Assembly: GCA_020630695.1 (NCBI GenBank)
Contig: JAHDIS010000013.1
Location: forward strand, 1 to 64,000
Reading direction: 5' to 3'
DNA length: 64,000 nt
Origin: Paracoccaceae bacterium
GTDB taxonomy: Bacteria; Pseudomonadota; Alphaproteobacteria; Rhodobacterales; Rhodobacteraceae
Part shown: piece after piece, positions 1-64,000 of the stretch
Layout: each line of letters begins with the position of its first letter
Numbering within the stretch: position 1 is the stretch's first letter
Program-made: the position numbers and the translations under genes
Notes under the pieces: generated by a model
The model's input: only the letters and a program-made list of their open reading frames with translations
The model's database searches: none
Told to the model about the DNA's origin: nothing

Positions 1-2
1 TT

Positions 3-54
3 CGGCGCGCTGTGCGCGCCGACCTGCTGGGGGCAAGCCCCCAGACCCCATTTT
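3..54. terminator. two tandem GC-rich hairpins at the left edge
   Basis: Two perfect hairpins follow each other. The first has an 8-bp stem (3-10 with 14-21, loop TGT). The second has an 8-bp stem (27-34 with 37-44, loop AA) and is followed by a short T run at 50-54. They lie between the gene left of the window and puhE and probably end or attenuate the upstream transcript. From memory, this kind of G-rich palindrome followed by AGACCCC and GAGTATTT is common between genes in Roseobacter-group genomes. There is no long U tract, so an intrinsic terminator is plausible but not certain. Confidence 0.45.
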
Positions 55-88
55 GAGTATTTGAACAGAGAAGAAGGAACAAACCTGC

Positions 89-904
89 GTGCTGACGGAT
101 CCATGGATCGCTGCCTTTGTGGCCCTGTTTCTCTGGTGGTTTTCCACCGGGGTTATCTTGATGGCGGTCAAATATGCTGACCGGCATGGGGCACGAGCAG
201 GTTTGATTGCGACTCTGGCGAGCTTGCCGCTTCTGGGCGTCGGAATCTGGGGTTTTGTTCTAACGGCTCAGAGTGCGAGCGCCGGGTCGGTTTATCACGC
301 GTTTTTGTCAGCTTTGGCCATTTGGGGTTGGATCGAAATGGCGTTCCTTACTGGTACGGTCACTGGCCCGAACCGGCACGTTCTACCCCAGAGCGTGGCC
401 CCTTGGGAAAGGTTCATCCGGGCGTGGGGCACGATAGCCTATCACGAGATGTTGCTGGCAGGCACAGTGATCACCATGGGCCTCTATGCGTGGAGCGCTG
501 AAAACCCATTTGGGTTCTGGACTTTTGCACTGCTCTTCGTGGCGCGCATTTCTGCCAAGCTGAACTTGTTCTTGGGTGTTCCCAAGATCAACACCGAATT
601 TCTGCCCAGCGCATTGGCGCATCTGCCCAGCCATTTTCGGCACGCCAGCATGAATTGGCTGTTTCCTATTTCCGTCACTGCTTTGACCTTTGCAGTGGCG
701 TGTTGGCTGGAGCGCATGGCTGCCAGCCCCTCAATTGCCGATGACATCGGCTTTGCCTTGCTGTCCGCGATGACGGCTTTGGCCTTGCTTGAACATTGGT
801 TCATGGTCCTGCCTTTGCCGGACGAGAAACTCTGGCGCTGGATGTTGCCGGCGCCCAAAACTGAACGACAAAATACGACGACGGAGGACGCCCATGGACT
901 TTGA
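89..904 (+). CDS. puhE: PuhE, putative photosynthetic complex assembly protein (DUF3623)
   Basis: A 271-residue integral membrane protein with about seven hydrophobic segments, the length and character of PuhE, an assembly factor of the photosynthetic reaction centre/light-harvesting 1 complex in purple bacteria. The start is GTG at 89, preceded by AGAAGGA (72-78). The gene overlaps hemA by 11 bp, and cycA follows. The puhE-hemA-cycA order is the known right end of the photosynthesis gene cluster in Roseobacter-group aerobic anoxygenic phototrophs, so puhABC and acsF are expected just left of the window. The precise biochemical role of PuhE is not established. The context makes the family call firm. 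Confidence 0.88.
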
Positions 905-2108
905 CAGCTTGTTCAATGCCCAGCTTGATACCCTGAAAGACGAGGGAAATTATCGAATTTTCGCCGAGCTGGAACGCAAGGTCGGAGCCTTTCCGAAAGC
1001 CAAGAGTCATGATGCCGATTGTCCGGATGAAGTGACGGTCTGGTGCTCGAATGACTACCTTGGAATGGGTCAGCACCCGAAGGTCGTCAAGGCGATGCAG
1101 GATGCTGTCGCCGCCTGTGGGTGTGGTGCGGGCGGTACGCGCAACATCAGCGGTACAAATCACCAGCACAAGCTTTTGGAGGCTGAGCTGGCCGATCTGC
1201 ATGGCAAGGAAAGCGCTCTTCTGTTCACCAGTGGCTACGTGTCGAACTGGGCAGCGCTGAGCACGCTTGGGTCGCGTCTGCCGGATGCGGTGATCCTGTC
1301 GGATGAGCTGAACCACGCCAGCATGATCGAGGGCATTCGCCATGCGCGGTGCCAGAAGATGATCTGGAAGCACAATGATCCCGAGGATCTGGATCGAAAA
1401 CTGGCGTCCCTGCCCAGCAATGCGACCAAGATTGTTGCCTTTGAGTCGGTCTATTCGATGGATGGTGACATTTGTCCGATGCAGGAAATTGTCGAGGTTG
1501 CCGAAAAGCATGGAGCCATGACCTACCTGGACGAAGTGCACGCTGTTGGCATGTATGGCAAGCGCGGTGGCGGTCTTTCGGAGCAATTGGGGCTGCAGGA
1601 TCGGATCACATTGATCGAAGGTACTTTGGGTAAGGCCTTTGGCGTTGTCGGTGGCTACGTGACTGGATCTGAAGCGCTATGCGATTTCATTCGGTCTTTT
1701 GCCAGCGGCTTCATTTTTACAACGGCCCTGCCGCCAGCGGTTGCCAGTGCTGCACGGACGTCCATCGCGCATCTAAAAACCAGTGATGTTGAACGCGCAC
1801 GACAAAAGCAGCAGGTGGCCAAACTTCGGATGCGTCTGGATCAACTGGGCATTCCACATCTGGACAACCCCAGCCACATCATTCCGGTGATGATCAAGGA
1901 TCCGGTCAAATGTCGGCAGCTGGCTGACATTCTGATGCAGGACTACGGGATTTACGTACAGCCTATCAATTATCCGACTGTTCCAAAGGGTACGGAGCGC
2001 CTGCGCTTTACCCCCGGCCCGCTTCACAGCGATGAAGATATTGAACATCTGGTTATGGCGCTGACCACATTGTGGAAGCAGTGTGCCATCGCGCACGCGG
2101 TTGCCTGA
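894..2108 (+). CDS. hemA: 5-aminolevulinate synthase
   Basis: Condenses glycine and succinyl-CoA to 5-aminolevulinate, the first committed step of haem and bacteriochlorophyll synthesis in alphaproteobacteria. The 404-residue product has the alpha-oxoamine synthase layout: glycine-rich GGTRNISG around residue 80, the cofactor Asp and His in YLDEVHAVG (D213, H216), and the pyridoxal phosphate lysine in TLGKAFG (K247). ATG 894 is preceded by ACGGAGGA (881-888). The frame is open upstream of this ATG, but that stretch lies inside puhE. The 11-bp overlap with puhE implies translational coupling, tying precursor supply to photocomplex assembly. A second ALAS gene elsewhere would be usual for the group but cannot be seen here. 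Confidence 0.97.
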
Positions 2109-2153
2109 CCCGAATAGGCGGAAGGTCGCATGTTTTTGAACAGCTTGCGACTG

Positions 2154-2167
2154 TTGACTTTGGTCAA
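2154..2167. promoter_or_regulatory. FNR/FnrL-type palindrome before cycA
   Basis: The perfect inverted repeat TTGAC-TTTG-GTCAA sits 43-56 bp upstream of the cycA ATG. It has the TTGA(T/C)-N4-(A/G)TCAA shape bound by CRP/FNR-family regulators such as FnrL, which in Rhodobacter controls haem and photosynthesis genes according to oxygen. A weak -35/-10 pair (TTGACT, 15 bp, TAGGTT) overlaps it. Binding is inferred from the motif only. Confidence 0.5.
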
Positions 2168-2209
2168 GCTGCGCTAGGTTGCGCCCAGAGACGTGAAAGG
2201 GAGAGTGTT

Positions 2210-2662
2210 ATGAAGCTCAAAGTTATCATTGCCTGTACTGCCGCCACATTTGCGACTTCGGGCTTTGCCGAAGGCGACGCAGAGGCAGGTGCCAAGGCAT
2301 TCAACAAATGCAAATCGTGCCACATGATCGTTGACGACGCTGGCGAGGTTATCGTCAAGGGCGGTAAGACAGGTCCGAACCTTTACAACGTTGTGGGCCG
2401 CGCTGCCGGTTCCGTTGATGGTTTCCGGTATGGCAAGTCCACTGTCGCTGCGGGCGAAGCAGGCCTAGTCTGGGATGCCGAAACTCTGGCTGCATACATT
2501 CCGGATCCTACCGCGTTCCTGAAGGACTACCTTGATGACTCCAAGGCGCGTTCGAAAATGGCCAAGCAGCGCGTCAAGAACATCGAAGACCTGACCGCGT
2601 ATCTCGTGTCGGTCAGCCCAGCGGCCGCTGAAATGGCGGAAGAGGCTGAAGCGACCAACTGA
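2210..2662 (+). CDS. cycA: c-type cytochrome (cytochrome c2 / c551 class)
   Basis: A small periplasmic electron carrier that re-reduces the photo-oxidised reaction centre and can feed terminal oxidases. The 150-residue precursor has a signal peptide likely cut after residue 20 (GFA/EGD), a class I haem site CKSCH (C34, C37, H38) and a probable Met axial ligand at M117. The C-terminus carries an acidic Ala/Glu-rich tail. The start is ATG 2210 after GAAAGGGAGAG; the open frame further upstream lacks a ribosome site and would hide the signal peptide. It is the last gene of the puhE-hemA-cycA group, with its own FNR-like box and a strong terminator downstream. Confidence 0.93.
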   Translation: MKLKVIIACTAATFATSGFAEGDAEAGAKAFNKCKSCHMIVDDAGEVIVKGGKTGPNLYNVVGRAAGSVDGFRYGKSTVAAGEAGLVWDAETLAAYIPDPTAFLKDYLDDSKARSKMAKQRVKNIEDLTAYLVSVSPAAAEMAEEAEATN

Positions 2663-2681
2663 TAACCGTCAGTTAGACGAA

Positions 2682-2713
2682 AAAAAAGGCGTGCTGTTTG
2701 GCACGCCTTTTTC
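2682..2713. terminator. bidirectional intrinsic terminator after cycA
   Basis: The stem AGGCGTGC/GCACGCCT (2687-2694 with 2701-2708) has a 6-nt loop and is flanked by an A run on the left and a T run on the right. It can therefore end both cycA (+) and the convergent polysaccharide export gene (-). Confidence 0.9.
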
Positions 2714-2738
2714 TATGGAAATTTGCGATTTAACCGGG

Positions 2739-3884
2739 TCAGTTGACCACGTTTGCGACTTGTCCGGACAATCCGACGATCGAACCGATGAGGCTGAAAA
2801 TCGTACGGGCGTTTGTCACTGGCGACTCTGTTGCAAGAACAGTGTCGTCGGGGTTGATCTCAAACTTACGTGCGGCAAAGAGGCCGTCTGCACTGGTCAG
2901 ATCAAATGTGAACACGACCTGTTGTTTGGTCGGGCCATAGCCACCGCCGCTGATCTGCTTGGCCGAATACTCGCGCAGGACCAGAACACCCTTTGGATCG
3001 GCGCGATCGTCAGACAGGCCGCCCATCAGTGACATCGCTTCGAGGGCGGTCAGGGTATCCTTTGGGAAGTAGATCAAATCTTCGGTGCCAGAGGCGCCCA
3101 AAGCGGTAAAGCTGCGTTCGTCCTGTTCGACGATTACACTGTCCCGCGGGTGCAGCAGCGCGTTCTTTGAGCCGTTTTTGTAGAGCTCTGACGCAGAAAT
3201 CATATAGGTCTTGGACCCGCGCAGCAGTTTGACCCTTGGGTTACGCAAAGACGAAGGGATACCGCCAGCGTCCGCAAGAAGGCTCAGAATTTTGTAGTTG
3301 CGCGACGGCATCGGGTAGGCGCCCGGCTTAGCCACGCCAGTCACGGCGTCAACGGCATGATCGCGGCCTTGCTGCAGGCTAACCTGTACCTGAGCCGAAG
3401 GAACGATTGGTTCAAGACGCGACTGAATTTTGGAGCGCGCTCCGGATGTGGTCAGACCACGAACGCCAACCTTGTTCACGTAGGGAAGGAAGATCGAACC
3501 GTTGGCGTCGACCTCGACATCCTTGATCTCGGTGGATCGTTCGCCTGGGCTGGAAAGCAGAGAGTTTTCCTGGCTATCCCAGATCGTCACATTCAACCGA
3601 TCACCGGTTCGAATGACAGACGAATTGCTGCCCGATGAAGTGCCTGGCCAATGGAAATGCCCATGCCAGCCGGTCTTGGGCCAGCTCATGATACCGGGGA
3701 TGTTTTCGCGGGTCACCGCGATGACTTCGAATGTCGGATTTTCGGCTTGTTGCTCTTTCAAAACTTCGGATTGAAGAGCAGCACCGCGTGGCAGACTACA
3801 GGCGGATACAGCAAGCAAAGTGAGCAGGAGTGCCGTGACTCTGAGGATCGGTTTCAAAATGCCCCCCGACGCATTGTATGACAT
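2739..3884 (-). CDS. polysaccharide export outer-membrane lipoprotein (Wza/KpsD family)
   Basis: A 381-residue lipoprotein of the outer-membrane polyexport family, which forms the channel for capsule or exopolysaccharide. The N-terminus has a signal sequence with lipobox VSAC (C29). A Poly_export-like domain follows at about residues 85-175, containing the 'RTGDRLNVTIWD' type opening. One or two SLBB-like domains lie at about 178-340. It converges on cycA and diverges from the epimerase and sugar transferase genes. No Wzc-type co-polymerase or tyrosine kinase is present in the window, so the rest of the export machine must be elsewhere. Confidence 0.88.
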   Translation of the reverse strand: MSYNASGGILKPILRVTALLLTLLAVSACSLPRGAALQSEVLKEQQAENPTFEVIAVTRENIPGIMSWPKTGWHGHFHWPGTSSGSNSSVIRTGDRLNVTIWDSQENSLLSSPGERSTEIKDVEVDANGSIFLPYVNKVGVRGLTTSGARSKIQSRLEPIVPSAQVQVSLQQGRDHAVDAVTGVAKPGAYPMPSRNYKILSLLADAGGIPSSLRNPRVKLLRGSKTYMISASELYKNGSKNALLHPRDSVIVEQDERSFTALGASGTEDLIYFPKDTLTALEAMSLMGGLSDDRADPKGVLVLREYSAKQISGGGYGPTKQQVVFTFDLTSADGLFAARKFEINPDDTVLATESPVTNARTIFSLIGSIVGLSGQVANVVN

Positions 3885-3947
3885 TGCAGCTTTTTAGCGC
3901 TTTCTATTGCTGATAGACAGTCTGGCGCACGAAAGAAAGTATTTTGA

Positions 3948-4805
3948 ATGAATATCGTGGCAGGCACACCTCATACCCACAAGATTTTGGTATTGGGCGC
4001 AAACGGGCGCTTGGGGCGTATGGTGCGCGCGGTCTGGTCAAATCCACGATTTCAAGAGATTGAAGTTATTCCGGTTTCTCGTTTGGGTGATGCCGAAGGC
4101 AGTGGGTTCGCTTGGAATCCGGACGACGATTCAGGTGTCTTTCCACAGGTCGACGCGGTGCTTGCATTGTGGGGTGTGATCCGCGGCGATCCGCCGGTTT
4201 TAAAACAGAATGTTGTACTTGCCGAAAAAGCCATCGAGGTTGCCGAAAAAACAGGCGCCCAAACCCTGCTGCACGCATCAAGTGTTGCTGTCTATGCGTT
4301 TGGTGATGACCCGCTCTCAGAGGAATCGGAACTTGATCCAGTGTCACCCTATGGCCAGTCCAAACTCGAGATGGAGCGCATTGTTCTCAACCATCCGACG
4401 CAGGTTCGGCAGGTGCTGATGCGGATTGGAAATGTCGCGGGCACGCAAAGCCTGTTCGACAATCTTGCGAAGGGTCAAAGCATCACATTGGATCGCTTCT
4501 CGGACGGAACCGGACCTGTACGGTCTTTTATCGCACCGCATGATTTGGCCGCGTCTGTGTTGGCCTTGGCAGGTGACGACTCCGTTTCGGGACCTGTGAA
4601 CATTGCTGCGCCGGGTGTTACGGCCATGGCTGATCTTGTGACCGCGGCGGGATGCCAGCTAGAATGGCGCGATGCGCCGACCAATGCCATCAAACATGTA
4701 GAGATGGACACTAGGCTGTTGCAGTCTGTTTGCCGTTTTCCTGATGAAAGTTCTCAAGCCGACTATCTCTTGCAAAGCGCGAGAGCGACAGGGGTATGGC
4801 CATGA
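3948..4805 (+). CDS. NAD-dependent epimerase/dehydratase family protein
   Basis: A 285-residue extended SDR. The N-terminal Rossmann motif GANGRLG (about residues 18-24) and the catalytic-type YGQSK (Tyr-x3-Lys near residue 134) are visible. It overlaps the following sugar transferase by 10 bp, so the two are probably co-transcribed and provide or process a nucleotide-sugar for exopolysaccharide assembly. The exact sugar substrate cannot be read from the sequence. The start is ATG 3948, with only a weak ribosome binding site. Confidence 0.8.
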   Translation: MNIVAGTPHTHKILVLGANGRLGRMVRAVWSNPRFQEIEVIPVSRLGDAEGSGFAWNPDDDSGVFPQVDAVLALWGVIRGDPPVLKQNVVLAEKAIEVAEKTGAQTLLHASSVAVYAFGDDPLSEESELDPVSPYGQSKLEMERIVLNHPTQVRQVLMRIGNVAGTQSLFDNLAKGQSITLDRFSDGTGPVRSFIAPHDLAASVLALAGDDSVSGPVNIAAPGVTAMADLVTAAGCQLEWRDAPTNAIKHVEMDTRLLQSVCRFPDESSQADYLLQSARATGVWP

Positions 4806-5518
4806 GCCCTTCAGGCCAGAAAGCGTTCCGCATTTTTATCCTTCTGGTGCTTTTGATCGAGCTACCGGTCATGATCGCCTTGGTGCCAGTCGTCGTTTTA
4901 GCCGGCGTTCTGTTGCCACGCGATCTGTTCTTCCGGCTTTGTGCGGGCGGTCTTTTCATATTGCTTCTGCCGCCAATAATCGTGGTTTCAGTTTTGGTTT
5001 TGGTCCGGGACGGTCGTCCGATCCTGTACCGCGCGGAACGCATGAAGGCGCCAGGAAAGCCGTTTAACCTTTTGAAATTCCGCACCATGAGTGTCGCTGA
5101 AACGGATTCCGGCGTCTCTGGTGGAGACAAGGTTTCGCGGATCACTCCGCTGGGGACCTTTCTGCGGGATAAGCGATTGGATGAGTTGCCACAGCTGATC
5201 AACATCATGCGCGGAGACATCACATTCGTTGGCCCGCGCCCGCCCTTGCGCCGCTATGTCGAGATGTATCCAGATCTTTATGCGGACGTGCTTAAGGCGA
5301 AGCCGGGGATTACAGGGCTTGCTTCACTGATCTTTCATCGAACCGAAGAACGCCTGCTCGCGCCGTGCAATACGGCCAAGGAAACCGAGGACGTTTATTG
5401 CCGTCGCTGCATCCCTCGCAAGGCAAGACTCGACTTGATCTACGCAAACCGCCAAACGGTTTGCAGTGATTTCAGGGTGATGATTGCGACCGTTGTGAAG
5501 CGGGTCAAAATGCACTGA
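4796..5518 (+). CDS. bacterial sugar transferase (undecaprenyl-phosphate phosphoglycosyltransferase)
   Basis: Transfers a sugar-1-phosphate from a nucleotide sugar to undecaprenyl phosphate, starting an exopolysaccharide repeat unit at the inner membrane. The 240-residue protein has N-terminal hydrophobic segments (about residues 10-65). The conserved catalytic part follows, with KFRTM (about residue 95), the RLDELPQ motif, MRGD and VGPRPP. It lacks the long multi-helix N-terminus of WbaP/WcaJ enzymes and so resembles the short PglC-like class. Its stop abuts the convergent yjbF-like stop directly, giving a TGATCA junction at 5516-5521. The 10-bp overlap with the epimerase gene indicates an operon. 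Confidence 0.9.
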   Translation: MAMSPSGQKAFRIFILLVLLIELPVMIALVPVVVLAGVLLPRDLFFRLCAGGLFILLLPPIIVVSVLVLVRDGRPILYRAERMKAPGKPFNLLKFRTMSVAETDSGVSGGDKVSRITPLGTFLRDKRLDELPQLINIMRGDITFVGPRPPLRRYVEMYPDLYADVLKAKPGITGLASLIFHRTEERLLAPCNTAKETEDVYCRRCIPRKARLDLIYANRQTVCSDFRVMIATVVKRVKMH

Positions 5519-6196
5519 TCACAGGCGCAGTGGCTGGACCGTCAGGAACCCGATGGTCTGGCTGATCCACTGACGCGTGGTGAGGATCCGGCCGTGTCCA
5601 TCGACAATGAACGTGTTTGTGACGGTGTATCCATCTGCATTGCTGCAAACGGCATTGACCGCTTCACCGGTCCCGTTCACTTCGCCAGCCTGCACAGGAA
5701 CCTGTTGTCCCAGCGGTGTGACTGCGCAGTTCAGGTTCATGGTTGTTGTGACGTCTTCGGGTGTCAGGAAACGCATGGTGTAAGGCACATTGCCCGCCGC
5801 TCTGCGCCGTACCTGTGAAATCAAGGCGTCTGCATCAGAAGACATCAAGTCGCCGCCCAGACCGCGCGATCCGGTAATCACGCCATCCTTGATAACGATC
5901 AGTTGGCGTGCAGCATTGCCAAAGCTCTGGTGGCCGCGGTTCCGTTCTATTTCGACCATCAGGAACTGGGCCTTGGTGGATTCCCAGACAAACAGATTCA
6001 CGGGGGCCTGTGTCGAAGTCAAAACCTGCGCCATCTGCTCGGCGCTCACACCGACGGGGCCTGCCTTTTTGGCGGCAAACGCAGCGGGGATCGCCTTGAG
6101 CATCGCGGCGGCGTCTCTGTTCCCATTGCCGCAGGCAGAAAGGGCAAGCACGGCCGCGAATGCGGTGGCTGTTTTGATCAAGCCGGTCATGTTCAT
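5519..6196 (-). CDS. yjbF: YjbF family (GfcB-like) lipoprotein
   Basis: A 225-residue outer-membrane lipoprotein of the YjbF/GfcB family, which accompanies YjbH in exopolysaccharide loci. The start is ATG 6196, giving an ATGA overlap with the upstream yjbH stop and a GGGGAAGG site 8 nt before it; the TTG at 6214 lies inside that site. The signal peptide ends in a lipobox (LSAC, C22). The molecular function is not established; a role in polymer secretion at the outer membrane is inferred from the locus. The two genes are translationally coupled. Confidence 0.85.
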   Translation of the reverse strand: MNMTGLIKTATAFAAVLALSACGNGNRDAAAMLKAIPAAFAAKKAGPVGVSAEQMAQVLTSTQAPVNLFVWESTKAQFLMVEIERNRGHQSFGNAARQLIVIKDGVITGSRGLGGDLMSSDADALISQVRRRAAGNVPYTMRFLTPEDVTTTMNLNCAVTPLGQQVPVQAGEVNGTGEAVNAVCSNADGYTVTNTFIVDGHGRILTTRQWISQTIGFLTVQPLRL

Positions 6197-8340
6197 CGCC
6201 AGAACCTTCCCCAAGTTTTTGCTGCATCCGGTTCATGGTAGTCGCGGACTTGTTCGTATAGGCGGCCATTCACATTCAGACGCGAGCCACCGTCACGCGA
6301 CAACGATTGCAGCGTGATGGTATTGGCCTGACGGGATGGTTTGCCAAGGAAGCTGGCGATCGGAATGGTAAAGCGCAGACCCTTGTCGAACGATCCCTCG
6401 CCGAAGTCTTCGAAAGAAGCGTTGGTGACGGTTGCATAGGCCCCGACGCGCCAGCCGTTTGCAAATTCACGATCCAGCGAAAGGGTCGCGCCGTAGTCGC
6501 CTGCAAGATAGCGGCCGACGTCAACCTGACCGTGATAGCCGTTGCCAAAGTCATAGTAGGCGGACAGGTGGCCGTTGACGTTGGGAATTTCGCGGCGGGC
6601 ACCGGTGACAGGGTCTGTTGTGATCATATCCTGCACGCCGAACAACTGATCAAAATCGCGGCGCAGGATGTAGTTCACCTCGGCCCCAAATGCCAAACGG
6701 CTGTTCGTTGGCTTCCACAGCAGTTCGGCCGAGGCGCCAGCATACATTGTTTCAAGATAGCCAAGCGTCAGACGGCCATAGAGGTTTTTGCCCGGCCGAC
6801 CGTACATGGCCAATGTCAGGTGCTCGATCGCAGGATCACCCTGTGCCGAGTAAAGACCCCGGTCTGTCCGAACGCGCGGCAGATTGGATTTGTCTCCACG
6901 CACAACCTGATCGAGGTTCCCGGTCAGTTTCTTCGTGACCGAGCCCGACAAAATGATATTCGGCGTGATTTCAAACTTGCCCTTGGCCCGCACGCCTGCA
7001 TCGCCCGAAATTGGATTGTCGGGATCAAAGAAAGACAAGTTCACATAGGGCGCAACAGACCAGGTGAATTTCGGATAAACGCCCGGATCGGCCTTGGGTG
7101 CGATCCCAAAGGCATCGACGATTGACGTGCGCGCCAGAATCTCTGACGCAGCTTCGTGCTCCAGTGCTTCGACGTCACTACGCTTGAGCACGACAGCGGA
7201 CATCGGCATGCCGTTGACAACAGGGACGATGACAAATTCTTCGACTGACGCGGGCAACGAACGCGTCATGGCGCGTGCCGTGCGCCCGATCGCTTGCGCC
7301 GGGGCACCGTAACGCGGGTTGCGCAGCCGTACGGTCGCGCGGGTCGGCTCCAGCTGCAGCGCTTCGATGATCAGGTCGTCTTTGGCCGCCAGCTGCGTGA
7401 GCCCGGTTTGCGCAGATGCTTTGCGCGTCGGGTCAGTGGTCCACCCCAAATCGCTGGCCGAGCCTGCAACACGTGGCTGAACCGGCAGCGGTGACGATTC
7501 AATGCCGCCCGGGATGCCGAGCGTTTTCGGGTTCGTCACAAGCGAGAATTGAGCGCCGATTTCATTGCCATAGGCATAATAAAGCGACATTTGCGTACCG
7601 CTCTTGAAACGGTAATCGACGCCAAAGTTCCAAGGGCTTTCACGCTTCATCCGCCCGCGACCGGTCTCAAACGCGTAGTCGTCCGAACTGTATTCTGCAC
7701 TGAACCGAAGCCGATCATTGGGCGCATAGCTGATGCCGCCAAATGCAGACATGTCGCCGCGGAACCAACGGTCGTATGTTGGCAAGCCGCCTTCACCAAG
7801 GATCACATTCGGCCGAACACCGGTGGTTCCGATTGGATTGTAGCTGCCCAATCTGCCCCAGCCGAGGCCACCAGTGACCTGAAGACCGGGCGCAAGACGC
7901 TTGGATGCAACGAGATATTCGCCGCCGTAGAGGCCAGTGCCGATGAAATCCTGAAGGCCGATTGTTACGGCTGGGCGCAAATCTGTTTCGGTCAGGATCT
8001 GGTACCGCAGATCAAAACTGCGGTCATAGTAGACGCCGTTCTTGCTGCGTGGGTGGTTGAAATTGCTGATAGCGGTGTAGCGGAAGCTACCGGACAGGCG
8101 CGGTGAAATCTGGAATGTCAGCGTGGTTCGGCGGCTGTCGCCCAACAAGGCGAGTGTCGCAGCAATCGTTCCGTCTGGCAGTGCATCCGCCGTCGGCATA
8201 TCGATCAGACCCGGAACGCCATACAAGTTCAGGCTTGGGGCATCACGACCACTTTGGGCTTGGGCAGCGACCGCGGCTGTACAGAGCGCCATTGCAGCGC
8301 TGACGCGGAAAATTGCTGTTCGAAAAATCGGCTTTTTCAA
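6193..8340 (-). CDS. yjbH: YjbH domain-containing exopolysaccharide protein
   Basis: A 715-residue outer-membrane protein with a signal peptide (about residues 1-29, ending AQAQ) and the opening 'LNLYGVPGLIDMPTA' typical of YjbH (DUF940). Alternating short hydrophobic strands through the middle and C-terminus fit a beta-barrel. In Escherichia coli the yjbEFGH operon affects extracellular polysaccharide; the mechanism is poorly known. Only the H and F partners occur here, in the order yjbH-yjbF, and no YjbE or YjbG is adjacent. The upstream 230 bp separate it from the divergent motB. Confidence 0.9.
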   Translation of the reverse strand: MKKPIFRTAIFRVSAAMALCTAAVAAQAQSGRDAPSLNLYGVPGLIDMPTADALPDGTIAATLALLGDSRRTTLTFQISPRLSGSFRYTAISNFNHPRSKNGVYYDRSFDLRYQILTETDLRPAVTIGLQDFIGTGLYGGEYLVASKRLAPGLQVTGGLGWGRLGSYNPIGTTGVRPNVILGEGGLPTYDRWFRGDMSAFGGISYAPNDRLRFSAEYSSDDYAFETGRGRMKRESPWNFGVDYRFKSGTQMSLYYAYGNEIGAQFSLVTNPKTLGIPGGIESSPLPVQPRVAGSASDLGWTTDPTRKASAQTGLTQLAAKDDLIIEALQLEPTRATVRLRNPRYGAPAQAIGRTARAMTRSLPASVEEFVIVPVVNGMPMSAVVLKRSDVEALEHEAASEILARTSIVDAFGIAPKADPGVYPKFTWSVAPYVNLSFFDPDNPISGDAGVRAKGKFEITPNIILSGSVTKKLTGNLDQVVRGDKSNLPRVRTDRGLYSAQGDPAIEHLTLAMYGRPGKNLYGRLTLGYLETMYAGASAELLWKPTNSRLAFGAEVNYILRRDFDQLFGVQDMITTDPVTGARREIPNVNGHLSAYYDFGNGYHGQVDVGRYLAGDYGATLSLDREFANGWRVGAYATVTNASFEDFGEGSFDKGLRFTIPIASFLGKPSRQANTITLQSLSRDGGSRLNVNGRLYEQVRDYHEPDAAKTWGRFWR

Positions 8341-8510
8341 TGGACCATTCCCTTTAGCGGAAATCTGACGTTTGCACCATCAATAGTGCTAGAGGTTTTG
8401 GGAAACACTGTCCATTGCCCACCTCACTCTAGGGCACCCTTGTGGGAAAATCGGCACGCTTGCGCTGACGCTTTGGCCAAGGCGCTAAATTAACGGAACA
8501 TTTTGAATCA

Positions 8511-8525
8511 TTAAGTCGCTGGTAA
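8511..8525. promoter_or_regulatory. CtrA-like box before motB
   Basis: TTAA-GTCGCTG-GTAA matches the TTAA-N7-TTAA layout of CtrA sites with one changed base, 47 bp upstream of the motB ATG. CtrA controls flagellar genes in Rhodobacterales. Similar boxes precede flgE and fliC in this window. Inference from motif and position only. Confidence 0.35.
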
Positions 8526-8571
8526 CACCGCAGAGGCTACACCGAACTTGGTGGGAGAAAAGGTGGTGGAG

Positions 8572-9405
8572 ATGAGTGGCGACAGCAATGTTGCGCCGAT
8601 CATCATCAAACGAAAGAAGGTCGTGGCCGGGGACGGTCACCATGGTGGCGCATGGAAAGTCGCATATGCGGATTTCGTGACAGCCATGATGGCTTTCTTT
8701 CTGCTGATGTGGCTATTGAACGCAACGACAGAAAAACAGCGCAAGGGTATCGCGGACTACTTCAGTCCGACAATTGCGATGACTCGTGTGTCAGGCGGTG
8801 GGGATGGCGCGTTGGGCGGAGACTCTGTCTTTGCGGAAAACACGCTTCCACGGGTTGGCACAGGCGCGACGATGCTAAGGGCATCCCCCGATTCAGCGGC
8901 ACGTGGCAGTTTTTCCGAAGGAGAAGAACAGGATCGGGCGGCCGAAGACGAACAGTTCAAACAGGTCGAAGATGTCCTGATGGGCCGCGGTGGCGAAAGC
9001 ATGGTCGCGGACGAAACGCTCAAGCATATCGTGACGCGGGTAACAGACGAAGGATTGATTATCGAGCTGTTCGAAACAGAGGATGTGCAGCTGTTCGAAG
9101 ACAAGACAAAACCAACGGCATTGCTTCGTGATATTGCGCAGGTGGTGACAAACGCAGCCGGGTTTGTGACCAATCAAATCGCAATCGAAGGGCATACGGC
9201 CGCTTTTCCGCTTGTTCTGGCTGAAGATCCTGCATGGACGGTCTCTAGTCAAAGAGCGGTCGTGTTTCGCGAACTCATGAAGGCCCAAGGCCTAGAGGGT
9301 AAACGGGTCCAGCGGGTGACAGCCTATGCTGATCGCGAACCGTCACGCCGAAATCCGATGGACTACAGGAACAACCGGCTCGAGATTATCTTCCTCAGGG
9401 AATAA
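8572..9405 (+). CDS. motB: flagellar motor stator protein MotB
   Basis: A 277-residue stator subunit that couples ion flow to flagellar rotation and anchors MotA to peptidoglycan. One transmembrane helix (about residues 30-50) contains the ion-binding aspartate D34 in the YADF motif and is followed by the plug region. The C-terminal OmpA-like domain holds IEGHT (about residue 208) and the NNRLEI end. The start is ATG 8572 with GGTGGTGGAG just before; TTG 8548 upstream is unlikely. motA is not adjacent: flgE, flgK, flgL and flgI lie between, an arrangement seen in Rhodobacteraceae. It is the first gene of the rightward flagellar block. Confidence 0.93.
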   Translation: MSGDSNVAPIIIKRKKVVAGDGHHGGAWKVAYADFVTAMMAFFLLMWLLNATTEKQRKGIADYFSPTIAMTRVSGGGDGALGGDSVFAENTLPRVGTGATMLRASPDSAARGSFSEGEEQDRAAEDEQFKQVEDVLMGRGGESMVADETLKHIVTRVTDEGLIIELFETEDVQLFEDKTKPTALLRDIAQVVTNAAGFVTNQIAIEGHTAAFPLVLAEDPAWTVSSQRAVVFRELMKAQGLEGKRVQRVTAYADREPSRRNPMDYRNNRLEIIFLRE

Positions 9406-9431
9406 CCTCAAACTCTGTTGGATTTTAGCTG

Positions 9432-9446
9432 TTAGCGCTGCGTTAA
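9432..9446. promoter_or_regulatory. CtrA-like box before flgE
   Basis: TTAG-CGCTGCG-TTAA has the 7-bp spacing of CtrA half-sites and lies 55 bp upstream of the flgE ATG. Motif-based inference, supported by similar sites before motB and fliC. Confidence 0.35.
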
Positions 9447-9459
9447 ACAGACAGGCCTA

Positions 9460-9490
9460 TCTGTTGTCGGAAATTAAATTCGACAGCAGA
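9460..9490. repeat. inverted repeat in the flgE leader
   Basis: Ten-base arms TCTGTTGTCG and CGACAGCAGA (9460-9469 and 9481-9490) pair with a single mismatch (G-U in RNA) around an 11-nt AT-rich loop. The right arm abuts the flgE ribosome binding site (AGAAAGG), so the structure could modulate translation or be a regulator site. Confidence 0.4.
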
Positions 9491-9500
9491 AAGGCGTGTC

Positions 9501-10802
9501 ATGACGATTTCTTCCTCTCTCAATGCCGGTGTCGCGGGCTTGGCCGCAAACGCAACGCGGCTGGGAACCATTTCAGACAATATCGCGAATTCGGCAACCA
9601 ATGGATACAAGCGAGTCGAAACCGATTTTCAATCGATGGTCATCGGGTCAATTGGCGGGACATACACCGCAGGCGGTGTGCGCACGACGACGCAGCGGCT
9701 CATCGATGAATCCGGCGCCTTGGTCGCCACGAACAGCGCAACCGATCTTGCTGTGCGGGGCAGGGGCTTTTTGCCGGTTGCACAGGCGACCGAAGTATTG
9801 GCCGGCAACGGCGATGCGCAGATGTTTCTGGCGTCAACTGGTTCGTTCCGGGTCGATGCCGATGGCTACCTGAGAACGCAATCCGGCCTGCTGCTTTTGG
9901 GTTGGGAAGCGAATGCAGATGGCACGATCCCAACGAATGCCAGGGACAGCGCCGATTCACTGCAACCTGTCCAGATCGCGCTGAACCAATTCCTGAGTGA
10001 ACCAACGACCGCTGTTACTCTGGGCGTGAACCTTCCGGCTACAGAAACCTATTCCAGCGCCAGTGGCGATGCGCTGACACTGCCTGTGGAATATTTTGAC
10101 AATTTTGGCCGATCTGAAAACCTGACTGTGACGTTCACGCCGTCCGTTCCGGCGACAGGGGCGTCCAACGAATGGAACGTGACAATCACGGATTCTGCCA
10201 GCGCTGGCGCCGTGGTTGGTGAATACACGGTCACATTCAACGACACCCAGGCGGATGGTGGCACACTCGGGGCAGTTACGGATATTTCTGGCGGGGCTTA
10301 TGATGCCAGCACTGGCTCGGTGATCGTGAACGTGGCCGGTGGGCCCATTGAAATCACCATTGGCACCCCCGGCTCGAACGGAGGGCTAACACAACGATCG
10401 GATTCCTTTGCTCCGTTGAATATCGCCAAAGATGGCTCACCCGCTGGGAACATGACGTCAGTTGAGGTGGATGCAAACGGGTTTGTTCATGCCTTTTTTG
10501 ACACTGGAATTACGCAGATCATTTTCCAGGTTCCGCTCGTTGATGTGCCAAATCCAAATGGAATGGTTGCGCTTGATAACCAGCTCTACATGCCGTCGCC
10601 AGAAAGCGGCAGCCTGTTCCTCTGGGACGCTGGAGATGGGCCAACTGGGGATATCGTGGCGTTCGCACGTGAAGAAAGCACAACCGATGTGGCCAGCGAA
10701 CTGACCGATATGATCCAGACCCAGCGGGCCTATTCATCGAACGCCAAAGTCATCCAGACGGTCGATGAAATGCTGCAGGAAACCACCAACATCAAACGTT
10801 AA
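9501..10802 (+). CDS. flgE: flagellar hook protein FlgE
   Basis: Forms the curved hook linking rod and filament. The 433-residue protein has the N-terminal rod/hook signature (SISDNIAN-type 'TISDNIANSATNGYKR' at about residues 23-38). It also has the central FlgE insert domain and the C-terminal helical motif ending with 'DMIQTQRAYSSNAKVIQTVDEM'-type residues shared by axial proteins. The length is normal for a hook protein. flgK follows after 34 bp. The start is ATG 9501 after AGAAAGG. Confidence 0.93.
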   Translation: MTISSSLNAGVAGLAANATRLGTISDNIANSATNGYKRVETDFQSMVIGSIGGTYTAGGVRTTTQRLIDESGALVATNSATDLAVRGRGFLPVAQATEVLAGNGDAQMFLASTGSFRVDADGYLRTQSGLLLLGWEANADGTIPTNARDSADSLQPVQIALNQFLSEPTTAVTLGVNLPATETYSSASGDALTLPVEYFDNFGRSENLTVTFTPSVPATGASNEWNVTITDSASAGAVVGEYTVTFNDTQADGGTLGAVTDISGGAYDASTGSVIVNVAGGPIEITIGTPGSNGGLTQRSDSFAPLNIAKDGSPAGNMTSVEVDANGFVHAFFDTGITQIIFQVPLVDVPNPNGMVALDNQLYMPSPESGSLFLWDAGDGPTGDIVAFAREESTTDVASELTDMIQTQRAYSSNAKVIQTVDEMLQETTNIKR

Positions 10803-10836
10803 CGCCCTGACGCAATCCATCTGAGGAGACTGGTCC

Positions 10837-12285
10837 ATGTCACTTTCTGGCGCCTTGTTCAACGCGTTCAGCGGGCTCACTGCCAACGCAAGAGCCGCGG
10901 CTGTCGTGTCGACAAATATTTCGAACGCGACGACCGAAGGCTATGGAAGACGGTCGCTGGATTTATCAGCGAACTCTACTGGTGGGTATGGTGGTGTTCG
11001 TGTTGATGGCGTCCAGCGACATGTGGACCCGGTGGTTTTGGCCGATCGAAGGCTGTCAGATGCCCAACTGGGGCAGGGCGGCGCCCTGTTGAACCATGCC
11101 AACACCTTAGAGTCCCTTGTGGGCGAAAGCGGGGCGCCGGGTTCTTTGACGGTTGCTTTGGCAGAGTTTGAAACTGCCCTGATTTCGGCTGCTTCAAATC
11201 CGGCTGCTGTCCAACGGTTGGAAACGGTGGCCTACAAAGCAGATGGACTGGCTGACAAACTGAACGCCATTTCCAATGGAATTCAGAAATCGCGGGAACA
11301 GGCCGACCAATCTATTGCAACGCAGGTGGAAACACTAAACCGCACACTGGAACGGGTGCAGGTCATAAACCGTGATCTGGTTCGTTCGGCTGGTGGCAAT
11401 CAGGATATGGGCGCTTTGCTGGATGAGCGTCAAAAGCTGGTTGATGCAATCGCTGAAATTGTTCCGCTTCGTGTTGTCGAAAGGGACAGAGGTGAAATTG
11501 CCATTTTCACAACAGGTGGCGCTGCCCTGTTGGATGGTCAGGTTCGTACAATCGGATTCACGCAAACCAGCACGATTGAAGCGGGTATGACCCACTCCTC
11601 CGGCGCTCTCTCTGGTTTGACTCTGGCTGGTTATGACGTCTCGACGGATCAAAAGGGCTTGTTCCGTGGCGGAAGTCTCGCGGCTCAATTTGAGATCCGT
11701 GACGAACGTGCTGTCGAAACACAGGCCAACCTGGATGCAATTGCCCGGGATTTGGCAGAGCGATTTGGTCCGGGCGGGCCAGATGCAACCCTGATCGCAG
11801 GCGATCCCGGGTTGTTCACCGACGCCGGGATAGCGTTTGACCCGGTGAATGAGGTTGGGCTCTCTGCCCGAATTTCCCTGAATGATCTGGTTGCACCCGG
11901 CAGTGGTGAAGTTTGGAGACTACGCGACGGCTTGGCTGCAACCAGTCAAGGACCCGTTGGCGAAGCGCGGCTGCTCAAAGCATACACAACGGCCCTGAGC
12001 GATAGCCGGCTGCCAGCCTCGGGATCCCTGCCAGCCATGGCGCAAAACGTGGCGGATCATTTGTCCACATTTGCCTCGTCGATTGCGGGCGATCGGGTCC
12101 GCTTTGAGGACGACCAAACCTATTTCGTGGCTCAAAACACAGCGCTTACTGAGCTTGAGCTGGCAGGCGGCGTAAACACTGACCAAGAGCTGCAGTCCTT
12201 GCTCGAAATCGAGAAGAGCTACGCCGCAAACGCAAAAGTCATGTCGGTGGTTGATGATCTCATCAAACGCCTTCTGAACATTTGA
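10837..12285 (+). CDS. flgK: flagellar hook-associated protein 1 FlgK
   Basis: The first junction protein between hook and filament. At 482 residues it carries the axial-protein N-terminus (VVSTNISNATTEGYGRR, about residues 24-40) and a C-terminal helix with 'YAANAKVMSVVDDL'. A coiled-coil-like stretch occupies about residues 130-200. GAGGAG precedes the ATG. It lies 34 bp after flgE and 11 bp before flgL, in a hook-junction operon. Confidence 0.92.
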   Translation: MSLSGALFNAFSGLTANARAAAVVSTNISNATTEGYGRRSLDLSANSTGGYGGVRVDGVQRHVDPVVLADRRLSDAQLGQGGALLNHANTLESLVGESGAPGSLTVALAEFETALISAASNPAAVQRLETVAYKADGLADKLNAISNGIQKSREQADQSIATQVETLNRTLERVQVINRDLVRSAGGNQDMGALLDERQKLVDAIAEIVPLRVVERDRGEIAIFTTGGAALLDGQVRTIGFTQTSTIEAGMTHSSGALSGLTLAGYDVSTDQKGLFRGGSLAAQFEIRDERAVETQANLDAIARDLAERFGPGGPDATLIAGDPGLFTDAGIAFDPVNEVGLSARISLNDLVAPGSGEVWRLRDGLAATSQGPVGEARLLKAYTTALSDSRLPASGSLPAMAQNVADHLSTFASSIAGDRVRFEDDQTYFVAQNTALTELELAGGVNTDQELQSLLEIEKSYAANAKVMSVVDDLIKRLLNI

Positions 12286-12296
12286 GGAGATGAGCG

Positions 12297-13295
12297 ATGG
12301 AAGCATTTGGAGATCTTGCGCGGTCGCTTGTCATGCGCAGTAGCCAACTTCGGTTGCGTGATCAGGTCGATCAACTGGCAACAGAACTAACCACTGGCAC
12401 TGTCGCCGATCCCGCCCGTCATTTGGCTGGCGACACGACCCTGTTGAATACTCTGGATCGGAGCCTTGCACAGCTGAACGCCTACGAGACAGCAACGTCA
12501 GAAGTGCAATTGATCGCCAGCAGTATGCAAACCGCGCTTGGCGGAATTCAGGAACAGACAGAACAGCTGTCGCAATCCTTGATAACGGCTGATTTGAACC
12601 CGTCCGACACGACGCTCAATTCATTTTCAGACAATGCGCGACAAACTCTTGGGAACGTTCTGGACAAATTGAACACGTCGATTGGCGGGCGGTTCCTGTT
12701 TTCGGGAATCCGGTCGGATCAGCCTGCGGTGAACGGTATCGACGACATGATGGATGCCCTTCGCACTCAGTTGACCGGAACGACAGACCTTGCCTCGATC
12801 AATGCCGCGTTGGACGGCTTCTTTGCACCGGGGGGCGCCTTCGAAACAGTGATCTATTCGGGCTCTGACATAGGTCTCGCACCGGTTGGCCTGAGCCAAA
12901 ATGAAAGCGTGTCAATCGACGTCCGGGCCGATGGGGATGCACTGCGCGGATTGCTCAGGCCTTTGGCCTTGGCGGCAATTGCGGGGGATGAGGTCTTGGC
13001 ATTCGATATGGGCATCAAGCAAGACATGCTTACATCGGCCTCGCTTGGCATGATCGATGAAATGCAGTCCTTTGTGGGTCTGCGGGCAGACGTTGGCAGT
13101 GTTGAGGCGCGCATCGCCGACAGCGCGACGCGGAATGCGTCAGAGCGGTCCGCCATCAATCTGGCGAAACTTGAACTGATTGAAGCGGACCCGTTTGAAA
13201 CCGCAACGCGATATGAATCCGCGCGTTCCCAGCTTGAAACCCTCTACGCGGTTACAGCGCGGTCTCAGCGTCTCTCATTGGTGGACTTCCTATGA
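12297..13295 (+). CDS. flgL: flagellar hook-associated protein 3 FlgL
   Basis: The second hook-filament junction protein, 332 residues. It has the flagellin-like N-terminal helix (RSSQLRLRDQVDQLATELTTG region, about residues 15-36) and the GRFLFSG motif (about residue 131), a signature of FlgL/flagellin D1 domains. The C-terminal helix resembles flagellin. The stop overlaps the flgI start by 4 bp (ATGA), so the genes are coupled. Confidence 0.9.
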   Translation: MEAFGDLARSLVMRSSQLRLRDQVDQLATELTTGTVADPARHLAGDTTLLNTLDRSLAQLNAYETATSEVQLIASSMQTALGGIQEQTEQLSQSLITADLNPSDTTLNSFSDNARQTLGNVLDKLNTSIGGRFLFSGIRSDQPAVNGIDDMMDALRTQLTGTTDLASINAALDGFFAPGGAFETVIYSGSDIGLAPVGLSQNESVSIDVRADGDALRGLLRPLALAAIAGDEVLAFDMGIKQDMLTSASLGMIDEMQSFVGLRADVGSVEARIADSATRNASERSAINLAKLELIEADPFETATRYESARSQLETLYAVTARSQRLSLVDFL

Positions 13296-14401
13296 CCAGT
13301 ATTCGGACGATCCTTTTTGCATTGATTTCACTATGCCTCGTTTCGACCGCTTCTGCGCAATCTGTTCGCATCAAAGATCTGGTCGAAGTCGACGGGGTGC
13401 GTTCGAACGACCTTGTTGGATATGGGCTGGTTGTTGGCCTGAACGGGACCGGCGACGGGCTTCGCAACGCGCCATTTACCGAAGAAATCATGACCAACAT
13501 TCTTGAACGGCTGGGCGTGAATGTTACCGGTGAACAATTTCGCCCGCGGAACGTTGCCGCCGTGTTTGTGACGGGTCGGTTGCCAGCATTTGCCCGCGCA
13601 GGCAGTCAGATCGATGTCACGGTTTCCGCAATCGGTGATGCCAAAAGCCTGTTGGGTGGCACACTGATCATGACCCCACTCAACGCAGCTGATGGCGAAA
13701 TCTATGCGGTTGCTCAAGGTACGGTCATTGCGGGTGGAGTCGAAGCCGAAGGCGAAGGGGCACGCGTTGTGCAGGGTGTTCCAACTGCCGGTGTCATTCC
13801 TTCGGGTGCTCGGATTGAACGCGAGGTGGAATTCGATTTCACGCAATTGTCTACGCTGAGATTGGCATTGCGCGAACCGGACTTTACCACCGCCGCACGG
13901 ATTGAGGATGTCATCAACCGGCGGGTTGGCAGGCAGGCAGCGACAATGCTGGACGCCGGAACAATAACCGTCGATTTGCGCCGCACGGGCGTTGCATCGC
14001 CCGCACGGGCCGTGGTCGCAATTGAAAACCTGTCTGTTGAACCGGAACGTCGTGCGCGCGTTGTCGTAGACCAGAGGTCTGGAACGATTGTCATGGGTTC
14101 GGATGTTCGTTTGTCGCGAGTCGCAGTTTCGCAAGGGAATCTGACCCTGCGCATAGAAGAAGCGCCACTCGCCATTCAGCCCAATCCATTCGCCGAGGGT
14201 GAAACCGTGATTGTACCGCGTACGGGCGCCGGAATCGAAGAAGAGCCGGGTATCGGTCTGGCCGAGGTACCCGGGGGCACCTCGTTGTCAGAAGTGATCG
14301 CAGGATTGAATGCACTGGGCGTCAGCCCGAGAGACATGATTGATATCCTGAAAAGCATCAAAGCAGCAGGCGCTCTGCATGCAGAATTCCTTGTCATGTG
14401 A
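13292..14401 (+). CDS. flgI: flagellar P-ring protein FlgI
   Basis: Builds the periplasmic P ring around the rod, anchored in peptidoglycan. The 369-residue precursor has a signal peptide (about residues 1-22, ending SAQ). It shows family motifs such as 'LVGYGLVVGLNGTGD' (about 40-54), 'NVAAVFVT' and the C-terminal 'DMIDILKSIKAAGALHAE'. The length matches the family. The ATG overlaps the flgL stop. The L-ring gene flgH and chaperone gene flgA lie 9 kb to the right on the opposite strand. Confidence 0.95.
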   Translation: MTSIRTILFALISLCLVSTASAQSVRIKDLVEVDGVRSNDLVGYGLVVGLNGTGDGLRNAPFTEEIMTNILERLGVNVTGEQFRPRNVAAVFVTGRLPAFARAGSQIDVTVSAIGDAKSLLGGTLIMTPLNAADGEIYAVAQGTVIAGGVEAEGEGARVVQGVPTAGVIPSGARIEREVEFDFTQLSTLRLALREPDFTTAARIEDVINRRVGRQAATMLDAGTITVDLRRTGVASPARAVVAIENLSVEPERRARVVVDQRSGTIVMGSDVRLSRVAVSQGNLTLRIEEAPLAIQPNPFAEGETVIVPRTGAGIEEEPGIGLAEVPGGTSLSEVIAGLNALGVSPRDMIDILKSIKAAGALHAEFLVM

Positions 14402-14478
14402 CGGGGTTTCGTTCCCGCCCTGAGGAATTCTTAAGGACTGTCAGACACTCTCATGAGTGCAAATTCAGGAGTTTTTGA

Positions 14479-15348
14479 ATGCTTGGTATCATTGGCATCG
14501 CTGTTATCTTCGTCATGGTCTTTGGCGGCTATATTCTGGCTGGTGGCAAGATGGGTATCATCCTCAAGGCACTGCCGTTCGAGTTTATGATGATCGGCGG
14601 CGCGGCCGCTGGCGCGTTTCTTCTAGGCAACGACTCCAGCGGCGCCAAACACACGCTGAAAGACATCGGCAAGGTTTTTAAAGGTCCAAAGTGGAAGCCT
14701 GAAGACTATCGTGATTTGCTGTGTTTGCTATTTGAACTGGTTCGCCTCGCCCGGCAGAGTCCGGTTGCCGTGGAAGAGCATATTGAAAACCCCGAAGAGT
14801 CGTCGATCTTTGGGAAATATCCCAAGATTTCCGCCGACAAATATGCCGTTGAGCTTATTTGCGACACGCTGCGTACAATGTCGATGAACTATGACGATCC
14901 GCATCAGGTGGAAGAGGTTTTGGACAATCGTCTGGAGGCTATGGAACATCATGCCATGCACTCCAGCCATGCGCTGCAAACGACGGCAGATGCCTTGCCT
15001 GCCCTTGGCATTGTCGCGGCTGTCCTTGGGGTGATCAAAACCATGAGCTCGATCGATCAACCGCCCGAGGTCTTGGGCAAGCTGATTGGTGGTGCGCTTG
15101 TTGGTACTTTCCTGGGCGTCTTTCTTGCCTACGGTTTGGTCGGCCCCATGGCAGGCAAGGTTAAGTCGGTTGTTGAAGAAGACATGCATTTCTACAACCT
15201 GATCCGGGAAGTGCTGGTTGCAAACCTGCACAATCATGCGACGAACATCTGCATAGAAGTTGGTAGACAAAACACCCCCTCGCATGTTCGGCCCAGCTTT
15301 GGCGACCTTGAGGAATCGCTCAAGTCCGTCAAGCAGGAGGCGGCATGA
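14479..15348 (+). CDS. motA: flagellar motor stator protein MotA
   Basis: The four-helix stator subunit that, with MotB, conducts ions and pushes on FliG. The 289-residue protein has hydrophobic segments at about residues 2-22, 32-50, 170-190 and 203-225. The conserved 'LPALGIVAAVLGVIKTM' and the following G-rich segment fit MotA. The cytoplasmic loop (about 55-165) is charged. A 77-bp gap precedes the gene. Its stop overlaps the next gene by 4 bp, coupling it to a large periplasmic protein. Confidence 0.94.
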   Translation: MLGIIGIAVIFVMVFGGYILAGGKMGIILKALPFEFMMIGGAAAGAFLLGNDSSGAKHTLKDIGKVFKGPKWKPEDYRDLLCLLFELVRLARQSPVAVEEHIENPEESSIFGKYPKISADKYAVELICDTLRTMSMNYDDPHQVEEVLDNRLEAMEHHAMHSSHALQTTADALPALGIVAAVLGVIKTMSSIDQPPEVLGKLIGGALVGTFLGVFLAYGLVGPMAGKVKSVVEEDMHFYNLIREVLVANLHNHATNICIEVGRQNTPSHVRPSFGDLEESLKSVKQEAA

Positions 15349-17555
15349 TAAGGGCTCTGTTGATTGGCCTGATCGCGGTTTTTTCAACGGCGGCAAAGGC
15401 GCAGGAAATCACAGTTCGTTCGGGCGAGCATGGCAGTTTTACCAGACTGGTATTTGACATTCCGGCAGGACTGGCTTGGTCATCGAAAACTGCACCGGAT
15501 CAAAACCGGATCACCGTTGAATTTGAACGGTCCGGTTTATCCTTTGACGTCTCGAAGGTGTTTCAGCGCATCGCACGCACAAGAGTTTCTGACATTAAGC
15601 CGAATGCGGCGGAGTCCAGTGTTCTGATTGATCTTGGCTGCGCCTGCGAGGCAGAGCTGTTTCTGGCCAGCGCCGCGATGTTGGTCGCGGATATCAAGCC
15701 AGCGCGGATCAAGGAACCGGTTGCCACGGGCGATCCAGAGCTGACTGACCTCGCAAAGTCCTTGAGCGCCGTAAACCTTGGGGATGGCCCAGGGATAGGA
15801 CCGGCGGCGCAAGCTGCACCCTTCTCAACAGAGTTTCTGTTGGATGAAAGTGTTCTCGGCTTGCCTGACGAGGAAGAGCCAGCAGAGCGGGCTGAGCACC
15901 TGACCTCGGATATCTTGCGGGATGTGGCACAAGCTGCCAATTCAGGCCTGCTGAATGCAGCCGTTCAGCAGATAGCACCAGCGCAAGACACCGCTGTTGA
16001 TGAAGGTACAGTGTTAAAACCTTCTGAGACGCTCGATCCGCCTGAGCCGCAACCGCAAGTATCCTTGCAGGATATTCAGAAGCAGATGGATACCGATGGG
16101 CGGGTTTCGATCGGTGGATTGGCCTGCGTCGCAGACCAAGAGCTGAACATAGGCGGCTGGTCAGAGGAAGAGGATGTGGCTCTTGCTCTGGCAAATGGAC
16201 GCGCTGATCTGTTTCAGGAATTTGATCGTGTTTCCCCAAAGGCGATCACTGGATTGGCCAGAACTATGCTGCACTTTGGGATGGGGGCTGAAACCCGCGC
16301 GATCCTTGCGATATCGCCAGACGAGCCACCTGCGCTGTTGGTTGCATTGTCTCATATCGTCGACGGAGAACCAGACCCTGAGAAATTTTTTGGCCGCCAA
16401 ATCGAATGTGCGGGGCGGGCTGGGCTCTGGGCTATACTAGCCACACGGGAACGTTTTGACCCTACAAAGGTGGATCAAAACGCTGTTGCGCGCAGTTTCG
16501 AAGAATTGCCGCTACACCTGCGTGAAACGCTGGGTCCCCAATTGGCGAAGCGGTACTCGGACATCGGTGAAACCTCAGCGGCACAGGATATACTACGGCG
16601 GCTTGAACGGTCGCTGGGCGGGCCGAATGACAAAACGGTTTTCGCTCAGGCGGAAATTGCCTTGGCCGAAGGAGATCACGAAAAAGCGCACGAGGAGTTT
16701 GTGAACTTGGCGGACAGCACGAGTCGGCAAGCGCCGGACGCCTTGATTGCCGCACTTGAGATCACCCAGGAACAAGATGCCGAAGTGACGGATGATTTGG
16801 TGGATTTGTCCGCGGCCTTTGCATCCGAACTGGAAAACGCGCAGCAAGGTCCCAAGTTATGGCAGGCACACATTCGCGCGTTGCTTGCAAGTGGCCAGAC
16901 CAAACAGGCGATAGAGGTTTTTCTGGACCCCCCTGAAAACGCTGAGCGGGAAAAACGTGTATCAGCCGATGAAGTGGCGCGCGCCGCGATCTCAGATACC
17001 AGCGACGCGGTTTTTCTGGAACTCGCCCTGGGGAGATTGATCCCGACATCCGAAACGGATCAGGTGCGCATTGTTCATGACACTGCCGAACGGTTGCTGT
17101 CGCTTGGAATTGCAGATCAGGCGTTGAGCGAATTGAGACGGTTGACCAACGCGCAGGCAACACCAGACACGATTCTTTTGAAAGCGCGGGCCATGCTTGA
17201 TCTGGGCCAGCCAACCGAAGCTGAAATTCTGCTGATAGGTCGACAGGATCACGATGCAAAGCGCCTGCGCGCCAAAGCCCGTGCTGCAATGGGCGACTAC
17301 ACCTATGCCAGCGCTCTTTTCGCGGAAATCGGTGAGACCGCGATGCAAGAAAAAATCGCCCGTATGGCGGGTGCATGGTCAGATCTGTCTGCGTCGCACA
17401 CTGAACTTTCCCAAGCCGCAGCTTTGATATCCAAGCCGCCTGTTTCGGTCGATGAAAGCGCCATCACTCTTGCACAGGCCCAAAATCTGTCACGCGAAAG
17501 CGCCTCGGCGCGCGAAATTTTGCGCGACCTTCTGGCTTCGACCGAAATCGATTGA
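15345..17555 (+). CDS. large exported protein with AMIN-like N-terminus and TPR-like helices, coupled to motA
   Basis: A 736-residue protein I cannot assign to a named family. A signal peptide (about residues 1-19, ending AKA) sends it to the periplasm. Residues about 21-115 contain two beta-rich units ending in 'RVSDIK' and 'LVADIK', which resemble AMIN domains known from peptidoglycan-associated proteins. An acidic, Pro/Glu-rich linker follows (about 135-245). The rest is alpha-helical with TPR-like units, for example around residues 435-465 and 580-700. The ATGA overlap with motA suggests a stator-related role. It could be a functional counterpart of rhizobial MotC, which is also periplasmic and encoded beside motor genes, but I see no clear sequence match. 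Confidence 0.6.
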   Translation: MIRALLIGLIAVFSTAAKAQEITVRSGEHGSFTRLVFDIPAGLAWSSKTAPDQNRITVEFERSGLSFDVSKVFQRIARTRVSDIKPNAAESSVLIDLGCACEAELFLASAAMLVADIKPARIKEPVATGDPELTDLAKSLSAVNLGDGPGIGPAAQAAPFSTEFLLDESVLGLPDEEEPAERAEHLTSDILRDVAQAANSGLLNAAVQQIAPAQDTAVDEGTVLKPSETLDPPEPQPQVSLQDIQKQMDTDGRVSIGGLACVADQELNIGGWSEEEDVALALANGRADLFQEFDRVSPKAITGLARTMLHFGMGAETRAILAISPDEPPALLVALSHIVDGEPDPEKFFGRQIECAGRAGLWAILATRERFDPTKVDQNAVARSFEELPLHLRETLGPQLAKRYSDIGETSAAQDILRRLERSLGGPNDKTVFAQAEIALAEGDHEKAHEEFVNLADSTSRQAPDALIAALEITQEQDAEVTDDLVDLSAAFASELENAQQGPKLWQAHIRALLASGQTKQAIEVFLDPPENAEREKRVSADEVARAAISDTSDAVFLELALGRLIPTSETDQVRIVHDTAERLLSLGIADQALSELRRLTNAQATPDTILLKARAMLDLGQPTEAEILLIGRQDHDAKRLRAKARAAMGDYTYASALFAEIGETAMQEKIARMAGAWSDLSASHTELSQAAALISKPPVSVDESAITLAQAQNLSRESASAREILRDLLASTEID

Positions 17556-17734
17556 TCGTTGTTACCTAAAATTAAACCGGTTGCGGATACTCAGAGTAAG
17601 TGACCGGTCGTCTACGGCCAAGGCACTGGGTTGGAAGCATTTCCAGCGCCAGCCTATGGCTTGGTTTGGAGCTATTGGGACACGCAGAATGCGCCTGATC
17701 TTTGGCGAACCTCAGACTTTCGCGGACCTTTAAA

Positions 17735-19813
17735 ATGAACTTTGACGCCAAGGCTCTTTTCCAACCGACCATATTGCTGGCACTGGTGCTGATGGCGATC
17801 ATTGTCATGATGATCCTGCCCATGCCCCCTTGGGTTCTCGATATCGGACTGGCAGCCTCCTTCGGTTTGGCGATCCTGATCTTTACGGTCACCTTGTTTA
17901 TCGAGCGCCCATTGGACTTTTCGGCCTTTCCGACCATTTTGCTGGCCTCGTTGATGCTGCGGCTGTCACTGAACGTCAGTTCGACCAAGTTGATCATCGG
18001 AGAAGGTCATTCCGGCACCCATGCAGCGGGTGAGGTGATTGAGGGGTTTGCCAATTTTGTCATGGGCGGGAGCGTGTTTCTCGGGCTGGTGGTGTTTGGC
18101 GTGCTGATGATCGTGAACTTTGCGGTCATTACCAAAGGTGCAGCGAGAATGGCCGAAGTTTCTGCGCGTTTTGCGCTGGATGCGATGCCGGGAAAACAGC
18201 TGGCCATTGATGCCGATATGTCCGCCGGCGCAATCGATCATACCGAAGCAAAGCTTCGCCGTGAACGCGAGCAGCAGGAAACCACTTTCTTTGGTTCGCT
18301 TGATGGCGCCTCGAAATTTGTAAAAGGTGACGCGGTCGCAGGGTTGCTCATCACTGGATTGAATCTGGTCATGGGCATCATCATGGGCGTGTTCATGCAC
18401 GACATGGCGGTCGGCGATGCGATGGAAACCTATGCGATTCTGACGGTGGGCGATGGTTTGGTCTCGCAGATCCCGGCCGTCATCATATCTATCGCGGCTG
18501 GTTTGCTCTTGGCCCGTGGCGGCGCAACCGGAGCCACGGATCTGGCTGTGGCATCTCAGCTGGGGCGTCACCCAGCAGCCTTGGCCACTGTTGCGGTTCT
18601 AATGGTTCTGTTTGCCTTGGTGCCCGGACTGCCGTTTTTCCCATTTCTGATCGGTGGCATGGTTCTTGGGGGGACCGCATTTTGGATCACACGCAAGTCT
18701 GATCAAGCTGACGAGACCAACCAACAGCCGGTGCCGATCGTGCCCGTTGAAAAGCCAATTGGAGATGTGCTGGATCTCGATGACATCCATGTGGAGTTTG
18801 CACCTGACCTTGTGAACATGGTGCTTGATCCCGGAACCGGGCTTGATGCCCGGATTACGAACATGCGGACACATGTTGCCAGCCATTTTGGGCTGATTTT
18901 GCCGGAGATCAGGCTAACCGATGCCCCGGCTTTGCCGACGGGCACTTATGTGATCCGAATACACGGCGTCGAAATGTCCCGCGGTGAGCTGAATCCCGAT
19001 CTGGTTCTGGCGCTGGTGCCTGATGAAAAGTCGGCACTTCCAAAGGGGCGAGACGTGACAGAACCGGTATACGGCGCACCGGCCCGCTGGATTCACCCCG
19101 AAGATCAGGATCGCGCCGCCCTGACCGGCGTTACAATTGTAAGCCCAACCGAGGTTCTTGCGACCCATCTACTGGAAGTAATCCGCCGCAATTTCGGCCG
19201 GCTTCTGACGCTCAAGGCTCTGCGGCGTCTGTTGGACGAATTGGTTTCCCTGTCCAACGATACGAGAGCCGAGGCCAATCGCAAACTGCTCGATGAATTG
19301 ATCCCGGATCGTGTGCAGATCGACACATTGCATCGGGTCTTGCGCCTTTTGCTGGACGAACAGGTTTCGATCAGAAACCTTCCTTTGATCCTTGAGGCCA
19401 TTGCCGAAATGCGGGGACAGCAAACCGCGCCTGAAGCGATCTGCGAACACGTTCGCCAGCGCCTGAGTTTCCAGTTGGTCGCCGGTATGCGGCGCGAGGA
19501 TGGAACCATTCCATTGATCCAACTTGCGCCGGAATGGGAGGAAACCTTTGAGGCTTACCAGATCGAAAGCGGCCCGGGCACGCTCGATGTGGCATTGCCG
19601 CCTGATCGATTTGAGTTGTTGACCACAGGTCTTGCAGAGCAGGTTGGCGAAGCCGGAAATCGCGGTGTTTTCGCAGCTGTTGTGACATCAGCCCGGCGCA
19701 GACGCTATGTCCGCACGGTGATGACGGCCAAGGGCATCTCAAACCCTGTCATGTCTTTCGAAGAGATCGGACTCGAAGCGAAACCAACACTGGTCGGAAC
19801 CGTCGCAGCATGA
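17735..19813 (+). CDS. flhA: flagellar export apparatus protein FlhA
   Basis: An inner-membrane gate of the flagellar type III secretion system, 692 residues. The N-terminal half has about eight transmembrane segments and the family signature 'LMLRLSLNVSSTKLI' (about residues 68-82). A cytoplasmic FHIPEP region follows, then the soluble C-terminal domain that docks export chaperones. ATG 17735 is chosen because it gives the usual N-terminus; TTG 17702 would add 11 residues without a binding site. The last 4 bp overlap fliR. A 179-bp non-coding gap separates it from the preceding gene, so it may have its own promoter. Confidence 0.96.
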   Translation: MNFDAKALFQPTILLALVLMAIIVMMILPMPPWVLDIGLAASFGLAILIFTVTLFIERPLDFSAFPTILLASLMLRLSLNVSSTKLIIGEGHSGTHAAGEVIEGFANFVMGGSVFLGLVVFGVLMIVNFAVITKGAARMAEVSARFALDAMPGKQLAIDADMSAGAIDHTEAKLRREREQQETTFFGSLDGASKFVKGDAVAGLLITGLNLVMGIIMGVFMHDMAVGDAMETYAILTVGDGLVSQIPAVIISIAAGLLLARGGATGATDLAVASQLGRHPAALATVAVLMVLFALVPGLPFFPFLIGGMVLGGTAFWITRKSDQADETNQQPVPIVPVEKPIGDVLDLDDIHVEFAPDLVNMVLDPGTGLDARITNMRTHVASHFGLILPEIRLTDAPALPTGTYVIRIHGVEMSRGELNPDLVLALVPDEKSALPKGRDVTEPVYGAPARWIHPEDQDRAALTGVTIVSPTEVLATHLLEVIRRNFGRLLTLKALRRLLDELVSLSNDTRAEANRKLLDELIPDRVQIDTLHRVLRLLLDEQVSIRNLPLILEAIAEMRGQQTAPEAICEHVRQRLSFQLVAGMRREDGTIPLIQLAPEWEETFEAYQIESGPGTLDVALPPDRFELLTTGLAEQVGEAGNRGVFAAVVTSARRRRYVRTVMTAKGISNPVMSFEEIGLEAKPTLVGTVAA

Positions 19814-20577
19814 CCGGCCTGCCTCAATTGATTGCAGGTGTGACGGACAACACCTGGGTTTTTCTGTTGGTCTTTATCCGTGTGGCTGCGGCAATGGCGG
19901 TGCTGCCGGCGCTGGGCGAACAGGTTCTCAGCGTCAGGATTCGATTGGCCCTGGCCTTGATGCTCAGCTTGGTGGTGGCACCCACCCAGACCGCCGCGTT
20001 CACGGCGACCACTGCCAACTTGCCAGATTTGATCTGGGCATTGTTTACGGAAACGGTTTCTGGGCTGTTCATCGGATTGCTGCTGAGATTGTTTATTTTT
20101 GCACTGCAAACAGCGGGCGCGATTGCTGCTCAGTCCACCTCCCTCTCACAGCTCATGGGCCAGACAGGTGCCGATCCGCTCCCAGCGATTGGTCACATTT
20201 TGACCGTTGCAGCGCTGGCCTTGCTTATGGCGACCGGCTTTCATGTTAAAGCAGCAGCCTACATCATGTTGTCCTATGAATTCTTGCCAGCCTTGTCAGC
20301 ACCTGACCCTGCTGCGATTGCGCAGATGGGCCGCGATCGGGTTGCGCAAAGTTTTGCGCTGGCGTTCAGTCTCGCGGCTCCATTTTTTATCCTCTCGGTC
20401 CTGTACAACCTGACTTTGGGGGTCATCAACAAAGCGATGCCTCAGCTAATGGTCGCCTTTGTCGGGGCCCCGGTCATCACGTTTGGCTCCATTTTCATGC
20501 TGTTTCTATGTGCGCCGGTCATCCTGTCAGTCTGGGTGTCGGCGGTTGATGTGTTTTTGGCTGCGCCCGTTCGGTAG
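19810..20577 (+). CDS. fliR: flagellar export apparatus protein FliR
   Basis: An integral membrane core subunit of the flagellar export gate, 255 residues with five to six hydrophobic segments. The ATGA overlap with flhA and the 6-bp gap to flhB give the conserved flhA-fliR-flhB order. The segment 'TSLSQLMG...DPLPAIGHIL' resembles the FliR conserved loop. fliQ lies separately on the other strand, and fliP is missing from the window. Confidence 0.93.
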   Translation: MTGLPQLIAGVTDNTWVFLLVFIRVAAAMAVLPALGEQVLSVRIRLALALMLSLVVAPTQTAAFTATTANLPDLIWALFTETVSGLFIGLLLRLFIFALQTAGAIAAQSTSLSQLMGQTGADPLPAIGHILTVAALALLMATGFHVKAAAYIMLSYEFLPALSAPDPAAIAQMGRDRVAQSFALAFSLAAPFFILSVLYNLTLGVINKAMPQLMVAFVGAPVITFGSIFMLFLCAPVILSVWVSAVDVFLAAPVR

Positions 20578-20583
20578 GCAACC

Positions 20584-21675
20584 ATGACGGATCAGGACGA
20601 AAGCGCAGAAAAAAGCCATGAAGCATCACCAAAGAAACTGGAGGACGCCCGAAAGAAAGGTGAAATTCCACGCGCGCCTGATCTGCTGACTGGATGCGCC
20701 TACCTTGGGATGTTTCTGTCTTGCGCGGCAATTGGCGGATGGTCACTGCGCGCGATCGGGGATGGGTTGATGCCCTTGATCGAACAGCCGGACCGGTTGG
20801 CCATTCATGCTTTTGGGGAGGGTCGTAAAGGGATCGTCTGGGCGGTGGTCGGGCCAATACTGGCGCCAACACTTCCGTTGTTCGCGTTCTCCGGGCTTGC
20901 GGTGTTGCTTTGTCTTTTTGCGACGCGTGGCTTGTTGTTCACCCCGTCAAAGCTGGCGTTCAAACGGTCACGCATTTCCATCATTGAAAACGCAAAGAAC
21001 AAATTCGGGCGTCGGGGGCTTTTTGAGTTCGCCAAGAGCTTTGTCAAATTGCTGGGCTATTCGATCTGTCTGGCGTTGTTTCTGCGCGCGCAGATGGCCG
21101 ACATCAGCGCCAGCATCTATCTCGATGCAAATGGCGGTGCCTTGATCATGGTGCAAATGATCCTTCGGTTTTTGATCCTGGTCGTCATTATTGCACTGGT
21201 CATCGGCATGATCGACTTCTTCTGGCAGCGGGCTGAACATCTTCGCAAGAACAGGATGTCTCAGAAAGAGATGCGCGACGAATTCAAGGAGTCCGATGGG
21301 GATCCGATGTTCAAACAACATCGCCGCGCGCGTGCACAGCAATTGGCAACGGGCCAGATGATGCAGGATGTGCCGAATGCCGATGTTATCATAGTGAACC
21401 CAACGCATTTTGCCGTTGCGCTGACTTGGAGCAGGCAGCCCGGAGAAGCCCCGGTTTGCGTCGCAAAAGGCCAAGATGAGATCGCGTTGAAAATCCGGGA
21501 AATCGCAACAGAAGCCGGTGTTCCAATTCATTCTGACCCACCCACGGCGCGCGCCTTGCATGCGACGACTGAAATCGGCGCGCAGATCGCCCCCGAACAC
21601 TATAAACCGGTCGCGGCTGCGATCCGCTTTGCGCAGGAAATGCGTTTGAAAGCCCGTGGAAAAGGGTGGACATGA
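20584..21675 (+). CDS. flhB: flagellar export switch protein FlhB
   Basis: Switches export specificity from hook to filament proteins by self-cleavage. The 363-residue protein has the N-terminal 'KSHEASPKKLEDARKKGE' element, four membrane segments (about residues 35-210) and the auto-cleavage motif N272-P-T-H275. It ends with a short cytoplasmic tail. FliK, encoded at 31980, is its expected partner. The stop overlaps the next gene by 4 bp. Confidence 0.96.
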   Translation: MTDQDESAEKSHEASPKKLEDARKKGEIPRAPDLLTGCAYLGMFLSCAAIGGWSLRAIGDGLMPLIEQPDRLAIHAFGEGRKGIVWAVVGPILAPTLPLFAFSGLAVLLCLFATRGLLFTPSKLAFKRSRISIIENAKNKFGRRGLFEFAKSFVKLLGYSICLALFLRAQMADISASIYLDANGGALIMVQMILRFLILVVIIALVIGMIDFFWQRAEHLRKNRMSQKEMRDEFKESDGDPMFKQHRRARAQQLATGQMMQDVPNADVIIVNPTHFAVALTWSRQPGEAPVCVAKGQDEIALKIREIATEAGVPIHSDPPTARALHATTEIGAQIAPEHYKPVAAAIRFAQEMRLKARGKGWT

Positions 21676-22097
21676 CGAAGGATCTGGAACAGCTGAGACA
21701 TGTGACGCGCATCCTGAAAGAGCAGGCAATGCGGCGATACCGCCAAGCGTTGCAGGAACGGGCGGCGTTGGACAGCGAGTTGGCCGAGATCGATGAAATG
21801 CGCAAACTGGGCCAGCGTGAAAATGCCAGTTTGCATGCGCGACAATCAATCGGCGCGGACACGCTATGGAACGGTTGGATGCTGCAAAGACGATTGGAAA
21901 TCTTGCAAAAGACAGCGCTGTGCCGAGCCAAGGAAGAAGATCGGCGCGATGCGGCCAAACGGGCGTTTTCGAGGGATCTTGCCCTGCAAGAAATCATCCA
22001 GGATGCAAAAACCGAACGAGAAAAAGGCGAGGCGCAAAAAGAGGCGGTAAGAACGGATGCACTTGTCCTGATGCAGCGTAGTCTGTTTCGAGACTAA
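21672..22097 (+). CDS. coiled-coil protein, FliJ-like
   Basis: A 141-residue, highly charged, helical protein with heptad-like spacing over most of its length and no membrane segment. Small coiled-coil proteins in this position are usually FliJ, the export chaperone-escort that links the FliI ATPase to FlhA, but sequence signatures of FliJ are weak. The ATG at 21672 overlaps the flhB stop by 4 bp; a GTG at 21666 is a less likely alternative. It converges with fliL, 24 bp away. Confidence 0.5.
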   Translation: MTKDLEQLRHVTRILKEQAMRRYRQALQERAALDSELAEIDEMRKLGQRENASLHARQSIGADTLWNGWMLQRRLEILQKTALCRAKEEDRRDAAKRAFSRDLALQEIIQDAKTEREKGEAQKEAVRTDALVLMQRSLFRD

Positions 22098-22121
22098 TCA
22101 GCGTAAAACCCGGATGTTTGA

Positions 22122-22595
22122 CTAACCGTCCTGCCGGGCGATTTCGGTAATCAGGACACCACGCGCGATATCGCCCAGCACGGCCGTTGCGGTTTCCTGC
22201 AGCGCATTCCGCAGAATTTCCATGCGATCCGCCTTGGTAAACGACCCGTCGAACCCACCGATGTTCGCATGGTCGAACAACACTTGCAGGAACTCGTCGC
22301 GCAGCTTCGGCTCCTGACTGTAAACGGATTGAGATTGGCCGGGCTTTACTTCGATGCTTAGGGACAACACCACAAGCGCGTTGATCCGTTCAGGGCCGAC
22401 AACGGGGATCACGAATTGATTATTCAGTTTGACGAACTCAGTGGTGCCGGTCGGCTCTTCTTTGCCCTTTTCGTCTGGTTTTTCGTCAACGACCAGTTCG
22501 GATTCCTGTGGTTTATCCGGTTTGAGATACAGACCGGCACCGACGCCAGCGCCGGTGCCCAGTATGGCTAAGAGAATTGGAAAGAGTTTCAGCAT
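22122..22595 (-). CDS. fliL: FliL-like flagellar basal-body-associated protein
   Basis: 157 residues with one N-terminal membrane anchor (about residues 3-25), an acidic/Lys-rich linker (about 28-52) and a C-terminal periplasmic domain. The domain contains 'VVLSLSIEV' and the basic/acidic helix before 'VLITEIARQDG', as in the FliL family, which surrounds the stator. It is the last gene of a leftward block flgB-flgC-fliE-fliQ-flgF-flgG-flgA-flgH-fliL. It is divergent from typical FliL, so the call is moderate. Confidence 0.75.
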   Translation of the reverse strand: MLKLFPILLAILGTGAGVGAGLYLKPDKPQESELVVDEKPDEKGKEEPTGTTEFVKLNNQFVIPVVGPERINALVVLSLSIEVKPGQSQSVYSQEPKLRDEFLQVLFDHANIGGFDGSFTKADRMEILRNALQETATAVLGDIARGVLITEIARQDG

Positions 22596-22603
22596 CGAGA
22601 CCT

Positions 22604-23344
22604 CTAAAACGGTAGAACAGCGTCCAGCACCTGTCTTCCGAGTCTGGGCTGTTGTACGTCTGTAATCTGACCCCGTCCGCCATAGGAAATTCGGGCAGAC
22701 GCGATCTTGTCATATGTGATTTCATTCTGACGAGAGATGTCTTCCGGGCGCACATAACCGGACACGAACAATTCGCGCATCTCAAAGTTTACGCGGACTT
22801 CCTGACTGCCCTCGATGTGCAGAATTCCGTTGGGCAAGGTGTTCAATACCGTTGCAGCGATGCGCAGTGTCAGTTCTTCGGCGCGTCGCACTGACCCGTC
22901 GCCCCGCGACTGGCTTGATCCGTCAATCTGAACCGCATTGTCCAGGCTGGCGCCGTCCGTAATGCCCTGATTGATCCGCTGGGGAATGCCAAAGAGGTTG
23001 GGAATGCTCAGATCATCCGACCCGGAACGGGACCGGGCTGTGCTGTTCGAGATTTCCGCCTGTTCATCGATCTCGATCACTACGGTTAGAATGTCGCCGC
23101 GCTTTATCGCACGCCTGTCACCCAACAAAGACCGCTGACCACCTGACCACAATGACGCCGAATTCGAAGCTCGCTCTGCTTCGATCATCTGGGGGATGCC
23201 CGACGAAATCATGGCGACCTTTTCGGGGTTTTGATCCGGTTCCGAAAACTCGGGTGGTTTTCCGATATGATCGAGACGTGCGCATCCGGCCATGAGCACG
23301 ACAGCGCCCAAAACCACACCAAACCCATTCATGGAAACCTTCAT
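22604..23344 (-). CDS. flgH: flagellar L-ring lipoprotein FlgH
   Basis: Forms the outer-membrane L ring around the rod. The 246-residue precursor has a lipobox (MAGC, C21). It shows the family core 'SLWSGGQRSLLGDRRA..RGDILTV' (about residues 62-90) and the C-terminal 'GYVRPEDISRQNEI..DKIA.ARISYGGRG'. An internal ATG four codons in is an alternative start. It overlaps flgA by 4 bp. Confidence 0.95.
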   Translation of the reverse strand: MKVSMNGFGVVLGAVVLMAGCARLDHIGKPPEFSEPDQNPEKVAMISSGIPQMIEAERASNSASLWSGGQRSLLGDRRAIKRGDILTVVIEIDEQAEISNSTARSRSGSDDLSIPNLFGIPQRINQGITDGASLDNAVQIDGSSQSRGDGSVRRAEELTLRIAATVLNTLPNGILHIEGSQEVRVNFEMRELFVSGYVRPEDISRQNEITYDKIASARISYGGRGQITDVQQPRLGRQVLDAVLPF

Positions 23345-23757
23345 CGGGTTACCTCCACACTGCCATCAACCGCGATTGTTCCGAACAACACTGTTCGGGA
23401 GGAAACGTTCATCACGCGTATGCGTTCCCCCGAGCCGCCACGTCCAAGTGCGCGACCCTCGGTAACGATCCTCAAGCTTCCTGTATCAAAGACCAATTCA
23501 ACGATCTGATTGCGATCTACTAACGCCGGACGACCGATGCTGCCTTTCATCACGGGCCTGCCCGGATAGAGCGCAACGCGCGCTTCTTGCCCGATTACCA
23601 CCCCGAGCCGTGTATATGCGCCTTCGGTGACAGAGTGGTCGAGCCTTACATCAGCCGCGGTGATGATCTCGGCGGGTCTGATGGTCCGCGTCGTCAGGAC
23701 GGTTTCAGCACCGCTTTGCCCGGCCAAAAGAACCAGCAGTGCTACGAGCCTGCGCAT
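23341..23757 (-). CDS. flgA: flagellar P-ring assembly chaperone FlgA
   Basis: A periplasmic chaperone for FlgI. The 138-residue protein has a signal peptide (about residues 1-17) and an SAF-type domain with 'GQEARVALYPGRPVMKGSI' near residue 57 and 'IRVMNVSSRTVLFGTI' near the end. This is the short form of FlgA, without the extra N-terminal domain seen in enterobacteria. It overlaps both neighbours (flgH by 4 bp, flgG by 1 bp). Confidence 0.9.
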   Translation of the reverse strand: MRRLVALLVLLAGQSGAETVLTTRTIRPAEIITAADVRLDHSVTEGAYTRLGVVIGQEARVALYPGRPVMKGSIGRPALVDRNQIVELVFDTGSLRIVTEGRALGRGGSGERIRVMNVSSRTVLFGTIAVDGSVEVTR

Positions 23758-24542
23758 CAGCGGACCTGGCTCGTGGCGGCCAACATCTGGTCGGCAGCCG
23801 ATATGACCTTGGAGTTCAGCTCATAGCCGCGTTGGGCTTCGATCAAATCGGTGATTTCCTTCACCGCATCCACTGAGCTGTCTTCCAGGAACCCTTGTCG
23901 CACGGTTCCCAGACCATCCTGTCCGGGTGTCGATTGCAGGGCAGGTCCGGACGCCTCGGTTTCGATGAACAGATTGGATCCGATCGCTTCCAGCCCTTTG
24001 GCGTTGGTAAATCCGGCCATGCTGAATTGTCCGAGCAACTGAGCCTCTGCGGCCAAGGCGAAATAGGCATAGACCTCGCCGTCGGCATTAATTGAAATGC
24101 TGCGTGCGTCATCCGGAATGACGATTTCTGGTGATACGGGGAATCCTTCGGCGGTGACGATCAGCCCTTCACTGCTTCTTTTGAGAGCGCCGTCGCGGGT
24201 GTAGCCAATCTGCCCCGAAGGCAGCGTGACTTCCAAAAACCCGGCTCCTTCGATCGCGATGTCCAGATCACCACCCGTTGCGGACAACGACCCCTGTGCC
24301 AATTGCACGGAGACCGCAGCGGGCCGGACACCCAGCCCTAGTTGAACGCCGGTCGGCAACACGGTGCCGTCAGAAGCGTTCACTGAACCGGGCCGGGCCA
24401 ATTGCTGGTAGTGCAGGTCGGCAAACTCGGCCCGTCGGGCGTTGTAGCCCGTGGTACTCATGTTCGCGAGGTTGTTCGAGATCACTTCGACACGCATTTG
24501 CTGGGCACTCATGCCCGTAGCGGCGATGGTTAAGGCGCGCAT
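23757..24542 (-). CDS. flgG: flagellar distal rod protein FlgG
   Basis: The distal rod subunit, 261 residues, matching the normal length. N-terminal 'MRALTIAATGMSAQQMRVEVISNNLANMSTTGYNARR'-type residues (about 1-37; key ISNNLANMST) and C-terminal 'IEAQRGYELNSKVI' identify the rod/hook family. Its position next to flgF and flgA supports FlgG. A short 12-bp spacer separates it from flgF. Confidence 0.94.
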   Translation of the reverse strand: MRALTIAATGMSAQQMRVEVISNNLANMSTTGYNARRAEFADLHYQQLARPGSVNASDGTVLPTGVQLGLGVRPAAVSVQLAQGSLSATGGDLDIAIEGAGFLEVTLPSGQIGYTRDGALKRSSEGLIVTAEGFPVSPEIVIPDDARSISINADGEVYAYFALAAEAQLLGQFSMAGFTNAKGLEAIGSNLFIETEASGPALQSTPGQDGLGTVRQGFLEDSSVDAVKEITDLIEAQRGYELNSKVISAADQMLAATSQVR

Positions 24543-24554
24543 TGTCTGCTCCTG

Positions 24555-25268
24555 TTATTTTACAAAGGTCTTCACGGCAGTCCGGATGCGTTCGTCTTCT
24601 CGCTCCAAAAAGCTTTGGCCGAGTTCGTAGGCGCGCTGCACCTCAATCATTCGGGCAACCTGGAGAATGGTGTCCACGTTTGAGGATTCGACAAACCCCT
24701 GCATCACACGCGGCGTATCGACCGGGTCAAAACCCGCGTCCGCGTGGAACAGCAAAGCCCCCTCGCGGATCATATTCTCGGGCTCTGTGGGTCGCACGAT
24801 GCCGATTTGTCCGATTGGCCGTCCATCTGTGGAAATGGTTCCGTCCCTTCCGATTGCGAGATCAGAGGAGCCCGGCGGCACGAAAACGGGTGCACCGCCA
24901 ATATCGAGAACCGGATAACCGTCGGCTGTCACAAGGGTCGCTTCGGCATTGGTGGAAAAGGCCCCAGACCGTGTCAGCCGTTGACCTTGGGGGGCCTGAA
25001 CCAGAAAGAAACCGTCACCTTCGATTGCCAGATCCAGCGCATTTCCGGTTTGTTCCATCGTGCCCTGAACAAAGGACGTGTTGCGAACCCGCCCGGCCGA
25101 CATCGCAACAGACGCGTCCCCATCAGCCCGCTGCACGAATTCTGAAAACAGCAAACCTTCTTGTCGATAGCCTGTGGTGTTTGCATTGGCGATATTGTTC
25201 GCGATTATCTGCATCTCTCGCATCAAACCGGATTGACGAGACAACGCCGTGTAGCCAGCAGTTTCCAT
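24555..25268 (-). CDS. flgF: flagellar proximal rod protein FlgF
   Basis: A proximal rod subunit, 237 residues, of the flagellar basal body rod family. It has the N-terminal 'MQIIANNIANANTTGYRQEG' signature (about residues 19-38) and the C-terminal 'MIEVQRAYELGQ'. FlgF is distinguished from FlgG by shorter length and position immediately after fliQ (1-bp gap). Confidence 0.92.
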   Translation of the reverse strand: METAGYTALSRQSGLMREMQIIANNIANANTTGYRQEGLLFSEFVQRADGDASVAMSAGRVRNTSFVQGTMEQTGNALDLAIEGDGFFLVQAPQGQRLTRSGAFSTNAEATLVTADGYPVLDIGGAPVFVPPGSSDLAIGRDGTISTDGRPIGQIGIVRPTEPENMIREGALLFHADAGFDPVDTPRVMQGFVESSNVDTILQVARMIEVQRAYELGQSFLEREDERIRTAVKTFVK

Positions 25269-25269
25269 T

Positions 25270-25539
25270 TTATCCTCCGGTAATGATGGGGATCAGGTGG
25301 TCTTGGAAAAAATCCACGAGTGTCGTGGTCATGAAACCCATCGACATCCAAAACACCGCGACGATGGCGAGCAACTTGGGAACAAAGGTCAGGGTCATTT
25401 CCTGAATTGACGTCAAAGCCTGAAAAAGACCGACCCCGACACCAGCAAGCAAAGCCGCACTCAGGATCGGAACAGAAGTGATCGTAGCGATCCACAACCC
25501 CTGCTGCAGGGTGTCAAAGAAGATGGCATTGGTCAGCAT
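25270..25539 (-). CDS. fliQ: flagellar export apparatus protein FliQ
   Basis: A small export-gate subunit of 89 residues with two membrane helices (about 17-37 and 52-72), exactly the FliQ size. The segment 'QALTSIQEMTLTFVPKLLA' between the helices is the conserved family core. It sits 3 bp after fliE. Confidence 0.94.
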   Translation of the reverse strand: MLTNAIFFDTLQQGLWIATITSVPILSAALLAGVGVGLFQALTSIQEMTLTFVPKLLAIVAVFWMSMGFMTTTLVDFFQDHLIPIITGG

Positions 25540-25542
25540 TGC

Positions 25543-25836
25543 CTACACCGGCATCCGCAAAATTTCCTGATAGGCCTCAACGACCTTGTTGCGAACGGCA
25601 ACGACTGTTTCCACAGCCAGTTCGGACTGGGCCAGCGCCTCGACCAAGGCATGGGGATCCGCACGGCCAGCCATCGCGGCCTGCGCGGTTTGCTCTCCGC
25701 CGCGGATCGTTGCTTCGAGTTCTCGTGCGATTTCGGCGAAAGTCGATTTTCCGGGACCGCCCGCTTGTGGAATTGCCTGTACAGCGGGTTTTGTTGCCGA
25801 ATAGGTCTGTGCGGCAAAGAGTGATCGGACATCCAT
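25543..25836 (-). CDS. fliE: flagellar hook-basal body protein FliE
   Basis: A 97-residue adaptor joining the MS ring to the rod. ATG 25836 is chosen because GAAGGAGAA lies directly upstream; the TTG at 25854 would include that site. The C-terminal 'VEALAQSELAVETVVAVRNKVVEAYQEILRM' stretch is the conserved FliE region (key residues A-x-E-x2-V-x5-VRNK..YQEI.RM). Confidence 0.93.
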   Translation of the reverse strand: MDVRSLFAAQTYSATKPAVQAIPQAGGPGKSTFAEIARELEATIRGGEQTAQAAMAGRADPHALVEALAQSELAVETVVAVRNKVVEAYQEILRMPV

Positions 25837-25866
25837 TCTGGAATTCTCCTTCAACAGGGTTGGGAT

Positions 25867-26256
25867 TTAACGGCGCAGCAGCTCCATCAGACCGCTCGAC
25901 ATTTGCCGGGTCTGCTCAAACATCTTCAAATTGGCCTCATAGCTGCGTTGCGCTTCGCGGGCGTCTGCAATTTCTATGATCAGATCCACATTGCTACTGT
26001 CATAGTGGCCCGTCGCGTCGGCCAGCGGATGGGCAGGGTCATGCACGCGGGTCAGTTCTGACCGGTCCAGACGAACCTTGCCAACAGCAACCTGGGCAAC
26101 GGCCGTATCACTGGCTTCAAGCTTGAAGGGTACAGTTTTTCGGCGATACCCAGGTGTGTCGGTATTGGCGATGTTCTCAGACAGAATACGAAGACGGGTG
26201 GCCTGCGCTTTCAGCCCGCTGGCCGTAACAGCCAGAGCGTCGGAAAAAGCACTCAT
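25867..26256 (-). CDS. flgC: flagellar proximal rod protein FlgC
   Basis: A proximal rod subunit of 129 residues with the FlgC N-terminus (ILSENIANTDTPGYRRK, about residues 24-40) and the C-terminal 'DAREAQRSYEANLKMFEQTRQM'-type helix. It lies between flgB and fliE, the conserved order. Confidence 0.95.
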   Translation of the reverse strand: MSAFSDALAVTASGLKAQATRLRILSENIANTDTPGYRRKTVPFKLEASDTAVAQVAVGKVRLDRSELTRVHDPAHPLADATGHYDSSNVDLIIEIADAREAQRSYEANLKMFEQTRQMSSGLMELLRR

Positions 26257-26268
26257 GTGTGGAATCCT

Positions 26269-26646
26269 TTAGTTGCGGCCAAGGCTGCTGCGCAGAATCG
26301 ACAGGCTGTTACGATAAATCGCAAGAGCGCGATCGTGCTGGCGCTTGGCCTCGACGGCATTGATCATTTCAAGCTCGAGTGACACCGAGTTTCCATTGGG
26401 ATCCTGTGCCGCCCGGTCGCTTACCTGTCGGACATCTTGGTCAACTGCGCCTTGCAGATGTCCGGGGCGCCTCGCCTGCAGGGTCTGCTCTGTCTTTTGA
26501 ATAGACTGGGCAAAGGGCTGGATCTGTTTCGCCCGGAATCCGGGCGTGTCAGCATTTGCGATGTTTTGCGCGCTCAGCGCTTGCATGTGTCCAGCGTGGC
26601 GCGCCATGGCCATCGCCGTTTTGAATACGTCCAGATTTTGGAACAC
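26269..26646 (-). CDS. flgB: flagellar proximal rod protein FlgB, GTG start
   Basis: A proximal rod subunit of 125 residues with 'LSAQNIANADTPGFRAK' (about residues 26-42) and 'MINAVEAKRQHDRALAIYR' near the end. The start is GTG 26646, preceded by GAGGGAGAA with 6-8 nt spacing, and gives the usual 'MFQNLDVFK' N-terminus. The frame stays open far upstream into the divergent fliI gene, but that part has no binding site and no homology-like character. It is the first gene of the leftward rod operon. Confidence 0.92.
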   Translation of the reverse strand: MFQNLDVFKTAMAMARHAGHMQALSAQNIANADTPGFRAKQIQPFAQSIQKTEQTLQARRPGHLQGAVDQDVRQVSDRAAQDPNGNSVSLELEMINAVEAKRQHDRALAIYRNSLSILRSSLGRN

Positions 26647-26731
26647 CGGGGCTTCTCCCTCGATTGGCTTCAACCAAGGCTTAACGCTGATTCCTTTAGA
26701 AACGGTTTTCAGAGCATGAATGGAGCGTACG

Positions 26732-28096
26732 ATGATTGATAAGGCAGCAGACTCTCTACGAAACCGTCTGACCCGACTGCAGCCGGTTTGCGATGTTGGT
26801 CGCGTGCATTCTGTCGATGGTACAATCCTATGGGTCGAAGGCCTTTCAAAGGTCTGCGCGATCGGTGATCGACTGCGGTTGTTTCGTCCTGGTTTGGAAC
26901 TCGGGGGTGAAGTGTTGCGTATCCGCGATGAGATGGTTGCAATGCTGCCTGATGATGCAATCGATGGCGTTGCCAAAGGGGATCGTGTTGCGCTTTTGGG
27001 TGCGCCCACTCTGGCACCGGATGACACTTGGATTGGGCGTATTGTTGATGCCTATGGTTGCCCTTTGGATGGTAGGCCGCTGGCCGACGGCGCATACCGC
27101 AGACCATTTCGGGCCAGCCCGCCGCCAGCAGCCTCGCGGCGCCCAATGGGCGGGCGATTGGCAACAAATTTGGCCGTATTAGACACGTTTTTGCCGATTG
27201 CCAAAGGTCAGAGGATCGGCCTGTTTGCAGGTTCGGGCGTGGGAAAATCGCGGCTGCTTGGCCAGTTGGCACAAGACGTATCGGCTAACATCGTCGTGCT
27301 CGCCTTGATTGGTGAACGAGGGCGCGAAGTATCAGATTTCGTTCGAAACATACTGGGTGAGGAAGGCATGCGCCGAAGCGTTGTGGTGGCCGCTACGTCA
27401 GACCGTTCGCCGGTTGAACGCAGACGCTGCGCTTTGGCTGCTATGACCGTCGCGGAACACTTCCGCGATCAGGGAAAGCATGTTCTCTATCTCGCGGATT
27501 CGATAACCCGCTTTGCCGAAGCGCACCGAGAGGTCGCCATCGCTGCAGGAGAACTGCCTGCCCTGCGAGGCTTTCCGGCCTCGGTTCCGCAGCAGATCAT
27601 GCGTTTGGCCGAAAGGGCCGGTCCCGGCTCGGTCGGACAGGGCGACATAACGGCCGTGTTCAGCGTTCTGGTGGCAGGTTCGGACATGGAAGAACCAATT
27701 GCAGATATTTTGCGCGGCGTTCTCGATGGTCATGTCGTATTGGACCGGACCATTGCAGAACGTGGCCGGTTCCCTGCCGTCAACCTGCTGCGATCCGTAT
27801 CAAGAAGCCTGCCGGACGCAGCGAGCGAAGATGAGAACGTGGTGATTTCGCAAGCGAGAGCACTGTTAGGTGTCTATGAACGGTCGGAAACCATGATCCG
27901 GGCGGGACTATATCGTGATGGCGAGGATCCGTTGCTTGATCAGGCGATCCGTGCCTGGCCGGAACTGGATATGTTCTGTGGCGATGCAGCGCCGCAGGGA
28001 CCGCCTGGTGCATTTCAACGGTTGCGTTTGATTTTGCGCCGTTCTCAAACAACCCGCGGAGGAACCCAGGTTACTCAGGCGCAGCAACGCGCCTGA
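26732..28096 (+). CDS. fliI: flagellum-specific ATPase FliI
   Basis: An ATPase of the flagellar export apparatus, related to F1-beta. The 454-residue protein has Walker A 'AGSGVGKS' (residues 166-173), 'GERGREV', and Walker B 'LYLADS' with 'TRFAEAHREV'. ATG 26732 with GGAG six bases before is preferred; ATG 26720 would add four residues. It is divergent from the flgB operon, sharing an 85-bp intergenic region. It converges with the DUF1217 gene 12 bp away. FliH, the usual ATPase regulator, is not in the window. Confidence 0.95.
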   Translation: MIDKAADSLRNRLTRLQPVCDVGRVHSVDGTILWVEGLSKVCAIGDRLRLFRPGLELGGEVLRIRDEMVAMLPDDAIDGVAKGDRVALLGAPTLAPDDTWIGRIVDAYGCPLDGRPLADGAYRRPFRASPPPAASRRPMGGRLATNLAVLDTFLPIAKGQRIGLFAGSGVGKSRLLGQLAQDVSANIVVLALIGERGREVSDFVRNILGEEGMRRSVVVAATSDRSPVERRRCALAAMTVAEHFRDQGKHVLYLADSITRFAEAHREVAIAAGELPALRGFPASVPQQIMRLAERAGPGSVGQGDITAVFSVLVAGSDMEEPIADILRGVLDGHVVLDRTIAERGRFPAVNLLRSVSRSLPDAASEDENVVISQARALLGVYERSETMIRAGLYRDGEDPLLDQAIRAWPELDMFCGDAAPQGPPGAFQRLRLILRRSQTTRGGTQVTQAQQRA

Positions 28097-28108
28097 TGCT
28101 GGTAACCA

Positions 28109-28930
28109 TCAAGAAAAGCGATCGAGGATCGATGTTCGGGGAATGGCTTGCAGAAGGTTCAAAGCGATTTGTCCTGAATTTGCCTGCTGAAACTGAGCGA
28201 CTTGATCCTGCAATAAGAAGGTTTGGATAACCCGCTGCATGGTTTCTGTTTCAGCGAGATCCGAGATTTCCTTCGCGCCAAACCGACTTTGCGCTTTGTC
28301 GCGGAAAACCTCCAATTGTTTGTCGATATCAAGCTGTCCGAAACTGGATGGAAGATTCAGCGCTGTTTCAAAAACAGTACGCAAAGGCGGGGTGCCCATG
28401 ATCCGAAACCACTGCGCATCATCGCTTCCGCTGCTTTGTGCGACCTCTGGCAGGCTGCGTTCAAAGTTCAGAGCTAACCGTAGCGTTTCGTCTTGGTTGC
28501 CGATCGCAACTTCGAATTGCTGCGCTTGATATTTCGAGACTATTTCTGCTGAAAATCCACTTCTTTGAGTATTCGGTCCGACGATCCCGTCAAATCCAAA
28601 AGCGGCTGACAGCGCAGTATATCGATCATCGGCAAGACGATTCGCCAGCGCATCGGGCGCGGTTGTTCCTTCTTCCAGTATTGTCTGGATGAAGAACCGA
28701 TTATCCAGATCGTCCTGAAGCCCAAAGGCGGTCAGTGCGACGCTCAGCAATCTTCGATCTGCAACCAGTTCCTCGGCGGTGGTTATGCTCTGAATGTTTT
28801 GTTCAAAGTAATCTGTCTCGCGGACGATGCTGACAGAGTTTTCGAAGGTGGCTTTTTGCGTGTCAGATGTCGTCTTGAGGAACTGCCAGCCAACGAGGCC
28901 AGATCCAATGAGAACGGGCTGAAAGCTCAT
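28109..28930 (-). CDS. DUF1217 family protein of flagellar clusters
   Basis: A 273-residue protein with no signal peptide, rich in helices and in Gln/Asp. The repeated theme of a short 'LxxALxxFGLQDDLDNRFF' type segment (about residues 62-82) followed by 'LANRLADDRYTALSAAFGF' is characteristic of DUF1217, a family found in flagellar loci of Rhodobacteraceae and rhizobia. Function is unknown. Its start overlaps the flbT stop by 4 bp, putting it in a flaF-flbT-DUF1217 unit downstream of flagellin. This suggests a role in filament synthesis or export. Confidence 0.78.
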   Translation of the reverse strand: MSFQPVLIGSGLVGWQFLKTTSDTQKATFENSVSIVRETDYFEQNIQSITTAEELVADRRLLSVALTAFGLQDDLDNRFFIQTILEEGTTAPDALANRLADDRYTALSAAFGFDGIVGPNTQRSGFSAEIVSKYQAQQFEVAIGNQDETLRLALNFERSLPEVAQSSGSDDAQWFRIMGTPPLRTVFETALNLPSSFGQLDIDKQLEVFRDKAQSRFGAKEISDLAETETMQRVIQTFLLQDQVAQFQQANSGQIALNLLQAIPRTSILDRFS

Positions 28931-29331
28931 TTATCAACAGCGGCCAGCAGCCGATCCTCTCGTGGAATGAGGGCGCGCAACGCTTTCAGACATTTGTAAA
29001 ACTGATCGGAAAGCAAAGCTTCGGTTGCTTGCGCCAGCAAGGTCCGACTGTCGGCGTCGATCAGGACGCGGCTCAACTCCTCAATGCGGCGAAGAACCTG
29101 CTGGCGTGCTGTATCAACTGACAGATCACCCGTCAGCATCAACTGCGTCGTGTAGCAGACCCGCCGGACCGGCGTTTGCGCATCAGACGGATGAATCGCG
29201 TCGCGAAGTCTGAGGATATTGGCGTTTGGCGTAATGATTGAAATGCGCCCTCTGCGGTCACCGTTTTCAATAACGGCACCATTAATCAGGACACGTTCAC
29301 GCGGGCCAAGTTTCAGGACAAGCCCACTCAT
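28927..29331 (-). CDS. flbT: flagellin synthesis regulator FlbT
   Basis: A 134-residue RNA-linked regulator. In Caulobacter, FlbT binds flagellin mRNA and represses its translation until the hook is complete. The N-terminal 'MSGLVLKLGPRERVLINGAVIENGDRR' (key LKLGPxERxxINGAVIxNGDRR) is diagnostic. It overlaps flaF and the DUF1217 gene by 4 bp each and lies downstream of fliC, whose leader has a hairpin that could be its target. Confidence 0.95.
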   Translation of the reverse strand: MSGLVLKLGPRERVLINGAVIENGDRRGRISIITPNANILRLRDAIHPSDAQTPVRRVCYTTQLMLTGDLSVDTARQQVLRRIEELSRVLIDADSRTLLAQATEALLSDQFYKCLKALRALIPREDRLLAAVDK

Positions 29332-29705
29332 GACTTTGGTCCCTGACCTGACAACCCACGCAGTACGGCTGCATTGACCTCGAGCAGGGGACGTACACCT
29401 GCCGACCGGTTCAAAACCTTGCCGGTATGCACTTGAACGAATTCAGCAAGATAAAAAATCCGCGCCCGGAGATCCTGCGGCAGGTCGTTGTCTGCATCAG
29501 CAACGTCCACGGCAAGAGCAGTCCAGAGTTTTCGGTTGTCTGACAGGGCAGCAACCAGCTTTGGAAAAGCGGTGGGGCCGGCAATCGCCGATGCTTTGAT
29601 CCTGTGTGATATGCGTGCGAGGAGCTGAAACTCGACAGCGCGGGCATTTCGGGTCGGAGCGCTGGATTGGCTGTACGCGCGTTTTGCAAGCGTTTGAATG
29701 TTCAC
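29328..29705 (-). CDS. flaF: flagellin regulator/chaperone FlaF, GTG start
   Basis: A 125-residue FlaF family protein, a positive partner of FlbT in flagellin synthesis and secretion. The conserved N-terminus 'NIQTLAKRAYSQS' begins directly at GTG 29705, with CAAAGG seven bases before; TTG 29735 is not supported. Conserved 'LLARISHRIKAS' and 'LRARIFYLAEFVQVHT' segments are visible. The fliC terminator lies upstream, so expression needs read-through or a local promoter. Confidence 0.9.
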   Translation of the reverse strand: MNIQTLAKRAYSQSSAPTRNARAVEFQLLARISHRIKASAIAGPTAFPKLVAALSDNRKLWTALAVDVADADNDLPQDLRARIFYLAEFVQVHTGKVLNRSAGVRPLLEVNAAVLRGLSGQGPKS

Positions 29706-29733
29706 TTCAGAGCCTTTGGTCTGGAAAGAGTTC

Positions 29734-29763
29734 AAAAAGGCGAGGGCCGGTCAGGCCCTCGCC
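29734..29763 (-). terminator. intrinsic terminator after fliC
   Basis: A perfect 10-bp GC-rich stem (29739-29748 with 29754-29763, 5-nt loop) is followed on the minus strand by five T residues (29738-29734). It lies just beyond the fliC stop and before flaF, as expected for a highly expressed flagellin mRNA. Confidence 0.93.
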
Positions 29764-29771
29764 TCTGACGA

Positions 29772-31055
29772 TTAGCGGAAGAGTGACAGCAGGGACTGCG
29801 GCGCCTGATTGGCGATGGACAGAGCCTGAACGCCAAGCTGCTGTTGAACTTGCAATGCCTGTAGACGGGCCGACGCTTCTTCCATATCGGCATCGACCAG
29901 TGTTCCGATCCCTGACTTCAGTGCGTCTGTGAGGCCAGAGACAAAGTCTGCCTGAGTCTCAATCCGGCCTTGCGCGGAGCCAAATGCGGCCGCCGAATCG
30001 ATTGACGTCTGGATCAGCGATTCAATTGCAACGAGCGCAGCATCGGCGCCGTCAGCTGACGTGATGTCAATATCATTGAGCAACTCCAGACCGCCGCCAA
30101 CGGTTCCGTCTGCCTCTGTCTCATAGGTATCGAGATCGGCAATATCGGCCTGGTTCACCTGAGCGGAATCAATGTCGATCGAAAGGCCGGCATCATTGGT
30201 GATGTTGATCTGACCAGCGTTGGTTCCATCCACTGCAAATGACACGCCCAGATCAGCGTCTTCTGCTGCGACATTCATACGATCCACGAGCCCTCGGGTC
30301 ACGTCCGCAAGCGTGTCGCCGTCCCGCGCAACGTAGACCACGTCACCCCCGAAATCGACGGCATCACCGCTGGTTGTCTCCGTCATGCCGGCGGCTGATA
30401 CCACATAAGATGCACCTGCGAGGATCGTATCATCCGCACCCAAACCATCGAGCGTTGCGAATGTGGCGGAAGTCCCATCAGCCACGGTCGCGCTGGCGCC
30501 AACTTCCAGACCGGTTGTGCCTGCTGCCGCCTCGGCGCGGCCAAGATCCTGCTTGATCACACTGATGTTCGAGGCCGCAACACCGGTCGCGGAACGATCA
30601 AGAGAGGCGAGAACATTGACTTGGCTGGACTCAACTTCGGAGTCTGTGTTTTCCAGCAGGTTCAGCCCGTTGAACTGAGCCGCGCCAACGACCGCACTAA
30701 TTTGATCACGAAGCGCGTCAATGTCCGTTTGAATCTTGGCGCTGTCGACGTTTTCTTCTTGTGCAGCGACGATCTTGCCTTTGATGTCCGTCAGCAAATC
30801 GGTGACTGTTTCAGCTGCTTGTCGTGCGACTGCAACGGTTGACTGGCCCAGGTTGAGACTGTCTGAAATGCCTTTGAAGCCTTTCACGTCGGCTTCCATC
30901 ACCTTGGAGATTGCCCAAACGGCCGAGTTGTCTTTTGCATTGGCAACAGTCTTGCCGGTCGAAATTGCGTTCTGAGTGTCTGCAAGGTTGGAGTTGATTG
31001 ATTTCAGGGTTTGCAGCGCCACCATGGCGCCGTTGTTCGTCAGGATGCTTGACAT
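29772..31055 (-). CDS. fliC: flagellin FliC
   Basis: The filament subunit, 427 residues, secreted by the flagellar type III system without a signal peptide. The conserved N-terminal D0/D1 region is residues about 1-140 ('ISTGKTVANAKDNSAVWAIS', 'LNLGQSTVAVARQAAETV', 'AQFNGLNLL'). The C-terminal D1/D0 region is the last about 90 residues ('ADMEEASARLQALQVQQQLG', ending LLSLFR). The central part (about 150-330) is acidic, Thr/Ala/Gly-rich and variable, as usual for the exposed domain. A hairpin precedes the AAGGAC ribosome site. It is the only flagellin gene in the window. Confidence 0.96.
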   Translation of the reverse strand: MSSILTNNGAMVALQTLKSINSNLADTQNAISTGKTVANAKDNSAVWAISKVMEADVKGFKGISDSLNLGQSTVAVARQAAETVTDLLTDIKGKIVAAQEENVDSAKIQTDIDALRDQISAVVGAAQFNGLNLLENTDSEVESSQVNVLASLDRSATGVAASNISVIKQDLGRAEAAAGTTGLEVGASATVADGTSATFATLDGLGADDTILAGASYVVSAAGMTETTSGDAVDFGGDVVYVARDGDTLADVTRGLVDRMNVAAEDADLGVSFAVDGTNAGQINITNDAGLSIDIDSAQVNQADIADLDTYETEADGTVGGGLELLNDIDITSADGADAALVAIESLIQTSIDSAAAFGSAQGRIETQADFVSGLTDALKSGIGTLVDADMEEASARLQALQVQQQLGVQALSIANQAPQSLLSLFR

Positions 31056-31075
31056 GAGTTTGAGTCCTTGATGTC

Positions 31076-31093
31076 AAAAGGCGCTTTTGCGCC
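31076..31093 (-). promoter_or_regulatory. hairpin with U run in the fliC leader
   Basis: On the minus strand GGCGC-AAAA-GCGCC is followed at once by TTTT, 21-38 nt upstream of the fliC ATG and just before the AAGGAC site. It could be an attenuator, an mRNA stability element, or a FlbT target. The function is inferred from position. Confidence 0.4.
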
Positions 31094-31204
31094 GGTTACA
31101 TTTGCCGGTTCCGGCATCTCTGACGTCTTTCTGACGATTGCGGGAATGGTACATTGTGATCCCGCGCCACCTGAGTGGTGCGCCCTCAAACTCATCGGAA
31201 AAAC

Positions 31205-31219
31205 CTAACGGGTCCCTAA
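31205..31219. promoter_or_regulatory. CtrA-like box between fliC and flgN-like gene
   Basis: Read on the minus strand this is TTAG-GGACCCG-TTAG, two identical half-sites with 7-bp spacing, 150 bp upstream of fliC. It resembles the boxes before motB and flgE. The weak base changes from TTAA keep confidence low. Confidence 0.3.
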
Positions 31220-31258
31220 CAGTCGAATTTCTGTCGCGCGCTTTTGAAACAAATCCTG

Positions 31259-31606
31259 TTAAGCGCGCTTTTCCAGGGTGTGACCCGGCGCACTATCCAG
31301 CGATTGTCTCTTGCAGTTGATGTCATAAGTGCTGAGATTTTTGCGGCCACTGGCCAGCATTCCGATCCTTGCCGCGACGGCTCTGAGGCCCGCCAGACTT
31401 TGATCGAACAAGCGGTGATTCCGTTCAATCTGTTCTTTGATGGGCTGCAGATCGGATGGTTTGTTTGGATCGCTGTGAAGGTTTTGAAGCAAGGTTTCCT
31501 TTTCCTCGGATATCGCAGAAATCCTTGCAAAGTCGCCGCTAAGCAGCGCGTCGTGTTCTGCTTCAAGCAGCGCGCCAAGCGCGGTTGAACGGTCTTTATT
31601 GATCAT
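31259..31606 (-). CDS. FlgN-like flagellar chaperone candidate
   Basis: A 115-residue, mostly helical protein ('GALLEAEHDALLSGDFARIS', 'EEKETLLQNL') with the pattern of FlgN, the cytoplasmic chaperone that keeps FlgK and FlgL unfolded for export. It sits next to the rod-binding gene, overlapping it by 11 bp, and upstream of fliC. The C-terminal 30 residues are basic and poorly conserved. The assignment rests on size, helical pattern and position, since FlgN families diverge strongly. Confidence 0.6.
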   Translation of the reverse strand: MINKDRSTALGALLEAEHDALLSGDFARISAISEEKETLLQNLHSDPNKPSDLQPIKEQIERNHRLFDQSLAGLRAVAARIGMLASGRKNLSTYDINCKRQSLDSAPGHTLEKRA

Positions 31607-31868
31607 CTGATCTCTCCTTCAATGCGTTGAACAGTGTTTCTGCCAGCCCAATGCCGCCTGCATCAGAAATTTGTCGGGCTTGCTCGAGAAGCAGAAAGGA
31701 CTGGAACTGCGACTCGCCCGTGCCGCCACCGAACGTGGTTGGTATCTGGCCCATGCCCGTCGATTTGAGCATTTCCGCGAGAAAGTTGGCCTCAAGTTCG
31801 CGGGCGGCCTGCCTGAGCGAAGCATCCGGATCCTGTGTGGCCAGGGGGAGTTGCGATGATATCTGCAC
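31596..31868 (-). CDS. rod-binding protein (FlgJ N-terminal type), GTG start
   Basis: A 90-residue protein corresponding to the rod-cap half of FlgJ, with 'AARELEANFLAEMLKSTGM' (about residues 21-39), a GTGESQFQSFL segment and 'GGIGLAETLF'. No muramidase domain is present, as in other alphaproteobacteria. The start is GTG 31868, preceded by TTGGAGAAATCTC. An ATG at 31985 would run into the divergent fliK start and is rejected. The short form matches the expected rod-binding domain exactly. Confidence 0.82.
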   Translation of the reverse strand: MQISSQLPLATQDPDASLRQAARELEANFLAEMLKSTGMGQIPTTFGGGTGESQFQSFLLLEQARQISDAGGIGLAETLFNALKERSDDQ

Positions 31869-31979
31869 GAGATTTCTCCAATTCGACTCAGTTGATCTAT
31901 TGGTCCCCTGTTTCGGTAAAGAAGCGGTAACGATGTTGCCTGTATGGTCCGGCTTCCAGTGATTTCCGGAGACTGAGAC

Positions 31980-33986
31980 ATGCAAATTCCGACTGTTGGA
32001 CAGTCAGGCCTCACCACGGCCCTCTCAGGGAAACCGATGATCGATGAATCGGGTGCAGCGGATGAGTTTTCCGAAGTTTTGGCTTTGTTGTCCGACCAAT
32101 CCGAAACGATGGAACAGGCAAAAGACGAACCAGAAGAAGACGCTGGCAGGCGGATAATTGAAAAACCTGATGACCATAGTGGCGAGGCGGCCAAACCAGA
32201 TGATTTGGACGCCGACAGCGAAAAGCTATCTTTGGAATGGAGAAGCGAAATCACCCACTCAACTGGGCAGGTGGTCAAACAAACTGAAAAAGCGCCCGGC
32301 TTTGACTTTATCAGCCCTGATAAATCTGGGGGGCTGGATAAGGTTGAACTCACTCACGAAACGCCTCTGAGCAGGAAAGTACCATCGCTGGAAACGGGTT
32401 TGGAAGCATTGAAAAATGCGAATCTACAGCAGGTCCAACATCGCGAAAAAACGCAGCTTTTCCACGAAGCACCTTACCGTGAAATAGAGACTAAATCGCC
32501 TAAAATCGCAGAGATTGACTTGAGGCCTCAGGTTATCACTGCGCAGGTTCCTATGCAGCTTTCACCTGCCGAAGGCATTGAGCTTGAGCCAGCACACGCG
32601 CGATCCGGGGTTACTGAAAAGGCGGTGCTCTTGAAGGGGCCTGCAAACGCGGCAACACTTGTCCAAGCACCCGAAAAAGATCTCACGCACCTTCACCTTC
32701 CGCTGGAAGAAAAGCCAGTTTTGGAGGCCAAGAGACTGCCGGAAAACACTGGTGATCGCCAAGCGATTTATGCACGGGACGAACCAGCGTTACTTGGCCA
32801 AAAACCCAGAAACAGGCAGGCCGAATTCCCGTCCGAGCGCATTGAGACAGACCAGCCGGTTTCCCAATCCGTTGACCAGCGCGCCGCTGAGAAACGTCTG
32901 GTCGTCGGGTCGATCTCATCCGGTGGCTTGCCTTTGATTGGTCCATTCTCTGAACCAGGCCGTGTAGGGTTTGTTCAAGACGCCAAGGCTTTGGTCGCGG
33001 GTGATGTTCGACATCAGAAGAAGGCCCAACAAAACGATGAAGACCGGATGCCTGTGCCCAATGGGGTTGCGCGTGGCCAGTCTTCTGAAAACCAGCCACG
33101 AAAGACAATTGTTGGAAGTGCAGGAAAGAGGGTTAAGCCAGAAAGGTTGGAGCAGGTTCGATCCGTTCCTGACATGGGCATCCGAACACCCAAACCTGAA
33201 ACGATGGCGTTTGCTCCAGAAGCAGGCCAAGTCAAAGTCGAGACATTTGTTGGTCTACGAAATCGGTTGGAAACCCCCAAGCCCGTTTCAGGCCTCGGCA
33301 CTGCGCCAGACAATCAATTCGCGTTGCGCTCTGATCTGATTTTGTCGCGAAGCGGCAGCGCGGTTGCGCCTGTAGATGAGCCGCATGACCCTGCCGAAGT
33401 CTCGGGCGGAACTACCGCTGATACCGTCAAACCTCGGCTAACGGCTGTGTCTTTGCCATCGGTCCGAACTGAACCGGTTCAAACATTCTTTCCCGAACCA
33501 AGCCTTTTGGCCAGCGATCCCGATCCAATGAGTCCCGCTGCTCCAACGGAAATCCGGACTGCTGGAGGCACTGTTGTTCAACAGGCGCCAAACGCACCTG
33601 TCAGCGCTGATCCGGTCTCGGTCATACGCCAAATCGCAAATGCATCGGTTGGAGCGAAAGACAACGGGATTGAGATACGTCTAAGCCCGGAGGAACTAGG
33701 CAGTATCAGGATGCAGTTGACGACGACCGATCTTGGGACGGCTGTCACCATTCATGCGGATCGCCCGGAAACACTCGAACTGTTGCGGCGGCACATTGAT
33801 ATCTTGGCGCGCAATCTCGCCGATGCCGGATACGAAGCCGCAGAATTTTCGTTTGGCGATCAAAGACAGCACGGCGCGGAAAAGGCTTCATTTCTGAATC
33901 AAGACCCTGATGACAGCGTTCCCGAGCAAGAAATCCCAAAATTGACCCCCAAGCCCGAAACGGCGGGAATCGACATCAGATTGTAG
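31980..33986 (+). CDS. fliK: flagellar hook-length control protein FliK
   Basis: A 668-residue secreted ruler that measures hook length and triggers the FlhB switch. The N-terminal and central parts (residues about 1-560) are low-complexity, rich in Pro, Glu, Lys and Gln, as expected for the extended ruler. The C-terminal switch domain is recognisable by 'IEIRLSPEELGSIRMQL' (about 561-577) and 'LRRHIDILARNLADAGYE'. It is followed by flgD after 9 bp. At 668 residues it is longer than the enteric protein. Confidence 0.9.
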   Translation: MQIPTVGQSGLTTALSGKPMIDESGAADEFSEVLALLSDQSETMEQAKDEPEEDAGRRIIEKPDDHSGEAAKPDDLDADSEKLSLEWRSEITHSTGQVVKQTEKAPGFDFISPDKSGGLDKVELTHETPLSRKVPSLETGLEALKNANLQQVQHREKTQLFHEAPYREIETKSPKIAEIDLRPQVITAQVPMQLSPAEGIELEPAHARSGVTEKAVLLKGPANAATLVQAPEKDLTHLHLPLEEKPVLEAKRLPENTGDRQAIYARDEPALLGQKPRNRQAEFPSERIETDQPVSQSVDQRAAEKRLVVGSISSGGLPLIGPFSEPGRVGFVQDAKALVAGDVRHQKKAQQNDEDRMPVPNGVARGQSSENQPRKTIVGSAGKRVKPERLEQVRSVPDMGIRTPKPETMAFAPEAGQVKVETFVGLRNRLETPKPVSGLGTAPDNQFALRSDLILSRSGSAVAPVDEPHDPAEVSGGTTADTVKPRLTAVSLPSVRTEPVQTFFPEPSLLASDPDPMSPAAPTEIRTAGGTVVQQAPNAPVSADPVSVIRQIANASVGAKDNGIEIRLSPEELGSIRMQLTTTDLGTAVTIHADRPETLELLRRHIDILARNLADAGYEAAEFSFGDQRQHGAEKASFLNQDPDDSVPEQEIPKLTPKPETAGIDIRL

Positions 33987-33995
33987 GAGAACTCC

Positions 33996-34676
33996 ATGGT
34001 AGAAACGCTGGTCTCAACGCCCTCGATTGCGGGGGGCTCAACTCAGTTTTCAGGGTCAACCGAGGCGTCGGGGTCCGATGCGCTTAGCTCGGATTTTGAA
34101 ACTTTTCTAAAGATGCTGACGGTCCAGGTGCAAAATCAGGACCCTTTGAATCCGGTAGATTCGACAGACTACGCGACGCAGCTCGCGACGTTTTCATCGG
34201 TAGAGCAGCAAGTGCTGACCAACGATCTACTTAGATCCATGGCCGAAACGCTTGGGGGAAGTTCATTGCAGAATATGTCCGGGTTGATCGGCATGGAGGC
34301 ACTGGCACGCGCTCCGGTTTATTTTGATCAGTCAGGACCGATTTCCATCCGGCCCGAGCTCGCCGAAGGCGCCAACAGGGCTGAACTGGTTGTGCGTGAC
34401 GAAAGCGGCGCAGTGATTCAGCGTTTCGACATTCCGCAAGGCCAGGAGTCGGTCATTTGGGCGGGCGGCGATGACAACGGTGATCTGCTTCCGGCGGGGG
34501 TTTACCGGTTCGAGATTGATAGTTTTAACGACGAAACCTTGGTCGGCAGTCAGCTCGCGCAAGTGTATTCTCGAATCAACGAAGTCAGGAGCGATGAAGG
34601 CGTTACATTGGTTCGATTGTCAGACGGAAGCGAATTGCCGCAGAGTCTGATCACCGGCCTAAGACACGCAAACTAG
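33996..34676 (+). CDS. flgD: flagellar hook assembly scaffold FlgD
   Basis: Caps the growing hook and guides FlgE assembly. The 226-residue protein has the N-terminal signature 'FLKMLTVQVQNQDPLNPVDSTDYATQLATFSSVEQ' (residues about 33-67; key FLxxLxxQxxxQDPLNP). It also has the C-terminal FLG/Tudor-like region with 'IWAGGDDNGDLLPAGVYRFEI'. AGGAGAA precedes the ATG. It is the last gene of the flagellar cluster. Confidence 0.95.
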   Translation: MVETLVSTPSIAGGSTQFSGSTEASGSDALSSDFETFLKMLTVQVQNQDPLNPVDSTDYATQLATFSSVEQQVLTNDLLRSMAETLGGSSLQNMSGLIGMEALARAPVYFDQSGPISIRPELAEGANRAELVVRDESGAVIQRFDIPQGQESVIWAGGDDNGDLLPAGVYRFEIDSFNDETLVGSQLAQVYSRINEVRSDEGVTLVRLSDGSELPQSLITGLRHAN

Positions 34677-34990
34677 GCAATTCTTCAGAAAACCGCGATG
34701 TTGCGCGAAGTCCTGCCTAGAATTTTTGCACCAAGCCAACGGAGGCAGCATCCCAAAATATTCGGTCATAAGGTACTGTAAAACAGTAAAAAAATGAATC
34801 ACTCGCTCAATCAAAACGGTGCGTCAAAAGCCAAAAGCAAAAAAATGTTGCGAATTTGCCGCTTCGCTCCGTCTGAATTGCTCGATCCGACGAACACGAC
34901 AAAATTCATGTTTGAAAGGGGTTTGACGACAGTATAAGTTCAAACACGCGCAGGGTACTTTACCCTAAACTGTACAGTCTGGAGACTATT
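34677..34990. other. AT-rich intergenic region between flgD and the small peptide gene
   Basis: 314 bp, visibly richer in A and T than its neighbours. It holds an inverted repeat TACTG-N5-CAGTA (34774-34788), a possible promoter, and two further small palindromes near the right end. One weak 47-codon frame (34794-34937) lacks a ribosome site. I see no terminator for flgD. Confidence 0.5.
34912..34978 (+). promoter_or_regulatory. candidate promoter and palindromes before the 56-residue peptide gene
   Basis: A candidate -35 TTGAAA (34912-34917) and -10 TATAAG (34933-34938) are 15 bp apart, shorter than ideal. Downstream come a hairpin AGGGTA-CTT-TACCCT (34952-34966) and the perfect 10-bp palindrome ACTGTACAGT (34969-34978), just before the ribosome site CTGGAGAC. 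The palindromes may be an operator or a leader structure. Confidence 0.4.
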
Positions 34991-35161
34991 ATGAAAAAGC
35001 TTATCATTGCTGCAGCAGCAGCCGTGGCAGCTGCACCTCTCGCAGCTCAGCAAGCCAATGACCCATTCATCACCACTGACGCGGGCGGTCTGCCTGCTCT
35101 GGCGATCATTGGTGGCATCGCAGTGATCATCGCGATCGCAGCGTCGTCCGGCACCGACTAA
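34991..35161 (+). CDS. small exported peptide, 56 residues
   Basis: A short gene not resembling any family I can name. It starts ATG AAA AAG after the good site GGAGAC and ends TAA before a strong terminator, so it looks like a genuine, well-expressed monocistronic gene. Residues 1-19 form a Lys-Lys plus poly-Ala signal peptide ending LAA. A short polar piece follows (residues about 20-32, QQANDPFITTDAGG) and then a hydrophobic stretch (about 33-51, LPALAIIGGIAVIIAIA) with a SSGTD tail. The mature peptide would be about 37 residues, possibly membrane-inserted. Small exported peptides such as YjbE or GfcA accompany polysaccharide loci, a possible but unproven parallel. Confidence 0.75.
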   Translation: MKKLIIAAAAAVAAAPLAAQQANDPFITTDAGGLPALAIIGGIAVIIAIAASSGTD

Positions 35162-35190
35162 ATTTCGGTTCGCTGAATAAAGATCTTGAG

Positions 35191-35222
35191 ACGGCGGCTT
35201 TTGAGCCGCCGTTTCTTTTTTG
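35191..35222 (+). terminator. intrinsic terminator after the small peptide gene
   Basis: A perfect 9-bp stem ACGGCGGCT/AGCCGCCGT (35191-35199 with 35204-35212) with a 4-nt loop, followed by TTCTTTTTT. It lies 30 bp after the peptide stop and before the convergent ubiB. Confidence 0.94.
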
Positions 35223-35260
35223 TTTATTGTGTATGGATCTGACGCTTTCGGGGCTCTGGA

Positions 35261-36793
35261 TCAGCCGAAAACGACGACAGCAGCAGAAATCAATCCGCCC
35301 AGAACAACCCCCGCGACAAGCCACATCAAGCGTTCGCGACGCGGTTTTCGTGCTGGCGCTTCGTTGGCATCACCCTGACGGATCAACGCGGCCTCAACCA
35401 GAGTAGGCAACCGAGGCCCGAAACGCGCTAAGACCCGCACGGTTTTCGCCAGGTCATTGAGCGCCGCTTTGGGCCCGATCGACTGTTTGATGTATTGCTC
35501 GACGACGGGCTGGGCAACTTTCCAGATATTCATATTGGGATCAAGCGAACGGGCAACGCCTTCGACCACGACCATTGTGCGTTGCAGCAAAATCAGTTCG
35601 GTCCGTGTTTCCATTCCGAAGCGTTCGGTCACTTCGAACAGATAGGCAAGCAACTTGCCCATCGAGATACGTGTTGCATCCATCCCAAAGATCGGCTCGC
35701 CGACAGCGCGCAAAGCACGGGCGAATTCATCCACATCCCGATCCGCGGGCACATAGCCTGCTTCGAAATGAACTTCGGCAACGCGTTTGTAGTCACGACG
35801 AATAAAACCATAGAGAATTTCGGCATAGACGCGGCGCGTGTACTCGTCGATGTGACCCATGATTCCAAAATCATAGGCAATAATGTCGCCGTTTGCTGCG
35901 ACCTTCAGGTTTCCCTGGTGCATGTCAGCGTGAAAAAAACCGTCCCGCAACGCATGGTTCAGAAACAGCTGAAGTACTCGCTCGGACAGCTGTTCACGGT
36001 CATGGCCTGCGGCGTCCAGCGCGTCATTGTCGCCAAGCGGAACACCTTCGGCCCAGCCCAATGTCATGACACCTCGGCCCGAGTAGGGCCATTTGACCTG
36101 AGGCAGCTGGAATCCGGCATCCTCTGTTGTATTGGCGTGGAACTCACTGGCGGACGCTGCCTCGAGCCGAAGATCCAGTTCTCCGAGCACAACACCCTCG
36201 AAATGCGAAATCACTTCCGTTGGCCGCAGGCGTCGCGATGATGGCGATAGAAATTCAATGGAACTGGCTGCCAGATAGAATGCGTCGATGTCTTTTCGAA
36301 AGGCTTTTTCGATCTCTGGCCGCAGAACCTTGACGGCAACTGTTTCGCCTGTGTCGGCCAGAACAGCCTTGTGGACCTGTGCGATCGAGGCCGCGGCCAC
36401 CGGTTCTGAAAAGTCGGAAAACAATGTATCGACCGGTGTTTCCAATTCCTCTTCGATCGCTTTTTTGGCAACCGATATGGAAAAGGGCGGCAGTTTGTCC
36501 TGCAGCACACGGAGCTCTTGCGCCATTTCATCCCCGACAACATCGGGTCGGGTGCTGAGGATTTGACCAAATTTGATATAGGCCGGTCCCAGAGCCTGAA
36601 GCGCGCGTACCGCCGGTGGCAGTGATGGATCGCCTTCGAGTCCGAGCCATTTGAATGGCCAGCCGAGAACCCGGGCGGCAACGCGCAGAGGTGCGGGCGC
36701 CTCGAAGGCATCCAGCAAAACGCGCATCGCCCCGGTGCGTTCCAACGTTGCACCCGTGCGAACCAGACGCCAAATGTTGTGCGGACCACGCAT
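35261..36793 (-). CDS. ubiB: UbiB, ABC1/ADCK-type atypical kinase for ubiquinone synthesis
   Basis: A 510-residue accessory factor required for ubiquinone biosynthesis. The atypical kinase features are present: 'IKFGQ' (KxGQ motif, about residue 73) and the Ala-rich loop 'AAASIAQVH' (about 132). The catalytic and metal-binding 'HADMHQGNL' and 'IAYDFGIMG' are also visible. Two hydrophobic segments close the C-terminus (about 485-510). It starts immediately after the ubiE stop, forming a ubiE-ubiB unit. Confidence 0.95.
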   Translation of the reverse strand: MRGPHNIWRLVRTGATLERTGAMRVLLDAFEAPAPLRVAARVLGWPFKWLGLEGDPSLPPAVRALQALGPAYIKFGQILSTRPDVVGDEMAQELRVLQDKLPPFSISVAKKAIEEELETPVDTLFSDFSEPVAAASIAQVHKAVLADTGETVAVKVLRPEIEKAFRKDIDAFYLAASSIEFLSPSSRRLRPTEVISHFEGVVLGELDLRLEAASASEFHANTTEDAGFQLPQVKWPYSGRGVMTLGWAEGVPLGDNDALDAAGHDREQLSERVLQLFLNHALRDGFFHADMHQGNLKVAANGDIIAYDFGIMGHIDEYTRRVYAEILYGFIRRDYKRVAEVHFEAGYVPADRDVDEFARALRAVGEPIFGMDATRISMGKLLAYLFEVTERFGMETRTELILLQRTMVVVEGVARSLDPNMNIWKVAQPVVEQYIKQSIGPKAALNDLAKTVRVLARFGPRLPTLVEAALIRQGDANEAPARKPRRERLMWLVAGVVLGGLISAAVVVFG

Positions 36794-37546
36794 CTAGATT
36801 TTCCAGCCGGAGTGAAGACAGGCGACGCCCATCGTCATATTCCGGTATTTTGCGTTCTCAAATCCGGCCTGCCGCACCATCCCAAGAAATGTCTCTTGGT
36901 CCGGGAATTTTCGAATGGATTCGACAAGGTATTGGTAACTATCACGGTCACCTGCAATCATCTGGCCCATCGGCGGGATGATGTTGAAGGAATACAGATC
37001 GTACACCTTTTGCATCATGTCGTTTGGAATTTGGCTGAACTCCAAAACCATCAGACGCCCGCCAGGGCGGAGCACGCGATAGGCCTCGTTAAGGGCTTCT
37101 TGGGGGCGTGTGACGTTTCGGATACCGAATGAGATGGTGTAGACGTCAAAACTGTTGTCAGCGAAGGGCAGCTTCATCGCGTCGCCGACAACCCAGTCCA
37201 GACTGTCGGCCATTGCATCCGCTTCGGCGCGTTTGCGGCCCTCGACCAGCATAGGTTCCGTAAGGTCCAGCACCGTGGCATGCCCCCGGCCCGCGCGTTT
37301 CAGGAACCGAAACGAAATGTCACCTGTGCCGCCTGCCACATCCAGCAAGCGCTGACCGGGGCGCGGCGCAAGCCAATCCATCATCGCGTCTTTCCAGATG
37401 CGATGAATGCCAAACGACATGGCGTCATTCATGACGTCATATTTTGAGGCAACAGAGTTGAAAACACCCTGAACTTTCCCGGCTTTTTCGCTCTCCGGAA
37501 CGTCGGTGAACCCAAAATGTGTCGTCTTTTCATTCGCGTCGGTCAT
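36794..37546 (-). CDS. ubiE: UbiE, demethylmenaquinone/2-polyprenyl benzoquinol C-methyltransferase
   Basis: A SAM-dependent C-methyltransferase of ubiquinone synthesis. The 250-residue protein has the family motif '[25 protein letters not shown]' (about residues 27-51; key YDxMNDxMSxGxHRxWK). It also has SAM motif I '[11 protein letters not shown]' and the late motif '[11 protein letters not shown]'. ATG 37546 gives the expected length; the frame extends upstream to 37621 without support. It is divergent from a pair of membrane protein genes. Confidence 0.95.
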
Positions 37547-37641
37547 CTGAGCGATCCGATCCAGCCTTAGTGAAGTCCAATTCGTCCTTAAAGAGATGTG
37601 GTGCAAAGAACAAACTGTCAAATGCGCGCAAAGGACCCACC

Positions 37642-38295
37642 ATGGAAACCCTTTTCATAGTGCTCGATGTCTTTCGAACGCTTCTGAGCGGCGACGTGCT
37701 TATTTCGCTGCTTGCCATTGGCGTCGCGTTTCTTGTCGTAACCCGCAAGGGTTTTGGCCTTCAGGAAAGCTGGGACATTCGCAAGCGGGAACCGGCTGGA
37801 AACCGCATTCTCAAGGCTGGCGCCGATGTGGTCTCGCCCGTAGGCAACCCGCAAAAATATGTGGAGGCGATCTATTCTCTGGGCGAAAGCCATGCTGCCA
37901 GAGATGGGGATGCACTCGTGTTCCGGGCCAACCCGGGCTGGAAATACGGGTTTCTGGTCGGCTTTGCGGTCATATTTTACATGTTGGTCTATGAAGGTCT
38001 GCACACTCCGGCGGCTTGGGTCGCCTTCTTTGGGATCAATGGTGGTTTGATTTGGCTGGGTATGTACATTTGGACATTCCGTGTCGAAATCGAAGACAGC
38101 ACCCTGCGCTACCTCGATCTTTCATTTGTCAACAAATCGCAAGATCTGGCCTTTCTCTTGGGTGCCGAAGATTTCGGTGACAGCTACAAACTGCACTTCC
38201 AAGATGGCGCCAGCGTTTTCATTCCAAGATATGTTGAAGGCCATGACACGCTGAGGCGCATAGTTCTGGAAACGCTCAGCATCAATGGCCGCTGA
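37642..38295 (+). CDS. uncharacterised membrane protein, paralogue A of a tandem pair
   Basis: A 217-residue protein with an N-terminal membrane helix (about residues 15-35) and two further helices in the middle (about 100-145). A soluble beta-rich C-terminal region follows, containing '[17 protein letters not shown]' and ending '[23 protein letters not shown]'. The domain resembles a small PH-like fold by pattern only. ATG 37642 follows AAAGGACC. The next gene encodes a clear paralogue with the same layout. I recognise no family; a membrane-anchored sensor or scaffold is as far as the sequence goes. Confidence 0.75.
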
Positions 38296-38369
38296 ATAGA
38301 ACCTATCGTGCCCAACTGAAGCCGAATTTCTGGCCGAGTTACAAAGGCACTAATGTAAAGGTTGGATTG

Positions 38370-38993
38370 ATGTCGAATTCTCTTATGTTTTTGCAGCTGA
38401 TCGCGATGGCCCTTGTGATCTATATACCCTTCATGCGCTTTCGGCTGTTCCGCAAACTGGTGGGTTTCGCGGATCTAAACCCCAACAACGACAGAGGGAA
38501 TGGCAGCGGTTTTGAACAGCGTTTGGTTCACATTATCGCCAAAGCAGGAAAAGACCGTGCCGTTGAGCAAGATGGCGTGCTGACGTTTCGATGCACGCTA
38601 GGCATGAAAACTGTGACAATCGCCCTGATCGGCTTGCTGGTTTACCAGATGATAATCCTTGGGTTTTCAAGCATGATGGACATGTTCTACTTCGTGATCT
38701 TCCTTGGGGCGTGCTTGTATTTTGTCAGCTATGTTCTGATCTTTCGGCTGCAGATATATGACAGCGAAATCGTCTGGATCGACTGGTTCCTGCGCGAACG
38801 CAGTCATGACCTGTCGCAGCTATTCAATGTGGAGCAAGACAGCTCAGGTGGCTACCGGCTCGAATTTCAGGACGGCAAGACCGCGTATATTTTCAGATAT
38901 GTGGAAGGGCACGGCATCCTGAAGGATTTCTTGTTGGCTGCCTTGCGGATCAACCGCAGTACAGAGATTGCCACTGGAGAATGGGCACTCTAG
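38370..38993 (+). CDS. uncharacterised membrane protein, paralogue B of a tandem pair
   Basis: A 207-residue protein with the same architecture as its upstream neighbour: an N-terminal helix (about residues 5-25), two central helices (about 85-130) and a C-terminal domain. Shared positions include FR-(V/L)-x-I-x-DS, the FQDG motif and 'RYVEGH' followed by an Ile/Leu-rich end with IN. ATG 38370 is preceded at once by an in-frame TTG (38367). The 74-bp gap suggests co-transcription with paralogue A. Function is unknown. Confidence 0.75.
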
Positions 38994-39033
38994 ACCTACC
39001 TGCCAGCAACGCGTTTGCCTGACAGGAATTCAG

Positions 39034-39885
39034 ATGCCCGAACTGCCCGAGGTTGAAACCGTCCGTCGCGGACTGGCCCCAGTCATGGAAGGGGCCGTTA
39101 TTGCACAGGCCCAAATCAACCGTCCCGACTTGCGCTGGCCATTTCCCGAACGGATGTCCGAACGGTTGACAGGCGCGCGTGTTTTGCAACTGCGCCGGCG
39201 ATCCAAATACATCCTCGCGGATCTCGATCGGGGCGAAACCTTGCTCGTGCATTTGGGGATGTCCGGACGGATGCTGGTGTCTGGTGATCCTTTGGGCCGG
39301 TTTGTTCATGATCACCCCGCGCCTGAAAAGCATGATCATGTGGTTCTGAACATGGACAACGGTGCCCGCATCACCTTTAACGATCCGCGCCGTTTCGGAG
39401 CGATGGACTTGTTGGATACCGCCACCGCCGAAGCCCACAAGCTATTGGCCAGTATCGGGCCTGAACCGCTCGGGAACTCTTTCACCGAATCCCATTTGGT
39501 TGAGGCGCTGGATTCGCGGAACATGCCCATTAAATCAGCGCTTCTTGATCAGAAAATCGTCGCCGGATTGGGCAATATCTATGTTTGTGAAGCTTTGTTC
39601 CGCAGCGGCATTCACCCGGCCAGAAAGGCGGGGCGGATCTCAAAAAGCCGGGTAGAGACCCTGGTGCCGATCATTCGCGAGGTTCTGGAAACAGCGATTG
39701 AAGCGGGTGGCTCCAGCCTGCGGGATTTCCGCCAAGCCGATGGTGAACTTGGATATTTTCAGCACAGCTTTGACGTCTACGGACGCGAAGGTGAACCCTG
39801 CAAAGCAGCCGAATGCGGTCAGACCATTCATCGGATCGTACAATCCGGCCGGTCGACTTTCTATTGTCCGTCCTGCCAAAGATAG
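39034..39885 (+). CDS. mutM: formamidopyrimidine-DNA glycosylase
   Basis: Removes 8-oxoguanine and ring-opened purines from DNA and nicks the abasic site. The 283-residue enzyme starts MPELPEVET, so the mature Pro (P2) nucleophile and catalytic Glu (E3) are in place. The conserved lysine in 'RRRSKYIL' (about residue 59) and the C-terminal zinc finger C-x4-C-x16-C-x2-C (ending CPSCQR) are present. ATG 39034 is the only start consistent with P2 chemistry. It precedes the enoyl-CoA hydratase gene by 65 bp. Confidence 0.97.
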
Positions 39886-39950
39886 CTTGAAACGCGCAAA
39901 TTAGATGATAAGGCTTGGCGACTGACGTTAACGGACCGGAGCCCGCAGTC

Positions 39951-40727
39951 ATGGCCTATGAGACGATCATCGTCGAAGTAGAAGACCACGTCGCAACCAT
40001 CAAACTCAATCGCCCTGACGCGCTCAATGCGCTCAATTCACACCTGCTGGGTGAGTTGTCAGTCGCGCTTGCGGATTGTGACAAGAATGAAAAGGTGCGT
40101 TGCATCATCATCACCGGATCGGCCAAGGCTTTCGCCGCCGGTGCGGATATCAAGGAAATGTCCGACAAAAGCTATGTCGACATGTTTATGTCCGACTTCT
40201 TTGGTGGAGAAGGCAACGCAATCATCAGCACACGCAAGCCTATCATAGCCGCAGTGGCGGGCTATGCGCTCGGCGGTGGATGCGAATTGGCCATGATGTG
40301 TGATTTCATCATTGCTGCTGACACGGCAAAGTTCGGACAACCGGAGATCAATCTTGGCGTTATGCCGGGCTTGGGTGGCACGCAGCGGCTGACCCGTTAT
40401 GTTGGCAAGTCCAAGGCCATGGAAATGAACCTGACCGGTCGTTTCATGGACGCGGAAGAAGCAGAGCGTGCTGGATTGGTCAGTCGCGTTGTTCCAGCCA
40501 AGTCGCTGATGGACGAAGTTCAGAGCACGGCGCAGAAGATTGCCGAGAAGAGCCTGATGTCTTCCATTGCCGTCAAAGAAGCAGTGAACCGCGCCTATGA
40601 GACGCCACTGTCAGAGGGGCTTCTTTACGAGCGCCGCTTGTTCCACGCGATGTTCAATACTGAAGATCAGAAAGAAGGCATGGCGGCTTTCATGGAAAAG
40701 CGCACAGCGCAGTTCCGCGATCGGTAG
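39951..40727 (+). CDS. enoyl-CoA hydratase
   Basis: Hydrates trans-2-enoyl-CoA to 3-hydroxyacyl-CoA in fatty-acid or amino-acid oxidation. The 258-residue crotonase-fold enzyme has both catalytic glutamates: E112 in GGGCELA and E132 in GQPEINLG, with the 20-residue spacing of the rat mitochondrial enzyme. The oxyanion-hole segments '[11 protein letters not shown]' and 'AGYALGGG' are intact. ATG 39951 gives the normal MAYETI-type N-terminus. Its place between mutM and rpsT is conserved in Rhodobacteraceae. Confidence 0.95.
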
Positions 40728-40913
40728 ACACCTGAATTCAATACATCAGGGCAGTCCCTTTGATGGGGCTTCCCAAATCGGCGCGCTTGGTCTATAGCGC
40801 GGCCTCAGAACATGCGCGTGATGCCCGCTAAGGCAAGAATCGGTCCGATCAGGAGTTTCGGGTCTTTGCGGCGTTACGCATAGAAACACACGAGACTCGA
40901 AGGAACGATCATC

Positions 40914-41177
40914 ATGGCAAATTCGCCCCAGGCAAAGAAACGCGCACGTCAGAACGAAAAACGTTTTGCGATCAATAAAGCACGCCGCTCGCGTATTCGT
41001 ACACATCTGCGCAAAGTCGAAGAAGCTATCGCCTCCGGCGACAAGGAAGCAGCAATGGCCGCTCTTCGTGAAGCTCAGCCAGAGCTGATGCGCGGCGTCA
41101 CCAAGGGCGTTTTCCACAAAAATACGGCTGCCCGCAAAATGTCGCGTCTGTCCGCGCGGGTAAAAGCCATCGGCTAA
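40914..41177 (+). CDS. rpsT: 30S ribosomal protein S20
   Basis: 87 residues, strongly basic, with '[17 protein letters not shown]' at the start and the conserved '[16 protein letters not shown]' near the end. It binds 16S rRNA in the small subunit. GAAGGAACGATC precedes the ATG and a strong terminator follows. A 186-bp leader region lies upstream; S20 can autoregulate in other bacteria, but no specific element is evident here. Confidence 0.98.
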
Positions 41178-41201
41178 GCCTGTTTCATTTGGTGGAACAG
41201 C

Positions 41202-41234
41202 AAAAAGGCACCACTACATGTGGTGCCTTTTTTT
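41202..41234. terminator. intrinsic terminator after rpsT
   Basis: The stem GGCACCAC/GTGGTGCC (41207-41214 with 41220-41227) has a 5-nt loop, an A run before and a run of eight T after. It ends rpsT and insulates dnaA. Confidence 0.95.
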
Positions 41235-41656
41235 GTTGGTTCTGCAACATCTCTGACGCCAGAGATTCTTTCGCAAAGACTCTTCTGTCAAGCGGTAGTT
41301 TCGGTTGCCGGGGCGCCCAGTGGGTTGGTATTTTCATCCTGCGAGTCACCTCGTGGGGGGACAGTCACTCAGGTTCGCTTCAATGATTCCGGGCAACAAC
41401 CGGGCGTTGCGAAACTGACGGCACTGGATCTGCACCTGTAGATCTACGGTCAACATTCAACGGTTGCCGTATCCAATACATACAAAACGATTTGTCGTTT
41501 CATGGAAACGTCGTTTGGGGAAACGGCGCGTTGCGGAAACGTCAGGCACAGGCTTTGATTCGATGCGTTTCAAGGCACAAGTTGTTTTGTCCCTAACGTG
41601 GTGGCCGGCATCGGGGATGGGCCGGTGAAAACACGGCGAAACTTGGAATGGGACAA
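41235..41656. other. intergenic region upstream of dnaA
   Basis: About 420 bp without a convincing gene. The right half holds a cluster of GAAACG/CGTTTC elements. I looked for the DnaA box TTATCCACA and close variants and did not see any, so there is no direct evidence that this is the replication origin. No clear promoter stands out. Confidence 0.55.
41496..41571. repeat. GAAACG iteron-like cluster before dnaA
   Basis: Three direct copies of GGAAACG occur at 41504, 41519 and 41535, spaced 15-16 bp. CGTTTC occurs inverted at 41496 and 41566. The first inverted and direct copies form CGTTTC-ATG-GAAACG (41496-41510). The regular spacing, near one and a half helical turns, suggests a protein-binding array controlling dnaA or near the origin. 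Confidence 0.45.
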
Positions 41657-43018
41657 ATGACAAAAGACCAATGGGGCGCGCTGCAGCAGAAGCTGATCGA
41701 GACAGTAGGGCAAAACAATTACAAAACGTGGATCGAACCACTGCAGTTTGTTGGCGTTAACCAAGACGGTGTCTTGGTACTGGGCGCTCCGACGAACTTT
41801 TTTGGCACTTACGTGTCTCAGAATTTTGGTGACTTGCTGCTGGCGCAGGTATCTCTCATTGATCGTTCCGTGCGGCGCCTGTCCTTTGAAGTCGCGAACG
41901 ATGCCGCAGCCCCCTCCCGTTCAGCCGCTGAAACGCCCAAACCGGCCGAAGCAAAACCTGCCCAGCCCGCAGGCGACCTGCCTGGCGCGCCGTTGGACGC
42001 ACGTTTTACATTCGACACCTTTGTCGTCGGCAAGCCTAACGAACTGGCTCATGCCGCAGCCAAGCGCGTTGCCGAGGGTGGCGCTGTCACGTTTAATCCC
42101 CTGTTCCTCTACGGTGGCGTAGGGCTGGGTAAAACGCACCTTATGCATGCAATCGCGTGGGAATTGCGGAACCGCAATCCACAGCTGACGGTTCTCTACC
42201 TCTCTGCGGAACAGTTCATGTACCGCTTTGTTCAGGCACTGCGTGAACGCAAAATGCTGGACTTCAAAGAGATGTTCCGCTCGGTCGATATTCTGATGGT
42301 CGATGACGTGCAGTTCATCGCTGGCAAGGACAGCACGCAGGAAGAGTTCTTTCACACTTTCAATGCGCTCGTGGATCAGAACAAGCAGATCATTATCTCG
42401 GCAGACCGTGCGCCTGACGAAATCAAGGATCTCGAAAACCGTATTCGGTCTCGCTTGCAATCCGGGTTGGTGGTTGATCTTCATCCGACTGACTACGAAC
42501 TTCGTCTTGGCATTCTTCAGTCCAAGGTCGAAACCTATCGGGGCCACTATCCCGGTCTGGAAATCGACGAAGGGGTTCTGGAATACCTTGCGCACCGCAT
42601 CAGCACCAATGTGCGCGTGCTTGAAGGGGCGCTGACACGCCTGTTCGCCTTTGCTTCGCTCGTTGGCAAGCCAATCAACATGGACCTTGTTCATGACAGT
42701 CTGGCCGATGTTCTGCGCGCGTCCGAACGCAAAATCTCGATTGACGAAATCCAGCGCAAAGTCGCGGAACACTACAACATTCGCTTGTCCGACATGATTG
42801 GCCCAAAGCGGGTTCGCAACTTTGCCCGCCCCCGCCAGGTCGCGATGTACCTTTGCAAGCAGTTGACCAGCCGTTCGTTGCCTGAAATCGGACGCCGCTT
42901 TGGTGGCCGGGATCACACGACGGTCATGCACGGTGTGCGCCGGATCGAAGAGTTGCGGCAGCAAGACAATCAGATCGACGAAGATGTCGAAATGCTGCGA
43001 CGCGCACTGGAAGCCTGA
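41657..43018 (+). CDS. dnaA: chromosomal replication initiator DnaA
   Basis: Binds DnaA boxes and opens the origin. The 453-residue protein has domain I with 'GQNNYKTWI' (about 16-24) and a short Pro/Ala-rich linker (about 85-105). Walker A 'GGVGLGKTH' (about 154-162), Walker B 'ILMVDDVQF' and domain IV with the DNA-binding signature 'RDHTTVMHG' follow. ATG 41657 matches the usual MTxxxW N-terminus; ATG 41648, three codons upstream, is also possible. The order rpsT-dnaA-dnaN-recF-gyrB is conserved in the family. Confidence 0.97.
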   Translation: MTKDQWGALQQKLIETVGQNNYKTWIEPLQFVGVNQDGVLVLGAPTNFFGTYVSQNFGDLLLAQVSLIDRSVRRLSFEVANDAAAPSRSAAETPKPAEAKPAQPAGDLPGAPLDARFTFDTFVVGKPNELAHAAAKRVAEGGAVTFNPLFLYGGVGLGKTHLMHAIAWELRNRNPQLTVLYLSAEQFMYRFVQALRERKMLDFKEMFRSVDILMVDDVQFIAGKDSTQEEFFHTFNALVDQNKQIIISADRAPDEIKDLENRIRSRLQSGLVVDLHPTDYELRLGILQSKVETYRGHYPGLEIDEGVLEYLAHRISTNVRVLEGALTRLFAFASLVGKPINMDLVHDSLADVLRASERKISIDEIQRKVAEHYNIRLSDMIGPKRVRNFARPRQVAMYLCKQLTSRSLPEIGRRFGGRDHTTVMHGVRRIEELRQQDNQIDEDVEMLRRALEA

Positions 43019-43178
43019 GTCGGTTTTGGCACAGTCACGTGCGTGCAGCGTCACAGCCGTGCATTAGCCTTGACCGGGCAGGGAAACAGACCAAAAAATC
43101 GCCAAAACAGACTTGGAGTGGGCGCAGCATACGGCTAGTGTGCCACTCCGGCCGTTGGCCATGCGAGAGGGTAGGGCG

Positions 43179-44297
43179 ATGAAAATCAGCATTGAACGGG
43201 CAACGCTTTTGCGTGCCGTGGCACAAGCGCAATCGGTGGTCGAGCGTCGGAACACCATTCCGATCCTCGCAAATGTCTTGATCGAAGCCGAAGGCGACAG
43301 CGTGACCTTCCGTGCGACCGATCTGGATATCGAAGTGCTGGACAAGGCGCCCGCGCAAGTGGAACGAGCGGGTGGGACAACAGTGTCTGCGGTCACCTTG
43401 CATGAAATCGTGCGCAAATTGCCCGACGGCGCATTGGTTCAACTGTCCGAAGACAGTGCCGCGGGCCGGCTGACGGTGGCGGCAGGGCGCTCCAACTTCA
43501 ATCTTGCGACGCTACCCAAAGAAGATTTCCCGGTCATGGCCTCGTCTGAGTACACGACCAACTTCAGTGCCAAGGCATCTGTTCTGCGGCGCCTGTTCGA
43601 CAAGTCGAAATTCGCAATCTCAACCGAAGAAACCCGCTACTACCTGAACGGTGTCTACATGCATGTTGCTGATGCCGATGGCGGCAAGATGCTGCGCTGC
43701 GTGGCAACCGACGGTCACCGCCTTGCGCGGATCGATTCTGATCTGCCCAGTGGCGCTGAGGATATGCCCGGTGTGATCGTTCCACGGAAGACCGTGGGCG
43801 AGCTTCGTAAGCTTTTGGACGATGATGATATGGATATCGCCGTATCCGTTTCGGAAACCAAAGTCCGCTTTGCGACCCCTGACATCACGCTGACATCCAA
43901 GGTGATCGACGGGACATTCCCCGATTACACACGCGTCATTCCACAAGGAAACACCCGCAAACTGGAAGTGGATGCGTCCGAATTTGCCAAAGCGGTCGAC
44001 CGGGTTGCCACCGTTTCCTCTGAACGGTCCCGCGCTGTCAAATTGCAGCTGGACGAAGACCGGTTGATCCTGTCGGTGAACGCGCCAGACAGCGGTGCCG
44101 CCGAAGAAGAACTGGCCGTAGCTTACGGCGATGAACGTCTGGAGATTGGCTTCAACGCCAAGTACCTTCTGGAAATCGCCAGCCAGGTTGATCGCGAAAA
44201 CGCGGTCTTCATGTTCAATTCGTCCGGTGATCCGACATTGATGCGCGAAGGAAATGACACCAGCGCAGTTTATGTCGTGATGCCGATGCGCGTTTGA
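43179..44297 (+). CDS. dnaN: DNA polymerase III beta subunit (sliding clamp)
   Basis: A ring-shaped processivity clamp of 372 residues with three similar domains. 'MKISIERATLLRAVAQAQSVVERRNTIPIL' opens the protein (key residues RNTIPIL at about 24-30), and the C-terminal 'YVVMPMRV' matches the clamp end. ATG 43179 with GAGAGGGTAGGG upstream is chosen over an in-frame ATG at 43113. A 160-bp gap after dnaA leaves room for its own promoter. Confidence 0.97.
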   Translation: MKISIERATLLRAVAQAQSVVERRNTIPILANVLIEAEGDSVTFRATDLDIEVLDKAPAQVERAGGTTVSAVTLHEIVRKLPDGALVQLSEDSAAGRLTVAAGRSNFNLATLPKEDFPVMASSEYTTNFSAKASVLRRLFDKSKFAISTEETRYYLNGVYMHVADADGGKMLRCVATDGHRLARIDSDLPSGAEDMPGVIVPRKTVGELRKLLDDDDMDIAVSVSETKVRFATPDITLTSKVIDGTFPDYTRVIPQGNTRKLEVDASEFAKAVDRVATVSSERSRAVKLQLDEDRLILSVNAPDSGAAEEELAVAYGDERLEIGFNAKYLLEIASQVDRENAVFMFNSSGDPTLMREGNDTSAVYVVMPMRV

Positions 44298-44363
44298 TCT
44301 GCTGCCGAAAACAGACAGGTCGATTGTTCGCGTATGTGACTAGAGAATACGCAGGAGGGTGAG

Positions 44364-45461
44364 GTGTATTTGACAGGCCTCACCCTTTCGCATTTCCGCT
44401 CCCACCTGCTCGTGCGGATGGAAATGGATGCGCGCCCGGTGGCCATTTACGGGCCCAATGGCGCGGGAAAGACAAACCTGATCGAAGCCGTGTCGCTGTT
44501 TTCACCGGGGCGTGGTCTGCGCCGAAGTTCCGCTCAGGACATGACACGCAGGCCCGAAGCGCTGGGCTGGAAAATCAGCGGCACCCTGGAAACGCACGAT
44601 GGTCCGCATGAGATAACGTTTCAGTCAGACGCTGGCGCGGCGCGGCAGGTTCAGGTCGATGGCAAGAGCGCCTCTCAGGTCGCACTTGGACGGTTGGCTC
44701 GTGTTGTGTGGCTGGTGCCTGCCATGGACCGGCTGTGGATCGAGGGCGCTGAGGGACGTCGCCGTTTTCTGGATCGTGTGACGCTGTCATTCTTCCCCGA
44801 ACATGCGCAGGCTGCCTTGGACTATGACAAGGCCATGCGCGAGCGGAACCGCTTGCTCAAGGAGCAAGTACGCGACGCGCATTGGTATGGCGCTCTTGAG
44901 ACCCAAATGGCCCGCGCCGGGGCGATCCTGACCAGCAATCGTGACGCCGCTCTGAAGCGCATAGCGGCCGCGCAGAAGGGGGCCGAGACACAGTTTCCTG
45001 CGGCCGATCTGGTCATCACCCACCCTGAGGTCGATCTACCGGCCACAGAAGAAGATTTGCGGGTCTCTCTATCCGAAGGCCGCGCACGTGACATGGTCGC
45101 TGGGCGGACATTGGCGGGACCGCACCGGATTGACCTTTATGGAACATTTGCGGCTAAGGGCGTGCCTGCCTCTGATTGTTCGACAGGTGAGCAAAAAGCG
45201 CTTCTGATTTCCTTGATCCTCGCGAATGCGCGTGCGCTGGCCCAAGATACAGGCGCGCCGCCTTTGGTGCTTTTGGACGAAGTGGCCGCACATCTCGATG
45301 CCGGACGCCGGGCTGCCCTTTACGACGAGATCTGCGCGCTGGGCGCACAGGCGTGGATGACAGGTACGGGCCCCGAGTTGTTTGATGATTTGGGATCACG
45401 CGCGCAATACATCGAAGTGACGGAACAAGAAGGTCAGTCTCAGGTGCAGAAAAATGCTTGA
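44364..45461 (+). CDS. recF: DNA replication and repair protein RecF, GTG start
   Basis: An ABC-type ATPase that loads RecA at gaps. The 365-residue protein has Walker A 'YGPNGAGKTNL' (about residues 29-39), the signature 'STGEQKALLISL' and Walker B 'LVLLDEVAAHLD'. The start is GTG 44364 with AGGAGGG eight bases before, giving the usual 'YLTGLTLSHFRSH' N-terminus. It overlaps the following GNAT gene by 8 bp. Confidence 0.95.
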   Translation: MYLTGLTLSHFRSHLLVRMEMDARPVAIYGPNGAGKTNLIEAVSLFSPGRGLRRSSAQDMTRRPEALGWKISGTLETHDGPHEITFQSDAGAARQVQVDGKSASQVALGRLARVVWLVPAMDRLWIEGAEGRRRFLDRVTLSFFPEHAQAALDYDKAMRERNRLLKEQVRDAHWYGALETQMARAGAILTSNRDAALKRIAAAQKGAETQFPAADLVITHPEVDLPATEEDLRVSLSEGRARDMVAGRTLAGPHRIDLYGTFAAKGVPASDCSTGEQKALLISLILANARALAQDTGAPPLVLLDEVAAHLDAGRRAALYDEICALGAQAWMTGTGPELFDDLGSRAQYIEVTEQEGQSQVQKNA

Positions 45462-45969
45462 GATGATTCACGAGCAGGATCTGAGCCGATCGGATGAAGA
45501 CCAGATTGTGCGGCTCTTGGAAGATTGCTTTCCTTCGGAATATGACGGGCGGAGTTTCTTTCAACAGCGTCCCCATTGTCGTTTGATTTGGCGAGACACC
45601 CGGATTGTTGCGCATGTTGGGGTGTTCTACCGGGCTGTTCGCTTAGACGGCACATTGTCCAATGTCCTTGGGATCGGAGATGTCGCAACGGGCCCAAAAT
45701 ATCGTCGACAAGGTATTGCGACCAAATTGATCGACCAGGCTTTGGCGGTAGCGCCACGCGCCGATTTTGCGATGCTGTTTGGTCGTCGCAAGCTTTATGA
45801 TCGGGCGGGTTTTGTGTCGGTTTCGACTCCAATCCGCCACACTGTGATGATGGGTTCCAAAACGGGTGAATCCGTGACGGAATCCAACGAGTTTCTGATG
45901 ATCAAGCAGCTGAGACAGCGCTCTTGGCCCAGCAAAGGTACGGTCGATTTGTTAGGCCAGATGATGTAG
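45454..45969 (+). CDS. GNAT-family N-acetyltransferase
   Basis: 171 residues with the acetyl-CoA binding motif 'RRQGIATKLIDQAL' (Q/RxxGxG/A type, about residues 87-100) and a preceding 'VLGIGDVATGPKYR' strand. The substrate is unknown. It overlaps recF by 8 bp and so is co-translated with the replication block, which is unusual for a GNAT enzyme but may be only positional. A second possible start is ATG 45463. Confidence 0.85.
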   Translation: MLEMIHEQDLSRSDEDQIVRLLEDCFPSEYDGRSFFQQRPHCRLIWRDTRIVAHVGVFYRAVRLDGTLSNVLGIGDVATGPKYRRQGIATKLIDQALAVAPRADFAMLFGRRKLYDRAGFVSVSTPIRHTVMMGSKTGESVTESNEFLMIKQLRQRSWPSKGTVDLLGQMM

Positions 45970-46021
45970 CCCGGTCGGCCTGTGCAACGCTTGTCAGAAA
46001 ACCCCTAAATATTGTGTCTGA

Positions 46022-48499
<2,478 letters not shown>

Positions 48500-48514
48500 T
48501 TCCGTTCTACGCCG

Positions 48515-48558
48515 AACGAATGATGGCCCGCTGTCCGCGCGACGCGGGCCATTTTCGT
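48515..48558 (+). terminator. probable terminator after gyrB
   Basis: The arms ATGGCCCGC (48523-48531) and GCGGGCCAT (48544-48552) pair perfectly around a 12-nt loop that can itself pair partly. TTTT follows within TTTTCGTT. It lies 23 bp after the gyrB stop. Confidence 0.75.
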
Positions 48559-48627
48559 TGCACTTGCATTCTTTGGGCGTTGGCGGTCGTATGATGCGGA
48601 ACGCTGAAACACCCAAGGAACAATCCG

Positions 48628-50154
48628 ATGACAGATGGCTACAAGGCGCACGGCAAACACCTCATTGCAGGGGAATGGGTAGCTGGCAGCGAAAGTTTTG
48701 AAAACGCGCCGGTAGAGGGTGCAGCACAACGGTTCAGCCATGGCACACCGGCCCATGTCGATGCCGCGTGTAAGGCGGCCGAAACTGCATTTCTGGCCTA
48801 TGCTGCCACCTCACGCGAAGCGCGCGCAACGTTCCTCGAAAAAATTGCCGAGGAAATCGACGTCCGGGGGGCGCAGATCACGGCAATTGGAACGGCTGAA
48901 ACCGGCTTGCCTGCAGCCCGGCTCGAAGGTGAGCGTGCTCGAACCTGCGGGCAACTGCGCCTGTTTGCATCGCACATCCGAGATGGCGCCTATCTGGATC
49001 AACGTCACGATGAAGCATTGCCGGACCGTGCGCCCTTACCGCGTCTCGATCTCAAGATGGTGCAGCGCCCGATTGGGCCCGTCGCCGTGTTTGGTGCGTC
49101 CAACTTCCCTTTGGCGTTTTCGACGGCAGGCGGAGACACCGCCTCAGCCTTGGCCGCTGGCTGCCCGGTGGTCGTCAAAGGCCACCCGGCCCATCCCGGA
49201 ACGGGCGAAATCATCGCCAACGCAATTTCAGCGGCTGTTCAGGCCTGCAACATGCCAGCGGGTGTGTTTTCTTTTGTTCAGGGAGGCACCTTGGAGGTCG
49301 GACAAGCACTTGTGCAGCATCCGTTGATTTGCGCTGTGGGCTTTACCGGATCTCTGCGTGGTGGACGCGCGCTCTATGATCTTTGTGCAGCACGCCCGGT
49401 CCCTATCCCGTTCTTTGGCGAACTTGGCAGCATAAACCCAGTGTTCCTGATGCCCGCTGCGATGGCATCCCGCGCTCAACAGATCGCAGAGGGCTGGGTT
49501 GCCTCGTTGACAATGGGGGCGGGTCAATTCTGTACAAACCCGGGTGTCGTTATCGCGCTGGATGGCCCGGATTGTGATTTGTTCGTTCAGGCCGCCAGTA
49601 AGGCGATGGCAAATGCGGGTCCGCAGACAATGCTGACTTCTGGAATAGCTGAGGCCTATGCCAAGGGTGTCGCCCAAACCGAAGCCGAGAACGGGGTCGA
49701 GGCGTTGGTTTCGCATGCTGCCGGCGATCGTTCGGCGGCGGGAAATATCTATCAGGTGTCGGGGGATGACTTTCTGGCGAACCCCGGATTGTCACACGAG
49801 GTATTTGGGCCTCTTGGACTGATCGTGCGCGCAGACAATGCCGAGCAAATGGCGGAGATCGCATCCGCGCTGGAAGGGCAGCTGACTTGTACCTTGCAGA
49901 TGGATGATGGTGACGTTTCGCAGGCACAGGGCTTGATGCCCATTTTGGAACGCAAGGCCGGAAGGGTCCTCGCCAATGGTTTTCCAACTGGCGTCGAAGT
50001 GGCTGAGGCTATGGTGCATGGCGGCCCCTATCCGGCCTCCACAAACTTCGGCCATACCTCTGTAGGGACAATGGCAATCCGGCGGTTCTTGCGTCCGGTG
50101 TGTTACCAGAACATGCCCGACAGTCTGGTGCCGGCAGATGCTCAACCGGATTGA
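48628..50154 (+). CDS. aldehyde dehydrogenase, 2,5-dioxopentanoate (alpha-ketoglutaric semialdehyde) type
   Basis: Probably oxidises alpha-ketoglutaric semialdehyde to 2-oxoglutarate with NAD(P)+. The 508-residue enzyme has the catalytic cysteine C302 in GAGQFCTNPG, the general base E265 in FFGELGSINP and the Asn of ASNFP (N159). 'VVVKGHPAHPGTGE' replaces the usual KPSE, a trait of this subgroup. The partner gene 57 bp downstream encodes a sugar-acid cycloisomerase. Together they fit the last steps of oxidative hexuronate or galactarate breakdown. The substrate is inferred from family resemblance and context. Confidence 0.8.
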   Translation: MTDGYKAHGKHLIAGEWVAGSESFENAPVEGAAQRFSHGTPAHVDAACKAAETAFLAYAATSREARATFLEKIAEEIDVRGAQITAIGTAETGLPAARLEGERARTCGQLRLFASHIRDGAYLDQRHDEALPDRAPLPRLDLKMVQRPIGPVAVFGASNFPLAFSTAGGDTASALAAGCPVVVKGHPAHPGTGEIIANAISAAVQACNMPAGVFSFVQGGTLEVGQALVQHPLICAVGFTGSLRGGRALYDLCAARPVPIPFFGELGSINPVFLMPAAMASRAQQIAEGWVASLTMGAGQFCTNPGVVIALDGPDCDLFVQAASKAMANAGPQTMLTSGIAEAYAKGVAQTEAENGVEALVSHAAGDRSAAGNIYQVSGDDFLANPGLSHEVFGPLGLIVRADNAEQMAEIASALEGQLTCTLQMDDGDVSQAQGLMPILERKAGRVLANGFPTGVEVAEAMVHGGPYPASTNFGHTSVGTMAIRRFLRPVCYQNMPDSLVPADAQPD

Positions 50155-50210
50155 TTCTGCGCGCAAAAAACTGCGCGACCCGCTAATCACGCCAGAAGGC
50201 TGACAAGACC

Positions 50211-51377
50211 ATGAAAATTACAGCGATCCGAAGCCATGTGTTGCAATGCGATATGCCCGAGGAATTGGGCTATTCACAGCAGTACTATGCCAAGCGCACG
50301 GCGCATCTGGTTGAGGTTCAAACCGACGATGGTGTGACGGGATGGGGCGAATGCTTTGGGCCAGGCAATGTTGCTTTGGCCAACAAGACGATCGTTGAAA
50401 AGGTCATTCAGCCTATGGTCCTTGGGATGGACCCGATGGATCGCGATGTGATTTGGCATAAGGTCTACAATCTGCTTCGCGACCATGGGCAAAAAGGGAT
50501 GCCTTTGCAGTCACTGTCCGGGGTCGACATTGCGCTTTGGGACATTGCGGGCAAGGTCACGGGCCAACCTATTCACAAACTGATCGGCGGGGCGCATCGC
50601 AGCGATGTTGCGGCCTATGGTTATGGCATGATGCTGAAACGCGAAAGTGTTGATGATCATGTTGCCCGATTTGCCGATGAGGCGGCGAAAATTATCGGTA
50701 TGGGATTTTCCGCTACCAAGATGAAAACCGGACTAGGCCCACGCGACGATGTTCGATTGTGTCAGGCCGTCGCCGATGCTGTTGGCGATGCACGGTTCAT
50801 GGTGGATGCCAACCACTGTTACACAACATCTGACGCATTCTACGTAGGCCGCGCCCTCGACGAGATGGGGGCCTATTGGTTCGAAGAACCGGTCGCCCCA
50901 GAAGATCTGGACGGGTACCGAGAATTACGCGCGGGTCTCAAAGTGAACATTTCGGGTGGCGAAGCGGAGTTCAATCGCTGGGGATGGCGCGGTATTCTGG
51001 AAAACCGTGGCTTGGACATCGCGCAACCCGAGGTCTGCGCACTGGGCGGCATCACCGAATACTTACGTGTTCTTGCCCTCTGCCATGTGCATTTCACACC
51101 GGTGGTAAACCATGTCTGGGGCAGCGCAATTGCGGTGGCTACGAACCTTCAACTCCTTGCTGCGATGCCACCGATGCCAGGTGGGCTGCATCCGTGGGAA
51201 CCGATGCTGGAATTCGACACAACGGAAAATCGATTCCGGGACCACCTGCTCGCGGACCCTTTGGATATTCAAGGACAAGTCGCCCGAAACAACGGCAGAG
51301 TTGCCATTCCAACGGGCCCTGGACTGGGCGTTGAGCCCGATATGGACTTTATCCGCGAATATGAAATCGACGGCTGA
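50211..51377 (+). CDS. enolase-superfamily cycloisomerase (D-galactarolactone / anhydrogalactonate type)
   Basis: A 388-residue mandelate racemase/muconate lactonising enzyme family protein. The active-site set is complete: KxK base K170/K172, metal ligands D199 (VDANH), E225 or E226 (FEEP) and E251 (GGE), and the opposite-face H301 in NHVWGS. The overall pattern, especially 'GGEAEFNRWGWR' and 'PVVNHVWGSAI', resembles D-galactarolactone and 3,6-anhydro-L-galactonate cycloisomerases. The preceding dehydrogenase supports a sugar-acid role. No transporter or regulator is adjacent, so the pathway must be completed elsewhere. Confidence 0.75.
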   Translation: MKITAIRSHVLQCDMPEELGYSQQYYAKRTAHLVEVQTDDGVTGWGECFGPGNVALANKTIVEKVIQPMVLGMDPMDRDVIWHKVYNLLRDHGQKGMPLQSLSGVDIALWDIAGKVTGQPIHKLIGGAHRSDVAAYGYGMMLKRESVDDHVARFADEAAKIIGMGFSATKMKTGLGPRDDVRLCQAVADAVGDARFMVDANHCYTTSDAFYVGRALDEMGAYWFEEPVAPEDLDGYRELRAGLKVNISGGEAEFNRWGWRGILENRGLDIAQPEVCALGGITEYLRVLALCHVHFTPVVNHVWGSAIAVATNLQLLAAMPPMPGGLHPWEPMLEFDTTENRFRDHLLADPLDIQGQVARNNGRVAIPTGPGLGVEPDMDFIREYEIDG

Positions 51378-51411
51378 AAGCGGTCCGGCCGATTTCTGAT
51401 CGGGACTAAGT

Positions 51412-52473
51412 TTAGGCGATATGACCGGCCCGGATGTCATAAATGATTGCTCTGTCATGCGTGGTCAGATGGTCTGACAAATCGTGATCCAATCGGATCC
51501 GTTCGTCAGGCGGCGCGAGGTCGTTCATAAAAACGCGCTCGCAGAACCGGGCATTGGGGGCCGCTGCACCGATCACACCCGCCCACATCTTCGAATAGCT
51601 GACATCATCACAGTAGGATCCGAAATCAGACAGGGAAAACGCATCAACCTGATTGATCCTGAGGTCCGCCAGGTCACCCAGCCCGCCCGTCACGATACGA
51701 AGATCAGACAATCGGGTCCGAATACGTTCAAAGTTTTTTGGCTTCAGATGTAGAGGAACCGCGAGGGGCGACACATTGGTTCCTCTCAAAACAAGCGAGG
51801 CAAAATCGCTTTCCCGGAAAAGGAATTGGCCTGCAGCACGCGAAAAACAGCCTGCCAATCGTTGCTCCACTGCCTCAGGACCGGGAAGAAACGCACCGCC
51901 CGGTTCGCCGATGACGCGGGTCCAAAACCATGGGCGTCCGAGGGTGCGGATCGAACTGCGCCACACCCAGTCGTCAAATTGCTGGTCCCAGATTGCCTTT
52001 TGTTCGGCAACGTCACGAGCGTTGAACAGCGCGGGTACAGCTTTGCCGCGCAACATCCGAACACCTTTTGCCCCAATGCGCAGCACCTTTTCCCAAAGAC
52101 CCATGTACCAGATTCCACGGCCAATCTCGCGCAGGTTCTGATCCCAATGTGCCTGCATTTCTGGTCTGAGCGAACGGCGCACCTGCGCATATAGCGCCAT
52201 GCGATCATCGGTTTTCACCAGCCCAAGAAAAGCCAGAAGCGCATCGTAATCCAACGATTGAAACGCCGCTATCTTCAGCTCCAGCAGCGCATTCTGCATT
52301 GGATTGAGATCCAACGCGATGACCTGATTGGCGTCAGACAGCAACATATCCAGTGGCCGTGTTCCGCTACCCGTCAGGCATACCAGTTTTTCAGTGGGTC
52401 CGGACAGTGCGCGTAACTCGCTGCGTCCGTCCTCATTGGATGATGAAAAACTCAGTGACTCAAAAAAATCCAT
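51412..52473 (-). CDS. DUF3419 / BtaA-like SAM-dependent enzyme
   Basis: A 353-residue protein of the DUF3419 family, which includes BtaA, the enzyme that moves the 3-amino-3-carboxypropyl group of SAM to diacylglycerol. A class I SAM-binding site is visible: 'VCLTGSGTRPLD' (residues 31-42) followed by 'VIALDLNP' (D55). ATG 52473 starts 1 nt beyond the upstream stop and follows GAGGC; an ATG 12 codons earlier lies inside the neighbour. It is the last gene of a five-gene leftward operon with acyl-processing enzymes. Either an aminocarboxypropyl transfer or another SAM reaction is possible. It does not sit with a BtaB methyltransferase, so betaine lipid synthesis is not indicated. Confidence 0.75.
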   Translation of the reverse strand: MDFFESLSFSSSNEDGRSELRALSGPTEKLVCLTGSGTRPLDMLLSDANQVIALDLNPMQNALLELKIAAFQSLDYDALLAFLGLVKTDDRMALYAQVRRSLRPEMQAHWDQNLREIGRGIWYMGLWEKVLRIGAKGVRMLRGKAVPALFNARDVAEQKAIWDQQFDDWVWRSSIRTLGRPWFWTRVIGEPGGAFLPGPEAVEQRLAGCFSRAAGQFLFRESDFASLVLRGTNVSPLAVPLHLKPKNFERIRTRLSDLRIVTGGLGDLADLRINQVDAFSLSDFGSYCDDVSYSKMWAGVIGAAAPNARFCERVFMNDLAPPDERIRLDHDLSDHLTTHDRAIIYDIRAGHIA

Positions 52474-52474
52474 A

Positions 52475-53728
52475 TCAATCTGCCTCAGATGACCAGCAAT
52501 TTTCAACACGCCGCAGTTTGCGTGACGGGTTCAGACAAAGGGGTTCGGTCTTGATCTGAATGACCGGGGAAAGCCCCCGATCACCAAACAAATTCGAAAG
52601 AGCGTTTCGGGCCGAAGTTCTGGCTTCTGGGCTGATGTCTGGTCGGAGCACCAGTGAAATCACCCGCTCGCTTTCGCGCCGAATACGGAAATCAGTGATG
52701 TCCCGTGATGCATTCAAAACGGCATTTCGCATCACGTCTGGTGTCACGAGCCGGCCGCCGAATAGAAAGGCGTCGTCCATACGCCCAACAACTTCATCCA
52801 CGACACGCAGAGGTGATCCACAGGAACAAGATTGGTCAGACATGCGCAGCAGATCGTTCATCCTGTAGCGCGCCATGATCTGGAACTGGCGTCGAAACCC
52901 GGTGACCAGCGGTGTGACCAATCCGTCCCCAACAGGCTGTAGTTCAAAGTGGTTGGCGTCCTCTGCCAAGTGCAGATTTCCATGCGCGCAAGTTACGGCA
53001 AAGAGCCCTTCGGTCGCCATGTAGATCTGCCCCAGGCGCACTGAAAACGCTGCTTCGATAATCTTGCGATCCATAGGGTCGAGCGTTTCTGCGCCGGAAT
53101 AGAGTCTTTTTGGGTGCAGTTTTGCATTTTGTTCCGCCAAGTGCCGTAGCACGCGCGGCGGCGCGACAATGGTCGTTGGATCAAACTGCTCAAGACGATC
53201 GAGCCATGTTTCCACTCCGGACCGCAGATCGAAAAAACGCAAGGCCATCCGGCCAGTCTGGTTGGCACCGTCATAGAGGTCAGAGCTTTGTGGCAAGATC
53301 ACCGCGACACGTTCCGCGGCGAATAGAAAGCCCGGTACTGTTTTGGCCAGAATCGTGCCAAGCCAGCGGAATCTCTCGGCCGGCGTGACAGCATAGAGTG
53401 CGCGATTGCCAGAGGTGCCGGTACTCGCGCCAATCGATACTTTGCCGATTTGGCCCGTGTCTTCGAATGCGGCCCATCCCTGAGCAGACGAGATGCGGCC
53501 AAGATTAAAGTCCTCGAATTGCGCCATGACGTTGGATTTGTCGATGATCGGCAAAGAAGACAGACAAGTGGCGCCATTGGCGTAAAAGCCCACCTTTGGC
53601 AAATCATGGGCCAGCCATTTTTTCAGTTTGGCGGCTTGCCATGCCTCGAACGATGCGCGGGACCGTCCCTTTCGCGTCACCCATAGTGTTTCCGCAAAGG
53701 CGCGGGCTGTATGCATGAGTTTGGTCAT
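52475..53728 (-). CDS. adenylate-forming enzyme, F390 synthetase/PaaK-like
   Basis: A 417-residue ANL-type adenylating enzyme of the phenylacetate-CoA ligase/coenzyme F390 synthetase-related group. The phosphate-binding loop 'ASTGTSGNR' (101-109), 'YMATE' (236-240) and 'RYRMND' (287-292) are present. A conserved C-terminal lysine candidate is K404. C301 and C303 lie in a CSCG motif typical of the group. It should activate a carboxylate as an acyl-AMP. Whether the second step is CoA transfer, amide or ester formation, or beta-lactone closure as in OleC, cannot be told. It overlaps the MBL gene by 4 bp. Confidence 0.78.
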   Translation of the reverse strand: MTKLMHTARAFAETLWVTRKGRSRASFEAWQAAKLKKWLAHDLPKVGFYANGATCLSSLPIIDKSNVMAQFEDFNLGRISSAQGWAAFEDTGQIGKVSIGASTGTSGNRALYAVTPAERFRWLGTILAKTVPGFLFAAERVAVILPQSSDLYDGANQTGRMALRFFDLRSGVETWLDRLEQFDPTTIVAPPRVLRHLAEQNAKLHPKRLYSGAETLDPMDRKIIEAAFSVRLGQIYMATEGLFAVTCAHGNLHLAEDANHFELQPVGDGLVTPLVTGFRRQFQIMARYRMNDLLRMSDQSCSCGSPLRVVDEVVGRMDDAFLFGGRLVTPDVMRNAVLNASRDITDFRIRRESERVISLVLRPDISPEARTSARNALSNLFGDRGLSPVIQIKTEPLCLNPSRKLRRVENCWSSEAD

Positions 53729-54546
53729 GCCTGATCCAGCAAATCATAAGGGCTGTCCTCGGGGTCATGACACAGCAGAATGTCTCCACCGGCTTTGGCA
53801 AATCGCGCGACCTTTTCAGCCGATTTCCTCAATGCGGAAGGATCTTCGGCCACGAGACTCGCGGGAAAGCCCGGAATACGGTCTTGAGTAATGGCATTGG
53901 GCACCCACTGCGCATCTACGGCATAGAGCAAAGGCGTCTCTAACAATGGGAAACATACGCCAAAATGGGTGGTGCTGTGTCCCGGCAAAGGAATGGCGAG
54001 GATTGATCCGTCGCCCAGTAAGTCAAACCCGTCACCCAGCCCCAAGGGCGCTTCGGTCACAGGTGTGGACCGCAGATCACTTGTTCGGTCCAACAGATCA
54101 TCGGGCAGCAATTCCGGGAATACGCCGTGCCGCAAGGCTTTGCGCCGGGGTCCGGATTTTGCCTGCTGAAGCGTTGCGAGATCGGTATGTATCCGGGCTT
54201 TTGTAAACCGGGGCAATGCGCACACATGGTCCGCATGTAGATGCGTGACGACAACGTGCTGAACGTCTTCTGGAGATAGGTCCAATAGGGCCAGCACCTT
54301 ATCCGGAGCGCCCTCTGGCAGAAGTTCCGGACCAAGCAGCTTACCGTACAGCCGCAGGGCCAGCCCGCGGTTGGGCGTCGAATACAGTTCCGTGCCATAA
54401 CCAGAGTCGATCAGGATCAAACCCTCGGTGGGATGTTCGACGATGCCGTAACGCACTTTCAAAGGGACTTTGCCCCAACCTCCGCCACGCAGAACCAAAC
54501 GTTCCGGCGTATGCACATAGGCACTGTTTGCAAATTTGGGCTTCAT
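53725..54546 (-). CDS. MBL-fold metallo-hydrolase with HxHxDH site
   Basis: A 273-residue metallo-beta-lactamase-fold enzyme with the full two-metal ligand set: H102, H104, D106, H107 in HLHADH, plus H190 (PGH), D211 and H260 (CHD). This matches ester, lactone or thioester hydrolases such as AHL lactonases. No signal peptide is seen, so it acts in the cytoplasm. Four-bp overlaps with both neighbours make it part of the operon core. In this pathway it could open a lactone or release a thioester, taking the place of the alpha/beta-hydrolase OleB in olefin-type clusters. Confidence 0.82.
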   Translation of the reverse strand: MKPKFANSAYVHTPERLVLRGGGWGKVPLKVRYGIVEHPTEGLILIDSGYGTELYSTPNRGLALRLYGKLLGPELLPEGAPDKVLALLDLSPEDVQHVVVTHLHADHVCALPRFTKARIHTDLATLQQAKSGPRRKALRHGVFPELLPDDLLDRTSDLRSTPVTEAPLGLGDGFDLLGDGSILAIPLPGHSTTHFGVCFPLLETPLLYAVDAQWVPNAITQDRIPGFPASLVAEDPSALRKSAEKVARFAKAGGDILLCHDPEDSPYDLLDQA

Positions 54547-55517
54547 ACCGCGCCTTTCCCTACGGTCTGCGAAAGACCCTGTTCAAATGTGATCTTTGGC
54601 GTCCAACCCAGCACGTCGCGGGCCTTTGACAGGCTCAAACTTTGCTGAAACGCAAAGAGTCCCACCGCATAGGGGGTGATCCGGGGTTCTTTGCTGTTCT
54701 TCGGGATCAGGCTGACGAATTCAGCAGCACGCGCAATGGCCAGCGCTGGCCAGAACGGCAGGGCCCGCCACTTTGGTGCGATGTCATGTGCGCGGCAGGC
54801 GCTTTCCACGATGTTCCGGATCGGGAGCACCTCACCGCTGGAAACATTGTAGATCGGGTCTTGCGGATCAGTTGAACGTTCCAGAGCCAATTCGATCGCC
54901 CTGACTACATCGGACACATGGGTTAAATCGATCGCTGCGGCGCCATCGCGAAACAGTGGCAGCGGACCTCTGCGAGCAGCGGCAATCAGGCGTGGCAGCA
55001 ATGTGGTTTCACCTGCGCCATAGATGCCGCGCGGCCGCAACGTAATTGGGTTCAAATCTGGACGGGCGTGCACCAAAGCCTCGGCTGCTGCCTTTGTGGC
55101 GGCATAGGCATTGAACGGGCGCGGCAGCGGATCAGACTCCAGCACATCCAGTTGATCCCTGAGCGCAAAGGTAACGCTGGGGGATGAGATATTGACGAAC
55201 CTTTGACTGTTTAAGGCGCTTGCCAGCGCCAAAGCCGTTCGTGTGCCCACAACGTTGGCTGCTTCAAATCGCGAACGGCGCCCCCAGGGCGAGGAAAGTG
55301 CCGCGCAATGAACAACCGCATCTACGGGTTCGGGAAGCGTTGAAGGAAGACCACCAGCCAGATCGAATTGTAGGGTTTCGATACCCTTGGATCGAAGCTC
55401 GTTCAGTAGCTTGGGGTCACGCCCGCAGGCGACCACCCCGCAGCCACGCGAATGCAAGTGTAGGGCCAGCTTGCCGCCCAAAAACCCGGTGGCGCCTGTG
55501 ATAAGAATACGGTTCAT
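54543..55517 (-). CDS. NAD(P)-dependent epimerase/3-beta-HSD-like dehydrogenase (OleD-like)
   Basis: A 324-residue extended SDR with GATGFLGG (residues 8-15) and the catalytic Y138-x3-K142. The 3-beta-hydroxysteroid dehydrogenase-like sequence is shared with OleD, which reduces 2-alkyl-3-ketoacids. ATG 55517 lies 1 nt after the KAS III stop. The open frame upstream of it belongs to the KAS gene region. Next to a condensing enzyme the natural guess is reduction of a beta-keto product. A sugar epimerase role is less likely here. Confidence 0.78.
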   Translation of the reverse strand: MNRILITGATGFLGGKLALHLHSRGCGVVACGRDPKLLNELRSKGIETLQFDLAGGLPSTLPEPVDAVVHCAALSSPWGRRSRFEAANVVGTRTALALASALNSQRFVNISSPSVTFALRDQLDVLESDPLPRPFNAYAATKAAAEALVHARPDLNPITLRPRGIYGAGETTLLPRLIAAARRGPLPLFRDGAAAIDLTHVSDVVRAIELALERSTDPQDPIYNVSSGEVLPIRNIVESACRAHDIAPKWRALPFWPALAIARAAEFVSLIPKNSKEPRITPYAVGLFAFQQSLSLSKARDVLGWTPKITFEQGLSQTVGKGAV

Positions 55518-55518
55518 T

Positions 55519-56517
55519 TCAGACCTCGATTGCCATGCCGCCAAACGAGACGCCCGCCGAAGTTCCAAGCAGCAGAACCTTGCTGCCTTTGACAATCCGC
55601 CCTTCGCGCCGTGCGATATCCAGAACCGTTGGAATGGAAGCGGCGATTTGATTGCCCAATCGTTCAGCAACGTTCATGACGCTGCCTTGGCGAAAGCCCA
55701 TTTTGCGCGACATATGGGATAGAGCGTGTGGGCTGGCCTGATGAGGGACCACAACATCAACATCTGATTTGCGCCATCCCGCCTTGTCCAAAAGCGTCTC
55801 TACAAATGCAGGAAAGTGTCGTCGCGTGACTTTGAACAGTGCTTTGCCGTCCATCCGGAACAACGCATTTTCGGCAAACTCTTTAGGATTGCGGTGGTAA
55901 TCGATCCGCGTGCCGCCAGCGCCAATCTGGCAGGCGTCATAGGCAGCAGGGTGCGTTCGTACGAGGCTTGCCCGAATGCCGGCCTCATTGTGAAGGGGCG
56001 CGCTGACAACTGCCGCAGCTGCTCCGTCACCGAAGAGCGCGGCAACGTCTGGCTGCTTCTGCCATGGCAAAGCGCGGGACGCGATTTCCGACGAAATGAC
56101 CAATGCCCGCTTGCTCTGACCAAGTGCGATACGTCCAGCCGCCAGATCAAGCGCTGTGATAAAACTCAGGCAAGTTGCGTTCACGTCAAAGGCTGCGGCC
56201 GCGCCTCCCTTTGCCCCCAATCGCTGCATGATCAATGGCGCTGTCGCAGGTAGAGATTGGTAGGGAATGGCGCTGCCGGAAAGGATCAGATCGATATCGT
56301 CGATCTCAACTCTGGCATCTTCCATGGCTCTTTGCGCAGCCAAGACAGCCAGATCAATCTGGTCTTCGTCCGTGCACAGATGTCGAAAGGCCACACCGGA
56401 TTTCCGGCGCAACCACCCGGTTTTCAGGCCATGCATTTTGTCGAGAGTCTCTGAGTCCAGGCCCTTTTGTGGGAGGGCGTGCCCGGTTCCGGTGATCGAA
56501 ATAGGAAGGTGGTGCAT
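55519..56517 (-). CDS. 3-oxoacyl-ACP synthase III-like condensing enzyme (FabH/OleA type)
   Basis: A 332-residue thiolase-fold condensing enzyme with the full Cys-His-Asn triad: C116 (DVNATCLSF), H259 (VPHQAS) and N289 (LGNQIAAS). FabH usually has GNTSAAS here, so the change of TS to QI and the longer substrate-loop region suggest a secondary-metabolism or OleA-like enzyme. ATG 56517 with TTGGA upstream fits the promoter found just before it; TTG 56547 would start inside the operator. It is the first gene of the operon. Confidence 0.85.
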   Translation of the reverse strand: MHHLPISITGTGHALPQKGLDSETLDKMHGLKTGWLRRKSGVAFRHLCTDEDQIDLAVLAAQRAMEDARVEIDDIDLILSGSAIPYQSLPATAPLIMQRLGAKGGAAAAFDVNATCLSFITALDLAAGRIALGQSKRALVISSEIASRALPWQKQPDVAALFGDGAAAAVVSAPLHNEAGIRASLVRTHPAAYDACQIGAGGTRIDYHRNPKEFAENALFRMDGKALFKVTRRHFPAFVETLLDKAGWRKSDVDVVVPHQASPHALSHMSRKMGFRQGSVMNVAERLGNQIAASIPTVLDIARREGRIVKGSKVLLLGTSAGVSFGGMAIEV

Positions 56518-56533
56518 GGTAATTCCAAAATCG

Positions 56534-56592
56534 TGAACACTGTTCAAAATATGCCAGAAGGTCGTGATGTCAAGGAAATTGAACGACGTTCA
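56534..56592 (-). promoter_or_regulatory. promoter with two flanking operators for the KAS III operon
   Basis: On the minus strand TTGACA (56573-56568) and TATTTT (56551-56546) are 16 bp apart, a near-consensus promoter. The inverted repeat TGAAC-ACT-GTTCA (56534-56546) covers the region from the end of the -10 to the start point. A second copy, TGAAC-GAC-GTTCA within a longer ATTGAAC/GTTCAAT palindrome (56578-56594), lies just upstream of the -35. Two copies of one motif bracketing a promoter indicate repression by a dimeric regulator, for example TetR type. No regulator gene is nearby. Confidence 0.7.
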
Positions 56593-56736
56593 ATGTTGCC
56601 GTCACGTAATTCTTCATACTTCGCTGGAAATCCAAAGAACTTCAATCCAGACAAATTGATGCTACAGGCGCGCCGATTTAACCCCTTGTTGCAGAACGCG
56701 ACCCTGTTGATAGTCGGTCTCAGGAAAAGGAACGGT

Positions 56737-57522
56737 ATGCCTATTTTCAGTTTTCATAGGTCTTTGCGGCTGGTCTTGGTTGCGATGCTTGCTTTGGCGG
56801 TGGGCAGCATCGGTGCGTGTGCGGATCAGATCACCGTTTTTGCCGCTGCAAGCATGAAAAATGCGTTGGACGAAATCGCGAGGACGTTCGAAGACGAAAC
56901 CGGACACACCACCACCCTAGTCTACGCGGGAACAGCTGTTTTGGCCCGCCAAATTGAACAGGGCGCTCCAGCCAATCTGCTGGTTTCGGCCAGTGTTGAA
57001 TGGATGGACTATCTGGAGGGCCAAAACCTGATTGTTCCGGAAAGCAGGGTGGTGGTCACCGGAAACCGGATGGTTTTGATCGCTCCAAAGGATCAGGCCA
57101 AACCTGTCGAGTTCAACGAAAATCTGGATCTTGATGGACTGCTTGTCGGGGGTCTCCTGGCGATGGCTTTGGTTGATGCCGTTCCCGCTGGTATCTACGG
57201 CAAGGCGGCTATGACCCACTATGACCTGTGGGATGAGGTTTCGGATCGTGTGGCACAGGCTGACAACGTCCGGGCCGCGCTGGCATTTGTTGCCTTGGGT
57301 CAGACACCGCTGGGAATTGTGTATGCCAGCGATGCCCATGCAGAACCCCGCGTTGATGTTGTGGCGCGCATTCCATCGCACAGTCATGCCCCCATCCGGT
57401 ATCCTGCGGCTCTGGTCGCTGGACAGTCCGGAAGTGGGGCCAAAGCGTTTTTGGATTTTCTGACCGGTGCCAAGGCATCCGGGGTGTTTGAACAGCACGG
57501 TTTTTCCGTGCCGGGTGGGTAG
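56737..57522 (+). CDS. modA: molybdate ABC transporter substrate-binding protein
   Basis: A periplasmic receptor for molybdate. The mature part begins 'DQITVFAAASMKNALDEIA' (about residue 30 on), the classic ModA opening. It ends in 'FLDFLTGAKASGVFEQHGF'. The 261-residue precursor starts at ATG 56737 with AGGAAAAGG six bases upstream. The signal peptide ends IGAC (C28), which could also be a lipobox, so it may be lipid-anchored. modB follows after 2 bp. The gap from the divergent KAS III operon is 219 bp. Confidence 0.94.
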   Translation: MPIFSFHRSLRLVLVAMLALAVGSIGACADQITVFAAASMKNALDEIARTFEDETGHTTTLVYAGTAVLARQIEQGAPANLLVSASVEWMDYLEGQNLIVPESRVVVTGNRMVLIAPKDQAKPVEFNENLDLDGLLVGGLLAMALVDAVPAGIYGKAAMTHYDLWDEVSDRVAQADNVRAALAFVALGQTPLGIVYASDAHAEPRVDVVARIPSHSHAPIRYPAALVAGQSGSGAKAFLDFLTGAKASGVFEQHGFSVPGG

Positions 57523-57524
57523 GA

Positions 57525-58220
57525 ATGGATTGGCTGGGTCCCGAAGAATGGCAGGCAGTCCGACTGTCGTTGCGCGTTGCGTTCTGGGCAACAGCCTTGT
57601 CATTGCCGTTTGGGCTGCTGACCGCCTATGCACTCGCGCGTTGGCGGTTTCCTGGCCGCCAGCTCGTCAATGGTCTTGTGCATTTGCCGCTTATCCTACC
57701 CCCCGTCGTGACAGGTTATCTGCTGCTTCTGGCTTTTGGCGCGCGGGGACCCATTGGTGAATTGCTTGGCCCGTTGGGTATCAGTTTTGCATTTCGATGG
57801 ACGGGCGCGGCGCTTGCGGCTGCTGTGATGGCGTTCCCGCTGATGGTGCGGGCCATTCGATTGTCGATCGAGGCAGTAGACCCCAAACTTGAAGAGGCAG
57901 CGGCAACCTTGGGTGCGTCACGCCTTTGGGTGTTTTTGACCGTAACTCTGCCGCTGACCTTACCCGGTATTCTGGCGGGCGCGGTCTTGGCCTTTGCCAA
58001 GGCAATGGGTGAATTCGGCGCCACAATTACATTTGTAGCCAATATCCCGGGCCAGACCCAAACCGTGCCCTCGGCAATCTATGCATTTTTGCAGGTCCCC
58101 GGGGGTGAATCATCGGCGGCACGGTTGGTCATTGTATCAATCATCATTGCAATGGCTGCGCTTCTTTTGTCCGAGTGGTTGGCCCGCCGTGTGGCGCAGC
58201 GAGTGGGGGCCAGATCATGA
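57525..58220 (+). CDS. modB: molybdate ABC transporter permease
   Basis: A 231-residue inner-membrane permease with five hydrophobic segments and the ABC-coupling EAA-like motif 'EEAAATLGASRLWVFLTVTLP' (about residues 125-145). 'AKAMGEFGATITFVANIPGQTQT' is a ModB signature (key GEFGATI and GxTQT). Its last 4 bp overlap modC. Confidence 0.96.
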   Translation: MDWLGPEEWQAVRLSLRVAFWATALSLPFGLLTAYALARWRFPGRQLVNGLVHLPLILPPVVTGYLLLLAFGARGPIGELLGPLGISFAFRWTGAALAAAVMAFPLMVRAIRLSIEAVDPKLEEAAATLGASRLWVFLTVTLPLTLPGILAGAVLAFAKAMGEFGATITFVANIPGQTQTVPSAIYAFLQVPGGESSAARLVIVSIIIAMAALLLSEWLARRVAQRVGARS

Positions 58221-59314
58221 CACTGAAGGTCTCGGTTAGTCACGCGTACGATGGATTTTCGGTTCAGGCTAATTTTGAGGCGCCGGACGGTGTCACCGTT
58301 CTGTTCGGACGGTCCGGTTCGGGCAAGACAACGGTCATCAATGCGGTAGCCGGATTGCTCCGGCCGGATTCTGGTTGCATCGAAATTGCGAACAGACGTG
58401 TTCTGGACAGCAAAGCCGGGATATTCGTCCCGCCGCACAAAAGACGGATCGGCTATATCTTTCAGGAAGGTCGTTTGTTTCCTCATCTGACGGTCAAACA
58501 AAACCTGCAGTATGGCCAAAGATTTGTGCCGTCGGGTGTCGTTTGCGAAGATCTGGATCACGTTGTTGACCTGCTCGGGCTAGCCCATCTGCTGGAGCGC
58601 CAGCCAGTCGGATTGTCAGGTGGCGAAAAGCAGCGGGTCGCCATCGGGCGGGCGCTGCTGTCTGGTCCCGAATTGTTGCTGGCGGACGAACCTTTGGCGG
58701 CGTTGGATGAAACCCGGAAATCCGAAATCCTGCCCTACTTTGAGCGGCTCCGTAGTGAATTGTCAGTTCCCATCCTGTACGTCAGCCATTCGGCCGCCGA
58801 AGTGGCGCGGTTGGCGACAACCGTAGTGGTTCTGCAGGATGGCCGAATTGCCCGTCAGGGCAGCGCTGCAGAAGTTCTGAGCGACCCGACAGTCATGCCG
58901 ACCGGTGTGCGCGCTGTCGGCGCCTTGTTGGCCGCAACAGTAAAGGCACATCACGCCGACGGGTTATCAGAGCTTGATGTCGGCGGAGAGACACTATTCC
59001 TGCCGAAAGTCTCGCAGAGTGTTGGGCAGTCTTTGCGTGTACGCGTCCCGGCGCAGGATGTGACATTGGCCCTGACACGCCCCGAAGGCATCTCGGCACT
59101 CAATATTGTGCCAGGCGTTATTTCTCAGATCCGATCGGGCGATGGGCCGGGTGTTATGGTGTCTCTTGAAACCGCTGCTGGCATGGTTCTGGCGCGGGTG
59201 ACGCGCCGATCTGCCGGCCAATTGGGTTTGGTTGAGGGCATGACCTGTCATGCGGTTATAAAAACCGTCGCAATCGCACCTGAAGATGTGGGTGGACCTG
59301 CCGCCGGCGCTTGA
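58217..59314 (+). CDS. modC: molybdate ABC transporter ATP-binding protein
   Basis: A 365-residue ATPase with Walker A 'GRSGSGKTT' (about residues 35-43), signature 'LSGGEKQRV' and Walker B 'LLLADEPL'. The C-terminal Mop/TOBE-like molybdate-binding domain occupies the last about 70 residues, as in full-length ModC. ATG 58217 overlaps the modB stop (ATGA). A short-chain dehydrogenase follows after 32 bp. Confidence 0.95.
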   Translation: MTLKVSVSHAYDGFSVQANFEAPDGVTVLFGRSGSGKTTVINAVAGLLRPDSGCIEIANRRVLDSKAGIFVPPHKRRIGYIFQEGRLFPHLTVKQNLQYGQRFVPSGVVCEDLDHVVDLLGLAHLLERQPVGLSGGEKQRVAIGRALLSGPELLLADEPLAALDETRKSEILPYFERLRSELSVPILYVSHSAAEVARLATTVVVLQDGRIARQGSAAEVLSDPTVMPTGVRAVGALLAATVKAHHADGLSELDVGGETLFLPKVSQSVGQSLRVRVPAQDVTLALTRPEGISALNIVPGVISQIRSGDGPGVMVSLETAAGMVLARVTRRSAGQLGLVEGMTCHAVIKTVAIAPEDVGGPAAGA

Positions 59315-59346
59315 ACTGCGGTGGCAAACCGCTAGCTGACACGGCT

Positions 59347-60012
59347 ATGAAGCAGGCACTCATTATCGGAAACAGTGGCGGGATCGGACGCGCCGTGCAG
59401 GGTGAGCTGCAGGCACGTGGCTACGAGGTGACGGGTTTGTCCCGGCGCGAACACGGCCTTGATGTCACGCAAGAAAGCTCGATCATACGCCATCTGGATG
59501 GGCTGACAGGGCCTTTTGATCTGGTGTTTGTGGCGTCGGGTGCTTTGGAAATCGCAGGCGCCGCGCCGGAAAAAACGCTGCAAAGCCTGACGCCGTCTGC
59601 CTTGATTGACCAGTTCGCACTGAATGCCATGGGGCCGGCCTTGGTGCTGAAACACGTCGTGCCCTTGTTGCCCAAGTCCCGCCCTGCGGTATTTGCTGCA
59701 CTTTCCGCTCGGGTCGGTAGCATTGGCGACAATCGACTGGGCGGCTGGTACAGTTACCGCACCTCTAAAACCGCGTTGAACCAGTTGATGCATGGCGCGG
59801 CGGTTGAGTTGGCACGCACCCACAAGCAGCTGTGCCTTGTCTGCCTGCATCCGGGAACCGTGGCGACATCATTCACCGAAAAATACCTTGGACGGCATCC
59901 TGCCGTCGGACCGGGCGAAGCGGCCCGCAATCTTGTGGATGTCATGGAGCAACTGTCCCCGGATCAGACCGGGCGGTTTTTCGACTACGCTGGGCAGGAG
60001 ATTCCTTGGTGA
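59347..60012 (+). CDS. short-chain dehydrogenase (CsgA/YciK-like SDR)
   Basis: A 221-residue classical SDR with 'IIGNSGGIGRA' (GxxxGIG, about residues 7-17) and the catalytic 'YRTSK' (Tyr-x3-Lys, about residue 139). The protein resembles small cytoplasmic SDRs of the CsgA group whose substrates are mostly unknown. It overlaps the photolyase start by 4 bp (GTGA) and probably forms a unit with it; such pairs occur in related genomes. The ATG has only a weak ribosome site. Confidence 0.82.
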   Translation: MKQALIIGNSGGIGRAVQGELQARGYEVTGLSRREHGLDVTQESSIIRHLDGLTGPFDLVFVASGALEIAGAAPEKTLQSLTPSALIDQFALNAMGPALVLKHVVPLLPKSRPAVFAALSARVGSIGDNRLGGWYSYRTSKTALNQLMHGAAVELARTHKQLCLVCLHPGTVATSFTEKYLGRHPAVGPGEAARNLVDVMEQLSPDQTGRFFDYAGQEIPW

Positions 60013-61532
60013 CACGACTGATCCTGATCCTTGGCGATCAACTGACACCAGACATCTCGGCCCTGCGCAGTGCTGACAAAAGTCAAGATATCGTCGTGAT
60101 GGCCGAAGTGGCGGCTGAAGCAACATATGTGGGGCATCACCCAAAGAAAATCGCCCTGATCTTTGCCGCCATGCGCAAATTCGCGGCCCGACTGAGGATG
60201 GACGGTTGGGATGTACGCTATTCCGAGTTGGACGATACACACAACGCTGGATCAATCGTCGGTGAATTGCTTCGTCATACAGAGGATACAAGCGCCAAAA
60301 GTGTCGTTGCGACCAAACCGGGTGAGTGGCGTTTGATTCAGGCGCTGGAAGAAGCGCCTCTTGGAATCACTCTCTTGGAAGACGACCGGTTCATCGCATC
60401 CCACGCGGATTTCGAGACATGGGCCCAAGGCCGCAAGGCGCTGCGCATGGAGTATTTCTATCGTGACATGCGCCGAAAGACTGGCCTTCTGATGAACGAA
60501 GCCGAGCCGGAAGGCGGTCAGTGGAACTACGATCACGACAATCGCAAACCAGCACCAAACAGTGTCGATGCAGCCCCGATGCAATTCGTACCCGATGCAA
60601 CCGTCGAGGCAGTTCTTGAATTGGTCGAGGCTCGGTTTTCAAACAGCTTCGGGACGCTTCGACCGTTTCACTTTGCCACCGACCAGGCCGAGGCCGAACA
60701 GGCTCTTGAGCACTTTGTTGAGAATGGTCTGGCGAAGTTTGGCGACTATCAAGATGCCATGTTGGACAGCAATCGGTTTTTGTACCACTCGCTGTTGTCC
60801 GCATACATGAACATTGGCTTGCTTGATCCGCTAAGGGTTTGTCGCGCCGCCGAAGCCGCCTATCGCGCGGGTCGGGTGCCGCTGAATGCCGCCGAAGGGT
60901 TTATCCGGCAGATTATCGGTTGGCGGGAATACGTGCGCGGGATCTATTTTCACGAAGGGCCGGATTATCCGCAAAGGAACGGATTGAATCACCAACGCGA
61001 CCTGCCTGACTTCTATTGGGGCCGCCAAACCAAGATGCGGTGCATTTCAAAGGCAGTCGAACAGACCCGCGAAGAAGCCTATGCGCATCATATCCAACGC
61101 CTCATGGTCACTGGCAACTTTGGCCTATTGGCCGGGATCAACCCGACCGAACTGCATGAGTGGTATCTGTCGGTCTATATCGACGCCTTTGAGTGGGTCG
61201 AGGCACCGAATACCGTTGGAATGAGCCAGTTCGCCGACGGTGGGGTTATCGCGTCCAAACCTTATGTTTCTTCGGGCAACTACATCAACAAGATGTCGGA
61301 CCACTGCAAACATTGTGAGTACAAGGTCAAAGACAAGACAGGTCCAGATGCCTGCCCATTCAATCTGTTGTATTGGCACTTCATGGAGCGACACCGCAAC
61401 CGGTTCCAGAGCAATCCGCGCATGGCGCAGATGTACCGGACATGGGACAGGATGGACGCGGACAAACGCGAAACGGTGCTAAGCGAGGCCGAGACATGGC
61501 TGGACCGTATGACCAAGGGCGATCTGGTTTAG
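60009..61532 (+). CDS. iron-sulfur bacterial cryptochrome/photolyase (PhrB type), GTG start
   Basis: A 507-residue member of the FeS-BCP group of the photolyase/cryptochrome family, which repairs (6-4) photoproducts or senses light. Four cysteines for the [4Fe-4S] cluster occur at C345, C433, C436 and C449. This is exactly the spacing of Agrobacterium PhrB (350, 438, 441, 454) shifted by five. The N-terminal Rossmann-like antenna domain begins 'TRLILILGDQL', and the FAD-binding helical domain follows. GTG 60009 overlaps the SDR stop and has GGAG eight bases before. The bound antenna is likely a lumazine. Confidence 0.9.
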   Translation: MTRLILILGDQLTPDISALRSADKSQDIVVMAEVAAEATYVGHHPKKIALIFAAMRKFAARLRMDGWDVRYSELDDTHNAGSIVGELLRHTEDTSAKSVVATKPGEWRLIQALEEAPLGITLLEDDRFIASHADFETWAQGRKALRMEYFYRDMRRKTGLLMNEAEPEGGQWNYDHDNRKPAPNSVDAAPMQFVPDATVEAVLELVEARFSNSFGTLRPFHFATDQAEAEQALEHFVENGLAKFGDYQDAMLDSNRFLYHSLLSAYMNIGLLDPLRVCRAAEAAYRAGRVPLNAAEGFIRQIIGWREYVRGIYFHEGPDYPQRNGLNHQRDLPDFYWGRQTKMRCISKAVEQTREEAYAHHIQRLMVTGNFGLLAGINPTELHEWYLSVYIDAFEWVEAPNTVGMSQFADGGVIASKPYVSSGNYINKMSDHCKHCEYKVKDKTGPDACPFNLLYWHFMERHRNRFQSNPRMAQMYRTWDRMDADKRETVLSEAETWLDRMTKGDLV

Positions 61533-61563
61533 ACTGCAATCATGCAGCGGCTGTCCTACTGGC

Positions 61564-62997
61564 CTATTGGTCCTGTGTCGCGTCTTGCGCTGGCACAACG
61601 GCCGCCTGACCGGTTAGCGCCCCGTTGATCCACTCACCGCTGGCTTGTTCTCCGGTGGAGTAGCGCATCGTGCCGGTGCCCTGCCGCTTGCCATCCACAA
61701 AGGTGCCTTCGTAGACATCCCCATTGGCATATGTCGCAACGCCCTGACCGCTGATTTCACCGCGCTGCCATTCGCCGGTGTATTTGAACCCATTGGCCAT
61801 CGCGATCTGGCCCTGACCGTGACGCTGGCCTTCGCGGAACTGGCCCGCATAAACCGTACCGTCCGGGTAAGTTGCCGTGCCTTTGCCGTGTCTTTGGCCG
61901 TCTTTCCATTCGCCTTCGTATTTGTAGCCGTCGGGGTAGGTCATCACACCGTACCCTTCATTCCGTGCGTTCTTGAAAGCGCCTTCGTACACCAACCCAT
62001 TTGCGTAGGTTGCGACACCCTGGCCTTCGATCACTCCGTCGACCCAGTCACCTTCAAAGGTTGAGCCGCCGGGATAGGTGATCTTGCCTTTGCCATTGGC
62101 CAGGTCCCCGCGGAACTGACCCGCATAGACAGAGCCATCCGGATAGGTGACGCTGCCTTCGCCTTCGATCTGGCCTGCGATCCAGTTTCCAGCATACTTG
62201 TAGCCGTCGGCGCCAACAAAGGTGCCTTGCCCGTGACGTTGATCGTTGTTGAACGCGCCCTCATAGGTGTCGCCATTGGCGTAAACGACTTTTCCCTGAC
62301 CTTCGCGACGCCCATCCACCAGTTCTCCTTCGTAGATGTCGCCGTTGGCCTGAGTCAGTTTGCCGGCTCCGTCGATTTGTCCGTCCCGCCACGTGCCTTC
62401 GTAGATCAACCCGTCCGGCATCGTCAGCTTGCCGTTGCCTTCGCGGTCACCGTCGGCGACCCGGCCTTCGTACACGGATCCGTCCGGATAAGAGATCTTG
62501 GCCTCGCCTTCCTTGATGCCATTGACCCACTGACCATCGTACAGATAGCCATTGGGAGAGGTCATCACACCCTTGCCGTGATGCAGCGCGTTGCGGAAAG
62601 ACCCTTCGTAGCGAACGCCGTTGGCATAAATCGCAACACCCTGACCGGTGATTTTGCCGTCCAGCCATGTGCCTTCATAGGTGCCGCCATCGGCAAAGAC
62701 TATTTTGCCAACGCCCTCTGGCTTGCCCTTTACGAACTGGCCTTCGTAGACGGAACCATTTGGAAACCGTGCTACGCCCTGGCCTTTGATTTCACCATCG
62801 GCCCATTCCCCGGTATATTCATACCCGTTGGGCAGGCGATAGGTGCCGGTCCCATGTTGGAGACCGTTCAGGAATTCACCCTCGTAGAAGCCACCATCAT
62901 CATATTGCTTGGTCCCGACTTCGCCGTCTTGGGCGACTGCCGTTTGTGCCAATGCCATGGTGCCAAGAATTAGAAGTGCACGACCTGCGAGTTTCAT
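61564..62997 (-). CDS. exported MORN-repeat protein
   Basis: A 477-residue protein made of a signal peptide (about residues 1-23, ending AVAQ), a short acidic lead and then 18 intact MORN repeats plus a degenerate 19th, each exactly 23 residues long. Each unit has a Y-x-G-x-(W/F) opening, a central x-G-x-G and an xNG/DG end. Units alternate between a W type and an F type, with one break in phase around units 9-10. The C-terminus is short and Ala-rich. MORN repeats in eukaryotes bind lipids or build scaffolds. In bacteria the role is unknown; here it should be periplasmic or surface-exposed. Confidence 0.93.
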   Translation of the reverse strand: MKLAGRALLILGTMALAQTAVAQDGEVGTKQYDDGGFYEGEFLNGLQHGTGTYRLPNGYEYTGEWADGEIKGQGVARFPNGSVYEGQFVKGKPEGVGKIVFADGGTYEGTWLDGKITGQGVAIYANGVRYEGSFRNALHHGKGVMTSPNGYLYDGQWVNGIKEGEAKISYPDGSVYEGRVADGDREGNGKLTMPDGLIYEGTWRDGQIDGAGKLTQANGDIYEGELVDGRREGQGKVVYANGDTYEGAFNNDQRHGQGTFVGADGYKYAGNWIAGQIEGEGSVTYPDGSVYAGQFRGDLANGKGKITYPGGSTFEGDWVDGVIEGQGVATYANGLVYEGAFKNARNEGYGVMTYPDGYKYEGEWKDGQRHGKGTATYPDGTVYAGQFREGQRHGQGQIAMANGFKYTGEWQRGEISGQGVATYANGDVYEGTFVDGKRQGTGTMRYSTGEQASGEWINGALTGQAAVVPAQDATQDQ

Positions 62998-63146
62998 TTG
63001 TGCCCTGCCTCTGCTCTAGGGAGTTTCCCAATTTGGCGAAAACGTAAAGGAGCCTTACGGTCTGGGCAATCTCTTTTGCACCGGCTGTCTTTTACTTGGG
63101 CGTACATCTGCTATGTCACAGCACGACCGATAAGGAAGGACAGGGC

Positions 63147-64000
63147 ATGACCGACCGGTTTCGCCTGACAATGGCACAGCTGAATCCCACCGTTGGCGAC
63201 CTGGCCGGCAACGCCGCAAAAGCGCGCGAAGCCTGGGAGCAGGCCAAAGCGGCTGAGGCAGATTTTGTTGCTTTGCCTGAAATGTTTTTGACGGGTTACC
63301 AGACGCAGGATTTGGTGACCAAACCCGCTTTTGTTGCCGATGTGGAAAGCCACATGCAGGATCTCGCGGCTCAGTGTGCCGATGGGCCTGCCATGGGGAT
63401 CGGCGGGCCGTCATTTGGCGAAGACGGCAAGCTGCACAACAGCTATTGGATTTTGTATCGCGGTGAAGTTTTGGCGCAGACGCATAAATTCTTCCTGCCG
63501 AACTTTAACGTGTTTGACGAGGTTCGCCTGTTTTCGCGCAGTCGGATGCAGGGCCCCGTTGCCATTGGTGGCATCCGATTGGGCACGCCGATCTGCGAAG
63601 ACGCATGGTACCCGGATGTTGTCGAAGCCATGGAAGAATCCGGTGCCGAAATCCTGATGGTTCCAAACGGTTCGCCCTATTTCCGCAACAAGTTCGAGAC
63701 CCGTCTCAACCATATGGTTTCGCGAGTCGTCGAGTCTGGTCTGCCGCTTGTCTATCTCAACATGGTCGGCGGTCAGGATGATCAGGTTTTTGACGGTGGT
63801 TCATTCGTTCTGAACCCACACGGCAAGCTGGCCGTTCAATTGCCGACGTTCGATGAAGCCATCGAACACGTCGATTTCACGCGTGGCGATGACGGCAACT
63901 GGGCCGCGACCCAAGGCACGGTCGCCCCCATGGCCGATGAGTGGGAGCTCGACTACCGCGTGATGGTCATGGGATTGCGTGACTACATGGGCAAAACCGG
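63147..64000 (+). CDS. nadE: glutamine-dependent NAD+ synthetase (5' part)
   Basis: The first 284 codons of an NAD+ synthase of the glutamine-hydrolysing type; the gene runs past the window end. Visible is the N-terminal nitrilase/glutaminase domain with its Glu-Lys-Cys triad: Glu in 'LPEMFLTGY' (about residue 45), Lys in 'THKFFLPN' (about 115) and Cys in 'PICEDAWYP' (about 150). The synthetase domain with the SGGxDS loop must lie beyond position 64000. ATG 63147 follows AAGGAAGGACAGGG. Confidence 0.95.
   Translation, partial: MTDRFRLTMAQLNPTVGDLAGNAAKAREAWEQAKAAEADFVALPEMFLTGYQTQDLVTKPAFVADVESHMQDLAAQCADGPAMGIGGPSFGEDGKLHNSYWILYRGEVLAQTHKFFLPNFNVFDEVRLFSRSRMQGPVAIGGIRLGTPICEDAWYPDVVEAMEESGAEILMVPNGSPYFRNKFETRLNHMVSRVVESGLPLVYLNMVGGQDDQVFDGGSFVLNPHGKLAVQLPTFDEAIEHVDFTRGDDGNWAATQGTVAPMADEWELDYRVMVMGLRDYMGKT

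Follow-up and report, generated by a model that had tools for sequence, protein, structure and literature searches.

The first four genes of a five-gene operon in a Paracoccaceae bacterium form a real and widespread biosynthetic module. They encode a KAS III-type condensing enzyme, an extended SDR, a metallo-beta-lactamase-fold (MBL) hydrolase and an adenylate-forming enzyme (COF), and are followed, in the window (the whole stretch of DNA that was analysed, 64,000 nucleotides), by a gene for a DUF3419 (BtaA-like) protein. The individual enzymes belong to known kinds, and the four-gene module is without a description in the open-licence papers that we found. A literature search covering open-licence papers yielded no paper on the set, which supports the preliminary description of the operon as an undescribed-looking acyl pathway.

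Organization of the operon

All five genes lie on the minus strand and run from position 56517 to 51412 in the order KAS III, SDR, MBL, adenylate-forming enzyme and DUF3419. The KAS III gene (55519..56517; 332 aa; Pfam ACP_syn_III and ACP_syn_III_C) is the first gene of the operon and is separated by a 1-nt gap from the gene of the extended SDR (54543..55517; 324 aa), a member of the OleD-like 2-alkyl-3-oxoacid reductase superfamily. The SDR gene overlaps by 4 nt with that of the lactonase-like MBL hydrolase (53725..54546; 273 aa; Pfam Lactamase_B), which overlaps by another 4 nt with the gene encoding the adenylate-forming enzyme (52475..53728; 417 aa; TIGR02304 "F390 synthetase-related" type). 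The DUF3419 gene (51412..52473; 353 aa) follows after a 1-nt gap, its ATG at 52473 sitting one base past the stop codon of the adenylating gene. We assign it to 51412-52473 because its close homologues start at residues aligned with MDFF, that is, at ATG 52473; the ORF tool had listed a longer GTG start, which would give a 35-nt overlap with the preceding gene and was rejected on the same grounds. The compact arrangement of five same-strand genes across 51412-56517, their junctions being either 1-nt gaps or 4-nt overlaps, thus agrees with the preliminary description, and its claim of intact active-site residues is borne out by their conservation across homologues of the core genes. The operon is flanked by a divergent gene that reads as a putative ModA-type binding protein and by a convergent gene that reads as a putative enolase-superfamily enzyme.

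Co-occurrence and distribution of the four-gene core

Loci were collected by plasmid and whole-genome searches with the adenylating enzyme, after which their neighborhoods were read, giving 41 loci including the window; a one-protein contig scan had returned only two relatives, and the wide sample came from the whole-genome and plasmid searches. Of the 41 loci, 37 have the full set of four core genes, a figure that is conditional on the adenylating gene, because every locus was found through it, and that includes related loci that are not independent of each other. The order KAS-SDR-MBL-COF is contiguous in 32 of these 37. Among the four loci without the full core, L022 is cut by a contig edge, in L030 a KAS is annotated right at the border of the retrieved stretch, and the COF relatives of L075 and L078 are distant ones.

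The core spreads across Alpha-, Beta- and Gammaproteobacteria, Bacilli and Fusobacteria, with carriers in Rhodobacterales, Rhizobiales, Burkholderia, Escherichia coli, Paenibacillus, Pontibacillus and Fusobacterium, as well as in genomes that look like members of E. coli's own family. In the Rhodobacterales search, the adenylating gene was found in 15 of the 395 genera sampled. Of 5,426 complete E. coli genomes, 672 (approximately 12%) carry a seven-gene version, located between narI and the tyrT/purU region. The core of the E. coli narI-purU island and of other TIGR02304 loci agrees with that of the window in its four genes and their order; in E. coli the partners are genes for PAP2, a fatty-acid hydroxylase and a desaturase instead of DUF3419. 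The complete five-gene set, DUF3419 included, recurs in at least six other genomes. Chance neighborhood as an explanation of the grouping was rejected, because the four genes keep their order from phylum to phylum and the five genes recur together in these genomes.

Properties of the core enzymes

The KAS III scores 301 bits against PRK07204 (NCBIfam), below the cut-off of 402. Its closest solved structures are MxnB and CorB of the myxopyronin and corallopyronin pathways (phmmer, 4v2p at 2.4e-51 and 4yuc at 5.2e-51), which rank ahead of all FabH. The Cys-His-Asn triad is present in 37 of 37 core KAS homologues, whereas the position of the OleA catalytic glutamate (Glu-Pro signature) is Leu/Ile-Pro in all 37, against Glu in three OleA references. 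The Glu-Pro of OleA is needed for Claisen condensation and is found in all but two aligned OleA proteins (PMC7064751), while MxnB and CorB have Val at this position and both fall in the FabH clade (PMC4578411). In the KAS tree, the 37 core KAS form one clade (support 94/92) that is distinct from FabH and distant from OleA, the latter separating at 100/100. The window genome also encodes a separate FabH (428 bits), as do nine of ten core genomes checked, in which FabH exceeds its curated cut-off. The tree, the absence of Glu in 37/37 and the separate FabH copies together indicate that the KAS is neither OleA nor a housekeeping FabH, and the latter identity was rejected. The preliminary description's implicit match between the KAS and OleA therefore does not hold.

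The SDR, which retains Ser-Tyr-Lys in 38 of 38 homologues, has OleD as its best NCBIfam match at 166 bits (cut-off 580), with a dTDP-glucose dehydratase second at 73 bits. OleD forms its own 100/100 clade in the tree, without the core SDRs. The SDR is related to OleD and, judged by score, not a sugar epimerase, but in the tree it lies outside the OleD clade; "OleD-like" is apt as a superfamily description.

The MBL hydrolase matches AttM at 65.6 bits (cut-off 390) and 4-pyridoxolactonase at 39 bits, also far below cut-off, and its best matches by phmmer and Foldseek are the AHL lactonase AhlX and 4-pyridoxolactonase. The metal ligands, HxHxDH with downstream His and Asp, are conserved in 38 of 38 homologues. 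The gene is kept in core loci that lack DUF3419, those of Firmicutes and Fusobacterium among them. A replacement of OleB by this hydrolase is only one guess at its role, because the MBL is part of the module also at loci without DUF3419.

The adenylate-forming enzyme has TIGR02304 and PaaK-like families as its best matches; it scores 241.9 bits against TIGR02304, under the cut-off of 251.9, and its operon context matches that of TIGR02304 members above the cut-off. PaaK-type structures are its only clear solved relatives, the adenylation motifs are nearly invariant across homologues and the catalytic Lys is conserved, by which the enzyme is classified as a PaaK/F390-synthetase relative.

The DUF3419 protein

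The DUF3419 domain was identified at 163 bits and 1.7e-47 (Pfam cut-off 28). The DUF3419 tree resolves three well-separated clades, namely canonical BtaA, a second type whose operon also has HMG-CoA reductase, UbiA and PPDK-like genes, and lastly the core type, which has 100/99 support and sits on a long branch separate from BtaA. The core type comprises eight sequences (the window, L021 from Nitratireductor pacificus, L022, L025, L034, L064, L068 and L074) found only beside this module. Some DUF3419 gene occurs in 49 of 370 Rhodobacteraceae genomes; in these 370, no more than three proteins exceed 50% identity to that of the window, and all four adjoin the core, whereas the remainder are at most 30% identical to it. 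Four plasmid matches at approximately 50% identity (Shinella, Rhizobium) likewise all lie by the core.

BtaA, which acts in the synthesis of the betaine lipid DGTS, is an established aminocarboxypropyl transferase (PMC10491745). The core-type protein shares with it the Pfam family and the SAM-binding core motifs, but is only 22-25% identical to the compared BtaA sequences, stands in a separate clade and is encoded within an acyl-building operon. At L130 and L131, the gene after canonical BtaA has the size of a methyltransferase gene, and that of L130 was shown to be one; unlike at L130, no BtaB-type methyltransferase gene was found in the window operon or downstream of its DUF3419 gene. With a separate 100/99 clade and no BtaB, canonical BtaA identity was rejected. 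Two AlphaFold models, from 3 and 2 sequences with mean pLDDT of 58 and 61, are read for broad fold class only. The DUF3419 model (pLDDT 58) suggests a class I SAM-enzyme-like fold, with low confidence outside the nucleotide-binding core, and its top structural match is the uncharacterised Leptospira protein 6ulo (rmsd 3.7 over 200 residues, Z 12.3). When 14 DUF3419 proteins were combined into a profile, it retrieved no solved relative, only 5bp9 at E=0.044. By analogy with BtaA, the core-type protein is probably a SAM-dependent 3-amino-3-carboxypropyl transferase; because of its 22-25% identity to BtaA, the group transferred may differ, or the enzyme may be a methyltransferase. "BtaA-like" is nevertheless right as a superfamily description, and the earlier suggestion of an added BtaA-like SAM enzyme, as a tailoring step, is supported.

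Exchangeable partner genes

The partners of the core vary among loci, and DUF3419 is one of several. ATP-grasp genes accompany it at 15 loci, GNAT-like genes at 14 and Rieske genes at 13, while sulfotransferase genes occur at four. A set of PAP2, OlsE-like fatty-acid hydroxylase and desaturase genes is found at five loci, E. coli included, with the PAP2 partner weakly resembling phosphoinositol dihydroceramide synthase. Glycosyltransferase genes are present in L031, L069, L070 and L072, and HpnI-like GT21 and UGT-like types are among the partners. L062 and L082 are among several core loci without an obvious partner. These partner genes provide the strongest hint of a lipid or polar-group theme.

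ATP-grasp genes stand beside DUF3419 in none of seven core loci, versus 15 of 30 without DUF3419 (Fisher p=0.03, with no phylogenetic correction and over few, related loci). GNAT and Rieske genes accompany DUF3419 at some loci and ATP-grasp at others. Equivalent jobs for DUF3419 and ATP-grasp are suggested because the two are never together yet share GNAT and Rieske partners, and they may represent two alternative routes for adding an amino-acid-like group to the same scaffold.

Proposed pathway and alternative explanations

The reading that we favor, to which we give about an even chance, is that the core builds a hydroxylated acyl scaffold and the partner genes attach or alter its polar group, with DUF3419 adding an aminocarboxypropyl group in this bacterium. 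We infer the substrates, the step order, the lipid nature of the product and the transferred group as follows. The KAS III would join or extend acyl thioesters to give a beta-ketoacyl chain; the MBL hydrolase would free this chain from its thioester, or open a lactone; the OleD-like SDR would reduce the keto group to a hydroxyl; and the TIGR02304 enzyme would adenylate the carboxyl thus released, so that it can be attached or closed into a ring. The outcome of the core would be a hydroxylated acyl, lipid-like scaffold, on which lineage-specific partners would then install or modify the polar group. In the window bacterium and its seven relatives, DUF3419 would move a 3-amino-3-carboxypropyl group from SAM to this scaffold, yielding a homoserine-type head group that is zwitterionic but, unlike that of betaine lipids, not N-methylated. 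The Rieske and ATP-grasp partners also fit a soluble secreted metabolite, a point against a lipid product. A bolder version, which we hold only tentatively and regard as doubtful, is that the core represents an unrecognised class of non-glycerol acyl-derived lipid whose polar group (aminocarboxypropyl, sugar, sulfate or amino acid) would be swapped between lineages by gene exchange.

A secreted metabolite or signal of the lactone type, such as an alpha-pyrone or butenolide, would require the KAS to join two acyl chains head to head in the manner of MxnB and CorB, which unite two carrier-bound beta-ketoacyl chains, with the lactonase-like MBL opening or proof-reading the ring. The KAS is closest to MxnB and CorB, ahead of all FabH, shares with them the Cys-His-Asn triad and the lack of the OleA/PpyS glutamate (PMC4578411), and the MBL is nearest to lactonases. 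However, because identity to MxnB and CorB is moderate and both lie within the FabH clade (PMC4578411), the resemblance may be one of descent and not of reaction, and the operon differs from their pathways in lacking a PKS or dedicated carrier protein and in having a reductase, a hydrolase and an adenylating enzyme come after the KAS. A pyrone needs neither an OleD-like reductase nor an adenylating enzyme, and the partner genes resemble lipid and polar-group enzymes, so that such a product appears unlikely. We consider it quite unlikely that the operon follows an Ole-type route, in which two acyl-CoAs would undergo condensation and reduction before the adenylating enzyme closes the product to a beta-lactone, the MBL would replace OleB or open the lactone, and DUF3419 would decorate the product. 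As in the OleABCD and oleACD olefin and beta-lactone pathways, a thiolase-fold condensing enzyme, an OleD-like SDR and an adenylate-forming enzyme are encoded in one operon, giving the same reaction classes, and beta-lactone formation is known for oleACD clusters that have no oleB (PMC7064751). Against this, the glutamate that nearly all OleA carry (PMC7064751) is missing from every core KAS, the KAS groups far from OleA and the SDR outside OleD, the ligase is PaaK/F390-like, and the operon has an MBL-fold gene and exchangeable partners but no OleB alpha/beta-hydrolase gene. Membership in OleABCD was rejected on the KAS (no Glu, own clade), the SDR (166 of 580 bits) and the missing OleB.

Two further explanations start from the DUF3419 protein and the MBL. 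In a variant betaine-lipid pathway, DUF3419 would act on diacylglycerol like BtaA while the other genes supply unusual acyl chains; the shared Pfam family and the pairs of BtaA and BtaB-like genes in related genomes speak for it, but with no BtaB-type gene in the operon and DUF3419 in a separate, long-branched clade we find it very unlikely, and the core is not a betaine-lipid helper because most core loci lack DUF3419. Turnover of quorum signals, with the MBL as an N-acyl-homoserine lactonase in an operon that makes or breaks homoserine-lactone-like signals, is hardly credible: although AHL lactonases are the nearest curated families and structures, the AttM score is far below its cut-off, on which AHL lactonase identity was rejected, and the MBL is conserved in core loci devoid of DUF3419, including those of Firmicutes and Fusobacterium.

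The preliminary description had matched the KAS to OleA, the SDR to OleD and the adenylating enzyme to OleC. This Ole identity is not supported, whereas the idea of a shared pathway stands, as the gene families co-occur elsewhere, the KAS does not group with housekeeping FabH, and the SDR is by score not a sugar epimerase.

Implications

The module is compact, crosses phyla and is carried by hundreds of genomes of E. coli, a species that offers the tools for testing it directly. If the reading of the core as a non-glycerol acyl-derived lipid were true, such a lipid would occur in Firmicutes, Fusobacterium, marine and rhizosphere Alphaproteobacteria and the approximately 12% of E. coli strains with a complete genome that carry the core. 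Identification of the product would give a function to TIGR02304, a named but functionless family, would extend DUF3419 chemistry beyond betaine lipids, and might uncover a new membrane lipid or metabolite common to gut, marine and plant-associated bacteria.

The module of KAS III, OleD-like SDR, MBL hydrolase and F390 synthetase-related adenylating enzyme also occurs in Escherichia coli, where UPEC 26-1 carries it within a seven-gene operon (L088:3001-9882) in the order KAS-SDR-MBL-F390-PAP2-fatty acid hydroxylase-desaturase. This operon is shared with 671 further complete E. coli genomes (in all about 12% of the complete genomes), lies between narI and tyrT/purU, and is chromosomal in nearly all cases among the complete genomes. 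A literature search of open-licence papers returned none on this operon.

In three other core loci (L026, L033 and L071), a divergently oriented sulfotransferase gene adjoins the module; in L026 and L033 the annotation places a TetR-type regulator between the two. The genes neighboring the Paracoccaceae operon (46025-48499 and 56467-62997), read by eye only from the ORF list, appear to encode GyrB, a ModABC-like transporter, an SDR, a photolyase-related protein and a MORN-repeat protein.

An SDR clade sister to OleD is present in some proteobacteria (L142 and L144), and no KAS was found near it in these loci.

Rhodobacteraceae loci L132-L136 and L148 harbor a DUF3419 gene of the second type within a different operon, whose gene families were assigned from L133 alone among these loci (L133:112-9020). 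In addition to DUF3419, this operon encodes HMG-CoA reductase, a UbiA prenyltransferase, a PPDK/PEP-utilizer protein and an AMP-binding enzyme, together with two genes that had zero Pfam matches; it looks like a further undescribed pathway.
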